Shown here in pieces: positions 1 to 56,119 of a stretch of DNA of 56,119 nucleotides. Location of the stretch: positions 1-56,119 of the forward strand of contig JAJRQY010000066.1 in assembly GCA_024280015.1 (NCBI GenBank), read 5' to 3'. The translations under genes were made by a program, and so were the position numbers. How positions within the stretch are numbered: the stretch's first letter is position 1; each line of letters starts with the position of its first letter. The notes below the pieces were generated by a model that was not told where the DNA came from, ran no database searches, and worked only from the letters and a program-made list of their open reading frames with translations. This DNA comes from Actinomycetes bacterium (GTDB taxonomy: Bacteria; Actinomycetota; Acidimicrobiia; Acidimicrobiales; SZUA-35).

Positions 1-254
1 AGCCATGTTGAGTCTGAGCGTGCCCGGTCCAGTTCGAAGACTCGTTCTTTTCGTCCTGCGGCGAAGATTGGGATGAGGGCGGCGTCGCGGCTTTCTTGAA
101 GCTTGTTTGCGGCCAGGATTTGGTCGCGGATTTCTTGGCGGGTGCAGTCTTGGGTGCTGTTGGTTTGTAGTTGGGTGAGGCTGTGGCGTATTTGGTTGAG
201 GAGTTCGCAGTGGGTGTTGGGTGGTTTGGTTTCTGGGTCCGCCGTTTGAATCAT
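1..254 (-). CDS. HNH endonuclease of the DUF222/13E12 class, N-terminal part only
   Basis: An open frame starts at ATG 254 and runs out of the window, giving 84 residues. The helical, polar N-terminus ends with the pattern DRARSDSTW, which resembles the start of the DUF222 domain found in actinobacterial HNH endonucleases of the 13E12 repeat family; the HNH domain would lie outside the window. The start is supported by a complete promoter 7 nt upstream with a LexA box inside it, so the gene should be DNA-damage induced. Family assignment rests on a short stretch and on the SOS context; the reading frame itself is convincing. Confidence 0.55.
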   Translation of the reverse strand, partial: MIQTADPETKPPNTHCELLNQIRHSLTQLQTNSTQDCTRQEIRDQILAANKLQESRDAALIPIFAAGRKERVFELDRARSDSTW

Positions 255-260
255 GTTTCC

Positions 261-289
261 AATATATCGAACAACTGTTCGGCTTTCAA
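261..289 (-). promoter_or_regulatory. SOS promoter with LexA box for the HNH gene
   Basis: Read on the minus strand: -35 TTGAAA (289-284), a 17-nt spacer, -10 TATATT (266-261), then 6 nt to the ATG at 254. The spacer holds CGAACAGTTGTTCG (268-281), which fits the actinobacterial SOS box CGAAC-N4-GTTCG exactly. LexA bound there would block RNA polymerase. The transcript would be leaderless. Confidence 0.85.
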
Positions 290-341
290 CCGTTGCTGGA
301 TATATTTAAAAGAAGGTAGATGTGAATCACTAGATACGAGG

Positions 342-857
342 TCATGCACTCCACATTTCGAGCAGGCGCTCGAGCGATCGGGTTGCCGCTTCCGCGTCTC
401 CCGTGGCCAGAACTTCAATCAGCAGTCCACGAGTCGCCGCAACACCGAGTCGCAGCTCATCGTCGTTGGTATCGACGCCCAGTCGATTGGCAATGTCAGA
501 TGACAACTCAACCCAGGGTTCGGTCAAGCCCTCTCCTCCGGTAATGGCGACACACTCGAAGAACAGGCGGACGAACGGCAACATCTCCGCTGAGGACACG
601 GTCTGCCACAACAGACGAACGAGGTCAGTTGGATCCTCAACCTCGTCTGCTAGTTGTAGCAACAAGTCACGTTGGGCTGACTCAGTCGCCTCAACAATGG
701 CTGACACCATCCCGGCCCTGGACCCAAAGTGATAGATGAGCATTCGATGACTTGACCCAATAGCCGTGGCCAACTGGCGCAGGCTTCGATCCGCCAGTCC
801 GCTGGCCGCAGCCTCCTCGACAATTCTGGCCAACAGCAGTGCCCGGGGATCTTCCAT
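342..857 (-). CDS. TetR/AcrR family transcriptional repressor
   Basis: This 171-aa protein has an N-terminal helix-turn-helix of TetR type (roughly residues 8-52, with SLRQLATAIGSSHRMLIYHFGS as the core, recognition helix ending in the typical YHFGS) and a helical ligand-binding C-terminus. It is divergent from an SRPBCC protein, and an 18-bp perfect palindrome lies between the two genes, so it most likely represses itself and the SRPBCC gene, and possibly the MMPL transporter beyond. A TAGGCT -10 box 7 nt before the ATG suggests a leaderless mRNA. The ligand is unknown. Confidence 0.9.
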   Translation of the reverse strand: MEDPRALLLARIVEEAAASGLADRSLRQLATAIGSSHRMLIYHFGSRAGMVSAIVEATESAQRDLLLQLADEVEDPTDLVRLLWQTVSSAEMLPFVRLFFECVAITGGEGLTEPWVELSSDIANRLGVDTNDDELRLGVAATRGLLIEVLATGDAEAATRSLERLLEMWSA

Positions 858-879
858 GTGGTCCAGCCTATCTCACCAC

Positions 880-897
880 GTGTACCATATGGTACAC
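880..897. promoter_or_regulatory. Perfect 18-bp palindrome, probable TetR operator
   Basis: GTGTACCATATGGTACAC reads identically on both strands. It lies 23 bp upstream of the tetR start, over the tetR -35 region, and 38 bp upstream of the probable SRPBCC start. Size, symmetry and position in a divergent tetR promoter region are those of a TetR-family operator. Confidence 0.85.
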
Positions 898-934
898 TTT
901 GCTCACTGGACCAGACGAAGTTGAGATCAAGATC

Positions 935-1357
935 GTGAGAATCGAGAACACAGTTACCATTGCCGCACCAATCGAGAAGGTCTGGGACATCACTCTGGAC
1001 GTCGAGAAGTGGCCCGACCACACCCCCACCATGACCTCCATCCAACGGCTGGATAGTGGCCCTCTCAAGGTCGGCTCGAAGGTTCAAATCAAGCAGCCAG
1101 GTCAGCGGGCCAAGACCTGGACCGTCACACTGGTGGATCCCCCGACAGGCTTCGCCTGGAGTACGAGGATGGCGGGCACGACCTTGACGGCGACACACCT
1201 GCTTACGCCAAGTCAGACGGGGACCACGAATTCCCTTCGGGTAGATCTTGAAGGGCCCCGCAAGGTTGCGCTCGGGGCCATGCTCCGACGCCCAATCCTG
1301 AGCGCGATTAGCAAAGAAAACGAAGGGCTGAAGGCGGCAGCCGAGGGCGCTAGCTGA
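935..1357 (+). CDS. SRPBCC (START/polyketide cyclase-like) family protein
   Basis: From GTG 935 the protein is 140 aa and begins MRIENTVTIAAPIEKVWDI, the standard first strand and helix of SRPBCC ligand-binding folds; IEKVWDITLDVEKWPDHTP is the conserved early helix region. The fold binds hydrophobic ligands in a deep cavity. The frame stays open upstream to 839, but that part overlaps the tetR gene and the palindromic operator, so the GTG is preferred; a TTG at 899 is possible. It is probably controlled by the divergent TetR protein. Substrate unknown. Confidence 0.8.
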   Translation: MRIENTVTIAAPIEKVWDITLDVEKWPDHTPTMTSIQRLDSGPLKVGSKVQIKQPGQRAKTWTVTLVDPPTGFAWSTRMAGTTLTATHLLTPSQTGTTNSLRVDLEGPRKVALGAMLRRPILSAISKENEGLKAAAEGAS

Positions 1358-1445
1358 GCACCGCCCAGTCAGGTCGAGCGATTCACCCAATCTGGCTGGG
1401 GCCTTGCTAACTGCCCGTACCCGTTTTGGCCTTGAACTCTGCGGA

Positions 1446-2855
1446 CTAACTGAAGTAGAACATCACGTCACCTCGGGTGAGCTCTCCTTGACGAATCTTG
1501 GCGAGCCAATATTCAAAACCCCCCGGCTCCGCGGTCCGTTCCATCACATTGGTATAGATGAGATGGACAAACTCCTCATTACTAAGCGAACCATACGTCA
1601 GTTGAAACTCCGCACTAGTGGAACCATCATCAGGAAAACCCAACCGCAACCACAGAACCGGTGCAGTCAGCGCCAGTAAGAACGCGGTAACACCAATGGC
1701 GTAGGCCCAGGCGTGCTTTGACACATGCTCCCCCCAACGCTGCCAGCCTCGACTGACTGGGGCTGGTCCAGTCGCTTGACCTCTTCGACGACCCAGATGG
1801 CCAACAGCCAGCCGGTTGATCCAGCCCCCGGCCAGGCCAAGGAAGGCGGGAAGGAGGGTGATGGAAGCAATCACCATGATCAAGACTGTGACCGAGATAG
1901 CCACCCCAGCGGCGGTCATGAAGGGAACCCCTGCCACCGAGAGTCCGAGAATGGCGATGACGACGGTGCCGCCGGCAAAGACAACGGCTTGGCCCGCGGT
2001 CGCAACCGCTCGACCAACAGACTCTTCCACTGTCATGCCGCGAGCCAGAAACTCACGATGACGGGTCACCAGGAACAAGGCGTAGTCAATGCCAACCCCG
2101 AGGCCAACCATGCTGGCCATTTGTGGGGCGAAGCTCGGAATCTCGATGACGTAGGTCACCAGTGACATCGATGTGACTCCAAGAGCCAGGCCAAACAGGC
2201 TCATGCCAACGGGTAGTCCCATGGCAATCAGGGAGCCGAAGGCCAGCAGCAGGATGACGACGGCTGCGATCAGCCCAAGCATCTCGCCCGTTCCTGTCTC
2301 GGACTCGGCAAACATGAAAAAGAGGCCACCGCTCAACTCGACCTGGAGCGAAGAATCGTCCCTGGCCTCAGCAGCCATCTCTTGCAGATTGGTCAGGTCA
2401 CCAGCATCCAGTTCTTCAACCACTGGATGCTGGATACGGATCAGGGCAATCCTCCCATCAGGAGAAACCAAGCTCTGGGCCACCGCTAGCTCGGGGTCCT
2501 CAATCAATACCCCGGCCGGATCGGTACTGCCCAGGACGTTGGGCAATCCCATCACCCTGGCTTGAACCGCAGCCAGCTCGGCTTGGGCTTGAGGCGAGTC
2601 GAAGAACGTCTCCTGCGGATCCAAGGGGGTGAGAACGACCAGCGAATCTAGACCGGCCGACTCTGACTTGGCGGTTGTCAATAAGGCCAGTGCTTCGGAT
2701 GAGTCAAGACCTGGAGCGTCGAAGGTGTCCTCGAGCTCACGCCCAAATGTCACGGACGAGCCAACGACAACAACCGTGACCGCCAGCCATATTCCAATGA
2801 CCGTCCACGGTCGGCGGGCCGCGAACCTCCCCAATCGGTACAACAGATGAGACAT
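1446..2855 (-). CDS. Half-length MMPL/RND-type transporter fused to a DUF4214-like tail
   Basis: The first 418 residues follow the N-terminal half of MMPL transporters: TM1 (about 18-37), an extracellular porter domain, TM2-TM6 with the GLGVGIDYALFLVTRHRE motif, and TM7. Just after TM7, where the second porter domain should start (LRLGFPDDGS), the sequence switches to about 51 residues of DUF4214 type (FVHLIYTNVMERTAEPGGFE, YWLAKIRQGELTRG) and stops at an amber codon. Normal family members are about 700 aa or more, so the second porter domain and TM8-12 are missing. AAAGGAAG is the ribosome binding site. It is divergent from a two-component system. Transport activity is doubtful. Confidence 0.8.
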   Translation of the reverse strand: MSHLLYRLGRFAARRPWTVIGIWLAVTVVVVGSSVTFGRELEDTFDAPGLDSSEALALLTTAKSESAGLDSLVVLTPLDPQETFFDSPQAQAELAAVQARVMGLPNVLGSTDPAGVLIEDPELAVAQSLVSPDGRIALIRIQHPVVEELDAGDLTNLQEMAAEARDDSSLQVELSGGLFFMFAESETGTGEMLGLIAAVVILLLAFGSLIAMGLPVGMSLFGLALGVTSMSLVTYVIEIPSFAPQMASMVGLGVGIDYALFLVTRHREFLARGMTVEESVGRAVATAGQAVVFAGGTVVIAILGLSVAGVPFMTAAGVAISVTVLIMVIASITLLPAFLGLAGGWINRLAVGHLGRRRGQATGPAPVSRGWQRWGEHVSKHAWAYAIGVTAFLLALTAPVLWLRLGFPDDGSTSAEFQLTYGSLSNEEFVHLIYTNVMERTAEPGGFEYWLAKIRQGELTRGDVMFYFS

Positions 2856-3044
2856 GCCGTCTTCCTTTTACTGGTTTCCTTGTTCATGACTGCTTCCGCG
2901 AGCATGAACGGTCGGATCCTCATTCTGAATGGGCAGTCCGTTAGGCGAATCAACGATTTGGCCAGTTCTGCCTCGTCCAAAGTCTCGATCTCGAGTTCCT
3001 ACTTTCGGCCGATGAATTCGGCCTAGTCGATTTCCTACAATGGC

Positions 3045-4259
3045 GTGGTGACCCCAACCTTCCTCCATTCCCTCCTCCAGGAGCCTGCTGTTCCAGACCC
3101 GCCCAAACGGGTATGGCGTGATTGGGCCATTCTCGGACTGCTGCTGACCAGCGCCGTTCTGGAGGGCATCTTCCGAACCAATCTGGTGTGGAGACCGTTC
3201 TCGCTGGTCTTTGGTGCGGCCCTGGTGGTTCCTCTGATGTGGCGGCGAACGAGTCCGCTGCTGATGATGCTCGTCACCTTCGGATCCATCTCCCTGGTTG
3301 AGATCGTTGCCCTACTCAACACCGACGAAGCCATCGGGCTCTACACCACGGCCAGCATCTTGCTCTTTCCCTATGCCGTGTTCCGCTGGGCTTCAGGGCG
3401 ACACATCGCCATTGGCCTGCCGCTCATGCTCATCATGTTCAGCATTGGGTCCATTCGGGACTATGCGAGTGTGGGCGAAACCATTGGCGCTCTCGTCTTC
3501 TTCTCGTTTCCGGCCCTGTTGGGTGCCCTGGTTCGCTATGCAACTACCGCACGGTTCCGACAAACCGATCAGATCAAGGCACTGGAACGGGAGCGGCTGG
3601 CGCGAGAGCTGCATGACACCGTTGCCCATCATGTCTCAGCCATCGTCATCCAAGCCCAAGCGGGAAGAGTGGTCGGACAGACCGATCCGAGCGCCGCTTT
3701 GAAGGCACTCGAAGTCATTGAGGACGAGGCAGCACGGACTCTGAGTGAGATGCGCCTCATGGTTGGAAGTCTTCGCGGCGACGAGGAAGCCGACTTTCGT
3801 CCCCAGCCCGTGCTGGCCGACATCAAGTCGATGGCGAGCACCATCGGCGGACCGGGACATGTACAGGTCGATCTGCTAGGCGACCTTGAAGCTCTACCTC
3901 CGACTATCGAGGCCACCATCTATCGACTGGCGCAGGAGTCGGCCACCAACGCTGTCCGCCACGCCCGAGGCTGGACACGCGTAACCATTACAGTCACCGG
4001 TGGCGCCGATGGTATCACCTTGCTGGTCACCGATGATGGCCAGCCCAGTTCTGCAACTCTGGACGTCAACGGATATGGGCTTATCGGAATGACAGAGCGA
4101 GCAGCCCTAGTCGGTGGCACGCTCACCTATGGACCCGACCAAGGATCAGGCTGGTTCGTCCGAGCCGAACTTCCCCGGGACCCAAGGGCACTGAGAGCAA
4201 CCGGAGCAATGAGCGCTGCTGGGGCGAACCGCGGGACCAAGCAGGTGACATCACGATGA
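3045..4259 (+). CDS. Sensor histidine kinase, HisKA_3 (NarX/DesK) type
   Basis: The protein has 404 aa: several N-terminal membrane helices (about residues 25-170), a HisKA_3 dimerisation domain with the phospho-accepting histidine in RLARELHDTVAHH (near residue 190), and a C-terminal HATPase_c domain with QESATNAVRHA, DDGQ and GYGLIGMTER boxes. The stop overlaps the start of the response regulator by ATGA, so the pair is translationally coupled. TACAAT at 3036-3041 lies 6 nt before GTG 3048, which may be the true leaderless start; GTG 3045 is the alternative. It is divergent from the MMPL gene, a plausible target. Confidence 0.93.
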   Translation: MVTPTFLHSLLQEPAVPDPPKRVWRDWAILGLLLTSAVLEGIFRTNLVWRPFSLVFGAALVVPLMWRRTSPLLMMLVTFGSISLVEIVALLNTDEAIGLYTTASILLFPYAVFRWASGRHIAIGLPLMLIMFSIGSIRDYASVGETIGALVFFSFPALLGALVRYATTARFRQTDQIKALERERLARELHDTVAHHVSAIVIQAQAGRVVGQTDPSAALKALEVIEDEAARTLSEMRLMVGSLRGDEEADFRPQPVLADIKSMASTIGGPGHVQVDLLGDLEALPPTIEATIYRLAQESATNAVRHARGWTRVTITVTGGADGITLLVTDDGQPSSATLDVNGYGLIGMTERAALVGGTLTYGPDQGSGWFVRAELPRDPRALRATGAMSAAGANRGTKQVTSR

Positions 4260-4912
4260 GCATTCGTGTTCTTCTCGCCGATGATCAGGAGCTGATTCGC
4301 ACGGGACTCCGGATGATCCTTGATGCCCAGCCCGGGATTGATGTGGTTGGTGAAGCCGCGGATGGGCGAGAAGCCGTCCAGCTAGCCCAGAGCCTGCGAC
4401 CCGATGTCTGCCTATTCGATATCCGGATGCCCAACATGGACGGCATCGAGGCCACCAAACTCTTGGCTGGACCAGACGTCGACGATCCAATGGCGGTGGT
4501 GGTCATCACCACCTTTGACCTGGATGAGTATGTGCACGGTGCGCTCAAGGCTGGGGCCCGGGGCTTCTTGCTCAAGGATGCCGGCCCCGAGCTCTTGGTC
4601 CAGGCGATCGATTCCGCCGCTAACGGCGATGCCCTTATCGCTCCAAGCGTCACCGTTCGCCTGCTGGCCCAATTCTGCAGCGCCAGCGAGTCACTGGAGC
4701 CAGTGCAACCAATTGAGGCGTTAACCGAACGAGAAGAAGAAGTTCTGCTCACCGTGGCCAGCGGACTGACCAATACTGAAATTGCCGGGCAGTTGCACAT
4801 CAGCCTGAGCACAGTCAAGACTCACCTGACCCACCTCATGACCAAGCTGGCCGCCCGCAATCGGGTCGAGATCGCCATGTGGGCCTACGAGACTGGGCGA
4901 ATCAAGACCTAA
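4256..4912 (+). CDS. Response regulator, NarL/LuxR family
   Basis: A 218-aa regulator with a receiver domain (acidic D9-D10, phospho-acceptor D55 in LFDIRMPNMDG, conserved K in LLKDAG) and a C-terminal LuxR helix-turn-helix (about residues 150-210; LTEREEEVLLTVASGLTNTE). It is the cognate partner of the kinase whose 3' end it overlaps by 4 nt. It likely acts as a dimeric transcription factor; the target genes cannot be read from the sequence. Confidence 0.95.
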   Translation: MSIRVLLADDQELIRTGLRMILDAQPGIDVVGEAADGREAVQLAQSLRPDVCLFDIRMPNMDGIEATKLLAGPDVDDPMAVVVITTFDLDEYVHGALKAGARGFLLKDAGPELLVQAIDSAANGDALIAPSVTVRLLAQFCSASESLEPVQPIEALTEREEEVLLTVASGLTNTEIAGQLHISLSTVKTHLTHLMTKLAARNRVEIAMWAYETGRIKT

Positions 4913-4936
4913 GCTCCGACTGAATGGGCTCTGACA

Positions 4937-6142
4937 CTACTTCAAGGCGTAACGCCAGACGGCAAGCAAGCCGAAGGCCAACGGAGGTAGCAACCAATTT
5001 GTCGGACCGAAGAACGTCCAAATTCCTAGAGCCAACAAGGCAAGAACCGCCAACCAACGAAGGCGCTTCACCAGGGCGAAGTAGATGCCGCTCAACACCC
5101 AAGCCAGCAGCAAGAGGAGTTGCGCAGCGAGGGTGATGGAGAAAAGGATCGGGATGCTCTCGGCTTGAGACACCGCCTCTTGCCATTCTTCATCACCAAC
5201 GAGGTGAAGCAGCGGTAGTGCGTCTTCCGCCGATCGGCCGTAGTGAGTGTTGCCACGCAGTTCGCCAGCCGACAACCGATAGACCAAGTCATCGTGGACC
5301 CAAACAACGCTGGCGTACTCGCCGTCACCACCAATGGTGATCGCCGATTGACCGACAACCGGCGACTCGGTCATGCGAACTTCGGTTGGTCCTCCTTCAC
5401 GCTGTGAGAGCAGTCGGGCTACCCAGAGCCAGACTCCTTCGCCATTGTGGAGTGCTGCCTCCCAGGTGACGGTGTCACTTCCTTCTTCAAAGCCAAACTC
5501 CCAGCCAAACCTCTGCTGCTCGAGCGGGTCGTCTTGGAAGCTGGCGACCTCGACCAGACCACTGTCCGCACTCAGGATCCATGCCCCGTTCTCCTGGCTC
5601 AGCTGGTTGGTGAATTCCTCCAGCGGGGTGTCTCCCAGATTGGCTCCCCACGGGCGAAAGCCGCCACCTTGCAGATTGTCAATGCCAATGATCGGATTGT
5701 TGAACGGGTCGGTGGGATCGGCGAATATCTGCGAGCTTGTCGTACGCCCGAAATAGCCGCTGGGATCGACCGACTCCGCCCGGAACTCTTTGGCGTCAGG
5801 ATCAAATGGGCGGCCTACCAGTTTCAGATCCATGCCTTCAACCAGGATGTGGTCGACATCCAGAACCGGATCCCTATCGGTCACCACGTCCGGGTCCCGA
5901 TCCGGCTCGGTGCTTTGTGCAACATCAAGTTTGGTCGGGCCAGCAGATGGTATGGCTTGCAGGATCACTAACCCGGCGACGAGTACCGAAAGGGTTAGGG
6001 CCAGTCGTAGCCACACCTTTGAGTCTGGGCGCCAGCCGTTGGATGCTGGTGCAGATTGTGGCTGGGCCGCAGCCCAGACGTTTGCGGCCCCTCGGGTCGT
6101 GCCACGTTGGGCTCGACGCTCCAGCAGGTCGTTGTTGCTCAT
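4937..6142 (-). CDS. Membrane protein coupled to ECF sigma factor, possible anti-sigma factor
   Basis: This 401-aa protein has a cytoplasmic N-terminus of about 42 residues, one TM helix (about 44-65), an extracytoplasmic domain of about 250 residues without a recognised fold, and two or three TM helices at the C-terminus. Its start overlaps the stop of the ECF sigma factor gene (ATGA), the arrangement typical of sigma/anti-sigma pairs, and the short cytoplasmic head could bind sigma. No zinc-binding anti-sigma motif (HxxxCxxC) is visible, so the anti-sigma role is inference from position and topology. Confidence 0.7.
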   Translation of the reverse strand: MSNNDLLERRAQRGTTRGAANVWAAAQPQSAPASNGWRPDSKVWLRLALTLSVLVAGLVILQAIPSAGPTKLDVAQSTEPDRDPDVVTDRDPVLDVDHILVEGMDLKLVGRPFDPDAKEFRAESVDPSGYFGRTTSSQIFADPTDPFNNPIIGIDNLQGGGFRPWGANLGDTPLEEFTNQLSQENGAWILSADSGLVEVASFQDDPLEQQRFGWEFGFEEGSDTVTWEAALHNGEGVWLWVARLLSQREGGPTEVRMTESPVVGQSAITIGGDGEYASVVWVHDDLVYRLSAGELRGNTHYGRSAEDALPLLHLVGDEEWQEAVSQAESIPILFSITLAAQLLLLLAWVLSGIYFALVKRLRWLAVLALLALGIWTFFGPTNWLLPPLAFGLLAVWRYALK

Positions 6143-6666
6143 GCGTTGTCCTCGCTGATTGGAATGAGGTCTGGTTGCAGGATGCGTCGGAGCTGTTTTC
6201 GTGCCCGATGGGCCCGCTTGCGCACCGCCGAAGGGGTGAGTCCCAGCTCCTGAGCGATCAACGCGTGGGGTTGGCCTTCGACGTCAGCCAGAAAGATCAC
6301 GGCCCGGTCTAGGGGCGCAAGTTCATCAAGGACTGCCAGGTCCGAGGGATAGTGATCAGATGATGATGATGCCGAAGCAAGCTTGGGGAGAAGGCGCCGG
6401 AAGGTTCCAGCTCGGCGACGCTGGTTGCTCACCGAATTGACGATGGCCCGCTTCAGGTACGCAATGGGCTTGTCGAGTTCGGACAAATCATGACGTCGCA
6501 GGGTCGCGGCCAAGGCGTCTTGAACCAGGTCATCGGGCTCCATATCCAGGTCAGCCACCACCGCAGCAAAGCGCCTCAGCCGCGGATACAGGTCAGCAAA
6601 GATCTCGAAATCGCTCAGTTGCGGCTCGGCTGACCCTTCCGACTCCTGATGCTCCCACCTGCTCAT
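6139..6666 (-). CDS. ECF-type RNA polymerase sigma factor
   Basis: The protein is 175 aa from ATG 6666; an alternative TTG at 6684 adds six residues. Region 2 is seen in FADLYPRLRRFAAVV and DDLVQDALAA, and region 4 in LDRAVIFLADVEGQPHALIA plus the recognition helix TPSAVRKRAHRARKQL. There is no region 3, as in ECF factors. The gene is followed by an overlapping membrane protein. Target promoters are unknown. Confidence 0.9.
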   Translation of the reverse strand: MSRWEHQESEGSAEPQLSDFEIFADLYPRLRRFAAVVADLDMEPDDLVQDALAATLRRHDLSELDKPIAYLKRAIVNSVSNQRRRAGTFRRLLPKLASASSSSDHYPSDLAVLDELAPLDRAVIFLADVEGQPHALIAQELGLTPSAVRKRAHRARKQLRRILQPDLIPISEDNA

Positions 6667-6728
6667 GCCCCTATGACACACCAACTACCTAGATTGTGAC
6701 AAGAAGTCGTGCCCAGATCTTTGCTTCA

Positions 6729-6775
6729 CAGTCTTGACTAACTCAGTCATAGCTGGCTCAGTCTTGGCTAGATCA
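6729..6775. repeat. 15-bp degenerate tandem repeat at a gene end
   Basis: Three 15-bp units start at 6729, 6744 and 6759 (CAGTCTTGACTAACT, CAGTCATAGCTGGCT, CAGTCTTGGCTAGAT), followed by a partial CAGTCC that runs into the stop codon of the acyltransferase gene. The array fills most of the gap between that gene and the sigma factor gene. Confidence 0.75.
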
Positions 6776-8098
6776 GTCCTTGTCGACCTCGACCGGAGCC
6801 AGCGAACGGCCGATCGGGTTGGCTTTCAGGTCCAGGTGCCACACCAGTGTGGTCAGGGTGAGGCCGATGACGATCTTGGTCGGTGAGCCACCGGTCCACA
6901 GCTTCACCCCTGCGGACAAGAGCGCGGCCGAGATGAGCATCTGGATCATCGATCCCTGGTACGGCGCCTTGGCCGCAAACAGACCTTGCACCTCGAATCG
7001 TTTGACCAGGCTGAGAGTGGCCATCAAGATGACGAAGCTCAATCCGATCAGCGGTGTCTTCTGGATCCACCAGGCACCGGTTCCAACATCTGCGGTTGGC
7101 AGGCCACCGGTGAACAACAAGATCACACCGGCAACTACCGCGGCAGAGAAGTGCCACAGATAGACGCTCATACCCACCCCGCCGAGCATGGCCACCGTCT
7201 TGAACGAGGCCACCGACTTGCCCAACCAGGTGTTGATGTAGGGGGCAAGCACTAGGGCGGTGGCGCAATAGGCCAGGCCGAACAGCATCAGGGCAATGGA
7301 TGGGGGGTGGGTTGGATTGAAGGTCTCCTCCCCATCATTGACCATCGATGCTCGCCACGGTCCAAGCTTGACCACGATGTAGGTCACAGCCCACAAGATC
7401 GGGGCGATCAGAACCAGCAACCTACGATCGGGCAACAGGCCGTCCTTCCAGGCAAAGCCGAGGATCTGGAAGATGAGCCAGCCAATCACCCAGTTGACGC
7501 CATGAATGTAGGGAACACCGACCATGCCCAAGATCTCGAACAGGGTGAAGGCCGAACCAATGCCCAGAAAGAACATAAGCGGGTTCTGGCGGAACAGGGG
7601 AAGGGTGATGGGGGCGATGGCGGTGTCGATGGTGTAGTTGGCCAAGAACCAGAGGGGAATGGCGGCCGCGGCCGCGCCGAGAAAGGCCATGTCGCCAATG
7701 CCAACCACGGCGGCAACGGCCAGGACCACAATCCACAAATACGCCAGGATCATGGTCGGCAACATCATTCGCCGCAACCGATTGGCCACCCAATCCTGGG
7801 GACGCCCACCCTTGCGGTTGTGCGAGTCAAGCGAGACCGCTGAGGAGAAGCCACCAGCTAGGAAGAACAGTGGCATGACCTGCAAGGCCCAGGTCACCCA
7901 AGCCAAGGAGTAGTCAAACTCCAAGGCGTTCTTGGCCACCAGAGCGCCGTCACTGTCCTTGAAAACTGCGATCGCCATCCAATGACCAAAGGCAACCGCC
8001 ACCATGGCCGTTGCCTTATAGAAGTCGACCGCCCGGTTACGGTCGGCTTTGACTTCGGAGATCAGATCACCAATATCTAGGGTTTCGTTTGCGCTCAT
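6773..8098 (-). CDS. Membrane acyltransferase, acyltransferase-3 family
   Basis: The 441-aa protein has about ten TM helices and begins with the family signature RNRAVDFYKATAMVAVAFGH, in which the histidine after TM1 is the expected catalytic residue; VMPLFFLAGGFSS and RRMMLPTMILAY are also typical. Members transfer acyl groups from acyl-CoA to sugars, lipids or antibiotics at the cytoplasmic membrane. The acceptor cannot be predicted and the neighbours do not point to a pathway. A GAGGGCGGCC stretch may serve as ribosome binding site. Confidence 0.85.
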   Translation of the reverse strand: MSANETLDIGDLISEVKADRNRAVDFYKATAMVAVAFGHWMAIAVFKDSDGALVAKNALEFDYSLAWVTWALQVMPLFFLAGGFSSAVSLDSHNRKGGRPQDWVANRLRRMMLPTMILAYLWIVVLAVAAVVGIGDMAFLGAAAAAIPLWFLANYTIDTAIAPITLPLFRQNPLMFFLGIGSAFTLFEILGMVGVPYIHGVNWVIGWLIFQILGFAWKDGLLPDRRLLVLIAPILWAVTYIVVKLGPWRASMVNDGEETFNPTHPPSIALMLFGLAYCATALVLAPYINTWLGKSVASFKTVAMLGGVGMSVYLWHFSAAVVAGVILLFTGGLPTADVGTGAWWIQKTPLIGLSFVILMATLSLVKRFEVQGLFAAKAPYQGSMIQMLISAALLSAGVKLWTGGSPTKIVIGLTLTTLVWHLDLKANPIGRSLAPVEVDKD

Positions 8099-8202
8099 GG
8101 GGCCGCCCTCGTTCGATCGGTTTCGCTACCCATCGGCACAACTAGCGCCAAACGTGAGACACCCGGCACAGAGTGCCCAAGCCGCGACCCAGTTTCGGGC
8201 CC

Positions 8203-8958
8203 TCAGACCGTGACCGAATGTGGTCGAACAGAAGACATTGCAGCCTCTGCGTAGTCGTTATCCCGGTGGTTGAAACCCTTGATCAGCAGCCAGATAGCCA
8301 GGACCATTTCTTGCAACGCAAGCGGTGCGTACAAGGCAGTGGATAGCGGCGAATTGGGGTCGCCGTCTACCAGAACCAGGAATCCAGCGGCCAGCATGAG
8401 CGGGGCACCAATCAGCCCCCAGATTGACAACCATGGTGGAATTCGCTTCGACTGGTACAGCAGGTAGTACAGCATCATCGCACCGATGCAGAACACCGAC
8501 TGTCCAATCATGTAGGCATGGTCGGACAGAGCGACCAATACCTCACCGGCGGTTTGGAAGTAGGAGTCATCCGGAGAGCCTGCTTTGACGTACTCTTCAC
8601 TCACGGTGAACAGCGCCAGCCTGGACAGAATGGCGATCAGAAACAGTGTGCCTTCGGTGATCCGACTGCCGAGGTACCACACGGCCATGCCCTTGTTGGT
8701 TTCGGAGTCCGCATCCTTCTTGAGGATCGGATAAATCATGAAGGCCACACCAGCAACCGAAGTCGCCATGATGAACTCGAAAGAAACAGCCAAGATCAGT
8801 TGACCCTTGCTGGCAGCAATCTTGGCCAGCCGGTCATCGGCGCCAATCAGGGACAGGATGGGGGCAATGGCAGCAACACCGGCCACCGTTGCCGCAATAT
8901 AGAGCGCACCTACTGCTCGCGCCGTTCTCTTGGTTGGCAGGCTTTGTTTGTTTCTCAT
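8203..8958 (-). CDS. DUF4386 family integral membrane protein
   Basis: From the ATG at 8958 (AAGGAG 6 nt upstream; an adjacent ATG at 8961 is also possible) the protein is 251 aa. It starts with a basic segment ending in TARAVGALYIAATVAGVAA and has six predicted TM helices with GSRITEGTLFLIAILSRLA in the middle, as in DUF4386 proteins, whose function is unknown. The frame remains open to 9123 upstream, but this part overlaps the divergent vapB promoter and lacks a start signal. Confidence 0.85.
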   Translation of the reverse strand: MRNKQSLPTKRTARAVGALYIAATVAGVAAIAPILSLIGADDRLAKIAASKGQLILAVSFEFIMATSVAGVAFMIYPILKKDADSETNKGMAVWYLGSRITEGTLFLIAILSRLALFTVSEEYVKAGSPDDSYFQTAGEVLVALSDHAYMIGQSVFCIGAMMLYYLLYQSKRIPPWLSIWGLIGAPLMLAAGFLVLVDGDPNSPLSTALYAPLALQEMVLAIWLLIKGFNHRDNDYAEAAMSSVRPHSVTV

Positions 8959-9071
8959 CATGGGCTCCTTGAAACCCCATCCTGATGATCCGACATCGGG
9001 AGCACATCGCCGATCCGGCCTGTCTTCACTCGGCCATTCGACCGAGTTGCACGTCCTCCTTCCGGCCGATC

Positions 9072-9104
9072 TTGACGTTCTATCCGACCATCGGTAGGAT
9101 AGAA
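9072..9104 (+). promoter_or_regulatory. vapBC promoter with overlapping inverted-repeat operator
   Basis: TTGACG (9072-9077), a 17-nt spacer and TAGGAT (9095-9100) form a strong promoter, with the ATG 6 nt later, giving a leaderless mRNA. An inverted repeat covers the spacer and -10 box: TTCTATCC (9078-9085) and GGATAGAA (9097-9104), extended inward by ACC/GGT. This is the layout expected for autoregulation by the antitoxin. Confidence 0.85.
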
Positions 9105-9106
9105 CG

Positions 9107-9358
9107 ATGGCGAGCAAGGTCAAGAAGTCCTATACGTTCGATGCCGATGTCATCGCTGGTGTTGATGAATTCGCCGAGGACAACGCCAGCGCTTTCGTCA
9201 ATAGCGCGGTACGACGTGATATCGAACGAAGACGAATGGAACGACTCCTCGACGAATTGGCGCAAGAGACCGGGCCGGTTAGCGATGAGGCCCACGCCTG
9301 GGCGAAAGAAAGAATGTCTGAGGCAGCAGTCGCCCGACGGGCCGCTGGCTCCGAGTGA
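9107..9358 (+). CDS. Antitoxin of a VapBC-like pair (ribbon-helix-helix type)
   Basis: This 83-aa protein starts MASKVKKSYTFDADVIAGVD, a short strand followed by helices that fits a ribbon-helix-helix DNA-binding head, and continues with a charged helical tail that would wrap the toxin. It overlaps the next gene by GTGA. Promoter and inverted-repeat operator directly abut the start. It should neutralise the PIN-domain toxin and repress the operon. Assignment to RHH is from pattern and context. Confidence 0.8.
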   Translation: MASKVKKSYTFDADVIAGVDEFAEDNASAFVNSAVRRDIERRRMERLLDELAQETGPVSDEAHAWAKERMSEAAVARRAAGSE

Positions 9359-9789
9359 TTGCTCTTGTACTCGACAGTGAGGCCGTGTCCTTGTTGGCAA
9401 TCAACAAGGCGAACGATGTGACCACTGATCACGTCAAGGCACTGGTCGATCTTCACCTGGCCGAGGGTGGTTCCATCCTGGTCCCCGCGAACGTGATCGC
9501 CGAAACCCGCCGCGGGCGATATGCCGCCAGAGTCGACCGAGTATTGAATGCTGCTCTTGTCGTCGATCTTGATCGAGATATTGCTGCCCAGGCTGGTTCC
9601 ATTCTCGAAGTGAATCGCCGCGGATCAAGCGATCTCGCCGATGCAACCGTGGCCGCGACGGCGATTCTCACTCCATCGTCTGCGGTCACCATTGTCACGT
9701 CCGAGCGGAGTTCGGGAAGCAACGATCTCGAGTCTTTCATCAGCACACATCAGTCCAGAGTCTCTGTCATCAACGTCCACGATCACTAA
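9355..9789 (+). CDS. PIN-domain ribonuclease toxin, VapC-like
   Basis: The 144-aa protein begins at GTG 9355, overlapping the antitoxin stop. Acidic PIN residues are visible at D7 (LVLDSEAVS), E50 (VIAETRRG) and D93/D96 (SSDLADATVAA); the usual final TSDxxD appears as TSERSS, so the fourth acid may be E117. PIN toxins cleave tRNA or rRNA in a Mg-dependent manner and are held inactive by the partner antitoxin. The pair opens a cluster of toxin-type genes. Confidence 0.85.
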   Translation: MIALVLDSEAVSLLAINKANDVTTDHVKALVDLHLAEGGSILVPANVIAETRRGRYAARVDRVLNAALVVDLDRDIAAQAGSILEVNRRGSSDLADATVAATAILTPSSAVTIVTSERSSGSNDLESFISTHQSRVSVINVHDH

Positions 9790-9974
9790 CGCCTTGTCCG
9801 GCTCGTCACGGCTGCTGCCATCAACTCCGTTGACCAGCCCCGGCTACGATCTTGTTTCGATTTCTCGTCGCGGACTGCGCGTTTCTTGGGGCTGAAGGCT
9901 TTAGGAAGTAGATGAGCAGTTTCAGGATTCATTGAACGAGCCCTGCCGACTAACAGATACCGATCTATTCCTAC

Positions 9975-9999
9975 ATCAATTGATGATATAATCATAATC
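9975..9999 (+). promoter_or_regulatory. fic promoter with small palindromes
   Basis: A consensus -10 TATAAT (9987-9992) lies 7 nt before GTG 10000. The palindrome ATCAATTGAT (9975-9984) and the inverted repeat ATGAT-N3-ATCAT (9983-9995) cover the -10 region and could be a repressor site. The -35 region is weak. The rest of the 210-bp gap after vapC (9790-9974) shows no gene or motif I can support. Confidence 0.6.
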
Positions 10000-11139
10000 G
10001 TGTCCGTTCGTGTCCAAATCATCGAGACGCCAGAATTGGTCGATGTCGAGCTTGCTGCTATCGACAAGATCACCCAGCTTCAAACCGCTCTCCGCCACCG
10101 AACCGCCGAACCGCGTCGATGGGTCGGCCAAATGCGCCGCCAGGCGCAGGCAGCCGCTATCCGGGGATCCAACTCCATCGAGGGGTTCGTGGTTTCTCTC
10201 GAGGACGCCGCCGCTGTCGTTGCCGGGGCTACGGCATCTGAAGAAACTGTCGCCGTCGAAGCAGTACGGTCCTATCAACGGGCGATGACCTACGTGCTCC
10301 AGGCCGCGCGCGACCCATACTTTGAGTACTCGACCGGACTGCTCAAAGTGCTCCATTTCATCACCACCGAGTTCGACCTTGGTGCACACCCCGGGCTCAT
10401 CCGACCCAGCGACATCTTCGTCGTCAACGCAACAACCGGAGAAGCCGAATACACCGGACCTGATGTCGAGCTGGCCGCTCCGCTTGTCGACGCCTTGTGT
10501 CATCATCTGAATACAGCGACGGGCGAGCCTCTGGTTGACGCCGCGATGGCCCATCTCAACCTGGTCAAGATCCACCCGTTCAAGGACGGCAACGGGCGAA
10601 TGTCTCGGATCTTGCAAACCCTCGTGCTGACTCGCTCCGGAACGCTCGTCCCGGAATTCGCATCGATCGAGGAATACCTTGGCACCAACACGCTGGGCTA
10701 CTACAACATTCTTCGAAGCGTTGGCGGCCGCCACTGGACCTCCGACCTCGATGCGCGGGACTGGATCCGCTATTGCCTCAATGCCCACCACATCCAGTCC
10801 ACCATGCTGACTCGTCGGATCGCCGAAGCGGAAGAACTCTGGGGGATCCTTGAGAGCGCAGCCAACGATGCGGGCGCCAATGACCGATCCGTGGCCGTGC
10901 TCTATGACGCAATCATGGGGCACCGCGTCCGCAATTCGAGCTATATCGAGTCAGTCAAGTCCACCACTGGTCATCAGGTCGGAAAGCAAACCGCCACCAA
11001 CGACCTTCGAGTCCTTGTCACTAATGGCCTCCTTGACCCGCGGGGAGCAAACCGAGGAGCCCACTATGTAGCGAGCACTAAGCTGCTCGCACTTCGCAGA
11101 GCTCGACCGGCGAAGGCAATAGCAGATCTGTTCGACTAA
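10000..11139 (+). CDS. Fic family protein (probable AMP-transferase), class II self-inhibited
   Basis: The 379-aa protein has an N-terminal inhibitory helix with SNSIEG (S57xxxE61G62), the intact Fic motif HPFKDGNGRMSR (H192 to R203) and a C-terminal winged-helix region (about residues 290-370) ending in a recognition-like segment. Fic enzymes transfer AMP or related groups onto target proteins; the N-terminal glutamate blocks ATP binding, which defines class II. The start GTG is directly downstream of a TATAAT box, so the mRNA is probably leaderless. It lies between VapBC and HipBA genes on the same strand. The target is unknown. Confidence 0.92.
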   Translation: MSVRVQIIETPELVDVELAAIDKITQLQTALRHRTAEPRRWVGQMRRQAQAAAIRGSNSIEGFVVSLEDAAAVVAGATASEETVAVEAVRSYQRAMTYVLQAARDPYFEYSTGLLKVLHFITTEFDLGAHPGLIRPSDIFVVNATTGEAEYTGPDVELAAPLVDALCHHLNTATGEPLVDAAMAHLNLVKIHPFKDGNGRMSRILQTLVLTRSGTLVPEFASIEEYLGTNTLGYYNILRSVGGRHWTSDLDARDWIRYCLNAHHIQSTMLTRRIAEAEELWGILESAANDAGANDRSVAVLYDAIMGHRVRNSSYIESVKSTTGHQVGKQTATNDLRVLVTNGLLDPRGANRGAHYVASTKLLALRRARPAKAIADLFD

Positions 11140-11224
11140 CCCCAGCTCCAGCACCCACGACATCGGCACGAGAAAGTTCTACAGATGACAACAGGTCTCC
11201 AAGAGAACGATCGAGGATCTATTC

Positions 11225-11548
11225 ATGACTGAACCCACAGCTTTGACCCCATTGGATGGCGTCATCACCAGCGAAGCCACGTCAGGAATTGTTCAGATCA
11301 TGCCAACGAACCCGGCGGTAGCCGACGAACTGGCAACCGGACAGCAGTTGGCGTTTCGATCCTCAGATCACCACTCCGAGGATCGTTTCCTAGCCACGAT
11401 CATCTCGGTCAATGGTCCCACCCAGTTCACCGCCTTGCTGGATCGGGTCACACTCAATCAGACGATCACGGTCAAAGACCAGAAGCTCACCAAGCCTGCC
11501 CCCACCCGTAGCACGCTTGAACCGATCTGGCGGAAGTATGGCGAGTAG
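11225..11548 (+). CDS. Hypothetical 107-aa protein in the toxin island
   Basis: I do not recognise this protein. It has no TM helix or signal peptide; the middle (LAFRSSDHHSEDRFLATIIS, then FTALLDRVTLNQTITV) looks like alternating beta strands, and the C-terminus is basic. A GAGGATC stretch upstream may bind the ribosome. It sits 85 bp after fic and 78 bp before hipB, all on the same strand. Confidence 0.6.
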   Translation: MTEPTALTPLDGVITSEATSGIVQIMPTNPAVADELATGQQLAFRSSDHHSEDRFLATIISVNGPTQFTALLDRVTLNQTITVKDQKLTKPAPTRSTLEPIWRKYGE

Positions 11549-11566
11549 CGCACGTCGACTCAAAGG

Positions 11567-11608
11567 TGCAAAATACTGCACGATGCTTCTCAAGTGCAGT
11601 ATGTTGCA
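11567..11608. promoter_or_regulatory. hipBA operator, 15-bp inverted repeat
   Basis: TGCAAAATACTGCAC (11567-11581) and GTGCAGTATGTTGCA (11594-11608) form inverted arms with one mismatch and a 12-bp spacer, 18 bp before the hipB start. Each arm also contains a smaller GTGCA/TGCAC-type symmetry. The likely ligand is the HipB dimer encoded just downstream. Confidence 0.85.
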
Positions 11609-11626
11609 TGCCGACGAGGAGAACGC

Positions 11627-11914
11627 ATGGCCATACCACTACGGAACTCGAACGACTTTGGAACGCTAGTACGAGACCAACGGCTCGCAGCGGGTCTTAC
11701 GCTACCTCAACTGGCGGAACAAGCCGAAGTTTCGCGTCGCTGGCTCGCCAGCCTCGAATCAGGCAGTCCAGGAGCAAGTATTGCCAAGGTCATGCGAACA
11801 CTCGACATTCTTGGAATCGCCATCTCTGCCGACATCGGACCACCAAGCAGCATCACCTCATCACCGGCTACCAGCCTGGATGAGATCCTCAGAACACACA
11901 CCAAGCAACCATGA
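11627..11914 (+). CDS. hipB: HipB-type antitoxin, XRE helix-turn-helix
   Basis: From ATG 11627 (GAGGAG 5-6 nt upstream) the protein is 95 aa. The HTH is FGTLVRDQRLAAGLTLPQLA plus EVSRRWLASLESGSPGASIA (about residues 11-62), the usual HipB helix-turn-helix with a short C-terminal tail. The stop overlaps the hipA start by ATGA. It should bind the inverted repeat just upstream and hold HipA inactive. Confidence 0.9.
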   Translation: MAIPLRNSNDFGTLVRDQRLAAGLTLPQLAEQAEVSRRWLASLESGSPGASIAKVMRTLDILGIAISADIGPPSSITSSPATSLDEILRTHTKQP

Positions 11915-13173
11915 CGGAGCTTGTTGTTCGTCATGTCGACGGCGTGGTGGGCACCATCACACGGTCAGCGGGAAAGGCATCCTTCAGCTACTACGACGAG
12001 TGGCGCGCTCGCCCCCACCCGACGCCACTTTCGACGTCAATGCCCGTGTCTGCTCGCGTGCATCCGCAGCACGTCATTGAGCCATTCTTGTGGAACATGC
12101 TGCCCGACAACGACCGCGTCTTGGAACGATGGGGACGCCAGTTCGCGGTGACGACCTCACATCCATACGGGCTGATCGAACATGTTGGTGCAGACTTGCC
12201 TGGGGCGATGCAAGTCGTGACGACAGAAACGGCCGCCCGGGACCCACTGGACAACCGCACCGTCGACTGGCTCACTGATCAAGATGTGGCCGAGCTCCTC
12301 ACTGCGGTTCGGGCGGACAACACAGCTTGGATCAAGCCCGGCGTGGCCGGACAGTGGAGCCTGGCGGGAGCCCAGCCAAAGATCGCCCTCCTCTTCGATG
12401 CCGAGCACGGCTGGGGTCGACCCTATGGTGCAACTCCCACTACTCACATTCTCAAACCAGCAGCAGAAGGCCTCGACGATCATGACCTGAACGAGCATCT
12501 CTGCCTCGCTGCGGCGCGTCGGCTTGGCCTCACAACTGCCTCGTCGGAGGTGAAATGGTTCGGAGAAGAACGGGCCATCGTCGTTTCGCGATACGACCGT
12601 GTTGGCACCGAACGCGTCCACCAAGAAGACCTTTGCCAGGCTCTCGGTGTCCACCCCGCTCTCAAGTATCAAAACGAGGGCGGACCGACCCCATCTGACA
12701 TCGCCAGCCTGTTCCGTGCTGTGATGTCTAGTAGAACCGCCAGTGACGCCACCAACCGATTCGTTGAGGCGCTTCTCTTCAACTGGCTTATTGGCGGCAC
12801 CGATGCCCACGCGAAGAACTATTCGTTGCTACTGGCTGGCGCCGATGTCCGCCTCGCTCCTTTGTATGACATCGCCAGCGCTTTCCCTTACGATGATGTG
12901 TACTTCCCCAAAGCCAAGTCAGCCATGAAGATCGGTGCCCACTACAAGATCACTTCGGTCACACAGAACAGCTGGAAAGAACTGGCAGCACAGACACAGA
13001 CCGACTCAGGTTGGGTAATCGCACGGGGCCAGGAGCTAGCCGCTCAGGTCGTTGAGGCTTTCCACGAAGCCAGTGCCGACCCGGCCGTATCGGCCTTCGA
13101 AAGCACACTGCCAGAGCTCCTCGTTCGGCGCGTCGAAACCCACGCAGCCGAATGCAACACAAAGCTTGCCTAG
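11911..13173 (+). CDS. hipA: HipA-type serine/threonine kinase toxin
   Basis: The 420-aa protein shows the complete HipA kinase set: glycine-rich loop WSLAGAQPKIALL (149-161), E195 in DHDLNEHLCLAAARRLGL, catalytic GGTDAHAKN (295-303) with D298 and N303, and the metal-binding LYDIASAF (D320). HipA kinases phosphorylate translation factors such as glutamyl-tRNA synthetase and cause growth arrest; which substrate applies here is unknown. Length and motifs suggest an active enzyme. It ends the toxin island and is convergent with the long vWA operon. Confidence 0.93.
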   Translation: MTELVVRHVDGVVGTITRSAGKASFSYYDEWRARPHPTPLSTSMPVSARVHPQHVIEPFLWNMLPDNDRVLERWGRQFAVTTSHPYGLIEHVGADLPGAMQVVTTETAARDPLDNRTVDWLTDQDVAELLTAVRADNTAWIKPGVAGQWSLAGAQPKIALLFDAEHGWGRPYGATPTTHILKPAAEGLDDHDLNEHLCLAAARRLGLTTASSEVKWFGEERAIVVSRYDRVGTERVHQEDLCQALGVHPALKYQNEGGPTPSDIASLFRAVMSSRTASDATNRFVEALLFNWLIGGTDAHAKNYSLLLAGADVRLAPLYDIASAFPYDDVYFPKAKSAMKIGAHYKITSVTQNSWKELAAQTQTDSGWVIARGQELAAQVVEAFHEASADPAVSAFESTLPELLVRRVETHAAECNTKLA

Positions 13174-13239
13174 CAACGACTGGACGCAACAGCGCTGGCT
13201 GCCGGCTCCCGCTAGCGGATAACACTTCGATCCTCGTAC

Positions 13240-16200
13240 CTATCGTCGTTTGCGTTTGCGGGCCAGGAGTTGGTTGACCGTCGAACCATCGTCATCCTCG
13301 GCACCGTCGTTGGCCGGACCCTGGGCTCTGGGCTTGGATGCTTTGGGCTTGAACGCGTCGGCCGAAGTTGGGCCTGGAGTTGTTGGCGGCTTGGCGGTGG
13401 GCGGACCAGTCGGTACTGCCTGACGGGGCCGAACTGGCTCGATCACAGTCTCGGGCACCGATGAAGGAAGTGAACCTCGAAGCTTGGGTTCGGACATCTT
13501 GGGCAGGCGTCGCTTGAGTTCACCAACCGTGGTGGTTGCAACCGCCGCTCCTTGGGCCACCAGACCCCGACGCCACGACAAGCGACTCAACGCCACCGCC
13601 AGCGGCCAGGCCAGCATGGCAAACCAGAACAACCAGGGCGACAGATCAAACCGCTTGACTCCGGCCACCGTGCCCAGCTCGGCAAACATCTCCGCTGGCT
13701 CCGGGTCAACCCGACCACCAGTCTGATCAGCAATACGAGTCAGAGGATCAACCCCAACCGGACGGGTGGCGTACTCGGCCGGATAGGACCGGGTGGCTAG
13801 TCCAATACCGGACCATGAAACCTCATCACCACTACTGACTTTGGCACCAACGGCGTAGGTCCCGGCCTCGCCAACCGGCGTCGAGGCAGCAAAGGTCGAC
13901 CCGTCCAAACGTTCCAGGATGATTTCCTTGCTCTCCCCATCGGGCGTAGCCACCCGAACAACGGCCGACGCGTCACCATCAAATTCCGTGGCCGACTCCA
14001 AACGGAGCTGCAGCTCACCATTAACAATCTGCGCTTGCAGACCCGCACCATCACCAACAACGGGGAAGGTGTCCTTGACCACCGCAGCCCAGAAGTCCGG
14101 GGACTGATCCCATCCATTCCACGGGGCGGCCCAACGCGCTCCCCCGTCACTGGTCCAGGCGGTGACCCGACCCAAACCGGTTTGCCACGAAGCCAACAGC
14201 GGGTCCTCATCGGGCCCTATACGAAGCTCGACCCGAGCTGTGGGTCGAGCCGTTGTTGCCACATAGCCCAACAAGGCCGGAGATTCGGTCAGGACCTGAC
14301 TGGCCGCACCCGAACGGGCGACCAGGGGAAAGAATTCGCCTTCGGTAACGAAGTTTCGGGAAGCAACCACAGCTTCTTCAGCAATCAGTTCGGGAATCTC
14401 ATCCAGGTTCCGGCCAGGATAGAAACGCCCACCGCCAGCTTCGGCAATAGGTTTCAGATCCTTGGCCGCACCCTCACCGGTTGCCACTACCGACACCGTG
14501 ATGCCTTCGGCAAACAGATCGGCAGCTTGCTCGGCCAGCAGGGTCAGCCAGCGAGGCTCGGTGAAGCCGTCGCTGAAGAAGATGATGTGCTTCAGGTTGG
14601 CATCAGACTTGCGTAAGGCTTCGGCCGCAGTCAACAAACCCGTGTCGACAAAGGTCGGTCCATCTGGATTGAGCTGGCTCAACCCGGTGTCAATATCGGC
14701 CTGGCTGGGTGAGGCTTGCAGATCCAGTACCCACTTGTCTGAAGCGTTGACCGACAGCACCCCGACCTCGTCAGTCGCTTCCAAGGCAGCGATGGCCCGG
14801 GCGCTGGCGTTGCGGGCAATGGCGGTCTTGGAGACGCCGCCATCGATCCGGTTGCCTCCACCAAGACCGTTCTGCCCTTCCTCATCACAATGGCAAGCCC
14901 CCATGGATCCACTGGTGTCAATCATCAAAACCTCAGCCACCGTCTGGCGTCGCAAAGGATCGGTGATCTCGCTGATCACCGGCAAAAGCTCTTCCAGGTC
15001 ACTATCTCGATAGCCACCCAGGGCGTAGGTGTGAGATCCGCCAATGACCACCATGCCCCGGCCTAGGTCACGTACTGCTCCAGTCAAAGCCTGCACCTGA
15101 CCGTCGCTCATATCGCGGCGGTCAACATTGACCAGAACAATGGAGGCGTAGCGAGTCAACTCATCAATGGGGGGAATGCGATCGACTCGCACCGACTCGA
15201 CCGTCATCCCGGCCGCTTCCAGGTCCGACACCAGTCCAGCGGCCTCACTGCTGCTCGTACCACTCCCCCCATCAACCACCAGAACCGTCTCGGCCCCAAC
15301 CACGGGAACCGCGGCATAGCCAACATCATTGGCCGACACCTCATCACCCAGAACCTGTACGTCAGCCTGGTAGCGAAGCACACCCTCTGTCGTTGCCACA
15401 TCAGAGAAGGTGACGACATTCTCCCCGGCTTCCAACTGGACGGTCTGCTGGCCGACCAGTTCGCCTTCGCGGCGCAGGGTGACCACACCGCTGCCGGCAC
15501 TCTCGACTTCGACCCGAACCTTGATAGCGAGCTTCTCACCAGCACGAGCCAGCGATGGCGCCTCTACTCCAGCGACCGATGCATCATTGCCAAGGGGCGG
15601 ATGAATCACCAGAACATCGACGGGGATCTGTTCGTCTTCCAGCCGTTCGGTCTCCCGAGCGACGTCGCCCGTCGTGGCTCGACCATCACTGATCAGTACG
15701 AGGCGACGTCGTGAGTCTGCCGGCAGCGCTGCCGCTCCCAAACGCAGCGCCGAGGCCAAGTCGGTAGCCGAAGGATCAATCTGGACCGACACTCCGGTGA
15801 AGCCAATCTGACTGTCAACCAACGCGTCCAGTCGGGCATCAGACCCGAAGGCCACTACTCCGGCCACCGAACCTTCGGGCTGATCCTCCAAAGCTTGTCG
15901 CACCACATCAACGGCTTGGGTCCGGCCAGCGAAGCCCATGGAGTCACTGACATCAACCAGGAAAACGGTGGCAACATCATTGGCCGGACGCTTCAGGGTT
16001 GGAGACAGCAAAGCAATAATGATGGCTAAGCCGATCAGTAGACGAAGAGCGGTGGCCAGCTGCCATTGACGAGGAGCAACACCAACTCGACGACGAGCCA
16101 GCATCCACTCCAACACCAGCAGGGCCAGCAGTATCAACAGGACGGGGACTAGCCAGGGGCGCTCCCCTCGGGTGTCCTTTCGGCCAGCTTCGATAAAGCC

Positions 16201-17925
16201 AGTTTCGAAGGGTAGGTCCGGTGCGGGAGCAACCGCTGACTCAGCCCGGTCAGTGGATACTGCTACCACGACAGGAGTACGGCCATCTTGTTCAACGGTC
16301 CAGAACCCGATCCGGTCCGCTGTTGGATAACTGGAACCGGGAGGGACAGTTTCTGACGTCCCAGCCGGGGAGGTGATGACCGCAGTCAGGCGAGGATCCA
16401 GCGGCAGGTCAGCGCCGACGGTCAAGCGAGCCGGAGGGTTGACCAGGCCGGTCAGGTCGGCCAAAGCCCGATCCAACAAGAGAGGGAAGGCCGCTTCCAA
16501 GGGCAGGGTTGACTGATCCAAGGCGAAGGACAGATAGGTCATGGGCCCAAATCCCTGGACGGGATCGGCGGGGACGGTGACCAGCAGGGGTGCGCCTTCG
16601 GCTCCGAGCACCACCTGGGCTCCATCGGGTACGGTCACTCGCTGGGCCTCTGCCACCTGGACCGCGGACAGGTCCAGACCACGGATCAGGCCAACATCGG
16701 ACCGAACCAGGGTGAGCACCGGTCGTTCGACGGTTCCGCCATTGCTCCCGACCAAAGTTATCCCGCGTGCCCCGCTCGGGGGTGCGATAGCAAGCAGGGG
16801 CAGATCAGAGCCGACGGCAGCGTCTTCTATCGATGCTGGCACGGCCACCCGGTCAGCGATCACCACATCAATGGTGGCGTCGATCGTGTCGGGGAAGCTG
16901 TTCAGGTGTTGCACCGTGACCCCGGCCATGGCACCGAGGCCAGCATCAAGGAAGGCGTTGTCGGGGCCAACAACCAGCACATCAATGCCGGGTCGTTGGG
17001 GCACGATGGCGATGGCCCGATTATCCAAGGACAAGACGTCTTCGCCCTCCAGGAAGGCTTCGACCCGCTCTCCGGGAGGAACAGAAACGGCGAGGTTGAG
17101 CACTCCACCGGCTTCCAGGTCCACCTGGCGACGCTCAACGGTTACCCCGTCAACATCGAAGCGGATCTCTTGGCTGGATGCGGGACCACCGAAGTGGGCG
17201 ACCGTGGCTCGCACCAGCAGTCCGTCGGTGGCTGGTTCGACCGAAAGCTGGGTGATACCCCGATTGGTAGCCGAGCTGCCAACCGGCTCGTACTGGGTTC
17301 CTAGCGGGGCAGCCCGCAGATCAGCGGCACTCACTCCACCATCGGAGATGAACACCACCCGGCTCTCAACATCAACGGTGTCCAGACCAGCAGATAAGGC
17401 GAAGGCGCCGGCGAAGTCACCGGGTCCATCACTGGCTTCGAGGCCACCCAAGGCATCGACAAACGCCCCCTCATCAGCCGAGTGGGTGAGCACGGCACGG
17501 GCGTTGGCCCCGGCTAGAACAACACTGACGTCACCACCAACCGGGACCTGCTGTCGCAGTTCGGTCGCCCGGTCGATTGCTTGATCAAACCGACTGGGTT
17601 GTCCATCCAATGATTGCATGGACGCAGATCCGTCGATGACGAACACGGTGTGCTCGCTGAGCAGGGCCTCGGTTTCCTGCACCGGCCGAGCCATCAGCAG
17701 GCCAAACAAGAGTGCGGTCAGGACCTGGGCGGCCAGGAGCCAGCTGGGTATCAGCTTCTGCCAGGGGCTGGCGGCGGTGACTGGTCTGGCGACCTTGCGC
17801 CATAAGAAGATGGCCGATACCGACTGCTGGATGCGCCGAGGCCGCAGGATGTGCATGGCAATGATGGGGATGGCCAAGAGGCCCCAGAGGAGCCCCAGTG
17901 GATTGGCTAGTCCCCAGCCATTCAT
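13240..17925 (-). CDS. Giant membrane protein with BatA-type head and three vWA domains
   Basis: The 1561-aa protein starts with a BatA/aerotolerance N-terminal membrane region (residues 1-80), followed by vWA 1 with VFVIDGSASM (MIDAS near 98-102). Further TM helices near 575-595 and 607-640 precede vWA 2 (VFLVDVSDSMG, near 655-662) and vWA 3 (MIDTSGSMG, near 1000-1008). An extracellular beta-rich region, a final TM (about 1430-1450) and a Pro/Lys-rich basic tail follow. It looks like two usually separate proteins joined, a BatA-like one and a vWA/amidotransferase-like one. vWA domains with intact MIDAS bind metal and partner proteins and are typical clients of MoxR ATPases. The start overlaps the DUF58 gene stop. 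Confidence 0.85.
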   Translation of the reverse strand: MNGWGLANPLGLLWGLLAIPIIAMHILRPRRIQQSVSAIFLWRKVARPVTAASPWQKLIPSWLLAAQVLTALLFGLLMARPVQETEALLSEHTVFVIDGSASMQSLDGQPSRFDQAIDRATELRQQVPVGGDVSVVLAGANARAVLTHSADEGAFVDALGGLEASDGPGDFAGAFALSAGLDTVDVESRVVFISDGGVSAADLRAAPLGTQYEPVGSSATNRGITQLSVEPATDGLLVRATVAHFGGPASSQEIRFDVDGVTVERRQVDLEAGGVLNLAVSVPPGERVEAFLEGEDVLSLDNRAIAIVPQRPGIDVLVVGPDNAFLDAGLGAMAGVTVQHLNSFPDTIDATIDVVIADRVAVPASIEDAAVGSDLPLLAIAPPSGARGITLVGSNGGTVERPVLTLVRSDVGLIRGLDLSAVQVAEAQRVTVPDGAQVVLGAEGAPLLVTVPADPVQGFGPMTYLSFALDQSTLPLEAAFPLLLDRALADLTGLVNPPARLTVGADLPLDPRLTAVITSPAGTSETVPPGSSYPTADRIGFWTVEQDGRTPVVVAVSTDRAESAVAPAPDLPFETGFIEAGRKDTRGERPWLVPVLLILLALLVLEWMLARRRVGVAPRQWQLATALRLLIGLAIIIALLSPTLKRPANDVATVFLVDVSDSMGFAGRTQAVDVVRQALEDQPEGSVAGVVAFGSDARLDALVDSQIGFTGVSVQIDPSATDLASALRLGAAALPADSRRRLVLISDGRATTGDVARETERLEDEQIPVDVLVIHPPLGNDASVAGVEAPSLARAGEKLAIKVRVEVESAGSGVVTLRREGELVGQQTVQLEAGENVVTFSDVATTEGVLRYQADVQVLGDEVSANDVGYAAVPVVGAETVLVVDGGSGTSSSEAAGLVSDLEAAGMTVESVRVDRIPPIDELTRYASIVLVNVDRRDMSDGQVQALTGAVRDLGRGMVVIGGSHTYALGGYRDSDLEELLPVISEITDPLRRQTVAEVLMIDTSGSMGACHCDEEGQNGLGGGNRIDGGVSKTAIARNASARAIAALEATDEVGVLSVNASDKWVLDLQASPSQADIDTGLSQLNPDGPTFVDTGLLTAAEALRKSDANLKHIIFFSDGFTEPRWLTLLAEQAADLFAEGITVSVVATGEGAAKDLKPIAEAGGGRFYPGRNLDEIPELIAEEAVVASRNFVTEGEFFPLVARSGAASQVLTESPALLGYVATTARPTARVELRIGPDEDPLLASWQTGLGRVTAWTSDGGARWAAPWNGWDQSPDFWAAVVKDTFPVVGDGAGLQAQIVNGELQLRLESATEFDGDASAVVRVATPDGESKEIILERLDGSTFAASTPVGEAGTYAVGAKVSSGDEVSWSGIGLATRSYPAEYATRPVGVDPLTRIADQTGGRVDPEPAEMFAELGTVAGVKRFDLSPWLFWFAMLAWPLAVALSRLSWRRGLVAQGAAVATTTVGELKRRLPKMSEPKLRGSLPSSVPETVIEPVRPRQAVPTGPPTAKPPTTPGPTSADAFKPKASKPRAQGPANDGAEDDDGSTVNQLLARKRKRR

Positions 17926-18797
17926 CGAATGATTCCTGCTGTTCGGGCCGGGCCAAGCACGGTGCTTTCCAGATCGTCGGTGGTGAGAACTCGCAGGTAG
18001 GAGCCGCCTCGGGAGCGAACCCGGTCGGCGACATCGTCGGCCCAGCGATGGGCCAGTTCGCGATAGTCCTCCAACGCTGAGGCTGACAGGGACACTTCGA
18101 GCTTGGCTCCAGTTTCGTCGTCAATCAGTTCGAGGTCACCGGTTAGTGGAGGATGTCCGGCCGAGGGATCGAGGTCGGTTGGATCCAACACATGGACGAC
18201 CACAAAGTCGCCGCGCCGAGCGGGCAGACGATCAAGACCTGCCTCCCAGTCCGCCGTCAACAGGTCCGACAGGACGACGGTCAAACCCGCTGGTCCGGGC
18301 TGGTTGAGGACCATGCTCGTCGCCTGGGTGAACGGGGTCTCTCCCCCGGCTTGGAGGCCCGATAGGTGGTTGAACAGGGTGGCCGTCGCGGTTCGTCCCC
18401 GGTAGCGGGGACCTGGCTGGTTCACCGGGAAGGTGTGCACAGTCACAATGTCGCGCCGAATCAGGGCAGAGAACCCTAAGGCTCCGGCAATCTCGGCCGC
18501 CCGCTTGAGTTTGGGTCCGGCCATGGAGCCGCTGGTATCAACCAGGAGTCGAAGCGTCAGATCGTCTTCGGCGTCATACAGGCGGACCAGAAGCTTGTCC
18601 AAACGGGCCAAGGCGTTGAGGTCCAGTCGTCGCAAGTCATCCCCCGGGTAATAGTCGCGGAAGTCAGCGAAGTCGAGAGAGGAGCCGTGGCGAGGTGAGC
18701 GATGCTCGCCCGAAAGACCGCCAGCCAGACGGCGACGAGTACGCAGTTGGAGGCGCTCCAATCGGGCCAGTAGGCGGGCCGGTAGAAGTTCGCTCAC
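17922..18797 (-). CDS. DUF58 domain protein
   Basis: This 291-aa soluble protein carries the DUF58 signature: GSSLDFADFRDYYPGDDLRR, then LARLDKLLVRLYDAEDDLTL, then a vWA-like MIDAS LLVDTSGSM. DUF58 proteins are regularly encoded beside MoxR ATPases and membrane vWA proteins. Here the start overlaps the moxR stop (GTGA/ATGA type overlap) and the stop overlaps the start of the giant vWA protein, so the three are one transcription unit and probably one complex. Confidence 0.92.
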   Translation of the reverse strand: MSELLPARLLARLERLQLRTRRRLAGGLSGEHRSPRHGSSLDFADFRDYYPGDDLRRLDLNALARLDKLLVRLYDAEDDLTLRLLVDTSGSMAGPKLKRAAEIAGALGFSALIRRDIVTVHTFPVNQPGPRYRGRTATATLFNHLSGLQAGGETPFTQATSMVLNQPGPAGLTVVLSDLLTADWEAGLDRLPARRGDFVVVHVLDPTDLDPSAGHPPLTGDLELIDDETGAKLEVSLSASALEDYRELAHRWADDVADRVRSRGGSYLRVLTTDDLESTVLGPARTAGIIR

Positions 18798-19789
18798 GGA
18801 GCGCCCCGGATACCCGAGGTCGGCTCACCAACGGTGTCCAACACCGTGGCCACCAGATCATCGGCAGTCCGGCCATCAGCAGTGGCTTCATAACCAACGA
18901 CCAGGCGGTGACGCATGGCGGCAATGGCAACACTTCGCACATCCTCAATGGAAACCGATGGCCTGCCGTCCATAATTGCCCGCGCCTTGCCCGCCAAGAT
19001 CATGGACTGCACACCACGCGGTGAAGCACCGAAACGCACATACTTCTGGACTGCCTCGGGGGCGGTCTCCTGCTCAGGGTGAGTGGCGATGACCAGGTCA
19101 ACCGCATGGCGAGTCACGTGGTCGGGAACCGGAACCTCGCGGGTGAGGGCAATCATGTCTCGCAGGGTGTCGCCGTCACATACCGGGCTGGCTTCCGGAC
19201 TGACGACGCTGGTCGTGCGCTCGACAATGGCCACCAGTTCATCGGCTGAGGGGAATGGCACGATCGCTTTGAGCAAGAAGCGATCAAGCTGGGCTTCGGG
19301 CAAGGGATAGGTGCCTTCCATCTCCAGCGGGTTCTGGGTGGCCATCACCAGGAACGGTCGGGGCAGCAGACGAGTCTCACCGGCAACAGTGACGGCCCGT
19401 TCCTGCATCGCTTCCAGCATGGCTGCCTGGGTCTTGGGGGTTGCCCGGTTGACCTCATCGGCTAGGACCAGATTGGACATGATGGGCCCTGGGTTGAACC
19501 GCAACTCTCGCTCTCCTTCGGCCGACTGATGCAGGATCTGGGTGCCGACAATGTCGGCTGGCATCAGGTCAGGGGTGAATTGGATACGCGACCAGGGGAT
19601 GTCCACCGTGTCGGCCAGGGTCTTGAGCAGCATGGTCTTGCCCAAACCGGGCACGCCTTCCAGCAGGACATGTCCTTCGGCCAGCAGGCAGATCAGGACT
19701 TCGGAGATGAGTTGTCGCTGTCCAACAATGACCTTGCCGATCTCGTTGGTGATGGCTTCGGCCCGTTGTGCGCATTCTTCGGGAGTCAT
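18794..19789 (-). CDS. MoxR-type AAA+ ATPase
   Basis: The 331-aa protein from ATG 19789 has Walker A GVPGLGKT (45-52), Walker B LVLADEVNRA, sensor I ATQNP and the MoxR helix-2 region EGTYPLPEAQLDRFLL. MoxR ATPases act as chaperones that remodel or insert metal into vWA proteins. The reading frame continues open far upstream into the low-complexity gene, but homology and a plausible start place the N-terminus here. It is followed by overlapping DUF58 and vWA genes. Confidence 0.93.
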   Translation of the reverse strand: MTPEECAQRAEAITNEIGKVIVGQRQLISEVLICLLAEGHVLLEGVPGLGKTMLLKTLADTVDIPWSRIQFTPDLMPADIVGTQILHQSAEGERELRFNPGPIMSNLVLADEVNRATPKTQAAMLEAMQERAVTVAGETRLLPRPFLVMATQNPLEMEGTYPLPEAQLDRFLLKAIVPFPSADELVAIVERTTSVVSPEASPVCDGDTLRDMIALTREVPVPDHVTRHAVDLVIATHPEQETAPEAVQKYVRFGASPRGVQSMILAGKARAIMDGRPSVSIEDVRSVAIAAMRHRLVVGYEATADGRTADDLVATVLDTVGEPTSGIRGAP

Positions 19790-19820
19790 GAGGCTTCTTT
19801 CTGAAAGACTTGATACTGAC

Positions 19821-19888
19821 GGCTTGTTGCTGGGAATGGCTTGTTGCTGGGAATGGCTTGTTGCTAGGAATGGCTTATTGCGGGGAAT
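19821..19888. repeat. Four 17-bp tandem repeats upstream of moxR
   Basis: Units of GGCTTGTTGCTGGGAAT start at 19821, 19838, 19855 and 19872. The first two are identical, the third differs by one base and the fourth by two. The array fills most of the 130-bp gap between the coiled-coil protein and moxR, where the ribosome binding or promoter region of moxR would lie. Confidence 0.9.
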
Positions 19889-19919
19889 GCTGAAGTACTC
19901 GTTGCGGGGTGAGTGGGCC

Positions 19920-21527
19920 CTACCGGGTGAGCAGGTCGAAATAGTCGCCAACCAGTTCGACCTGACTGGGGGCCAGCTGACCCCGCTCGGCGGTCGCTGT
20001 TGCGCGGGTGGCATAGTCATCAACGATCTCTGACAGGGGGACTCGAACAGGGCCGGCGGTTGTTGGTCCGTCACCCTTGCCAACAACTTCACCCGGGGCA
20101 CCACTGGCGTCACCACCAAGGTCCACTTCATCGCCTGGGTTGAGTGAGAGGGGGTCAACAATGGTTTGGGTTCCTGGGTCAATTCGAGGTTGATCGGTTC
20201 CACCAGGAGTTCCGACACCTCCCTGTCCCGAACCGGTACCACCGCTGGCTCCTCCAACCTGACCCTGGGCACCGTCACCGCCACCCTGTCCGCCACTTCC
20301 CGCACCTTGGCCTTGGCCTTGGCCTTGACCTTCACCTTCGCCCTGACCCTGACCCTGACCTTCGCCCTCGCCCTGACCTTCGCCTTCACCCTGGCCTTCG
20401 CCCTCGCCCTCGCCCTGACCTTCGCCTTCACCCTCGCCCTGGCCTTCGCCTTCACCCTGACCGGTGCCCTTTTTCACATCGCCTTCGGCCCCAGCCACCG
20501 CGTCAAGAGCTTGATCGGTCGCTTCGCCAGCAGCGAGGGATTCTTGCCCATCGGCCTGAGCCTGAGCAGCGTCGCCAAGGGCCGCCTGGGCCCCAGCAAT
20601 GTCGCCAGCTTGCAAAGCTGCTGCCGCCTCACTTAAGGCGGCGGCAGCCGCCGGATTGCCTGCCGCCTGAGTCTCAGCCAGATCTTCCAAGCGATCAGCC
20701 AAGGCCGCCAACTCATCAGCATCAGCTTCGTCCAACGTTTCGGCTAGCTCCGTCAGCTGTTCCTCCGCTGTGCCGCCAGCAGCCAAGGGATTTTCAGCCA
20801 GGTTGCGTTCCAATCCGGTCACCGCGGCCTGACGAGAAGCGAAATCGTCCGGCTTGGATTCCTGCAGTAATTCACGCGCTTCGGCCAAGAGTTCTTCCGC
20901 CGTTGCCAGATCATCAGTCTGGCGCAACTCCTCGGCAATGTCTCGCAGCTCCTCGGCCACGGCTTCGGTTGCCGGATCCTCGGCCAGCACCTCGGCTTGG
21001 TCATCAAGGACTTCGGCGGCATCGTCGATGATGGCCCGAATCTCGGCTTGTTCAGCCCGAATCTCATCCTGTGGATTGGGTCCAAAGGCTAGACCAACCG
21101 CCGCGACTCCAAGCACTCCGGCTACGGCCCAACGACGCCAGCTATCGGGAACAGGAGCGGCCTCCTTCGGCGCTGCTCCCAGCGACAGCTCCTCCGCCCG
21201 TGAACGAATTCGTTCACCAAAGGGACCATCTAGATCCTGGAACTGCAGGGCAGCTCCAAAGGCATCCTTGGTGCCAAGGCCACGATCAGCCGAACGGGCC
21301 ACCAGCGGGATGGGGAGTCGCTGGATCACTCCAAACAAGACAATCCCAACCACAGAGCCAACGACGAGTCCTAGGGCCAACCGCTCCGGCCAGCCGTAAG
21401 GCCGGACAAAGCCAATGACAACGATCAGCAAGGCCGCTCCGGCTACCAGCGGGGCCACCAAGGAGGCAGTGGCCAGAACCCAGATCATCCGCAGCCGCAA
21501 ACGAAGCTGGTGAAGAAAGCCAATCAT
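19920..21527 (-). CDS. Membrane protein with coiled-coil and Gly-Gln-Glu repeat region
   Basis: The 535-aa protein has two N-terminal TM helices (about 15-60), a third near 132-150, a long Glu/Ala-rich helical coiled coil (about 155-345) and a low-complexity stretch of GQGE/GEGE repeats (about 355-420). A Gly-rich linker and a short folded end (VRVPLSEIVDDYATRATATA) follow. Part of the layout resembles large membrane proteins of the DUF4175 kind, but I would not name it. Gene position between the ABC exporter genes and moxR suggests a structural role in the same envelope complex. The antisense strand of the repeat is also open, which is a by-product of the simple sequence. Confidence 0.8.
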   Translation of the reverse strand: MIGFLHQLRLRLRMIWVLATASLVAPLVAGAALLIVVIGFVRPYGWPERLALGLVVGSVVGIVLFGVIQRLPIPLVARSADRGLGTKDAFGAALQFQDLDGPFGERIRSRAEELSLGAAPKEAAPVPDSWRRWAVAGVLGVAAVGLAFGPNPQDEIRAEQAEIRAIIDDAAEVLDDQAEVLAEDPATEAVAEELRDIAEELRQTDDLATAEELLAEARELLQESKPDDFASRQAAVTGLERNLAENPLAAGGTAEEQLTELAETLDEADADELAALADRLEDLAETQAAGNPAAAAALSEAAAALQAGDIAGAQAALGDAAQAQADGQESLAAGEATDQALDAVAGAEGDVKKGTGQGEGEGQGEGEGEGQGEGEGEGQGEGEGQGEGEGQGQGQGEGEGQGQGQGQGAGSGGQGGGDGAQGQVGGASGGTGSGQGGVGTPGGTDQPRIDPGTQTIVDPLSLNPGDEVDLGGDASGAPGEVVGKGDGPTTAGPVRVPLSEIVDDYATRATATAERGQLAPSQVELVGDYFDLLTR

Positions 21528-21540
21528 CGGAACAAAACTC

Positions 21541-21594
21541 CCGTTCTGGCACCGCTACAGCACGCTGGTACATGCTCTGCCGGTGCCAGAACGG
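21541..21594. repeat. REP-like palindrome, copy 1
   Basis: Perfect 14-bp arms CCGTTCTGGCACCG (21541-21554) and CGGTGCCAGAACGG (21581-21594) flank a partly paired inner stem with loop CTGGTA. A second copy of the same element lies at 43524-43578. It sits between the ABC permease and the coiled-coil gene and may act as terminator or processing signal. Confidence 0.85.
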
Positions 21595-21618
21595 CTTGAG
21601 GGTTGGGGTGCGTGTGTG

Positions 21619-22641
21619 TCATGCTGACATGACCGTTCGTGGTGCCTTGAGCTTGCGCACCGCGGCCAACGACATGAGAAGCGAGATAACGGCCAGTGTT
21701 CCCAAGGACCGCACCCACAAGGGGATGCCGGAGAACGCCGGGGCCTGGCGTTGGGGAGCACCAGGAAAACCCTCATCAATAAAGATCGGGTTCCCGAACT
21801 CATCGAACCCCGCAGCACCAACGTCTCCCTCAAAACCTCCGAATTGATCGAACCCGTTCTGGGTCTCAATATAGAAGCGTTTGATCGGGCTGAATGGTCC
21901 ATCGAACTGGCCGGAGATATCACCAGCAGCATCAGCAATGGCGACAAAGGGATTGGCGTAGAGCGGCCAGAACGGAGGGTTGTCGACGAACTGGCCTCGG
22001 CTCTGTTGAACAACGCCGACGGTCACCATGGCAATCAGGGTGCCAACCGTCAGGGCGGCAACCAGGGCATAAGCCATGAGGGTGGCAATCTGGGTTCGCT
22101 TGAAGATGGCCGAGCAAGCAACCCCCATCACCGCCAGAAGGAACCCGAGGATGAGCAGGCTGAGGAGGGACAGAAGCACCTGGGTAAGGGAGATTCCGCC
22201 AACCAGGTAAGGAACCGCCATGACTGGGACGGTGGCCACAATCAGCAACAGGATGAAGCTGCTGGAGGACAACACCGTGCCCATGAAGATACCCCACGGA
22301 CCAATCATGGTGACCTGCAGCGGCACCAGGGTTTGGCGATCTCGCTCCCCCGAAATGGCACCCGCGCTAATGCCGGGAACGATGAGCAACAAGATGCCAA
22401 GCTCGGCCGCCAACACCCACTCGAACATCTTGCGGCCAACCCCATTGGTGAGGGCCTGAACCGGGTTGAAGTTGAACTCATTGGTAGCCGTACTGGCCTC
22501 GTAGACCAGAAGTGAAACAAGCACCATCACGGTCAAGAAGATGGTGAGCACAACAACCGAACGCCGTGAACGGCTTCGCTGGCGAAGCTCGATGTCCAGG
22601 ACCGGGTTGATGGCTTGCAGGCTAGGAAGACGAATACTCAC
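21619..22641 (-). CDS. ABC-2 type transporter permease
   Basis: The 340-aa protein has about six TM helices. After a cytoplasmic start (LDIELRQRSRSRRSVVVL) comes TM1, an extracytoplasmic loop and the GISAGAISGERDRQTLVPLQ segment typical of ABC-2 permeases just before the coupling region. The start overlaps the stop of the ATPase gene by 4 nt. A second external loop (FFI-type, Phe/Gly-rich near residues 250-300) is unusual. With the upstream ATPase it forms an exporter; the substrate is unknown. Confidence 0.88.
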   Translation of the reverse strand: MSIRLPSLQAINPVLDIELRQRSRSRRSVVVLTIFLTVMVLVSLLVYEASTATNEFNFNPVQALTNGVGRKMFEWVLAAELGILLLIVPGISAGAISGERDRQTLVPLQVTMIGPWGIFMGTVLSSSSFILLLIVATVPVMAVPYLVGGISLTQVLLSLLSLLILGFLLAVMGVACSAIFKRTQIATLMAYALVAALTVGTLIAMVTVGVVQQSRGQFVDNPPFWPLYANPFVAIADAAGDISGQFDGPFSPIKRFYIETQNGFDQFGGFEGDVGAAGFDEFGNPIFIDEGFPGAPQRQAPAFSGIPLWVRSLGTLAVISLLMSLAAVRKLKAPRTVMSA

Positions 22642-23561
22642 TGGACTATGCCTTCGGTAATCCTCAAAAAGAGGTCTTCCAGGTCGTGGACAGCAACGGT
22701 GAATTCGGCAATGTCTCGACCCTCATCGATCAAACGACGCAAGAGTGCGGCCTGCTCGATCTCGTCAGCCACCGGATACTCCACCGTCTCGCCTCCGACG
22801 AAGGTCACGACCGCACGACGAGTTCCCCCGAGACGATCCAGGATGTCCTGGGGCGCCCCCGAGGTCAGCAACTGGCCAGCCTCAATCACCGCAATATGGC
22901 TACACATCTGTTGGAGCTCAACCAGGATGTGGGAGCTGATCAGGATGGTCTTGCCCATGTCTTGCAGCTCGGACAACAGGTCTCGGAACTCGATTCGAGC
23001 TCGTGGATCCAGTCCCGATGCTGGTTCATCCAGGATGAGCAGGTCTGGGTCATGAACCAGGGAGCGAGCCAAGGACAGACGCTGCTTCATGCCGCGGCTG
23101 AGACCATCGACCATGGCGTCACGCTTGACGTCCAAATCGACCAGTTCAAGCAGGCCCGAAACCAGGTCGGCGTGTTCGTTTCGAGGCAGGCCGTATGCCG
23201 CGGCGTGGAACTCCAGATACTCATCCACTCGAAGCCGCTCGTACACGCCCATCACATCAGGCATGTAGCCCATCTTGGCGCGGACCTTCTTAGCCTCGGT
23301 GATTGGATTCTGTCCACAAACTGAGACTGTCCCCGACGTTGGGATCAACAAGGAGGCAAAGATAGAAAAGGCCGTTGACTTGCCTGCCCCGTTTGGCCCA
23401 ATGAATCCGAAGACCGACCCACGTGGGACGTCAAGATCCAGCCGGTCAAGGGCCGTCAACTGGCCGTACTTCTTGGTCAAGCCACGGGCAGAAATAATGG
23501 CGTCCGGGTCCAGTTGGGAGGGCGGAGCTGGTGGAGGCGGGCTGACTTGAACATCAACCAT
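22638..23561 (-). CDS. ABC transporter ATP-binding protein, ABC-2 exporter type
   Basis: The 307-aa ATPase has Walker A GPNGAGKST, the signature LSRGMKQRLSLARSLVHDP and Walker B LLILDEPASGLDP, with a C-terminal domain common in exporters of the CcmA/NatA group. It overlaps its neighbours on both sides (23554-23561 upstream, 22638-22641 downstream), so the membrane protein, ATPase and permease are coupled. Confidence 0.93.
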   Translation of the reverse strand: MVDVQVSPPPPAPPSQLDPDAIISARGLTKKYGQLTALDRLDLDVPRGSVFGFIGPNGAGKSTAFSIFASLLIPTSGTVSVCGQNPITEAKKVRAKMGYMPDVMGVYERLRVDEYLEFHAAAYGLPRNEHADLVSGLLELVDLDVKRDAMVDGLSRGMKQRLSLARSLVHDPDLLILDEPASGLDPRARIEFRDLLSELQDMGKTILISSHILVELQQMCSHIAVIEAGQLLTSGAPQDILDRLGGTRRAVVTFVGGETVEYPVADEIEQAALLRRLIDEGRDIAEFTVAVHDLEDLFLRITEGIVQ

Positions 23562-25764
23562 TGCTTACCCTTTCGGTTGCTGCCTCAGCCCAGGTGGTGA
23601 TTTCTTCTCCCGGTTCGGGCGGACGCAAGGTCATGAGTTCATTGGATCCCCAGAACTCACAAGTCAAGGTGACGCGAACATAGGCTGAGCCATCGGAAAA
23701 GGCATCAACGGGCAGACCAAGCAGCCGCTCGGGCTGACCCTCTGAATTAGCCATTCCCCCTGGTCGCCATTGGGATCCGTCCCAAACGTCGAAGGCGGCG
23801 ATGGATCGTTTCGAGGCGGCGAGCACGAGGGCATCAGAGGTTGTTGGCGCCACGGCTGGTTTCAGCCTCATGGTCACACTGAAGTCATTGCATTGATTAG
23901 CAGCCGGGGAGTCAATGACTCGAGTACTCATGCCTCGCAGCATCTCAACAACGGTTGTGCCCGCTCCGTTGACCGAGCTTTGTACTCGTTCCACCGCCAC
24001 GAATGCGGTCCGGCCAGCATCAATCTGTCCACCTCGGGTCGAGTCCAACGGGCCGGGGGCATCCCGGGTCCAGCCAACGACTAGGGCAATGCCAGGGCCG
24101 CGCAGGTTGGGATGGGCCCCAAGCAGATTGCCAACAGCACCGGCATTGACCACACCGTCACGGTCCGGGGACCAGGGATCGTGGCGGTAGAGCTGTTCGA
24201 TCAACGGATCGCCCTCGGGTGAAAAGGCGCTCCCTGGTGTGACGGTCACGTCCTTGCTCTGGCCATCACCGATTGTTCCCAACCGAACCAGGCCTTGACC
24301 AACCACTAGGAAGGCTTCACCCAATTCGTAGCCGGAACGATTGGTGACGGTACCGACCAGCTTTTCACCGTCGGCCACCAGATCAATGTCCCACACCGGG
24401 TCGGTTCGGTCTTGACTGGTTTGGGCAGCAACAGTTCCCGTGCCACCCGGAGGCAGATCCAGCGTGAGGTCCGATCCGTGGACCTGAGGGGCCGTTGGCA
24501 CCCGACCGGGGCCTTCCTCCCAAAAGAACGACTCGTCAACGCGGACCGTCGATGCCTTCCAACCGTCTCGCAGCTTCAGTCCTTCCTGTCCTCCGTTGGG
24601 CGAACTAACCAAGATCTCGGTTCGAACAAGACGTGTCGTTGGCAGATCAGCAACGACGGTGGCATGGGCAGTGGCAACACCGAGTCGCTGCCGTTGACCA
24701 AGTACATAGACACCGCCGGTAGCCAGCAATGCCACCAGAGGTACCGCGATCCAGAAAGAGGTTTCCCGCCGACTCTTCTTCAGAAGCAACCAGAGCACCG
24801 GACCGACCAGGACGGTGTAGCCAGCCAGGAGGATCAGGATCGTCTTGATGCTCGGGACTTCAAGCCCGGCATCCTGCGCCAGGATCATGGTTGTTGGGAA
24901 CGATCCGAATCCCTCGCTCCCCCAGGGCATCTCATCACTATTGCGAGACACCGTCGGTCCCACCATGCGGTCATAGGAACCACCAGCTGCATCACCATTG
25001 GTAAAGATCACCGTTCCCAGGCCATAGGTAGTGACGGTTTCGTCTGGGTTGTCAACGGCAAAGGGGATGTTCGTGCCCGGAGCCTCATCAACCAGAAGAA
25101 CACCGCCGCTGGATCCGACCCACTGCTCAATCGTGGCCAGCTGCTGGGGGTCGAGATTTCTCAGGTCTTGGGCAGTGGCTAACACATGGTCAAAAGGAGA
25201 CAGGATGTCGGGTCCCGAATTGAGAATGTCGGGGTCGAGGCTGTAGAACCGGGCAATGCCAAGATCGAGACTCAGGTCGGCGGTTTCTGGCAGGTTCCTG
25301 GCCGCCAGATCGGGCAAGACACCGACCAGCTCATCGCTGCCTGCAGTTTGCAGATTGACCCGAATGGTCTTGTCGTCCTTGCCGTCTCGAGACTCGAACC
25401 TGACCGAAATCTGACTACCCCACGGTGGGGTCTGCACGATCATCACAAAGTCTTTGGCGCTTCCGCCGGGCACCTCAATGTCCAGCTGACCCGAGGGGAT
25501 GCCGTCGACGGTGGCGATCAGGGTTCCGGCAATGGCGCGATCACTGGAGATGGTGATCAGTAGCGGAGTTGGAGTTCCCGGCTGATACCGACCGCCAGCT
25601 GGTGTTGTGGCTTCTACCTCAGTTTCTGCCCCTGCTGGCAAGGCAAAACCAGCAACAATCAGCATGAGAACAGCCAAAAAAGTGGGAATCCGGGCAGGCC
25701 GAATCGCTGGAGTTGAGGACGCCATAACTACTGTGACGTTCGAACAGGGCCGCCGGTTCCGCAT
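23554..25764 (-). CDS. Secreted/membrane-anchored protein heading the ABC-MoxR-vWA locus
   Basis: The 736-aa protein has a hydrophobic signal-like segment (about residues 27-44, ending PAGAE), a long external beta-rich region, two TM helices in the middle (about 305-325 and 333-352) and a second large domain. The external region includes a glutamine-amidotransferase-like stretch, DHVLATAQDLRNLDPQQLA and VGSSGGVLLVDEA, as found in membrane proteins next to ABC exporters. I do not recognise a named family. A TATTTT box 8 nt before ATG 25764 supports this start; ATG 25725 would give a shorter signal peptide. Confidence 0.8.
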   Translation of the reverse strand: MRNRRPCSNVTVVMASSTPAIRPARIPTFLAVLMLIVAGFALPAGAETEVEATTPAGGRYQPGTPTPLLITISSDRAIAGTLIATVDGIPSGQLDIEVPGGSAKDFVMIVQTPPWGSQISVRFESRDGKDDKTIRVNLQTAGSDELVGVLPDLAARNLPETADLSLDLGIARFYSLDPDILNSGPDILSPFDHVLATAQDLRNLDPQQLATIEQWVGSSGGVLLVDEAPGTNIPFAVDNPDETVTTYGLGTVIFTNGDAAGGSYDRMVGPTVSRNSDEMPWGSEGFGSFPTTMILAQDAGLEVPSIKTILILLAGYTVLVGPVLWLLLKKSRRETSFWIAVPLVALLATGGVYVLGQRQRLGVATAHATVVADLPTTRLVRTEILVSSPNGGQEGLKLRDGWKASTVRVDESFFWEEGPGRVPTAPQVHGSDLTLDLPPGGTGTVAAQTSQDRTDPVWDIDLVADGEKLVGTVTNRSGYELGEAFLVVGQGLVRLGTIGDGQSKDVTVTPGSAFSPEGDPLIEQLYRHDPWSPDRDGVVNAGAVGNLLGAHPNLRGPGIALVVGWTRDAPGPLDSTRGGQIDAGRTAFVAVERVQSSVNGAGTTVVEMLRGMSTRVIDSPAANQCNDFSVTMRLKPAVAPTTSDALVLAASKRSIAAFDVWDGSQWRPGGMANSEGQPERLLGLPVDAFSDGSAYVRVTLTCEFWGSNELMTLRPPEPGEEITTWAEAATERVSNG

Positions 25765-25802
25765 ACTCGCAGAAAATAGCGGAAATTCTTAGCTGAGCGC
25801 GG

Positions 25803-26567
25803 TCATGCGACGGGAAGGCCTCGGTTGGCCTTCATCGAAGCAAGCTCGCTCTCAATAATTGAGCGAACCTGGTCCCGCAATTGGGGCACATCCTCGACTG
25901 TCAATCCATCGGTACTGATTGGTTCAAGAATTCGTACCTCAGCATCGGAGTCGCCAAATCGCCAATCGTCCTTACGCAACGCTGAGCGAGTCCCAAGCAC
26001 CACCAGCGGAAGGATTGGAACTTGGGCATCAATGGCCATTCGGAACGCCCCGTTCTTGAACTCTTGCAGCTCACCGGTTTTGGAACGACTGCCTTCGGGA
26101 AAAATCATGACCGACACGTTCTTCTGCAGCCGATCATGGCACTGCCGGATTGCCTCGGCGGTACTGGCCTTGTCACCCCTCGACAACTTGATATCGCCGG
26201 CCAAGCTCATGAGCCAGCCAACAACAGGAATCTTGAAGAAGGTGTCCTTCGACAGCCATTTCATCTCCATTGGCAGATGCGAGATCAGCAAAATGTCGAC
26301 GAAGCTCTCGTGGTTAGCCACAACAACGTAGGGATTGCGGGGATTGTCCGGGACCTCGCCCGAGACGGTGAACTTCCAAAGAGGATTGGTTCTCTGATGG
26401 AAGACAACAACCTTGCGAAACAGGTAGCCCGCAGCGTAGCGGCCGGAGTCAAACGGAGCCGTCACCAACCGAACAACGGCCACCATTGGCAACCATACGA
26501 CAAGCGATATGGCAAAAATCGTCCAGCTATAGACACTGATGACCGTTCGGCCAAGACTTGAACGCAT
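25803..26567 (-). CDS. plsC: 1-acyl-sn-glycerol-3-phosphate acyltransferase
   Basis: The 254-aa protein has an N-terminal membrane helix followed by the PlsC motifs NHESFVD (catalytic HX4D), FPEGSRSKTGEL (glycerophosphate binding) and VPILPLVV. The enzyme acylates lysophosphatidic acid to phosphatidic acid in phospholipid synthesis at the inner membrane face. TACACT, 6 nt before the ATG, marks a leaderless promoter. It is a stand-alone gene here. Confidence 0.92.
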   Translation of the reverse strand: MRSSLGRTVISVYSWTIFAISLVVWLPMVAVVRLVTAPFDSGRYAAGYLFRKVVVFHQRTNPLWKFTVSGEVPDNPRNPYVVVANHESFVDILLISHLPMEMKWLSKDTFFKIPVVGWLMSLAGDIKLSRGDKASTAEAIRQCHDRLQKNVSVMIFPEGSRSKTGELQEFKNGAFRMAIDAQVPILPLVVLGTRSALRKDDWRFGDSDAEVRILEPISTDGLTVEDVPQLRDQVRSIIESELASMKANRGLPVA

Positions 26568-26625
26568 GGGGACAGTGTAGATTTCTTCGGGCTTTCTTGG
26601 TCAATTTCGCTGCTTTACTGTCCTA

Positions 26626-27336
26626 ATGCCCGACCGATCGAACCAGCCCGAGTTTGTAGAGTTAGAAGCCGAAGCCGTGCTCTTTGACAATGATGGTGTC
26701 CTGGTCGACTCTCACGATCTGGTCGAAGTCGCCTGGACAAAGCTGGCCCAAGAGTTCTCCCTCGATGTCGAAACCCTGCTCGCTCAGATCGCCGGTGTCC
26801 GAGCAATCGACACCCTTGTCCAATACTTGGAGCAGCCATCTCTGGACCGGGCCATCGCTCATCTGGAGCAGATCGAGATGGAGCTCGCTCCCCAGACGAA
26901 GTCCCTGCATGGGGCCGTTCAGTTCTTGAACTCCCTGCCGACGAACAGGTGGAGCATTGTTACCTCGGCCAGCCGACGCTTGGCGTTGGCCCGCTGGTCT
27001 GGCGCTGGAATCCCGATCCCGACCAACACGGTCACTGCTGATGATGTCACGCGGGGCAAGCCCGATCCGGAGCCCTTCATTGCCGGCGCACACATGCTCA
27101 GAGCACAAATCGAGCATTGCCTGGTGTTCGAAGACTCCGAAAGTGGTGCGCGTGCTGGGCTGGCGGCCGGGGCCCGAGTCATCGCCGTTGGTGATACACC
27201 CTGGTCCTTCGAACCGGCCGCGCGAGTCCCTGACCTCTCCTTCGTCTCGTACCATCCGGCAAACAAGGCGGCCCGTGCGTCCAAGGAAACTAGTGGAGCT
27301 AACGCTCGCCTGGTTATCCAGATCCAGCCAACCTAG
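26626..27336 (+). CDS. HAD-superfamily phosphatase, beta-phosphoglucomutase-like subfamily
   Basis: The 236-aa protein contains HAD motif I as FDNDGVLVDS (nucleophile D21, acid D23), motif II in SIVTSASRR, K in RGKPDPEPF (motif III) and motif IV in LVFEDSESGARAGLAAG. The cap is the small helical type inserted after motif I. Sugar-phosphate phosphatase activity is likely; the substrate is unknown. It precedes the thiolase-like gene by 11 bp, probably in one transcript. Confidence 0.92.
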   Translation: MPDRSNQPEFVELEAEAVLFDNDGVLVDSHDLVEVAWTKLAQEFSLDVETLLAQIAGVRAIDTLVQYLEQPSLDRAIAHLEQIEMELAPQTKSLHGAVQFLNSLPTNRWSIVTSASRRLALARWSGAGIPIPTNTVTADDVTRGKPDPEPFIAGAHMLRAQIEHCLVFEDSESGARAGLAAGARVIAVGDTPWSFEPAARVPDLSFVSYHPANKAARASKETSGANARLVIQIQPT

Positions 27337-27347
27337 AGTCGCCGGTC

Positions 27348-28838
27348 ATGACCCTTGACCCACGTACACCCGTCATTGTTGGTGTGGCTCAGATTTCTCA
27401 GCGACCAGAGGACCCTGCCGACGCCCTAGAGCCAGTCGCACTGATGGAACAGGTCTTGCGTCAGGCCTCGGCTGAGGACGCTGGCTCCCATTCCCTGTTG
27501 GCCGAGCTTGGCGCCATCGCCGTGGTGCAAGGGGCGTGGAGCTATTCGGACCCGGGGCGCCTCCTGGCCACCGCAGTAGGGGCCGAGCAGGCTCGAACCA
27601 TCCTGTCCCGAAACGGCGGTAACACACCCCAATCCTTGGTCAATCACCTGGCCCAGCGGATTCAGCAAGGCCAGCTGGACTCCGTGGCCATCGTCGGAGC
27701 CGAAACTATCTGGTCGCGCCGCCGCCAACGCAAGACCGACACGGTTCGGCCCCGAACCAAGCAGTCTGAGGTCGAACCAGATGAGCGGTTCCAGACCGAG
27801 ATCGCCATGTCAACCGAGTTCGAAACTAGTCGGGGCATGCAAGCGCCAATCAACTTCTATCCACTATTCGAGTCGGCGATTCGGGCCAATAATGGCGAAA
27901 CCCTTGCCCAACACCGCACCCGGTTAGGCCAGTTGTGGGCTGGGTTCAACCAGGTGGCGGTTGACAACCCATACGGCTGGAACCGAGTACCCATGACGGC
28001 AAGCGAAATCGTCACCCCCACCCGGTCAAATCGTATGGTTGGCTTCCCCTATACCAAGGCCATGAACTCCAACTGGGACCTCGATCAGGCTGCGGGTCTG
28101 GTCATGTGCTCGGTCCAAACAGCGACTGCGGCCGGAGTGGAGCGGGATCGCTGGGTCTTCCCCCTAGCTGGGACTGATGCCCATGACACCTATGCCGTTT
28201 CGGAACGCCAGAACCTCTACTCGTCCCCGGCAATAGGTGAGGCGGGAAGGGCGCTAGCTGACCTCAGCGGCACCGAACCTAGCCAAGCCGACCACATTGA
28301 CTTGTATTCCTGTTTCCCGTCCGCTGTTCAGGTTGGGGCCGCCGAACTGGGAATTGAACTGGATCGCCAACTCACCGTGACTGGTGGTCTGACCTTCGCT
28401 GGCGGGCCCCTAAACAACTATGTCAGCCACTCGATCGCCACCATGGTTCAAGTCCTCCGAGACGATGCCGGATCGGTTGGGCTTGTCACCGCAAATGGGG
28501 GTTACTTGACTAAGCACGCCCTTGGTTTGTATTCAACTGAGCCGGGACCTCGCGGCCATTGCTTTGCCGACGTGCAAGCCGCCGTAGACGCGTACCCGAT
28601 CACGACGGTTGATCCGTCCTACGCTGGGCCAGCGACGATCGAGGCGTACACGGTTATGCACGGTCGATCCAGCGAAGGCGATGGCCCGATCCGAGCCCTG
28701 GCCGCGCTAACAACCCCAACCAATAGACGGACCTGGGCCAGCTGTTCCCAAGATGACACCATGGCCGCCCTGTTGCATGAAGAAGGGGTCGGGCGGAGTG
28801 TCGATTTAGACCCTGCTGGCAGTTTCACTCTTCGATAG
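27348..28838 (+). CDS. Thiolase-like protein (acetyl-CoA acetyltransferase family, TLP type)
   Basis: The 496-aa protein starts with TPVIVGVAQISQRPEDP and ends with a C-terminal extension beyond the thiolase core (after about residue 410), as in thiolase-like proteins of actinobacteria. The C-terminal motifs DLYSCFPSAVQ and NGGYLTKHALGLY are present, but the N-terminal catalytic cysteine is absent (VVQGAWSYSDPGR instead of a Cys site). It may act on acyl-CoA in a way other than classic condensation, perhaps in lipid metabolism. Confidence 0.88.
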   Translation: MTLDPRTPVIVGVAQISQRPEDPADALEPVALMEQVLRQASAEDAGSHSLLAELGAIAVVQGAWSYSDPGRLLATAVGAEQARTILSRNGGNTPQSLVNHLAQRIQQGQLDSVAIVGAETIWSRRRQRKTDTVRPRTKQSEVEPDERFQTEIAMSTEFETSRGMQAPINFYPLFESAIRANNGETLAQHRTRLGQLWAGFNQVAVDNPYGWNRVPMTASEIVTPTRSNRMVGFPYTKAMNSNWDLDQAAGLVMCSVQTATAAGVERDRWVFPLAGTDAHDTYAVSERQNLYSSPAIGEAGRALADLSGTEPSQADHIDLYSCFPSAVQVGAAELGIELDRQLTVTGGLTFAGGPLNNYVSHSIATMVQVLRDDAGSVGLVTANGGYLTKHALGLYSTEPGPRGHCFADVQAAVDAYPITTVDPSYAGPATIEAYTVMHGRSSEGDGPIRALAALTTPTNRRTWASCSQDDTMAALLHEEGVGRSVDLDPAGSFTLR

Positions 28839-28942
28839 CGGGCCAAGTCCGCTCAGCGGCAGGCCGAGTCCTTCAGAAATACCTCTCAGGCCGCCGAGAA
28901 CCCTGCCGATATTGAGAGTGACCCCCTATCGAAGGCCTCTCG

Positions 28943-31153
28943 GTGCGTCGCTCAACTCTCTTCATCTTCTTGCTTTTCATGTCCGCTGTTGCCACCGTTG
29001 CTGCTCCTACCTCAGCCGAAGCAGAGCTGTCCCCCAATGCTGACCCGATCTGGGGAGTTGAAGGAGTCATGGCGTCAGAATCCAACAACTTTGACGCCTC
29101 GGTCTGGGCCATCGAGCAGATTGGAAATGTCATCTATGTCGGCGGCAAGTTCACCTCCGTCACATCCGGACCCGGCGGACAAAGCAGCCCTCGTCTTGCG
29201 TTGGCCGCCTTCAACGCCAGCAATGGCCAATGGATTTCGACCTTTCTACCTGACGTGCAAGGTGGCAGCGTCTTCGCCCTCGAAGCCTCTCCTGACGGCA
29301 CGCGCTTGTTCCTAGCCGGTGACTTCACTTCCATTGCTGGGGCTCCAGACACCGCCGGTCTGGCCGCAATCAATCCATCAACGGGAGCACTTGACCCAAC
29401 CTGGCGGGCCGGACTTGAGCGCCCCTGGTCAACTCGCCACGCCATTGGACGAGCCATCGACATCCAGAACGATTGGCTCTACATTGGCGGCACCTTCTCT
29501 CATGTTCGTAGCGGTTCAAGCTTCCAACGCCATAGTCGAGTGGCCCGAGTGAACTTGAGCACCGGAGCGCCAGACCTCGCCTTTGATCCTGTTGTCGCCG
29601 GTGGAGGTGTCTGGGATATTGACCCCAGCCCGGATGGCACCAGGCTCTACGTTGCCGGGTTCTTCACCACCGTCAACGGTGATGCCGCCAACGGCGATCG
29701 CTTCGCCGCGGTTCAGACCGCAAACGGGGACCTGGTCGATGGTGTGCAGCCCTTTACCCCGAACCTGGAGTCCACGGGTCGCCAGTACGCCGTAATCGCC
29801 ACCGACACCAAGGTCTTTGTCGCTGGTGAAGAACACATGATCCAAGTTCTTGATGCCGACACCCTGACTCGGGTACAGGTTCATTTCACTGGTACTCCAA
29901 GCTTCATCAACCAATGGCCCTTGGCTGGAGGCGGCGACTTCCAAACTCTCGAACGAGTGGGAAATCGCGTCTACGCAGGCTGTCACTGTTGGAGTTACCA
30001 CCTGGAGCCATCGACCGGCGGTCAACTCTTCCCCACCCTGCAAGCTCCAGATGGCAACTGGACTCCGGTCAACTCTGTTCTTGCCTATGAAGCCGAAACT
30101 GGAGCTCACATTGAGAGCTTCGCCGTTGAGCTTTCTGGCAAGTCAGGAACATGGGCTATCCATGGCTCGCCCAACCAGTGTCTCTGGGTTGGAGGACAGT
30201 TGTCCCAATCTGCTGGCAACTGGGTTGGCAATCTGGCCCGCTTCTGCCAAGCGGGACAACAGGTGGACGCCGAGCGGCCATCCACACCAGGCGGGTTGCG
30301 AGACGACAATGGCGGGGCGGCGGAGATCGCCCTTCGTTGGACCGGTTCCAGCGACAATGTCGCCGTTGTTGGCTATGAGATCTACCGCTCGACTGATGGA
30401 ACAGTCGGGCCTGCGTTGGCAACAACGTCGGTGAATGATCCATCCGGTGGCACCGAGTTTGTCGACACCACTCCAGTGGATGGCACCTCCTACAGCTACG
30501 CCGTCAAGGCCTTTGATGCCGCGGGAAACTACAGCTGGCGTTCCAATCTTGTGGCGCTAGAGGCTGGCTCTCAGGCTGATACCCAGCGTCCAAGTTCACC
30601 CAAGGGTCTGGCCCTTTCATCCGCTGACCTGACCACGATCAGCTTGGACTGGAACGATTCATCCGACAATGTCGGCGTCACGGGCTATGAGATTTACCGC
30701 TCAACCGACGGCACCCTCGGCCCACTCCTGGGGACCTCCACCGCCAGCGACTACCAAGACACAACCGCCACCGTTGGCACCGTCTATACCTATGCGGTGA
30801 AGGCCCTCGACGAAGCAGGCAACACAAGCTGGCGCTCGAATCTGGCGACAGGTTCGACGTCGGCGGCAACCGATTCGGAGCGGCCAAGCACCCCGACAGG
30901 TCTTCAAGCTGGGCTGGCCAATACTCATGTCACCCTCGACTGGAACGATTCAACTGACAATGTCGGTGTCACGGGCTATGAGATCTACCGCTCAACCGAC
31001 GGCACCCTTGGCCCACTGCTAGGCACCTCTTCCACCAGCGACTACCAAGACACCACTGCCGTAGCTGGAACAACCTATTCCTACGCGGTGAAGGCCATCG
31101 ATGAAGCTGGCAACTCAAGCTGGCGCTCCAACCTCACCCCAATCACTCCCTAG
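28943..31153 (+). CDS. Secreted beta-propeller-like protein with three FN3 domains
   Basis: The 736-aa protein has a signal peptide (about residues 1-28), an N-terminal region of repeated VYVGGKFTSV / LFLAGDFTSIAG / LYVAGFFTTVNG motifs that looks like a delta-60/propeller fold (about 45-430), with VYAGCHCW near residue 345. Three fibronectin type III repeats of about 97 aa follow (SDNVGVTGYEIYRSTDGTLG). The last two FN3 repeats are nearly identical at DNA level. There is no cell-wall anchor motif, so it is probably released or loosely bound. A paralogue lies at 53996-55768. Role unknown; surface binding is a guess. Confidence 0.85.
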   Translation: MRRSTLFIFLLFMSAVATVAAPTSAEAELSPNADPIWGVEGVMASESNNFDASVWAIEQIGNVIYVGGKFTSVTSGPGGQSSPRLALAAFNASNGQWISTFLPDVQGGSVFALEASPDGTRLFLAGDFTSIAGAPDTAGLAAINPSTGALDPTWRAGLERPWSTRHAIGRAIDIQNDWLYIGGTFSHVRSGSSFQRHSRVARVNLSTGAPDLAFDPVVAGGGVWDIDPSPDGTRLYVAGFFTTVNGDAANGDRFAAVQTANGDLVDGVQPFTPNLESTGRQYAVIATDTKVFVAGEEHMIQVLDADTLTRVQVHFTGTPSFINQWPLAGGGDFQTLERVGNRVYAGCHCWSYHLEPSTGGQLFPTLQAPDGNWTPVNSVLAYEAETGAHIESFAVELSGKSGTWAIHGSPNQCLWVGGQLSQSAGNWVGNLARFCQAGQQVDAERPSTPGGLRDDNGGAAEIALRWTGSSDNVAVVGYEIYRSTDGTVGPALATTSVNDPSGGTEFVDTTPVDGTSYSYAVKAFDAAGNYSWRSNLVALEAGSQADTQRPSSPKGLALSSADLTTISLDWNDSSDNVGVTGYEIYRSTDGTLGPLLGTSTASDYQDTTATVGTVYTYAVKALDEAGNTSWRSNLATGSTSAATDSERPSTPTGLQAGLANTHVTLDWNDSTDNVGVTGYEIYRSTDGTLGPLLGTSSTSDYQDTTAVAGTTYSYAVKAIDEAGNSSWRSNLTPITP

Positions 31154-31168
31154 GGCTATCTGATCAGC

Positions 31169-31432
31169 TCAAAGTCCTGGACGGGGCGGCGGGCCGATGT
31201 TGACAATCACGATGGTCTTGCGGCCATGATCGACATCGGCTGTCCACCAAATGATTGTCCCTGGAATTCGATTCCGAGCACCACTAATCAAGGTCTCAGG
31301 ACGCGCTGTGCAGGTTCCGATTATTCTCGATGAGACTTGACCAGCTGTCACTGTGCTGGTTCCACCCTTGCCCATTGCCGAATCGACCCACCGTGCGAGT
31401 TCGTTGAGGTTGACGAGGTACTCGTCAGTCAC
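31169..31432 (-). CDS. Small hypothetical protein, downstream partner of an overlapping pair
   Basis: From GTG 31432 the frame encodes 87 aa starting VTDEYLVNLNELARWVDSAM and ending in a hydrophobic IVIVNIGPPPRPGL. The GTG overlaps the TGA of the 80-aa gene upstream (GTGA), which argues for translational coupling, not a frameshift. No family recognised. Confidence 0.5.
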   Translation of the reverse strand: MTDEYLVNLNELARWVDSAMGKGGTSTVTAGQVSSRIIGTCTARPETLISGARNRIPGTIIWWTADVDHGRKTIVIVNIGPPPRPGL

Positions 31433-31671
31433 GAAACCGCTGGGTCGGCGTCGGCAAGAACCCAATCATGTCCGTGGCGTTCGAAAAGGCGAGTGATCAT
31501 CTCAAGATTGTCGGCCGCAGAAAGGAAGTCCAGATCCGGATGGTCGGGATTGAGATACGTACCCTTCTCGGTCACGACAAAACCAAGACGCGCCGCCTCT
31601 ACGACATACTCATCTCCCGTTAGCGAGTTGAGGTGTTGGATGTTGTCCAACGTTTTCTCGATCTTGTCCAT
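31429..31671 (-). CDS. Small hypothetical protein, upstream partner of an overlapping pair
   Basis: An 80-aa acidic protein (MDKIEKTLDNIQHLNSLTGD at the start) with no TM helix or signal. TAGAGT lies 6 nt before the ATG, matching the leaderless promoters of this window. It overlaps an 87-aa gene by GTGA. The two-gene layout resembles toxin-antitoxin or immunity pairs, but no domain supports that. Confidence 0.55.
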   Translation of the reverse strand: MDKIEKTLDNIQHLNSLTGDEYVVEAARLGFVVTEKGTYLNPDHPDLDFLSAADNLEMITRLFERHGHDWVLADADPAVS

Positions 31672-31800
31672 TCCTCAACTCTAGTGCCTCTATGCCCAGC
31701 GCGAAAGGCGCGTTAGTCGCCTTGATGCATGTCTTGGTCACGACCACCAGACGTCTGACGCACCGCTAGCTGGTTTCCAGAGCAGCACCAGATCATCGAT

Positions 31801-32070
31801 CTACTCTGATCGAAGCAACCGGCAATACCGGACTTCGGAAACCTCAACGCCCTCCATCACCTCGACCTTTGAGGCACCGTCGAAGTGCCAACCTTCCCGT
31901 TCATAGAATCGACGAGCTCGACGATTTTCTGTGGCGACCCAAAGAATGGCCTCGGCATAGCCAAGCTCTCGAAGTGACTCGACACAGACGGCTTGCCAGG
32001 ATCGAACATGTACTCGACCAAGCGCGGCCGCATCGTCCAGAACCGCGTCGCGGATTACTGCCTTGGCCAT
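31801..32070 (-). pseudogene. GNAT acetyltransferase with a large internal deletion
   Basis: The 89-aa frame has both ends of a GNAT enzyme but not the middle. The N-terminus (VIRDAVLDDAAALGRVHVRSW) corresponds to the first strand and helix, and it jumps at about residue 31 to the late motif LRELGYAEAILWVATENRRA and FYEREGWHFDG. About 80 residues, including the acetyl-CoA-binding R/QxxGxG/A loop, are absent. The frame has survived the deletion, so a short protein could be made, but acetyltransferase activity is not expected. Confidence 0.75.
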
Positions 32071-32164
32071 GGTCTATTCTGGCACATGTCCAGTGGGACC
32101 TGGACGAGTAAATCAAGGGAACGCCTGGAGCACCAAGACTGTTCCGATCAGCAATACTGGGGGC

Positions 32165-33616
32165 ATGTCCAAACATGAGGCCAATCTGGTCGTGGTGGCG
32201 AACCGACTGCCGGTCAAGCTGGTTCCACTCGAAGAACGTGAGAACGACCAGAGCGACAGTGGCGAGTCTGGTGGCATGAAGTGGGTCACCAGCCCCGGAG
32301 GACTCGTGGCTGCCCTCACCCCAGCCATGGTCGACTACGACGGTGCAGCATGGCTTGGCTGGACCGGCGAAACCGGAGGGGAAACTCTGGAACCATTCAG
32401 CCACGATGGTCTGCTACTTGTCCCAGTGAAGCTCAGCGAACAAGAGCGAGAACTGCACTATGAAGGCATGTCCAACGGGACGATCTGGCCCCTATACCAC
32501 GACAAGGTCGAACCGTCGGAGTACCACCGAACCTGGTTCGATGGGTACCGCCGAGTCAACCAGCGGTTCGCCACTCAAGCAGCTGAGGTCGCTGCTGAGG
32601 GTGCAACCATCTGGGTTCAGGACTACCAGCTTCAACTGGTTCCCGGGATGCTGCGAGACCTCCGGCCGGATCTGAAGATTGGCTTCTTCCTCCACATCCC
32701 CTTCCCCGCCCCTGAGCTCTTCTTCCAGCTGCCGTGGCGAGCCGAAATGACCCAGGGACTTCTTGGCTCGGACCTGATCGGTATGCAGAATCCTGATGAT
32801 GCGACCAATTTCGAACGCCTGGCCGTCAGGCTGGACGAGGCAACAAATCAAGGACCGGGCATCTTGTCGGTCCACTCCGATGACGACACAACCGTCCGCA
32901 GCATCCAGGTAAAGGCCTTCCCCATCGGAATTGACACCGAACGGTATGCCGAAGCGGCCGAATCCAAGGAGATCCAGTATCTGGCCCGAGACCTACGGGC
33001 ACAGCTGGGGCAACCAGAAGTAGTCATGCTCGGTGTCGACCGCCTGGACTACACCAAGGGGATCGATGTTCGGCTGCGAGCCTTCGGCGAGCTACTGGCG
33101 GAGGAACGCATCGACCCGGCCCAGGTGACCATGATCCAGGTGGCTGAACCAAGTCGCGACCGGGTTGAGGCCTATATCAGCCTGCGAGAACGAGTGGAGC
33201 AGATGGTTGGAGAGATCAACGGCAACTACGGCCGCGTTGGCTTTCCTGTGGTCCACTACATCCATCAGACACAGAGTTTCGAACAGATCATGGCCATGTA
33301 CCGGGTGGCCGACGTCATGCTCGTTACTCCATTTCGAGACGGTATGAACCTGGTCGCCAAGGAGTACGTCGCCTCCCGATTTGACGAGACGGGGACCCTG
33401 GTCCTCAGCGAGTTCGCCGGGGCCGCCCACCAACTCACCGATGCCCTGTTGGTCAATCCGTACGACATTGATGGGCTGAAGAACGCCATTGTCCAAGCTG
33501 TCGAAATGGATTCAGATCAGAGCCAGACACGGATGAAGGGCTTGCGAGCCAATGTCGAGCACAATGACGCGGCGGCGTGGGCTCGAAGCTTCTTGTCCCA
33601 ACTGGCTAAGGACTAG
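32165..33616 (+). CDS. otsA: Trehalose-6-phosphate synthase (UDP/ADP-glucose-forming), GT20
   Basis: From ATG 32165 (GGGGG just upstream) the protein is 483 aa, the standard OtsA length. The GT20 motifs are [10 protein letters not shown] at the N-terminus, [43 protein letters not shown] and [10 protein letters not shown]. The enzyme makes trehalose 6-phosphate from a nucleotide-glucose and glucose 6-phosphate for osmotic and desiccation protection. No otsB phosphatase follows, so trehalose release must rely on a gene elsewhere or the HAD phosphatase at 26.6 kb, which is speculation. Confidence 0.95.
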
Positions 33617-33626
33617 CCGCACTCAT

Positions 33627-34658
33627 TCACGGGGCGACCAGCAACTTGCCTGCTGCCCGCCCGTGTTGAGCCATGTGGTGAATCACCCCAGGGACCTCAC
33701 TCAAGCCGATCAAGTCATCTTGGTAAATCCTGGATACATGCAAGCGGTCTTCGGCCATCAAGGTAAGCACGCGACGGACATCGGCTATGGAGTAGCCAAG
33801 CGATGCCCGAATGGTTACCTCTCGCTCGACAAGCTTGGACGTCAGTGAGTCGCGCGTTCGGCTAGGTACTCCAACAGCGATGACCGACCCGCCACGCCGA
33901 ACCTGGGTGATCGCTGCGGCAAGAGCACCTTCGCTTCCCGAGCAATCAAAGACGATGTCGGCTCCAAGCCCGTGACCGGTGCGTTCCAACCAGCCATCGA
34001 TCTCACCACCAGGAGCGAACGCGGCGTCAGCTCCCAGGTCACAAACCAGCTCGCGTCGGGCGGCCTCAGGATCAATGGCGGCGACCCGCGCCGCTCCTGC
34101 GATCCGCGCTAACTCGACCACAAGTAGGCCAATCGTTCCTGCCCCAATGACCACGACCAAATCACCAATGCCAACGCCACTTCGTTCGATGGCGTGAATG
34201 GCAACCGCCGCTGGCTCAGATAGTGCAGCATCGTTGATGTCGATTCCTTCTGGAAGTCGCTGTATCCGCCGAGCGTCAACCCGGATTCGTTCAGCAAAGG
34301 CCCCGTGGGTCGAAGCCAGCGGGTCTGCCCCAACAATCATTTCCAGCACAACAACGCAATGGGAACCCAGACCTGCTTGGCAAGGACGACACTCACCACA
34401 TGGCGCTGGGACCGCACCGATTACTGGCTCCCCAACGAAGCGATCGGGTAGTCCAGCACCGACTTCGACAATTCGACCAACCCATTCGTGACCAAACCAT
34501 GCTGGAGCTGGGAGCTCCCCGCTGACAAAAGCCTCAACGTCAGAACCACCGATTCCACTCCGGTCAATCTCGACGATAACGCTGCCGGCAACGAGCTCTG
34601 GCTCGGGAACCTCAACCAACTGAGCATCCATCTTGCCCTGCAGCAATACCGCTCTCAT
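33627..34658 (-). CDS. Zinc-type medium-chain dehydrogenase lacking the catalytic cysteine
   Basis: The 343-aa MDR protein has the structural zinc site CGECRPCQAGLGSHC, the GHEW box of the catalytic site and a Rossmann GAGTIG motif. The first catalytic zinc ligand, normally Cys in GxCGTD, is Gly here (SGIGGSDVEAF, G37). The other ligands look intact, so zinc binding may be altered. The start overlaps the aroA stop (ATGA), so it is coupled to shikimate pathway expression; the physiological substrate is unknown. Confidence 0.85.
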   Translation of the reverse strand: MRAVLLQGKMDAQLVEVPEPELVAGSVIVEIDRSGIGGSDVEAFVSGELPAPAWFGHEWVGRIVEVGAGLPDRFVGEPVIGAVPAPCGECRPCQAGLGSHCVVVLEMIVGADPLASTHGAFAERIRVDARRIQRLPEGIDINDAALSEPAAVAIHAIERSGVGIGDLVVVIGAGTIGLLVVELARIAGAARVAAIDPEAARRELVCDLGADAAFAPGGEIDGWLERTGHGLGADIVFDCSGSEGALAAAITQVRRGGSVIAVGVPSRTRDSLTSKLVEREVTIRASLGYSIADVRRVLTLMAEDRLHVSRIYQDDLIGLSEVPGVIHHMAQHGRAAGKLLVAP

Positions 34659-35953
34659 GAGCTAGCTCCCTGTTCGGAATGCAGCTGGTTGAGGACTTCG
34701 AAGAAGGTGGGAAAGGTCTTGGCCACGCACCCAGGATTGTCGATTCGGATACCGGACGCAACCAGGCCCAATACCGCGAAACTCATGGCCATCCGATGGT
34801 CGTCGTAGGTATGGACGAGACCGGGGCCCGGTGAGCCAGGGTAGATCACTAGCCCATCGTCCTCTTCAATGGCTCGGACACCAAGCCGACTGAGTTCTTG
34901 CACCACAGCTCCAATCCGATCGGTCTCCTTCTTGCGGATGAAACCAATGCCAGTAATCCGCGTTGGAGTAGCGGCAAAGGGAGCAACCACGGCCAAGGTT
35001 TGGGCCGTGTCAGAAATGTCGGCCATGTCAATCTCAATGCCAACCAGCCCGGTATCAACCGGGCCACTCACGGTGGTTCGGTTGCTGTCTTGGACCACGG
35101 TCGCTCCCATGGCTTCAAGAGCCTTGACGAACTTCAGGTCTCCTTGAATTGTCTCCGTCCCGAGACCCTCGACGGTGATCTGTCCCCCGGTGATGGCGGC
35201 CGCAGCAAAGAAGTACGACGCAGCAGAGGCGTCCGGTTCGATAGTCAGGTTCGTTGCGCCGTATCCGCAGTTCTCGATGACGAATTGCTGATACTCATCA
35301 TTGATGACCCGGGCTCCAAAGGACTCCATGGTGGCCAACGTCAGGTCGATGTAGGGCTTGGAAACCAGAGGGGAGGTCACCTCAATCACTACCTCAGTTT
35401 CAGCGCAGGGCGCACTCAGCAACAAGGCAGACAGAAACTGGCTGGAGACAGATCCGCTTATCTGCATCGTTCCGCCCCGGAGTCCTGCTCCTTCTACGAC
35501 CAGTGGCAAGGATTCCCCCTCGATCCGAGCACCCAGGTTTCGCAAGCCGCTGACAAGTTCACCAAATGGGCGAGCCCGCAGTTGGGCATCGCCATCGAGG
35601 GTGAATCGTCCGGAGCCCAGGGTGAGCATTGGCAGCAAGAACCGGCCGGTTGTCCCCGACTGGCGGACATCAAGCTTGACGTCTTTTTGGTCCTCGGCCG
35701 CCCTTCGATCCAGCGCTGGCAGCTTCCCGCCGCAGCCTTGAACCTCCACCTGATGCTTGGCCTCATCAACAACCAGTTCGATGCCGAGTTCCTTCAGCGC
35801 ATTCAGCATGGCCCAGGTGTCCTCCGCCAGAAGGATTCCGTCCAGTCGCGAGGTTCCCCTCGCTAGCGCGGCGCAGATCAATGCTCGATTGGTGTGACTC
35901 TTGGACCCTGGAACACCAACGGTGAGATCAGGAGGAGACAACAACGGGGACAT
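34655..35953 (-). CDS. aroA: 3-phosphoshikimate 1-carboxyvinyltransferase (EPSP synthase)
   Basis: From ATG 35953 the protein has 432 aa, the usual EPSPS length. It shows VPGSKSHTNRAL (PEP/S3P-binding Lys and Arg), SGTTGRFLLPM, the RKKETDRI motif and YDDHRMAM. It forms EPSP in aromatic amino acid biosynthesis. The frame stays open upstream to 36115, through a tandem repeat that would add TTSSL units to the N-terminus; the ATG at 36028 or TTG at 36115 are alternative starts. Family alignment favours 35953. No other aro genes are nearby. Confidence 0.93.
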   Translation of the reverse strand: MSPLLSPPDLTVGVPGSKSHTNRALICAALARGTSRLDGILLAEDTWAMLNALKELGIELVVDEAKHQVEVQGCGGKLPALDRRAAEDQKDVKLDVRQSGTTGRFLLPMLTLGSGRFTLDGDAQLRARPFGELVSGLRNLGARIEGESLPLVVEGAGLRGGTMQISGSVSSQFLSALLLSAPCAETEVVIEVTSPLVSKPYIDLTLATMESFGARVINDEYQQFVIENCGYGATNLTIEPDASAASYFFAAAAITGGQITVEGLGTETIQGDLKFVKALEAMGATVVQDSNRTTVSGPVDTGLVGIEIDMADISDTAQTLAVVAPFAATPTRITGIGFIRKKETDRIGAVVQELSRLGVRAIEEDDGLVIYPGSPGPGLVHTYDDHRMAMSFAVLGLVASGIRIDNPGCVAKTFPTFFEVLNQLHSEQGASS

Positions 35954-35955
35954 GC

Positions 35956-36030
35956 TCAGTGATGAGGTAGTCGGTGATGAGGTGGTCAGTGATGAGGTGG
36001 TCAGTGATGAGGTGGTCAGCGAAGACATGG
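35956..36030. repeat. 15-bp tandem repeat directly upstream of aroA
   Basis: Units of TCAGTGATGAGGTGG start at 35956, 35971, 35986 and 36001, with one or two changes in the first two, followed by a decayed fifth unit to 36030. The array begins 3 bp upstream of the preferred aroA ATG. Because 15 is a multiple of three, it leaves the aroA frame open and would encode (TTSSL)n if a further upstream start is used. Confidence 0.9.
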
Positions 36031-36115
36031 TTTTGGAGACATCAGGGGGTTGGCCACCTAGTGAGTATGGCTGTTTCCAATCGGATCGGCTCCTAACTGG
36101 GTAACCCGGCGTCAA

Positions 36116-36337
36116 TCAAGACGTTCTAGGGTCGGTAGCCGCATCGTTTTCGACCTGTTGGCGAATGGCCGCACGCGCCTTCTCGCCGCTCTCACTTCGG
36201 ACCATGAGACGGAAGACGCCAGAAACCGTCTCGGTGAGGTCGACTCGGAGCCCGCATTCGCTAACTGCCTGAGCCCGGCGAAGAGCGACCGAGTGATCCT
36301 CACCAACCTCAATCACATCAAAAGCGATGGGACCCAT
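36116..36337 (-). CDS. Small conserved-looking hypothetical protein, 73 aa
   Basis: A compact alpha/beta protein (MGPIAFDVIEVGEDHSVALR start, alternating strands and charged helices) of 73 aa with no signal or TM segment. It lies 11 bp after the zinc-ribbon gene and just upstream of aroA on the same strand, so all three may be co-transcribed. The pattern resembles a small ACT- or SPOR-like fold, without firm evidence. Confidence 0.6.
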   Translation of the reverse strand: MGPIAFDVIEVGEDHSVALRRAQAVSECGLRVDLTETVSGVFRLMVRSESGEKARAAIRQQVENDAATDPRTS

Positions 36338-36348
36338 TGCTGAAGGCC

Positions 36349-36555
36349 CTAGTCCTTGGAGGCGATGGCGTTGGGGGTGACATTCATCTTTGGAACGTAT
36401 TCCTCCGCGGTGATATCGCTCTTTTCACCGTGTTGAGTTGTCCGCAATTGTGCGCGACACGCCTCGCACGGGCCATACAAGCGAACTCTTGCTGGCTGGG
36501 AACAACGAGGACAGGTGATGTCCATATCCTCGGGAGTTTTGGACAAGTCGATCAT
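36349..36555 (-). CDS. Small zinc-ribbon protein, 68 aa
   Basis: The protein has two CxxC pairs (CPRCSQPARVRLYGPCEACR) forming a zinc ribbon, flanked by polar tails. TAGGAT lies 7 nt before the ATG, indicating a leaderless start. Function unknown; such ribbons often bind RNA or partner proteins. It is divergent from the ABC ATPase gene. Confidence 0.75.
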   Translation of the reverse strand: MIDLSKTPEDMDITCPRCSQPARVRLYGPCEACRAQLRTTQHGEKSDITAEEYVPKMNVTPNAIASKD

Positions 36556-36605
36556 TGCTGGAATCCTAGTTCTTCATTGGCTGGGGTTTCACACTGAGGT
36601 CCGAA

Positions 36606-36619
36606 TGTAAGCGTTTTCA
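36606..36619 (+). promoter_or_regulatory. LacI-family operator upstream of the sugar ABC ATPase
   Basis: TGTAAGCGTTTTCA fits the LacI/GalR-family operator pattern TGnAAnCGnTTnCA at every fixed base. It lies 117-130 bp before the ATPase start, in the 180-bp divergent region. No LacI regulator is encoded in the window. Confidence 0.75.
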
Positions 36620-36673
36620 TTTCTCTTGGCGAATACCGACCTCTGCCACTAGCCCCTGCCAGCTCAGGGTGGT

Positions 36674-36705
36674 AGGTTGCAACCTCACTCGCAACTGAAT
36701 TGCGA
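36674..36705. promoter_or_regulatory. Two palindromes near the ABC ATPase promoter
   Basis: AGGTTGCAACCT (36674-36685) is a perfect 12-bp palindrome. TCGCAA-N5-TTGCGA (36689-36705) follows 3 bp later. Both lie 31-62 bp before the start codon, where repressor or activator sites are common. The binding protein is unknown. Confidence 0.5.
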
Positions 36706-36735
36706 CTACGCGCGAACGACTAGGGGTTTTACACA

Positions 36736-37923
36736 ATGGCCGGAGTAGCACTCAAGGACGTCAACAAGGTCTATCCAAACGGATATCACGCCATCGTTGA
36801 TCTAAACCTCGAAATACAAGACGGCGAGTTCCTGGTCCTTGTCGGCCCTTCCGGTTGCGGAAAATCCACGGCCTTACGCATGGTCGCTGGCCTGGAAGAA
36901 ATCACTGGTGGTGAACTGTCCATTGGCGACACCATCGTCAATGACGTGCACCCCAAAGACCGTGACATCGCCATGGTCTTCCAAAACTACGCTCTCTACC
37001 CCCACATGTCGGTCGCCGACAATATCGGTTTCCCTCTGAAGTTGGCCAAGGTCTCCAAAGCCGAGATCACCGAACGAGTGGGCAAGGCAGCCGAGATTCT
37101 TGACCTGACCGACCAGTTGGACAAGAAGCCAGGCAACCTGTCTGGTGGCCAACGTCAGCGGGTGGCAATGGGCCGGGCCATTGTCCGCCAACCAAAAGCG
37201 TTCCTGATGGATGAGCCACTGTCCAACCTGGACGCCAAGCTTCGGGTGCAGATGCGAGCCGAGATTGCTGGTTTGCAAAAAGACTTGGGCGTCACCACCT
37301 TGTATGTGACCCATGATCAGGTTGAGGCAATGACCATGGGTGACCGGGTTGCGGTCATGAAGCGCGGCTATTTGCAGCAGGCTGACACGCCCCAGAATCT
37401 GTATGACCGGCCGGCGAATGTGTTTGTTGCCGGGTTTATTGGTTCGCCGTCCATGAATCTGATGAAGTTGGAACTGGGTGGAACAGTCGAGGCGCCTTCG
37501 GTGAAGATTGGTGATCAGACCTTGGAGATTGATCCAGTGGTGACCGAGACTCACAGCAAGCTGGGTGACTTCATTGGCAAGGACATTGTTGTTGGTATTC
37601 GCCCGGAGGATATTAGTGATGCTGGTTTGTCCAGTACGACTCCGGGCCAGACGATGACAAGCACGGTTCATATGATGGAGTCGTTGGGGTCAGAAATCAT
37701 TATCCATTTCCCGATGGATGCAGAGTCGTATTCGATTATGGATGCGGAGTTTGAGGGTGAGGATGCGTTGGATGCGATTACCGATTCGTCTGGTCGTACC
37801 ATTTATGTTGCTCGAGTGAATCCTCGTTCGGCCGCAACTCTTGGTGGAACTGTTGAACTGAATTTCAATACCACTCGAATGCATTTCTTTGATCCGGAGA
37901 CTGGTCTTTCCATCCGCGATTGA
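36736..37923 (+). CDS. ugpC: Sugar ABC transporter ATP-binding protein, MalK/UgpC type
   Basis: The 395-aa protein has Walker [10 protein letters not shown] (37-45), signature [19 protein letters not shown], Walker [14 protein letters not shown], the H-loop [13 protein letters not shown] and a C-terminal TOBE/MalK regulatory domain. Such ATPases energise one or several carbohydrate importers. No permease or binding-protein gene is adjacent, so it is probably a shared ATPase. A LacI-type operator upstream fits sugar-dependent control. Codon choice changes sharply from C/A-ending to T/G-ending near position 37300. The symbol is by family only. Confidence 0.93.
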
Positions 37924-38331
37924 TCGCTTCTAGAGATCACTGGCATCTCGTAAATAGTTTGCTGAGCTACCCCCTTGACCAACCGGGCTGTTCGGAGTTT
38001 GCTTAGTTCAACACACAGCTTGATCGTCAAGGGGCCCGCCAAGACCCGGTGGATCATCCGACGCTCGATGCCTGTCTTATACGAGCCAGCAGGATGTTCG
38101 ATCGGCCGTCATTTCGGTGGACGATCCTCCCAGGGCTCGGTCGCCCATGACAGATGTATCGCGTGATTGGAGAAACGTCTCGTCCTCGCATTGCGCGAAC
38201 AAAGGACGAGGCGTTTCGCGTAGAAGAGTCAGACACTCGGTTGCAGCCACAGCACAATCTGAGCAGAATTCGGCTACAACTATCGAAGGCGAAGTTGTCA
38301 GACGTGGATCTGGACGGGAGGAATGCGGGCG
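37924..38331. other. Non-coding gap of about 0.4 kb
   Basis: No convincing gene lies here; frames on both strands lack start signals and family-like sequence. It contains distant inverted repeats CCCCTTGAC (37971-37979) and GTCAAGGGG (near 38027-38035) and a strong hairpin listed separately at 38172-38217. A small RNA or decayed gene are both possible. Confidence 0.5.
38172..38217. repeat. 14-bp inverted repeat forming a strong hairpin
   Basis: GAAACGTCTCGTCC (38172-38185) pairs with GGACGAGGCGTTTC (38204-38217), with a single G-U type mismatch and an 18-nt loop. No T-tract follows, so it is not a standard terminator. It lies in the non-coding gap between the ABC ATPase and the small coiled-coil protein. 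Confidence 0.75.
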
Positions 38332-38793
38332 ATGAACGAAGCAGAGGTACGAACTTTCCTGTTGGGCGCTGCTATTGGCCTAGCCGTCATGGGCGTCCTG
38401 TGGTGGCTGTTTGCGAATCGCCGACGACGAAACGCCGAACCGCCAGTGGTCATCCAGCAGATCCAATTACCGGTCAGCAATCCGACATCCGCCCTGTCAT
38501 CCACTGAAGGCGACAGCACCTCTCCTGCGGTTCCAACTACGACCGCTAGTCCCGGTCTCAACGCCGTCGAGGAGGCTCGTTATCACCGACGCCTTCGGTC
38601 CCTATCCTTGGAGCTGGAACGAGTCGAGCAGGAGAACGCCGAACTCAAGGGCCGCTGGCGGACTAGTCAGAACCAGCTCGTCAGGTCCGAGGCTGGCCTC
38701 GATCAGGCTCGCACCGAGATTGCCGAGATCCGAGGCATCGTCCTCGAACTCGGAGCAACACGAACAGACCAAGACGTCATCGACCTTCGATAG
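38332..38793 (+). CDS. Small membrane-anchored coiled-coil protein
   Basis: From ATG 38332 (GGGAGG about 10 nt upstream; ATG 38323 also possible) the protein is 153 aa. It has one N-terminal TM helix (TFLLGAAIGLAVMGVLWWLF), a basic RRRR stop-transfer, a Ser/Thr/Pro-rich linker and a C-terminal coiled coil (about residues 85-145). This is a generic scaffold layout; I do not recognise a family. It is convergent with nudC. Confidence 0.7.
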   Translation: MNEAEVRTFLLGAAIGLAVMGVLWWLFANRRRRNAEPPVVIQQIQLPVSNPTSALSSTEGDSTSPAVPTTTASPGLNAVEEARYHRRLRSLSLELERVEQENAELKGRWRTSQNQLVRSEAGLDQARTEIAEIRGIVLELGATRTDQDVIDLR

Positions 38794-38794
38794 G

Positions 38795-39628
38795 TCAGCC
38801 TCCCGATTTCTGGACACGTTGAAGCCAGTCTTGGATCAGCCATCCGGCAATGGACATGCCACCTCGCGGAATCGGCGGAAGGTTCTCTGGCCCATACCAG
38901 TCAGCCTCAACAATTTCCTCTTCCTGGATCACGATCTCGCCGGAGACATAGCTGGCGTTGAAGCCGATCATCATTGAATGAGGGAATGGCCAAGGCTGGC
39001 TGCTGAAGTACCGGACATCCTCAACAACGATGCCAGTCTCTTCCATCACCTCTCGAGCCACGCACTCTTCCAGACTCTCGCCAGGTTCGACGAACCCCGC
39101 GAGCGCACTGTAGAAACGGCCTCGAAACTGACGCCCCCAAGCCAGAAGAACCTCGGGCCCGTCCGGTCCCTCCCGCTCCACCAGCATGATGACCGCCGGG
39201 CTGATCCGAGGGAAGGCCATGAGCTTGCAATTGGGGCACTGACGAGCCCGGTCGGTTGGATGGTGGATTGTCTTGGTGGCACAGCGACCACAAAACTGAT
39301 GATCACGTTCCCACACCAGGACCTGGCTAGCCCGACCCGCTAGGACCCAGTCCGTCTCGCTGACCTGTCCGAAGAGATCTCGCAGGCCAACCCACTCCCC
39401 TCCTTCTGGAACCTCTAACAGCCCCGCTTCGTCCAGGACTGATACCGCCCAAAACGGCGTTCCATCATCTAGACCCAGAAGGTGCTGCGCTTCGCCAGCC
39501 ACTGGTGATTCGTCGGCGGCAGGAAACTCACCATCAACAACCAGCACCTGTTGCCGCTGGTCAAGAACAATCCAGCGACCCTGGGCCCGGGGCATGTGCT
39601 CAGGCAGATGTACACGAGGAACGAACAT
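38795..39628 (-). CDS. nudC: NAD(+) diphosphatase / RNA deNADding Nudix hydrolase
   Basis: The 277-aa protein has the NudC zinc ribbon (CGRC and CPNC), the full Nudix box GFVEPGESLEECVAREVMEE plus TGI, and the NudC-specific SQPWPFPHSMM motif that selects NAD(H). It cleaves NAD(H) to NMN and AMP and can remove NAD caps from RNA. TAGGTT lies 6 nt before the ATG, so the transcript is probably leaderless. Confidence 0.95.
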   Translation of the reverse strand: MFVPRVHLPEHMPRAQGRWIVLDQRQQVLVVDGEFPAADESPVAGEAQHLLGLDDGTPFWAVSVLDEAGLLEVPEGGEWVGLRDLFGQVSETDWVLAGRASQVLVWERDHQFCGRCATKTIHHPTDRARQCPNCKLMAFPRISPAVIMLVEREGPDGPEVLLAWGRQFRGRFYSALAGFVEPGESLEECVAREVMEETGIVVEDVRYFSSQPWPFPHSMMIGFNASYVSGEIVIQEEEIVEADWYGPENLPPIPRGGMSIAGWLIQDWLQRVQKSGG

Positions 39629-39718
39629 GCAGGGAACCTAGCGAAGCTAGGGCCACTTGCATAACTGGAGTGGTCAGCAACGAACCCGACAAGCCAGCCC
39701 CACAAGCCAGCCAGCGCG

Positions 39719-42583
39719 TCAGCCGCTGAAACGCAGCGCTTCGGCCGGCGATTCCTTGCCTGCCAACAGGGCGGGACCAATGGCAGCAAGAACCGAGACC
39801 ATGATTCCAAACGCTGCCAGACCGGCAAGCCAGAGTGCCGGGACAGTGAAACCAAGTCCTCGTTCGAATGCACTGGACTTGGTCAGAATCTGCCACGAAC
39901 TAAGCGTGCCAAGCCCAAGACCCAGGACAACTCCTTGCAACCCGATGAACACCGCTTCAACCACGAACATGGACCGGACCTGGCTAGCAGGGATGCCAAT
40001 GGCCCGCATCATGCCAATTTGGCGACGTCGTTCACGCACTGCACGAACCAACACCACGCTGAGCCCGGCTACTCCGATGAGAAGCCCGAGTCCCAGGTAG
40101 CCCTGCAACATGGTGAGGAAGGTCTTCTGACCATCCAGTTCCTCCTGTGCGGCGTCGGAGAAGGCTCGCGCATTGATGCCACGTTCTGGTGCATTGGCAG
40201 TGAGCGCTGCGGCCACTGCCTCGGGGTCAGCTCCGGATTCGGCTGTCAGGTAGAACCGGCTGGTCGGAGAGGTCTGATCAGACATCTGATCGGATAGTTG
40301 GACCTCGAGTGCAGCCGGGGCGTAGATGCCGGACCCGACCATCCAGCCAAGTTCAGTTTGTCCGGCGACTTTCGTTTGGATGGGCTCGCCACTATCGCTG
40401 AACATGGTGATGGTTTGATCAACGCGTAAATCACTGTAGTCCGGAGACATCACCCAAATCTGACCATCGGCTCCAGGATTCAAGACTGCTGCCCAGGCTT
40501 GGGCATCCGTGGCGAAAGACTCCGATCGGATCAAGGTCGCTGGCGGCGTGACCTGATCAAAGGTTGGATCAACAAAGGACACCCGAAGCGACCCTTCCCA
40601 GGTGTCTACCACTTCTGCCTCCGCATCCGCCCCTTCGCCCGACAAGACGTCGTGGGCCATCTCGATGTCCGCCAGCCGTACTGGGGTGACAAGCCCAACA
40701 CCAGCGATAGCGGCCAGTTCTGCTGGGTCATATCCCGATGTCGGATTGGAGTCAACAATCATGGTGTAGTCGCCACCGACTCGTTGGGCCATCTCTGGCC
40801 CTTGGGCTTGAAAGACCGCGTTCATGATGCCCATGAAGGTGACCGTGAACAAGACAAGAGCAAACATGGCAACAAGCATGACCGACCGGACTGGCCGTGA
40901 AAGCGGATGGGCCATTCCAAGCTTCGTCCCTACACCTCCGATGGGGAACATGTCCGCAACCTTGAGCCAGACACCGTCCAATGTGGCAACAATGGTTGAA
41001 CCAAGACCGACCAGGATCACCCCTTGCAACAAGAAGACGGCGATCTCAGGATTCTTCATGGTCTCGGGAAGCAGCCCGAAGACTACGGCACTCCAACCCA
41101 GGCCAGCCCCACACCCAATACTGGTGGCGACAGGAGATGGGAGTACCCGACTGAGCACAGGAATGGCGAAGATCGCTGCCAGTACGGGAGCAAGCAACGC
41201 TCCGATCTGGGTCTGTCCGAAGAGGACCCAGAGGACAACCGATCCAACAATGCCGACAACGCCAATCACCAGGTTACGAGTCCGGTGGCCAACGCTTTTT
41301 GGTTCTGGAAGGTCTTTGAGGGCCCGAACAATATTCAGATTGGTCATCTTGATGCTGGTGAACAGAACCGTGAGCTGAGAGATAGCGAAGCCGATCACGG
41401 CCCCAGAAACCAGACTTGAAACCTGGATCGAAGGACTGAGCGTTACTCCACCGCTGCTGCTTAGTGAACTACTGGCGTAGGCAACGACGGCAGTTCCGAC
41501 GCCGATTCCGGCCAAGGCTCCAAGCACCGCGGCAATACTTCCGTAGATTGCCCCTTCCAGGGCGAAACCACGCACGATCGAGCCTCGGCTCATGCCGAGG
41601 GCACGCATGGTTCCAAGCTCGGTCTTGCGCTCACTAGCCAGCATCACGAACAGGTTGGTCACCAGCAAGATCCCGGCAATGACGCTGAACCCGCCAATGG
41701 TTCCAAACAGCTGGGTGGTCTCGGCCCCTTCGGCTGCGGCGTCATCCAGCAAGGACTGCTTGACCTCATCGATTTCACCGTCGACGCCCGCGGTAGTCAT
41801 AGCCGTCTCGATCACCGCTCCGACCTCTTCAGTTTGTTCCGCACCGGAGAAGACATCGCCAACGTTGGACACCAGAACCGCCGGATTGGAGATGGAGGTG
41901 GCGTCGTTCAGCTGATCGGTGAGTGCTCCAGGCTGAGCGATGATCTCCCCTATACCCGCTAGGCCATGCACGGGCACGACCTCGGCAATGGTGAACCGGT
42001 GGGCAACACCGTTGGCGAACAAGTCAATGGGGTCGCCCTGGTCCAAGCCCAGATCGTTGGCGATCTCACGGTTGATCACCACAGTGTCTTGGGCGAGGTC
42101 GGCGACCTCAATGCCGTCCAAACCGGTCGCGGTTGCGTCCTTCCCAAAGACTTGGGCATCGGCCATGTCCAGTTCCAGCAGCCGTACTCGGGGTTCAACC
42201 AGACGGCCTTCTCCAACGGAGCCTGCGGCCACTCGGATGAATGATGCGGTGAGTGCGCCGTCGATGGCTGGGGAGCCTGTCGCTTCAATCTGGGAGAGCA
42301 GCACTGCGCTCTGTGCGGGGTCATCAAGGTAGATGACCTCATCAGTCGGACCCCAATGGGTGGCGGCAATGTCGCGGATTGAGGCATCAAAGCTGTCTCC
42401 AATCACGAACGATGCGGTGATGAGCGACGTGGCCAGAAGCGATCCGCCGACAACCAGAGCGGCTTCACGAGCTCGGCGGGTGACGTTACGGATGCCAATA
42501 CGACGGATGGATGGCCGACGAAACAGATCAAAAAGGATGAAGGGCAAGAGGATGGCGAGGATGCCTGCGCTGATGATGGTCAT
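39719..42583 (-). CDS. FtsX-type ABC transporter permease with two FtsX domains
   Basis: The 954-aa protein has an extra N-terminal TM helix, then TM and a large extracytoplasmic domain (about 55-290), a first FtsX block (about 295-420, with ASERKTELGTMRALGMSRGS), central TM helices, a second external domain, and a C-terminal FtsX block with RERRRQIGMMRAIGIPASQV. This is the long, duplicated type of permease used for lipid, lipoprotein or antimicrobial peptide handling. The start touches the stop of the ATPase gene. Export substrate unknown. Confidence 0.92.
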   Translation of the reverse strand: MTIISAGILAILLPFILFDLFRRPSIRRIGIRNVTRRAREAALVVGGSLLATSLITASFVIGDSFDASIRDIAATHWGPTDEVIYLDDPAQSAVLLSQIEATGSPAIDGALTASFIRVAAGSVGEGRLVEPRVRLLELDMADAQVFGKDATATGLDGIEVADLAQDTVVINREIANDLGLDQGDPIDLFANGVAHRFTIAEVVPVHGLAGIGEIIAQPGALTDQLNDATSISNPAVLVSNVGDVFSGAEQTEEVGAVIETAMTTAGVDGEIDEVKQSLLDDAAAEGAETTQLFGTIGGFSVIAGILLVTNLFVMLASERKTELGTMRALGMSRGSIVRGFALEGAIYGSIAAVLGALAGIGVGTAVVAYASSSLSSSGGVTLSPSIQVSSLVSGAVIGFAISQLTVLFTSIKMTNLNIVRALKDLPEPKSVGHRTRNLVIGVVGIVGSVVLWVLFGQTQIGALLAPVLAAIFAIPVLSRVLPSPVATSIGCGAGLGWSAVVFGLLPETMKNPEIAVFLLQGVILVGLGSTIVATLDGVWLKVADMFPIGGVGTKLGMAHPLSRPVRSVMLVAMFALVLFTVTFMGIMNAVFQAQGPEMAQRVGGDYTMIVDSNPTSGYDPAELAAIAGVGLVTPVRLADIEMAHDVLSGEGADAEAEVVDTWEGSLRVSFVDPTFDQVTPPATLIRSESFATDAQAWAAVLNPGADGQIWVMSPDYSDLRVDQTITMFSDSGEPIQTKVAGQTELGWMVGSGIYAPAALEVQLSDQMSDQTSPTSRFYLTAESGADPEAVAAALTANAPERGINARAFSDAAQEELDGQKTFLTMLQGYLGLGLLIGVAGLSVVLVRAVRERRRQIGMMRAIGIPASQVRSMFVVEAVFIGLQGVVLGLGLGTLSSWQILTKSSAFERGLGFTVPALWLAGLAAFGIMVSVLAAIGPALLAGKESPAEALRFSG

Positions 42584-43413
42584 CAGTAGGCCATCCCGTC
42601 CTGGATCGGTAAAGAAGTAGCTTGGGCAACACCGTCTTGGGGGCGACTTGGCTCATGCTGTCGAATGAGGCCGTCATGCACCTCGATCATACGATCGGCA
42701 TTGGCCCCGATCTCTGGATCGTGGGTGACAATCACGAAGGTCTGACCACCAGCATTTACTGCCCGGAACAAGTCCAGAACCGATGCTGCGGTTGCACTGT
42801 CGAGGTTTCCGGTTGGCTCATCGGCCCACACCACGGCTGGATCGGTCACCAGGGATCGGGCAATGGCGACTCGTTGTTGCTCGCCACCGGACAGTTCGGC
42901 CGGACGGTGCTGGCCTCGCTGGCTCAGACCCACCCTTGCTAGCAGTGCAGCGGCTCGCTCTCGGGCGACGGCTGGTTTGGCTCCCGCGGCCAGGAGCGGC
43001 AGCTCAACATTCTCGGCTGCGGACAAGACCGGGATGAGATTGAAGCTCTGGAACACGAAGCCCATTCGCTTGGCCCGGTGAGCCGTTCGAGCTCGATCCT
43101 TCAGCTCGTGGATTTGTTGCCCGTCAATTCGAACGGTGCCGCTGTCGATGGAATCGATTCCCGACAAGCAATTCAACAGGGTCGACTTTCCGTGACCAGA
43201 AGGTCCCATGATGACAACGAATTCCCCGGATCGAATATCAAGGTCGACTCCTCTGAGGGCCTCAACCGTGATGTCGCCGGTCCGATAGGTTTTGACGACG
43301 TTTCGAGCATGAACCATGACGTCCAGTTCTTGCTTCTGCGGGATCGACTCCGCGGCGAGGACTGCGCCACTTGCTTGGGCTTGACGTGGTGAGGTGTTCG
43401 TCGTCTTGATCAT
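42583..43413 (-). CDS. ABC transporter ATP-binding protein, MacB/LolD type
   Basis: The 276-aa ATPase contains Walker A GPSGHGKST, signature LSGGEQQRVAIARSLVTDP, Walker B VVWADEPTGNLDS and the H-loop VTHDPEIG, all of LolD/MacB pattern. About 30 disordered residues precede the domain and 30 follow. It forms an exporter with the FtsX permease directly downstream and lies after the response regulator on the same strand, separated by tandem repeats and a palindrome. Confidence 0.94.
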   Translation of the reverse strand: MIKTTNTSPRQAQASGAVLAAESIPQKQELDVMVHARNVVKTYRTGDITVEALRGVDLDIRSGEFVVIMGPSGHGKSTLLNCLSGIDSIDSGTVRIDGQQIHELKDRARTAHRAKRMGFVFQSFNLIPVLSAAENVELPLLAAGAKPAVARERAAALLARVGLSQRGQHRPAELSGGEQQRVAIARSLVTDPAVVWADEPTGNLDSATAASVLDLFRAVNAGGQTFVIVTHDPEIGANADRMIEVHDGLIRQHEPSRPQDGVAQATSLPIQDGMAY

Positions 43414-43470
43414 GAGGTCGATTCTGAGACCTGACTCTTTGGCCGACTATCAGTGACACCCCGGAGCAAA

Positions 43471-43503
43471 CCCTGAGCTGTCCCTGAGTTAGCCCTGAGT
43501 CAG
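43471..43503. repeat. Three 11-bp tandem repeats upstream of the MacB-like ATPase
   Basis: CCCTGAGCTGT, CCCTGAGTTAG and CCCTGAGTCAG follow one another from 43471 and decay into a C-rich run. The array sits 58 bp before the ATPase start, beside REP-like copy 2. Confidence 0.75.
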
Positions 43504-43523
43504 CCCCAGCCCCCGCCTCTCTC

Positions 43524-43578
43524 TTCTGGCACCGCTGGAGCACGCTGGTACGTGCTCCAGCGGTGTCGGTAGCCAGAA
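43524..43578. repeat. REP-like palindrome, copy 2
   Basis: Outer arms TTCTGGC (43524-43530) and GCCAGAA (43572-43578) enclose a perfect inner stem ACCGCTGGAGCACG (43531-43544) / CGTGCTCCAGCGGT (43551-43564) with loop CTGGTA. It matches copy 1 (21541-21594) over 42 bp with six differences, several of which keep the stem paired. It lies just after the response regulator stop and may also terminate transcription. Confidence 0.85.
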
Positions 43579-43604
43579 CTGGGGTGTCGGTAGGCCGTGA
43601 CTGT

Positions 43605-44246
43605 TCAGACGATGCGGTGGCGGGTGGCCCAGTTGGACAGTTCGTAGCGGCTGGACAATTGCAGCTTCCGCAAAACGCTCGAAGCGTGGGTCTCGACCGT
43701 CTTGATCGAGATCGTCAGTCGGCGAGCGATTTCCTTGTAGGCATATCCACGAGCGAGCAGGCGCATGACTTCTTGCTCACGGGGAGAAAGCAGGTCAAGC
43801 TCCGGGTCGGTTGGTTCCGGAATCGTGGCCGAGAACGCGTCAATGACAAAGCCAGCCAGTCTGGGAGAGAAGACGGCATCACCCTCCGCTACTCGGATTA
43901 CCGCCGCCACCAGCTCATCACCCTTGATTGACTTGGTCACATATCCTCGGGCGCCCGCTCGAATGACCGAAATCACGTCTTCTGGGGCGTCAGAAACCGA
44001 CAGGGCCAAGAACTTCGTTTCGATGCCGCGGGCAAGCACTGCCTTGATGACATCAGCCCCAGTTCCCGACGGCAGATGCACATCCAGAAGCACAACATCG
44101 GGGGTCCGATCCTCGATGGCGTCGACGGCTTCAACCACGTCGGCCGCTTCACCGATCACTCGCACGGCATCGCCCAGTTCGGCGCGGACGCCCGCTCGGA
44201 CCAGGTCATGGTCATCGACCAATACAACACTCGGCTGAAAACTCAC
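43605..44246 (-). CDS. Response regulator, NarL/LuxR family (envelope-stress pair)
   Basis: The 213-aa regulator has a receiver domain with DDHD (11-14), phospho-acceptor D55 (LLDVHLPSG), and a LuxR HTH (LSPREQEVMRLLARGYAYKE, then TISIKTVETH). Its start overlaps the stop of the PspC-kinase gene by 4 nt, so the two are a cognate pair. The ABC exporter genes downstream are its most obvious targets. Confidence 0.95.
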   Translation of the reverse strand: MSFQPSVVLVDDHDLVRAGVRAELGDAVRVIGEAADVVEAVDAIEDRTPDVVLLDVHLPSGTGADVIKAVLARGIETKFLALSVSDAPEDVISVIRAGARGYVTKSIKGDELVAAVIRVAEGDAVFSPRLAGFVIDAFSATIPEPTDPELDLLSPREQEVMRLLARGYAYKEIARRLTISIKTVETHASSVLRKLQLSSRYELSNWATRHRIV

Positions 44247-45571
44247 GGATGGGAACCCTTCTGGATATCTGGAGACTGTTGCCCCGCCCCAGGTGGCGGG
44301 GCAACATCGTAGGTCGCAGCGACGCTGTGACTTGGGTCAACGGTACGAGGCACAGTTAGCTCGACCTCGGTGCCTTCACCTGGTGTCGAAACAACGGTTG
44401 AGGATCCACCGATCCGCGTCATCCGAGCCTCGATTGATTCGCTGATCCCACGCCGGTCATTGTCGACCGAGCCTATCTCAAAGCCAATTCCGCGATCTCG
44501 AACAAAGATCTCGACCTGTTCAAAGGACACCTCGACATAGATGTCGATCTGTGCCGATTGGGAATGCTTGGCCGCATTAACCACGGCTTCCCTGGTCGCA
44601 GCCAACGCCTGCTCCAAGTGTTCATCAACAATGCAGTCCCCAACAACGACGGCTTCTACTGGGGTTCCGTAGAGTTCTTCGATCTCGGTTGCCATGGTGT
44701 CAAGATGGCCTCGTACGCTGCCACCGAGCCGTGAAGCACGGTCAGGGTCCAGCCAGTTGCGCAATTCACGTTCCTGGCGGCGAGCCAGATTCAACATGAC
44801 CTGGGGATCATCAGCATTGTGTTGGATGAGAGACAGTGTCTGCAGGACTGAGTCGTGCAAATGGGCGGCGACGATGGCCCGTTCATCCGCTAGGACCTTC
44901 GCCTGGCGTTCTCGATCGAGATTCTGCACGAAGCGCCACCACCAAGGTGATGTTGCCAGCACACCAGCAACAACAATGAAGATAACCAGGTACAGAATCG
45001 CCGCCGCCGAGTTCAAACCGAAGGCGAGAAAGACGAGAAGGCTGGCGCCGAAGGCGGCGATAACTGGTCCCCCCACAGCCTGGGCCAGAGGGAATCGTCC
45101 GCCGGAGCGATTGACGGCTCCCGGACCGAGGCGACGCCACCACAACAAGATGCCAAGGGCCATCACCCCCGAGGGCCATAAGAGACTTTGTGGTAGCCCG
45201 GCCATACTGGCAAAAATACCGACCAGGCCAACGGCGACCATTCCAAACCCCAGGCTGCGAGAACGCTCCGTCCGCCCTTTGGCTATTGGCGGGAACGGTG
45301 CCGAATACCCGTTGTACCCAGTCCAAGACAGGGCCCCCCAAACAATCACATAGAGCAAGCCACCCCAGCCACCCGCAGCAAACAGGGCAACCCAGGTGAT
45401 TCGAACCCACAGAACGTCAACCCCGACTTCGGCCGCGATTGCACCGGAAACACCACTCAGGATCCGACCCTCGGGTCGGACGGTTGGAACCTGCCAGAAC
45501 GAGGTTCGGCTATCGTTGGTCGAATCGTTGTCGGGGCTGCTGCCGGAGTCGTGGCTAGTAATGCTGGTCAT
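44243..45571 (-). CDS. Histidine kinase with N-terminal PspC domain
   Basis: From ATG 45571 the protein has 442 aa. Residues about 25-85 form a PspC domain (GRILSGVSGAIAAEVGVDVL and the following TM), four more TM helices follow, then a HisKA_3 domain (AHLHDSVLQTLSLIQ) and HATPase_c (TREAVVNAAKHS, DRGIGFEI, RRGISESIEARM). PspC domains bind membrane-stress signals, so it likely senses envelope damage. It is divergent from a second PspC protein, which may modulate it as LiaF does LiaS. The frame is open to 45655, without a start signal. Confidence 0.92.
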   Translation of the reverse strand: MTSITSHDSGSSPDNDSTNDSRTSFWQVPTVRPEGRILSGVSGAIAAEVGVDVLWVRITWVALFAAGGWGGLLYVIVWGALSWTGYNGYSAPFPPIAKGRTERSRSLGFGMVAVGLVGIFASMAGLPQSLLWPSGVMALGILLWWRRLGPGAVNRSGGRFPLAQAVGGPVIAAFGASLLVFLAFGLNSAAAILYLVIFIVVAGVLATSPWWWRFVQNLDRERQAKVLADERAIVAAHLHDSVLQTLSLIQHNADDPQVMLNLARRQERELRNWLDPDRASRLGGSVRGHLDTMATEIEELYGTPVEAVVVGDCIVDEHLEQALAATREAVVNAAKHSQSAQIDIYVEVSFEQVEIFVRDRGIGFEIGSVDNDRRGISESIEARMTRIGGSSTVVSTPGEGTEVELTVPRTVDPSHSVAATYDVAPPPGAGQQSPDIQKGSHP

Positions 45572-45706
45572 GATCGACCATGAGTCTCGCACAAATCGAA
45601 TCCTGGCGAATTCAGGGAAACCCCTGAGTGTTCCCGGATCGGGTTCCGTGCACAATCATGGATGTCACTGATCGATCTCCCGTCCCGATTGCTCAAGAAT
45701 CAAATC

Positions 45707-47143
45707 ATGAACTCGACCGAACCTCCCCAAGACCCACGACCAGAGCCTCCTCCGTCCGGGTCGGCTGCAACCAACAGTCCCGATGCCGGCGCCCATGGCA
45801 GCCAACCGGGAGATCCGCAACCAGCGGTCCGCAGGATCTACCGAGATTCCGCTGGCCCAGTACGCGGCGTCGCCACCGGTCTTGCTCACTACTTCGGAAT
45901 TGATCCGGTGGCGGTCCAGATCGGCTTTGTTCTTCTGACCATCTTTGGCGGGAGTGGAATTCTGATCTATCTCGCCGGCTGGCTTTTGATTCCTGAAGCC
46001 GACTTCCAAGATCCTTCGGCCGGCCTGAAGGAGCCAGGGGCCGTGTCGGTCACCATTGGTGCACTCTTTCTTGTTGCCTCCGTTGCCCTCATCATGTCCT
46101 TCGTTGGTCTTGGTTTCAATTTCAACGGTTCTGTCGTTGTCTGGCTACTCCTCTTGGGTGCCGGCCTCTTCCTACTGAATCAGCGACCCGAGGAAATGTC
46201 TGCGGTTGGAACCAGTGTGAAAGATCTGGTCCGACCTTCAACAAACTCCCAGCCATGGGCTGAGCCTCAAACCAATCTGGGTCCGACACCGGCCCAGCCA
46301 ACAACGCCAGTCAGCCCAGTCGCTCCACCTGCACCCGGTCAACAGGCGATGGCGTCGGTTGCCAATGGTCCGGACGGGGCGACACTGACTGCTCCGGCCC
46401 CTCCCCCCAATCCTCGCCAGGCCGACCTGACTCAACGCCTAGCTGCTGTTGGGGACTCCGCTTCGGACCTTTCGGCTAGCTTCCGACGACCGCCAATAAC
46501 GCCAGTGCCCAAACCCGTCGACCCTGGGCCACCAATCACCTCGGTCACACTGGCTCTGGCCGCGGTCACCGTTGGCCTGTTGGCTGGATTGAACCAGCTG
46601 TCGGGGATCAACATTGGTGGATCGGTCATGTTTAGCTCGGTCCTTGTCGTGTGTGGCCTTGGCCTACTCTTTGCTTCGCTCAAGGGTCGAGCCTGGGGGC
46701 TCATCCCGGTTGCCCTCATTGCGGGAATGGGCATGCTCGCTAGTCCGGTTACCGATCTCACTTTCGATGGTGGTATCGGCGAGCGATACTACGACGTACA
46801 GAACCTTGCCGAGCTGAAGGATTCCTATCAGCTAGCCGCTGGTGAGCTCACCGTTGACCTCACCCAGATCGACTTCGAGTCTGACACCACCATCAAGGTC
46901 AAACTGGGGGCAGGATCCATCCTCGTCCTGGTCCCGGATGGAGTCAGAGTGGATGCCCAGGCAACCAGTACTTTTGGTGACGCTTCGGCCTTTCGCCACT
47001 TCGAGTCAGGGGTCGATGTCACCGTCCATCGTGTCGAAGATGACGCGGCAGTATCAGAGGAAGTAGTGGACACCGAACAAGTAACGCTAACTATCGAAGC
47101 CGAGACAACCTTCGGCGAAGTGGAGATCCGTCGTGGAAACTAA
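45707..47143 (+). CDS. PspC and LiaF-like C-terminal domain membrane protein
   Basis: From ATG 45707 the 478-aa protein has a Pro-rich head, a PspC domain (RRIYRDSAGPVRGVATGLAH, YFGIDPVAVQIGFVLLT), several TM helices, a Pro/Ala linker, another TM pair and a C-terminal beta domain like the LiaF cell-wall-stress domain (VDLTQIDFESDTTIKVKLGA ... TFGEVEI). It is divergent from the PspC kinase, giving a LiaFSR-like set. It probably tunes kinase activity at the membrane. It overlaps the next gene by 11 bp. Confidence 0.88.
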   Translation: MNSTEPPQDPRPEPPPSGSAATNSPDAGAHGSQPGDPQPAVRRIYRDSAGPVRGVATGLAHYFGIDPVAVQIGFVLLTIFGGSGILIYLAGWLLIPEADFQDPSAGLKEPGAVSVTIGALFLVASVALIMSFVGLGFNFNGSVVVWLLLLGAGLFLLNQRPEEMSAVGTSVKDLVRPSTNSQPWAEPQTNLGPTPAQPTTPVSPVAPPAPGQQAMASVANGPDGATLTAPAPPPNPRQADLTQRLAAVGDSASDLSASFRRPPITPVPKPVDPGPPITSVTLALAAVTVGLLAGLNQLSGINIGGSVMFSSVLVVCGLGLLFASLKGRAWGLIPVALIAGMGMLASPVTDLTFDGGIGERYYDVQNLAELKDSYQLAAGELTVDLTQIDFESDTTIKVKLGAGSILVLVPDGVRVDAQATSTFGDASAFRHFESGVDVTVHRVEDDAAVSEEVVDTEQVTLTIEAETTFGEVEIRRGN

Positions 47144-47624
47144 TCAAATCACTCCCGGTGCCGCCCTCCGGCCTCGACCGGCAACCGCCCCGGTTCTTTC
47201 TGGCTCATTCTTCTTGTGGGCTGGTACCGCAGGCATCCTTCGCGGCTCAACAACGATGGGGCTTGGACCAAGCTTGACCGTGGCCCTGTTGGCCACCGGT
47301 GTGGCCCTGTTCATTGTCACCCTGCTTCCCCGGTCGGTCCGGACATCTCCGTCCGACGAGGGCGAAGGCGCTGACCGCTTGACACCCCAAGATCCTGACC
47401 GCAAGACAGACACCACTCGACCGACCAACTTCCTGGACGAGACAGGCCAACCGGACGAGACAGGCCAACCGGTCGAGATAGACCCGACAGACTCTTACGC
47501 GTCCGTCGTGCTCCAAGAAGAATCCAGTCTCATGGTTGAGATGCCGCCACCAGGCCCCGATGGGGGCAGTTCCACCGACCCTTGGGATGCCGACCAAGGT
47601 TGGGCATCAGACATTCGCTGGTAA
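47133..47624 (+). CDS. Small membrane protein with acidic tail
   Basis: The 163-aa protein starts at GTG 47133 inside the end of the PspC gene. It has two TM helices (about 25-70) followed by a long polar, acidic tail containing a duplicated DETGQP unit (an 18-bp DNA repeat near 47446). No family recognised. Coupling to the PspC protein suggests a role in the same envelope module. Confidence 0.7.
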   Translation: METNQITPGAALRPRPATAPVLSGSFFLWAGTAGILRGSTTMGLGPSLTVALLATGVALFIVTLLPRSVRTSPSDEGEGADRLTPQDPDRKTDTTRPTNFLDETGQPDETGQPVEIDPTDSYASVVLQEESSLMVEMPPPGPDGGSSTDPWDADQGWASDIRW

Positions 47625-47735
47625 CAAGAACGCGGGTCTCGCAAAAGGGCTCAGTTGTCTGGGGCCGGTTGAGGAGATCGGCCTGATGAAGGGGTCCCGC
47701 CGCTGCCGCGGTAATCGCCCTATGTTGCAGGTGCG

Positions 47736-48503
47736 ATGTCCCGGCCAGAGAAGAAGCCACTCCCAGCGAAACCCTCAGCCAGCAAACCTGGTCCTGGCGG
47801 AAGCCAGCCTCACATTGGCACCCTGAACGAGGGTTCACTTCATGCCGCCCTCAAGCAACACTATTCACAGCCCGGTGATGAGTTCGAAGTCCCAATGGAG
47901 GGTTTCGTTGTCGACATTGTCCGTTCTGCTGGACAAGATGACGAACTCTTGATCGAGGTGCAAACCGGATCGTTCGGCGCCATGGGCAACAAGATGGATC
48001 GTCTCTTGGCCGAGCGCACCATGCTGCTGGTGTACCCAATCGCGGTCGAAACCGTCCTTCTCAAGCCGGATGCCCGCCCACGTAAGTCGCCAAAGCGGGG
48101 AACCATCTACTCGCTCTTCGATGAGCTGGTCAGTATCCCGACCCTGCTTGATCATCCAAACCTCGAGCTCGAAGTCGTGCTCGTTCGTGTGGCCAAAAGG
48201 CAGACCTTTGATCCAAAGGCGAGACGGGGCCGAGGCGGGTTCCGCACCATTGACCGCAGCTTGGAGGAGATTCTCGAGACTCGCCGTTTCCGCGTTCTTG
48301 AAGACCTGCTCCTACTCATGCCCGCTGGTCTACCCGATGTTTTTACTACCGCTGACTTGGCAAAAACCAGGCTGATGACCCGCGACGCCGCACAGCGTCT
48401 GACCTATTGTTTCAAGGCCGCAGGACTTATTGAGCAGGTGGATCGGACCAAGGCAGGCATCCACTACCGGATGGCGCAGAGCTTGGCCCCCTCAGCTCGG
48501 TAA
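47736..48503 (+). CDS. Unknown protein with possible PD-(D/E)XK nuclease-like core
   Basis: The 255-aa protein has a basic Pro-rich head, then EFEVPMEGFVVDIVRS and LLIEVQTGSFGAMGNKMDRL, a D...ExQ arrangement followed by a basic helix that resembles restriction-endonuclease-like folds. A C-terminal winged-helix-like part (TTADLAKTRLMTRDAAQRLT ... GIHYRMAQ) could bind DNA. I recognise the general type from actinobacterial genomes but no named function. No methylase or defence genes are adjacent. Confidence 0.7.
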   Translation: MSRPEKKPLPAKPSASKPGPGGSQPHIGTLNEGSLHAALKQHYSQPGDEFEVPMEGFVVDIVRSAGQDDELLIEVQTGSFGAMGNKMDRLLAERTMLLVYPIAVETVLLKPDARPRKSPKRGTIYSLFDELVSIPTLLDHPNLELEVVLVRVAKRQTFDPKARRGRGGFRTIDRSLEEILETRRFRVLEDLLLLMPAGLPDVFTTADLAKTRLMTRDAAQRLTYCFKAAGLIEQVDRTKAGIHYRMAQSLAPSAR

Positions 48504-50254
48504 TTCCAGAACAGTTACGACGCCGGTGTCACCGTCAATCTCAATCAAGGCGCCGTCTGGGATGCATTTGGTTGCGTCGGTGGCCGAGACGATGCAAGGG
48601 ATGCCAAGCTCACGGCTGACGATGATGGCGTGAGACAGCGGGGCTCCGACATCAACAACAACCGCTCCAGCCGGGACAAACAGGGGTGTCCATGAGGGAT
48701 CGGTGATTGGCGCAATCAAGATGTCGCCGGGCTCTAAGGCTGTCGGGTCATGCGAATCGGTTACGACTCGTGCAATTCCACGCGCTTGACCGGTGCAGCC
48801 TGGAATTCCCTGCAGGGTCTCACCCGGCTTGAGCTTGGTGATCGTCGTGGCGTCACGCCGCGGGTATTCAGCAAGCGGCCCCGGCTGACCCACGAAGAGG
48901 AAGGGTTCCTGCAGTTGGGCGATCTGATCGAAGTGTTCGAGTCGCTCAGACGCCAGTGCGTGGAAGCCTGCCGGGTCACGGCCGAAGCGGTCCATCTCAT
49001 CTCGTCGCAGCATGCTGAGCGACTCAACCGAGGGTAGGTTGCCTGCGGCGACAGCACGTCGGCCATATTCACGAAATGCCATCCTGGTTTCGTGGATGAG
49101 CTTGATGCAGTTGGTCTTTGTTCGTTCCCTTCCTGGCATGAAGACGGTGGCGGCATGCAAGGCTGCCACAAACTGTCCCTGGGTCTCGGGGTCACTGGCC
49201 AATGCTTCGGCGATGCCCGCGCCAAGGGCCTCTCGTTCGGCTGCCCGCTGCGCGTTCGCGGCTTTTGGGGCAGCGTCATCATCGGCCAGTCGCATCCGAT
49301 CAATGGCGACCAGGGCAAGATCAGGATCGGTTTCCCACGTTGGGCAGCGGGTTTCCCATTCGTTTGGGCCACGGCATCCGTACTTGAACAGGAAGTCTTC
49401 GAATTGCTGGACGAAGTCGGCCACCTTGCTATCGGTGGCGGCCGCAGCACGCAGCCTCGAATCCAGTCCCGAGATGCCACGATCGAAAACCGTTGTGAGC
49501 GCAGCCGATTCACGCACCACGCGACCAAGGTCCCACATCAGCATCGAGGGCTTTGCTGACTCAACATCACCGACACCGCCAATCAGCTTCAACACCGATT
49601 CGGGTTGCCCGACTGCGTTGCAGACGGCAGTGATAATACCAATCGGCATGGTGGCTAGGAACGAAATGTAGATGTGCTGAGCGAAGAGGTCTTCATAGTG
49701 TGCGTCAACGTTTGACCAAGCGAAATCGATGACTTCCTGATCAGACATGGTCGAATAGTCGGGCCGGGCAGCTCGAAGCCCATTCACCATCTGTTCTTCT
49801 GCCGCGACCTCTGGCAGGTCGGGTGTGGTGAGGACCCAACCAAAGGTCTCACCGATTTTGGCTGTGAGATCGGGTCGGTCATCGCCAGGCTTCACCACAA
49901 ACTCCGGAACGCCCGGGGCATCGCCGAAGAAGGAATCATCGATGTCCTTGGAGGACATCCCCGGGGCACGATGACCAAGCATGCGAAGCGCAGAAGCGTT
50001 CAGGTAGGCGTAGCCGCCGGTTACTCCTAGGAACATGCACTCATCAGCAGGAAACTCCTCCAGCTCCATCACCCCAATGCGGGCGTAGGCGCGTCGGAAT
50101 CCCATCTCGGCACCAGCCGGACCAGACTCGGATTGGAAGGCGAAAGAGAAGGACGAGGGTGCAACCGGATCGGGAAAACCTCACCAACGTTGGCTCGGGT
50201 ATAGAACGGATACCGCTCACTCAGATCTGTTTCGACAATCCATGGCTTGACCAT
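48492..50254 (-). CDS. PEP-utilising swivel-domain protein, 5' part frameshifted
   Basis: The main frame (48492-50105, 537 aa) ends with the phosphohistidine swivel domain VVDVGAPLSHAIIVSRELGI and a preceding helical region. The N-terminus continues in another frame from ATG 50254 (AGGGGGG ribosome site): WIVETDLSERYPFYTRANVG then EVFP, and after restoring one base in the GGG run at 50172-50174 the sequence reads DPVAPSSFSFAF and joins GFRRAYARIG. The full product would be about 587 aa, without an ATP-grasp PEP-synthase domain. Either a sequencing error or a recent inactivation; translation could still start at 50105. Substrate unknown. Confidence 0.8.
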
Positions 50255-50431
50255 TGAACCCCCCTGGTTCACCAGCGCTGATACGCCAGATATTGCCAGC
50301 CACGTTCGCGCCTCGCAGCTCAGGACGCAAGTGGGCCACCGAGAACTTGCTTGTGATCGGCATCAGAAGATGCTGAATTTGTTTCGATTTTGGTTCGAGC
50401 CCCACCCGACTCCGTACCTGCCTCGCTGGGC

Positions 50432-51334
50432 CTAGCGGACAATCTCAATTGGGGTGCCCGGGCCAACAAGGTGGGCCAACTGGGTGACCATGTCATTGTC
50501 CAGACGAATACAGCCCAGCGATACCGCGTTGCCCAAACTCCAAGGATCATTGGTCCCGTGAATGGCAACGACCGCATCACCACCATTGATCTGGTCAATG
50601 GTTTCTGAATAGGAGGAGAGCGCCAGCACCCAGGGTCCATAGACCGACTCGGGATTCCATTCGAAGATGTCACGAATGTAGAACGACCCAAGCGGAGTCG
50701 GGGCTGATTCGCGACCGACCGCTCCAGTTGTGTCAAGGACGACCTTGCCGTTTTCCCAGACAATGACGCTGCGGTCCGAGATGTCCACCTGAACCCGGTG
50801 GTTGATGCCAGACACTTTTACTGCAGAACGTTGAATCCAACCCGTTGTCCCATTGGGCCGAACCGGGACCTGCACTTGCAACCAGTCCCCAGCCTGACCA
50901 ACAACAAGGAAGTGACGCAACCCACCGAACTCGGTTGGCACTGTGAGGTTCCACCCAACCTCGCCACCGGCCGAGTCATAGATTTCAACCACTCCATCTT
51001 CAATACGCGCGGTCGCTAACGTCGACCCCATGACCAGGGCTGGCCCAGTCTCGGTCTGTTGAGGAGGGTCGATCTGTTGAGAAGCGCCGAGGAGAGCCGG
51101 CACGGGCGACACCAGAGCCGACTCGGTGAATCGGGGGGAGTCCGTGTTGGCCGCAAGTTCACCGTTGAGTCCAGCATCCAGTAGAGGTAACCGGGAGGTT
51201 TCAGCCACACTCGTGGTTGCAGAGGTCGCTTCGGTTCGTGCTCCGATCACGGTGCCGGTAACACCGAAGGCTACGGACATGGCCATGAGGACGCGCAGCG
51301 CTCCGAGCGCGCCGGGGGCCTGGGGAACCCTCAT
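50432..51334 (-). CDS. L,D-transpeptidase (YkuD), secreted
   Basis: From ATG 51334 (TTG 51364 also possible) the protein is 300 aa with a hydrophobic signal-like stretch (about 10-30), a Thr/Pro-rich linker, an SH3-like region (about 120-180) and a C-terminal YkuD domain ending in VAIHGTNDPWSLG plus VSLGCIRL, which holds the catalytic His and Cys. It makes 3-3 crosslinks in peptidoglycan or attaches proteins to it. The gene is divergent from the class V aminotransferase gene. Confidence 0.9.
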   Translation of the reverse strand: MRVPQAPGALGALRVLMAMSVAFGVTGTVIGARTEATSATTSVAETSRLPLLDAGLNGELAANTDSPRFTESALVSPVPALLGASQQIDPPQQTETGPALVMGSTLATARIEDGVVEIYDSAGGEVGWNLTVPTEFGGLRHFLVVGQAGDWLQVQVPVRPNGTTGWIQRSAVKVSGINHRVQVDISDRSVIVWENGKVVLDTTGAVGRESAPTPLGSFYIRDIFEWNPESVYGPWVLALSSYSETIDQINGGDAVVAIHGTNDPWSLGNAVSLGCIRLDNDMVTQLAHLVGPGTPIEIVR

Positions 51335-51483
51335 CTCCACAACCCTGCTGCTCCTTGCCACCAACCAACCCGCAAAACAAACTCCATTGCTCCGTGTCCC
51401 ACTCTGGCCGAAGTCGCGTCTATGGCCACCATCGCTGAGTCAGATTGCCTCCCAACAAGAGGCGGTTGTGTAGGATCGCCGCC

Positions 51484-52584
51484 ATGCCAACCACCGCTGG
51501 ATCAACCCCTCCCCTGTCCGATCGAATCCTGATGGGCCCCGGGCCGTGCAATCCTTACCCCGAGGCGGTGGCTGCTCTTGGTCGGCCGATGCTTGGCCAC
51601 CTGGATCCAGACTTCCTGGCCATCTTGGATGAAACCAATGACCGCTTACGTCAGGTGTGGCAGACAAAGAATCGCCTGACCTTCCCCGTCAGCGCTACGG
51701 GCTCGGCCGGTATGGAGATCTGCTTAGTCAATGTCATCGAACCGGGCGACCCGGTAGTCATCGGGGTCAATGGTGTCTTCGGCGGACGCATGGTTGATGT
51801 TGCTGAGCGTTGCGGGGCTGAGGTCATTCCGGTTGAGGCCGAATGGGGACAGCCAATTGATCCAAGCCAACTTCTGGAAGCACACCCCAACCCCAAACTG
51901 ATCGGTGTGGTTCACGCCGAAACCTCGACCGGAGCCCGGACCGACCTGGCTGAGCTTGGAGCGAACAAGGGTGACGCCCTGCTGCTGGCCGACTGTGTCA
52001 CCTCCCTGGGAGGCATCCCGGTCGAGATCGACAACTGGGGTGTGGACTTGGCGTACTCCGGCACGCAAAAATGTCTCGGTGTTGCCCCGGGACTAGCGCC
52101 AGTCACAGTCTCTGACCGAGCTCGCAGCTTTATCGTTGAGCGTCCACGAAGCTGGTACCTGGACCTCAATCTGATCTCCAACTATGTGGATGGTGAGGGG
52201 GCACGCGCCTATCACCACACGGCTCCAATCTCCATGATCTTTAGCCTCCACGCTGGCTTAGGTGCCCTCTTGGATGAGGGGTTGGAAGCTGCCTGGGCTC
52301 GGCACGAAGCCTGTGGCCAGCGGCTCCGAGAAGGACTGGTCGAATTGGGATTCACCCTTTTCGCCGCTGAGGATCACCGACTTCCTCAACTCACGACCGT
52401 CGAAGTACCGGATGGGGTCGACGAGGCAGCCATTCGCTCGTCCCTGCTGCGCGACTATGGCATCGAGATTGGTGGCGGCCTTGGGGCATATGCAGGCAAG
52501 GTATGGCGAATTGGTTGCATGGGCCATACGGCGCGGCTCCGCAACGTCGAGCTACTCCTGGCCGCGCTCAAGAATCTGCTCTAG
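51484..52584 (+). CDS. Class V aminotransferase (alanine/serine-glyoxylate aminotransferase type)
   Basis: From ATG 51484 the protein is 366 aa. It begins with [20 protein letters not shown], and has [15 protein letters not shown] and the PLP-binding lysine in [12 protein letters not shown]. Class V members convert glyoxylate and an amino acid into glycine and a keto acid. TAGGAT lies 7 nt before the ATG, matching the leaderless pattern. A 13-bp tandem repeat starts at the stop codon. Confidence 0.92.
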
Positions 52585-52607
52585 GCAGCACAGTTAGGCA
52601 GCACAGC
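52582..52607. repeat. 13-bp tandem repeat starting at the aminotransferase stop codon
   Basis: TAGGCAGCACAGT (52582-52594) and TAGGCAGCACAGC (52595-52607) follow each other, the first TAG being the stop codon. The second unit ends on the convergent gene's stop region, so the whole intergenic gap is repeat. Confidence 0.8.
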
Positions 52608-53332
52608 TAGACCGCGCAGGCCGCAGCCATGGCCTTTGTTCCTGCTATGAACGCCGACTCGCCGGCCTCGTCCAGCACCGAGTAGCAGCATTCGAGGACG
52701 GCATCGGTGCGTTCTTCGGCGATGACCATCTTGGCCTCGGTGTCATCGCTGACGGTGACGTCTTTCCAGCCGAACATCTCGACCATTTCTGGCCGCTTGT
52801 ACGCATGGGCTTCCCGAGGAACAATTCCGGCCGAGCGGACCGCTGCCAGGTGGGCACTGCCCCGCAGCTCACGCAGCACAACCGCCAGCTGGTAGGCGCG
52901 ACCGGGCAGGTCATCAACCAGGGGCATGCTGGCTGCTCCAGCAAAGAGAGGCAAGCCGTCACGATCAGCAGCATTGATGACTGCTTCGGCTGCGGCGCAG
53001 TATTCAGCGAGTCCTGTGACATCGCCAAACTTGACTCGGCCATGTTCGGCGGCGCATTCCCAATACAGCGCGGCAGCCTCGCTAGCGGACAAGGTCTCGA
53101 TACCGCTGTCCCACATCTTGGTGATCATCTCCGGGTTGAAGTAGCCGAAGGAGCTCTGGGCAACCGCGGCATTCACGTCACCCATCACACCACCTCGCCC
53201 AAGCAGGTAGAGCCGCATTCCATCCAGTCCGGCATCGGTTCCTTTTGCCAGACTCTCGGGGGCGAAATAGAAGGAAGCACCGATATTGCCGGTGTCGGAT
53301 GCGGTGGCGGACATAACTTCGGAAGCAGACAT
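52607..53332 (-). CDS. SCO6745 family protein
   Basis: From ATG 53332 the protein is 241 aa, mostly helical, with ESLAKGTDAGLDGMRLYLLG and YFNPEMITKMWDSG near the start and MPLVDDLPGRAYQLAVVLRE in the middle, as in the SCO6745 family of actinobacteria. Function unknown. It is divergent from a methyltransferase gene across 61 bp. A longer start at 53377 lacks a signal. Confidence 0.8.
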   Translation of the reverse strand: MSASEVMSATASDTGNIGASFYFAPESLAKGTDAGLDGMRLYLLGRGGVMGDVNAAVAQSSFGYFNPEMITKMWDSGIETLSASEAAALYWECAAEHGRVKFGDVTGLAEYCAAAEAVINAADRDGLPLFAGAASMPLVDDLPGRAYQLAVVLRELRGSAHLAAVRSAGIVPREAHAYKRPEMVEMFGWKDVTVSDDTEAKMVIAEERTDAVLECCYSVLDEAGESAFIAGTKAMAAACAV

Positions 53333-53393
53333 GGCTGGAAGCTTGGCACCAACGATCACCCCCAGGCAATTCGACACTCTCTAGGATTGCTCA

Positions 53394-53984
53394 GTGACCG
53401 AACCAAGCGAGCAGTCTCGGTGGGATGCCAGGTATGAAAAGGCCGAGAGCCTGGGCAACGTCAACGCGCTCTTGATCGAGTCTTTGGAGTTGTTGCCGTC
53501 CTCTGGCCTGGCCCTCGATATTGCCGGAGGGTCCGGAGCCGACGCCTTGTTCCTCGCTGGCCACGGTCTAGAAACAACCTTGCTTGACCTGTCTCCGCGG
53601 GCTTTGGCAATGGCTCAGGCCGCATCGGTCAAGGCTGGCCTTGCCCTTCGGACCATGGCTGTCAATACTGAGGTAGATCCCCTCCCCGACGGACCTTGGG
53701 ATCTGATCCATATCGGTCACTACCTCCACCGGCCGACCATTGCTGCGGCTATTTCCCAGCTACGCCAAGGCGGTCTGCTGGTCATTGCCATTGCCACCAT
53801 GGTCAACCTGGAACGCCGAGCGCGCCCATCGGCTCGCTTCCTCCTCAAGCCCGGCGAGCTACGGGGTCTTGTCGGTGGCCGACAGGTCAATGGGTTGGAG
53901 GTTGGTGGTTTGGAAATCCTTCGTTCTGATGAGGACTGGCGCGCCAACGGTATTCACGAAGCCTGGCTGGTCGCCCGCCGCTAG
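53394..53984 (+). CDS. Class I SAM-dependent methyltransferase
   Basis: The 196-aa protein has WDARYEKAESLGNVNALLIE at the start and SAM motif I as ALDIAGGSGADALFLA, with D in LLDLSPRAL (motif II) and LIHIGHYLHRPTI (motif IV). Proteins of this pattern are related to TehB-like methyltransferases. TAGGAT lies 6 nt before the GTG, giving a leaderless start. The target is unknown. Confidence 0.9.
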   Translation: MTEPSEQSRWDARYEKAESLGNVNALLIESLELLPSSGLALDIAGGSGADALFLAGHGLETTLLDLSPRALAMAQAASVKAGLALRTMAVNTEVDPLPDGPWDLIHIGHYLHRPTIAAAISQLRQGGLLVIAIATMVNLERRARPSARFLLKPGELRGLVGGRQVNGLEVGGLEILRSDEDWRANGIHEAWLVARR

Positions 53985-53995
53985 ACGCTGGCCTG

Positions 53996-55768
53996 CTACA
54001 GGGTCGTGACCGAGATTGGGTCTGACCAGGTTTGTTGGCCGACATAGCGAACCCGATACACATACGTTGTTGCTGAACCCACGGTCCGGTCGGTGTACCA
54101 ACGGTCACCGTCGGTTCCGATGATGACGCCGTCTCGTTCGATCTCGATCTCCGCATTGCCGGTCCAGTTGAGTACCACCCGTTCACGGGTGACCCGGGTG
54201 GCTCGAAGGCCCGTTGGTGGATCGACCTCACCAACAACCTCGGTGCAGACCACGGCTTCACCTAGGCGATTGGGGCCGACTCGGGATTCGACGGTGTAAA
54301 CCAGAGAGGCCTGCCGGTCACTGTCGGCAAAGGTGGAAGTATTGCCGTCAGCTCGTCCTCGCCAGTACGTGGTTCCCCCATCAACTGCTCGGCGAATCAC
54401 GAAGGCATCGGGTGCGGCTAGGTTCGTCCAATCAACCACAGCATCGACGCCATTTCGGGTCACCGTACATGCTGTTACTTCGGCGTCGGGTCCGGCGGTT
54501 TGGGAGAAGCGGGCAATGCCGGTGAGCTTGCGTCCACCGCCTTGGGTGAACTGTCCGGCAATCCAGAGGCGCCCGTTCTGGTCTTCTTCAATGGCCCAGG
54601 CTCCAGCCGCTCCCCGCAGATCAAAGGTGAGGGGAATCAGTTCTCCGGTCACCTTGTCCAGGCCAAAGACTGCGTTCACATCAATGGCATTGGCCGTTGG
54701 TTCGAAGGGATTGTGGGGTGGGGTTGTTGTGAATGCTTGCTTCCAACAATGGCAACCAATCCACAGGGTCGTGCTTCCTTCATGAATAACTTGGTGGTCT
54801 CCGTTGTTGGTATAGATCACGTCGCCTTGACGAGCGAAGCCGTTGTCATCAACGGTGATGGTGAAGTTCTCCTTGCCGCCGTAGCGAACAAGACCGTTGC
54901 TCAGGGTGATGTCATAGAGGAACACGATTGGGCGATCGTCATAAGCCACATTGGGATGGGCCATGAGCGTGCTGCCATCGACCGGGCTAAGAACCGCAAG
55001 GGAATCGGTGTCTGGGTCACCATTCATCGATCCGAATAGCCCTCCGACATAGACGCGTCCATTGATCGAATCAACTTCAATGTCGCGAATCCGTTCTTGC
55101 ATCACGCCTTGGTAAAGAACCGGTTCAACCGTTGGCAGCCAGGCCGGGTCGATCTGTCCGGTGCTCGCGTCGAGCTTGGCCAGGTTGTCCAGGGCCAGTC
55201 CTTGACCGCGCACGAAACGTCCGCCAGCGTAGATGTCGCCTCCCGAAGCGGTGACAGTGAAGACCGCGGCGTGACCCCACGAGTGGTCAAGCCCAGCATC
55301 AAAGCCAGCTACCCGAGCGCCCGAGGTTGGGTTGATGAGGGCGACGCCTCCAGCAAACTCACCACCGACAACGAGGTTGCCCTGGCTAGTGACATCCAAC
55401 GAGTAGATGGGGCCACTGATGGTGGAAGCGAAACTAGGAATCCATTCGCCGGTTTCGAGATCGAAGGCGGCAAGAAAGGAGCGATCGTGTTGTGTGCCGT
55501 CGGGAGCAACCACCTTGGTGAAGTCTCCACCGACATACATGACACCGTTGATTTCTTGCAGGTCCCACACCAAGGTCAGGTAGGTACCCGTGTGTCGGGC
55601 TAGCCCGGAACGAACGTCAACGTCCCAGATCCGGTCAGGGATTGTCGACAGCCGGGACGGGTCTTGGATCGGTGCTGCGTTGGCTGGGGAAGGGACGGTG
55701 GCCGCGCTCAACCCAAAGAGTAAGAGGCCAATCAGGCTAGACAAACACTTCGTACGTACTCGCTTCAT
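53996..55768 (-). CDS. Secreted propeller-like protein with C-terminal FN3-like domain
   Basis: From ATG 55768 (GGAG 8 nt upstream) the protein is 590 aa with a signal peptide (about 1-31), repeated VYVGGDFTKV / IYAGGRFVRG / VYVGGLFGSM blocks, LWIGCHCWKQAF near residue 335, then a polar linker and FN3-like C-terminus (PPTGLRATRVTRERVVLNWT). It shares overall layout and the GCHCW motif with the 28.9-kb protein but has fewer FN3 repeats. Probably released to or held at the cell surface. Function unknown. Confidence 0.85.
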   Translation of the reverse strand: MKRVRTKCLSSLIGLLLFGLSAATVPSPANAAPIQDPSRLSTIPDRIWDVDVRSGLARHTGTYLTLVWDLQEINGVMYVGGDFTKVVAPDGTQHDRSFLAAFDLETGEWIPSFASTISGPIYSLDVTSQGNLVVGGEFAGGVALINPTSGARVAGFDAGLDHSWGHAAVFTVTASGGDIYAGGRFVRGQGLALDNLAKLDASTGQIDPAWLPTVEPVLYQGVMQERIRDIEVDSINGRVYVGGLFGSMNGDPDTDSLAVLSPVDGSTLMAHPNVAYDDRPIVFLYDITLSNGLVRYGGKENFTITVDDNGFARQGDVIYTNNGDHQVIHEGSTTLWIGCHCWKQAFTTTPPHNPFEPTANAIDVNAVFGLDKVTGELIPLTFDLRGAAGAWAIEEDQNGRLWIAGQFTQGGGRKLTGIARFSQTAGPDAEVTACTVTRNGVDAVVDWTNLAAPDAFVIRRAVDGGTTYWRGRADGNTSTFADSDRQASLVYTVESRVGPNRLGEAVVCTEVVGEVDPPTGLRATRVTRERVVLNWTGNAEIEIERDGVIIGTDGDRWYTDRTVGSATTYVYRVRYVGQQTWSDPISVTTL

Positions 55769-55918
55769 TGCTTTGGACTCCATCATCGCTGGACCAGGCA
55801 CGCCCGGTACTCAGGTGCCTGGTGTTTCCACCCCGCCAAGCTCGCCCAAGACGTTGAGCGCTGCCATGGTGATGGTGCCCAGCTTCTAGGTCGTCTGGCT
55901 CATGTGGGGCAGTTCGGG

Positions 55919-56119
55919 TTAGTCCGGAGGGAGCAAGAGGGCCAGTTGTCGAGTCCGCGCAACCAGGTTCCCCTCGCTGTCCCAAAGCTCACCGTCTTCG
56001 ATCAGCATTCCGCCCGTTAGGTCACTGGTCCGCAGTCTGACGCGAATCCAGCCGGGCTTGGGCCGCCGTCGAACTTGAACGGTCAGTTCAATCGTCGGTA
56101 CCCAGCCGACACGACCAAG
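55919..56119 (-). CDS. Thioesterase family protein, C-terminal part only
   Basis: A 66-codon open frame enters from the window edge and ends at TAA 55919-55921. It reads GRVGWVPTIELTVQVRRRPK, then GGMLIEDGELWDSEGNLVAR and RQLALLLPP, which matches the last strands of the hotdog-type acyl-CoA thioesterase family. The N-terminus lies outside the window. Confidence 0.75.
   Translation of the reverse strand, partial: LGRVGWVPTIELTVQVRRRPKPGWIRVRLRTSDLTGGMLIEDGELWDSEGNLVARTRQLALLLPPD

Follow-up and report, generated by a model that had tools for sequence, protein, structure and literature searches.

A putative decayed gene fusion with an amber stop, joining half of an MMPL exporter to a DUF4214 module in an Acidimicrobiales genome

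Exporters of the MMPL family (PF03176) belong to the RND superfamily, and a working exporter of this kind is made of two halves, TM1-6 and TM7-12. For MmpL3, part of a published account (PMC11481577) places the proton relay at Asp-Tyr pairs where both TM bundles meet. In segmented filamentous bacteria, DUF4214 (PF13946) has been described as a domain that likely serves in surface anchoring (PMC12780176), and a second report mentions DUF4214 surface proteins that are thought to form an S-layer-anchored enzyme (PMC11970703).

Here we describe a locus in which sequences of these two types meet in one reading frame. The window, the whole stretch of DNA analyzed, is 56,119 nucleotides of an Acidimicrobiales genome, and it holds a 469-codon open frame (1449-2855, minus strand) with Pfam matches to both families. 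Our analyses indicated that an MMPL gene and a DUF4214 gene were probably joined here in frame, giving a chimera that has since decayed and is closed by an amber stop. The locus thus looks like a case of ordinary gene decay and not like a protein of a new kind.

Architecture of the frame and its junction

The MMPL family matched residues 51-380 of the frame with 179.7 bits, above the cut-off of 20.5, and DUF4214 matched residues 413-469, up to the TAG, with 52.8 bits (cut-off 23.2, also passed). When the profile search was read through the TAG, the DUF4214 match, now at window 1425-1619 and interrupted by a single TAG, took in profile positions 6-71 of 72 and reached 70.3 bits; because this is more than the 52.8 bits found up to the stop, the sequence past the TAG contributes to the match. 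An earlier note on this DNA had proposed that MMPL gives way to DUF4214 with an in-frame TAG, and the Pfam matches and the read-through search bore this out.

The exporter part, residues 1-412 (1620..2855, minus strand), was supported by the Pfam match and by 19 aligned rows from relatives. Based on the general MMPL topology, we take it to comprise TM1, the first outside domain, TM2-6, the cytosolic loop and TM7; a simple scan found six hydrophobic peaks in the frame where seven TM segments are expected. The switch to DUF4214 occurs in frame at 1620/1619, where the window reads LGFPDDGSTSAEF and all eight of the relatives' proteins compared continue as MMPL (LGFPDDGSLPE..., LGFPDEGALPE... and similar). 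The fusion reported in the earlier note thus stands, with its position corrected from 1601 to 1620/1619 and the DUF4214-type residues before the stop amounting to 57 (residues 413-469) rather than 51.

The DUF4214 part (1449..1619, minus strand) follows TM7 and represents a DUF4214 gene's final module; the DUF4214 matches, a tree of modules and the predicted fold of its kin identify it as helices 2-5 of the six predicted in the kin. A premature TAG (1446..1448, minus strand) falls, by codon comparison and alignment column, at the position of kin-module residue 68, a Q. Past it, the stretch 1407..1445 (minus strand) holds the rest of the module as compared with the kin. Its 12 codons, SAEFKAKTGTGS, run up to the original stop (TAG, 1407-1409) and correspond to the final helix predicted in the kin. 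The earlier observation that the frame beyond 1446-1448 has the usual DUF4214 ending was confirmed, as the closest two kin end in FSQSEEFQIKTGTF followed by a stop.

The exporter half, its relatives and its neighbors

The search for relatives of the MMPL half covered 61 genomes (the window's own and 60 relatives, with the window's own row excluded) and gave 19 rows in 18 genomes that were 55-69% identical along the whole, or almost the whole, of residues 1-413, a count that excludes pieces in G059, G016, G031 and G001. Eighteen of the 19 rows stopped at query residue 412-415, and the remaining one (G008:C2) stopped at 383, the edge of its contig. The frames behind 17 of the rows were at least 740 aa long; the other two (G052, 615 aa, and G008:C2, 396 aa) were cut by contig ends. 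The gene is patchy, with a row of at least 55% identity over nearly the whole half in 16 of the 36 other family genomes, only pieces at such identity in 3, and none seen in 17.

A 72-residue query across the junction had matches in 145 of 395 class genomes, the window's own included. The window's own match scored 158.4 bits, and the next best, at 78.6 bits, stopped at the junction (query residue 43, residue 413 of the frame); some weaker rows extended to query residues 44-59, in MMPL-length frames. Among the matches listed, none spanned the junction in the 394 other class genomes; a true copy of the junction would be expected to rank first among them. A relative with an identical 469-aa protein, a finding that the earlier note named as refuting a fusion, was looked for among the 60 relatives and in the matches listed for the 394 class genomes and was not found. 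With a relative's second half as query, no loose second half was detected elsewhere in the window's own genome, only paralogues and weak cross-matches; the good matches were two long MMPL genes with frames of 804 and 819 aa, at 59% and 54% identity.

The frame has no second TM bundle. It keeps one Asp-Tyr pair, DY257-258, the sole DY in its MMPL half; the second-half pair (GLSMDYEVF), present in five of five orthologues examined, is gone. As one of the two relay pairs has been lost, the predicted protein should not export as a monomer, and the chimeric product is, judged from its sequence, most likely not a working exporter.

What is left of the exporter is in good order. The MMPL half is free of frameshifts through its 412 codons, and 4 of 93 otherwise invariant positions are altered, compared with 0-3 in 16 of 18 orthologues; the remaining two orthologues had 7 of 96 (L031) and 11 of 100 (L051, 8 of these being X letters). 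Relaxed selection on the half was considered and set aside, as four altered positions are slightly above most orthologues and not decisive. The module had a dN of 0.17-0.19 at saturated dS, and this saturation of synonymous sites precluded a dN/dS estimate for the fusion's own branch. A well-kept MMPL half together with this dN implies that the damage is recent or that some function is left, two states that the conservation figures do not separate.

On the right of the junction lie a sensor kinase gene (3045-4259, plus strand) and a response regulator gene (4256-4912, plus strand), both divergent from the frame. Kinase and/or regulator matches adjoin MMPL at 12 of 21 relatives' loci (at least 55% identity) and are absent at the other nine; based on these neighbors, it is probably the sequence to the right of the junction that has kept its ancestral location. 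On the left lie a Polyketide_cyc2 (SRPBCC) gene identified by Pfam (935..1357, plus strand), immediately beside the module, and a gene for a TetR-type regulator (342..857, minus strand) whose TetR_N match, at 22.3 bits, narrowly misses the cut-off of 24. In a search of 39 family genomes neither had a match in G001, a sister species and the other genome of the genus that was compared, and the best matches were 43% identical for TetR (by E-value, in G003) and 46% for SRPBCC (in G014). The two genes (window 342-1357) are also adjacent at G003:C25 and G036:C93 (loci L097 and L098), which indicates that they travel as a pair. They were not seen beside MMPL in the relatives' loci compared, and a custom DUF4214 profile found no module in 22 relatives' loci, not all of which contain MMPL. 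To the eye, the genes 3' of MMPL appeared variable across the relatives' loci, and the left side is thus uninformative on the event.

The contig begins within a repeat (1..290, minus strand) that is 95% identical to C10:460-749 of the same genome; by eye, we presume that a gene of HNH/DUF222 type ends there. Scanning 1-3100 for repeats revealed four pairs of 14-17 nt, all of them away from the junction, and the promoter and terminator counts near the gene were about the means of shuffled sequence (1 vs 0.5 and 1 vs 1.7, respectively). Farther along the window, at 18794-21527, two long overlapping frames run across a GEGQ-type low-complexity stretch, and the listed start of the MoxR-like gene there is, by eye, probably far too early.

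The MMPL gene of G001, a draft genome itself open to assembly or sequence error, appears broken. At G001:C181 (L063) 3024-4636, residues about 201-329, 330-544 and 640-735 in the relatives' numbering lie in three different frames, and residues 1-200 and about 545-640 are missing. A response-regulator piece directly adjoins it, 61% identical and restricted to residues 123-217. From these deletions and frameshifts the gene looks like a pseudogene, which suggests an ongoing loss of the exporter in the genus, from an ancestor whose gene still had its second half. The locus is apparently being lost by different routes within the genus, with the first half affected in G001 and the second half in the window.

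The DUF4214 module and its amber stop

The window's own genome gave 100 DUF4214 rows, 52 of which were placed in 39 open frames, the window's included. In 15 of the 39 the frame ends within 15 residues of the match (the window's frame and a broken frame on C103 among them). A tree of 83 modules (the window's, 45 own modules of at least 60 aa and 37 taken from six relatives' closest loci) placed the window's module as sister to own C21 and G001:C20 with support of 100/93, in a tree with few columns, 43 of 80 forks open and a bootstrap that had not settled. Its end branch was 0.17, against a median of 0.37. This grouping indicates that the module came from a gene of the window's genus, and over residues 412-469 it is 74% and 76% identical to C21 and the G001 counterpart, respectively. 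No near-identical donor was found in 37 genomes, where the best matches at the DNA level were own C21 (68%) and, elsewhere, G001:C20 (72%); we speculate that the direct donor gene may have been consumed by the rearrangement. The C21 frame itself is 667 aa long (L065 3265-5268), compared with an open frame of just 193 residues, the C-terminal end, in its G001 counterpart (L064 2926-3507), and in the last 162 bases compared between the two, which extend beyond the stop, there are about 6 differences.

The intact kin module of C21 (79 residues) was predicted as six helices with a pLDDT of 93.7. In the alignment the window's module starts at C21 residue 11 and the TAG falls at residue 68, so that the kin helices at 2-10 and 70-76 have no DUF4214 counterpart in the frame. 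Judged against this predicted fold, a complete six-helix module would not be present between the junction and the TAG.

DUF4214 is a much-shuffled module in this genome, occurring across the 39 frames on at least nine kinds of unrelated proteins, a spread that suggests a common surface-attachment role. Seventeen of the 38 other frames were scanned with Pfam, and nine had a second family over cut-off and eight had none; the partners were CAP, NHL, beta-helix, DUF1501, YkuD, NAGPA, 5'-nucleotidase, Reprolysin_3 and DUF3048. In a simple hydropathy scan, 31 of the 38 had a single hydrophobic segment, close to the frame's N-terminus, and seven had none (two of these are truncated by contig ends); no frame had more than one. 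A polytopic carrier is therefore out of pattern, and by these predictions the window's frame is the only one among the genome's 39 DUF4214 frames. From MMPL topology, a module placed after TM7 would presumably face the cell exterior.

The position of the amber stop is a sense codon in all 44 other own modules aligned, a set restricted to modules of at least 60 aa and without the C103 module that is broken by TGA. Both closest kin, C21 and G001:C20, have CAA (Q) there. The earlier note had suggested that an E codon became TAG, and E is indeed the commonest residue in 43 other own modules (E 19, D 10, A 4, N 3, Q 3, others 4); with CAA in the nearest two relatives, however, the lost residue is more likely to have been Q than E.

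TAG ends 25 of the 39 own DUF4214 frames (24 of 38 without the window's). No PylS was found over cut-off in the genome (best 29.3 bits against 178.15), in a search whose controls gave a signal in 13 of 14 control genomes and passed the cut-off in one. Together, the common use of TAG to end DUF4214 frames and the lack of a PylS over cut-off make recoding unlikely, and a nonsense change is the simple reading of the TAG. A second DUF4214 gene with an in-frame stop, in this case TGA, was seen on C103 at about 11650-11960 (L125 5481-5927), at a position where an intact neighboring copy (C103:7496-7702) has W.

Proposed origin of the probable chimera and comparison with known systems

Based on these observations, we propose the following course of events. 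In the ancestor, an MMPL exporter gene of full length would have been adjacent to a divergent two-component system. A rearrangement or a deletion, with one break just past the codons of TM7 and the other within the last module of a C21-type DUF4214 gene, would then have joined the two in frame, removing the second outside domain, TM8-12 and the second Asp-Tyr pair. A nonsense change, probably later, would have placed a TAG 12 codons ahead of the original stop. If any protein is made from this gene, it would be half a transporter, of seven TM segments, with an outside DUF4214 module that has neither its first nor its last helix. Among the options raised in the earlier note, a decayed chimera is the best supported, as the relatives' genes are long, the G001 copy is pseudogene-like and the module is from the same genus. 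Against decay, the MMPL half shows little damage, the two genes meet in frame and close to where a module begins or ends, and the gene is patchy in the family.

It is unlikely, though well worth bearing in mind, that the locus is an artefact of assembly or binning in which two unrelated stretches were joined near 1620, or in which the TAG is a base error. The junction lies 1.6 kb from a contig end that is itself within a repeat, the TetR and SRPBCC genes to its left had no match in G001 and were not seen beside MMPL in the relatives' loci, and a single genome of the species stands behind the junction. The assembly join offered as an option in the earlier note thus keeps some probability. Against it, apart from the repeat at 1-290, no second near-identical copy of the sequence on either side of the junction was found in the genome (the next matches being short and 68-78% identical), and none of the 12-mers in 1595-1635 occurs again, either in the window or in the 32 own loci compared, which are part of the genome. 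In addition, the module comes from the same genus, the exporter's second half was not found loose in the genome, and a join on the same strand and in frame would arise by chance in about one case in six. Nothing favors a misjoin, and we continue to regard a decayed chimera as the probable state of this locus.

The 469-codon open frame and the well-kept MMPL half could also be read as a new, functional protein, a seven-TM half-size MMPL, perhaps acting as an oligomer or a membrane anchor, with DUF4214 outside and the TAG trimming its tail. TM7 would presumably put the module outside, where the other DUF4214 proteins of the genome, most of them with a single N-terminal hydrophobic segment and with enzymes of several kinds among their partners, appear to lie. 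We consider this improbable, however, because no second case was seen among the matches listed for the 394 other class genomes, the module's first and last helices have no DUF4214 counterpart, the G001 gene looks broken, and one Asp-Tyr pair is missing from a relay that, in the part of the MmpL3 account cited above (PMC11481577), involves both bundles. The narrower proposal of a real, expressed swap, in which the MMPL half anchors and displays a surface-binding DUF4214 module whose end the amber stop trims, is very improbable. Least credible, to the point that we give it hardly any weight, is suppression or recoding of the TAG, by which the protein would extend to 1410 and keep the whole end of its module. 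The frame past the stop does still match DUF4214 (the gain in bits noted above), but a young nonsense change would look alike, general suppression would lengthen many proteins in a genome where TAG is a usual stop of DUF4214 frames, and no PylS passed the cut-off; the read-through suggested in the earlier note is accordingly poorly supported.

A decayed chimera matters for annotation, as automated gene calling would list this locus as an MMPL-family transporter of 469 aa despite the missing half. If the protein were functional after all, it would represent a new way of tethering DUF4214 to the membrane.

The locus can be set beside four kinds of known system. The MMPL exporters of Acidimicrobiales and relatives, MmpL3-like members of the RND superfamily, share its residues 1-412 at 55-69% identity and, at the 12 loci noted above, its divergent two-component neighbors; they differ in possessing the second half, about 340 residues, that the window's gene is without. 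The DUF4214 gene of C21, in which DUF4214 is the sole Pfam match, and its G001 counterpart share the ending found past the stop; in contrast to theirs, the window's carrier is a predicted polytopic membrane protein and its module is shortened on both sides. The phycobilisome linker domains appear to be remote relatives of DUF4214, with weak profile matches (best E 0.00023 for 9k9w; 3nph, E 0.0089) and with linkers or chains of phycobilisomes as the first five Foldseek matches (TM by query 0.60-0.68 over 73-77 columns, E 0.13-0.53), although with 12-21% identity in the first 20 matches they are other proteins in another place. Finally, the locus has in common with the interrupted coding sequences of bacteria an in-frame stop within a recognizable gene, and it adds to this an in-frame chimera.
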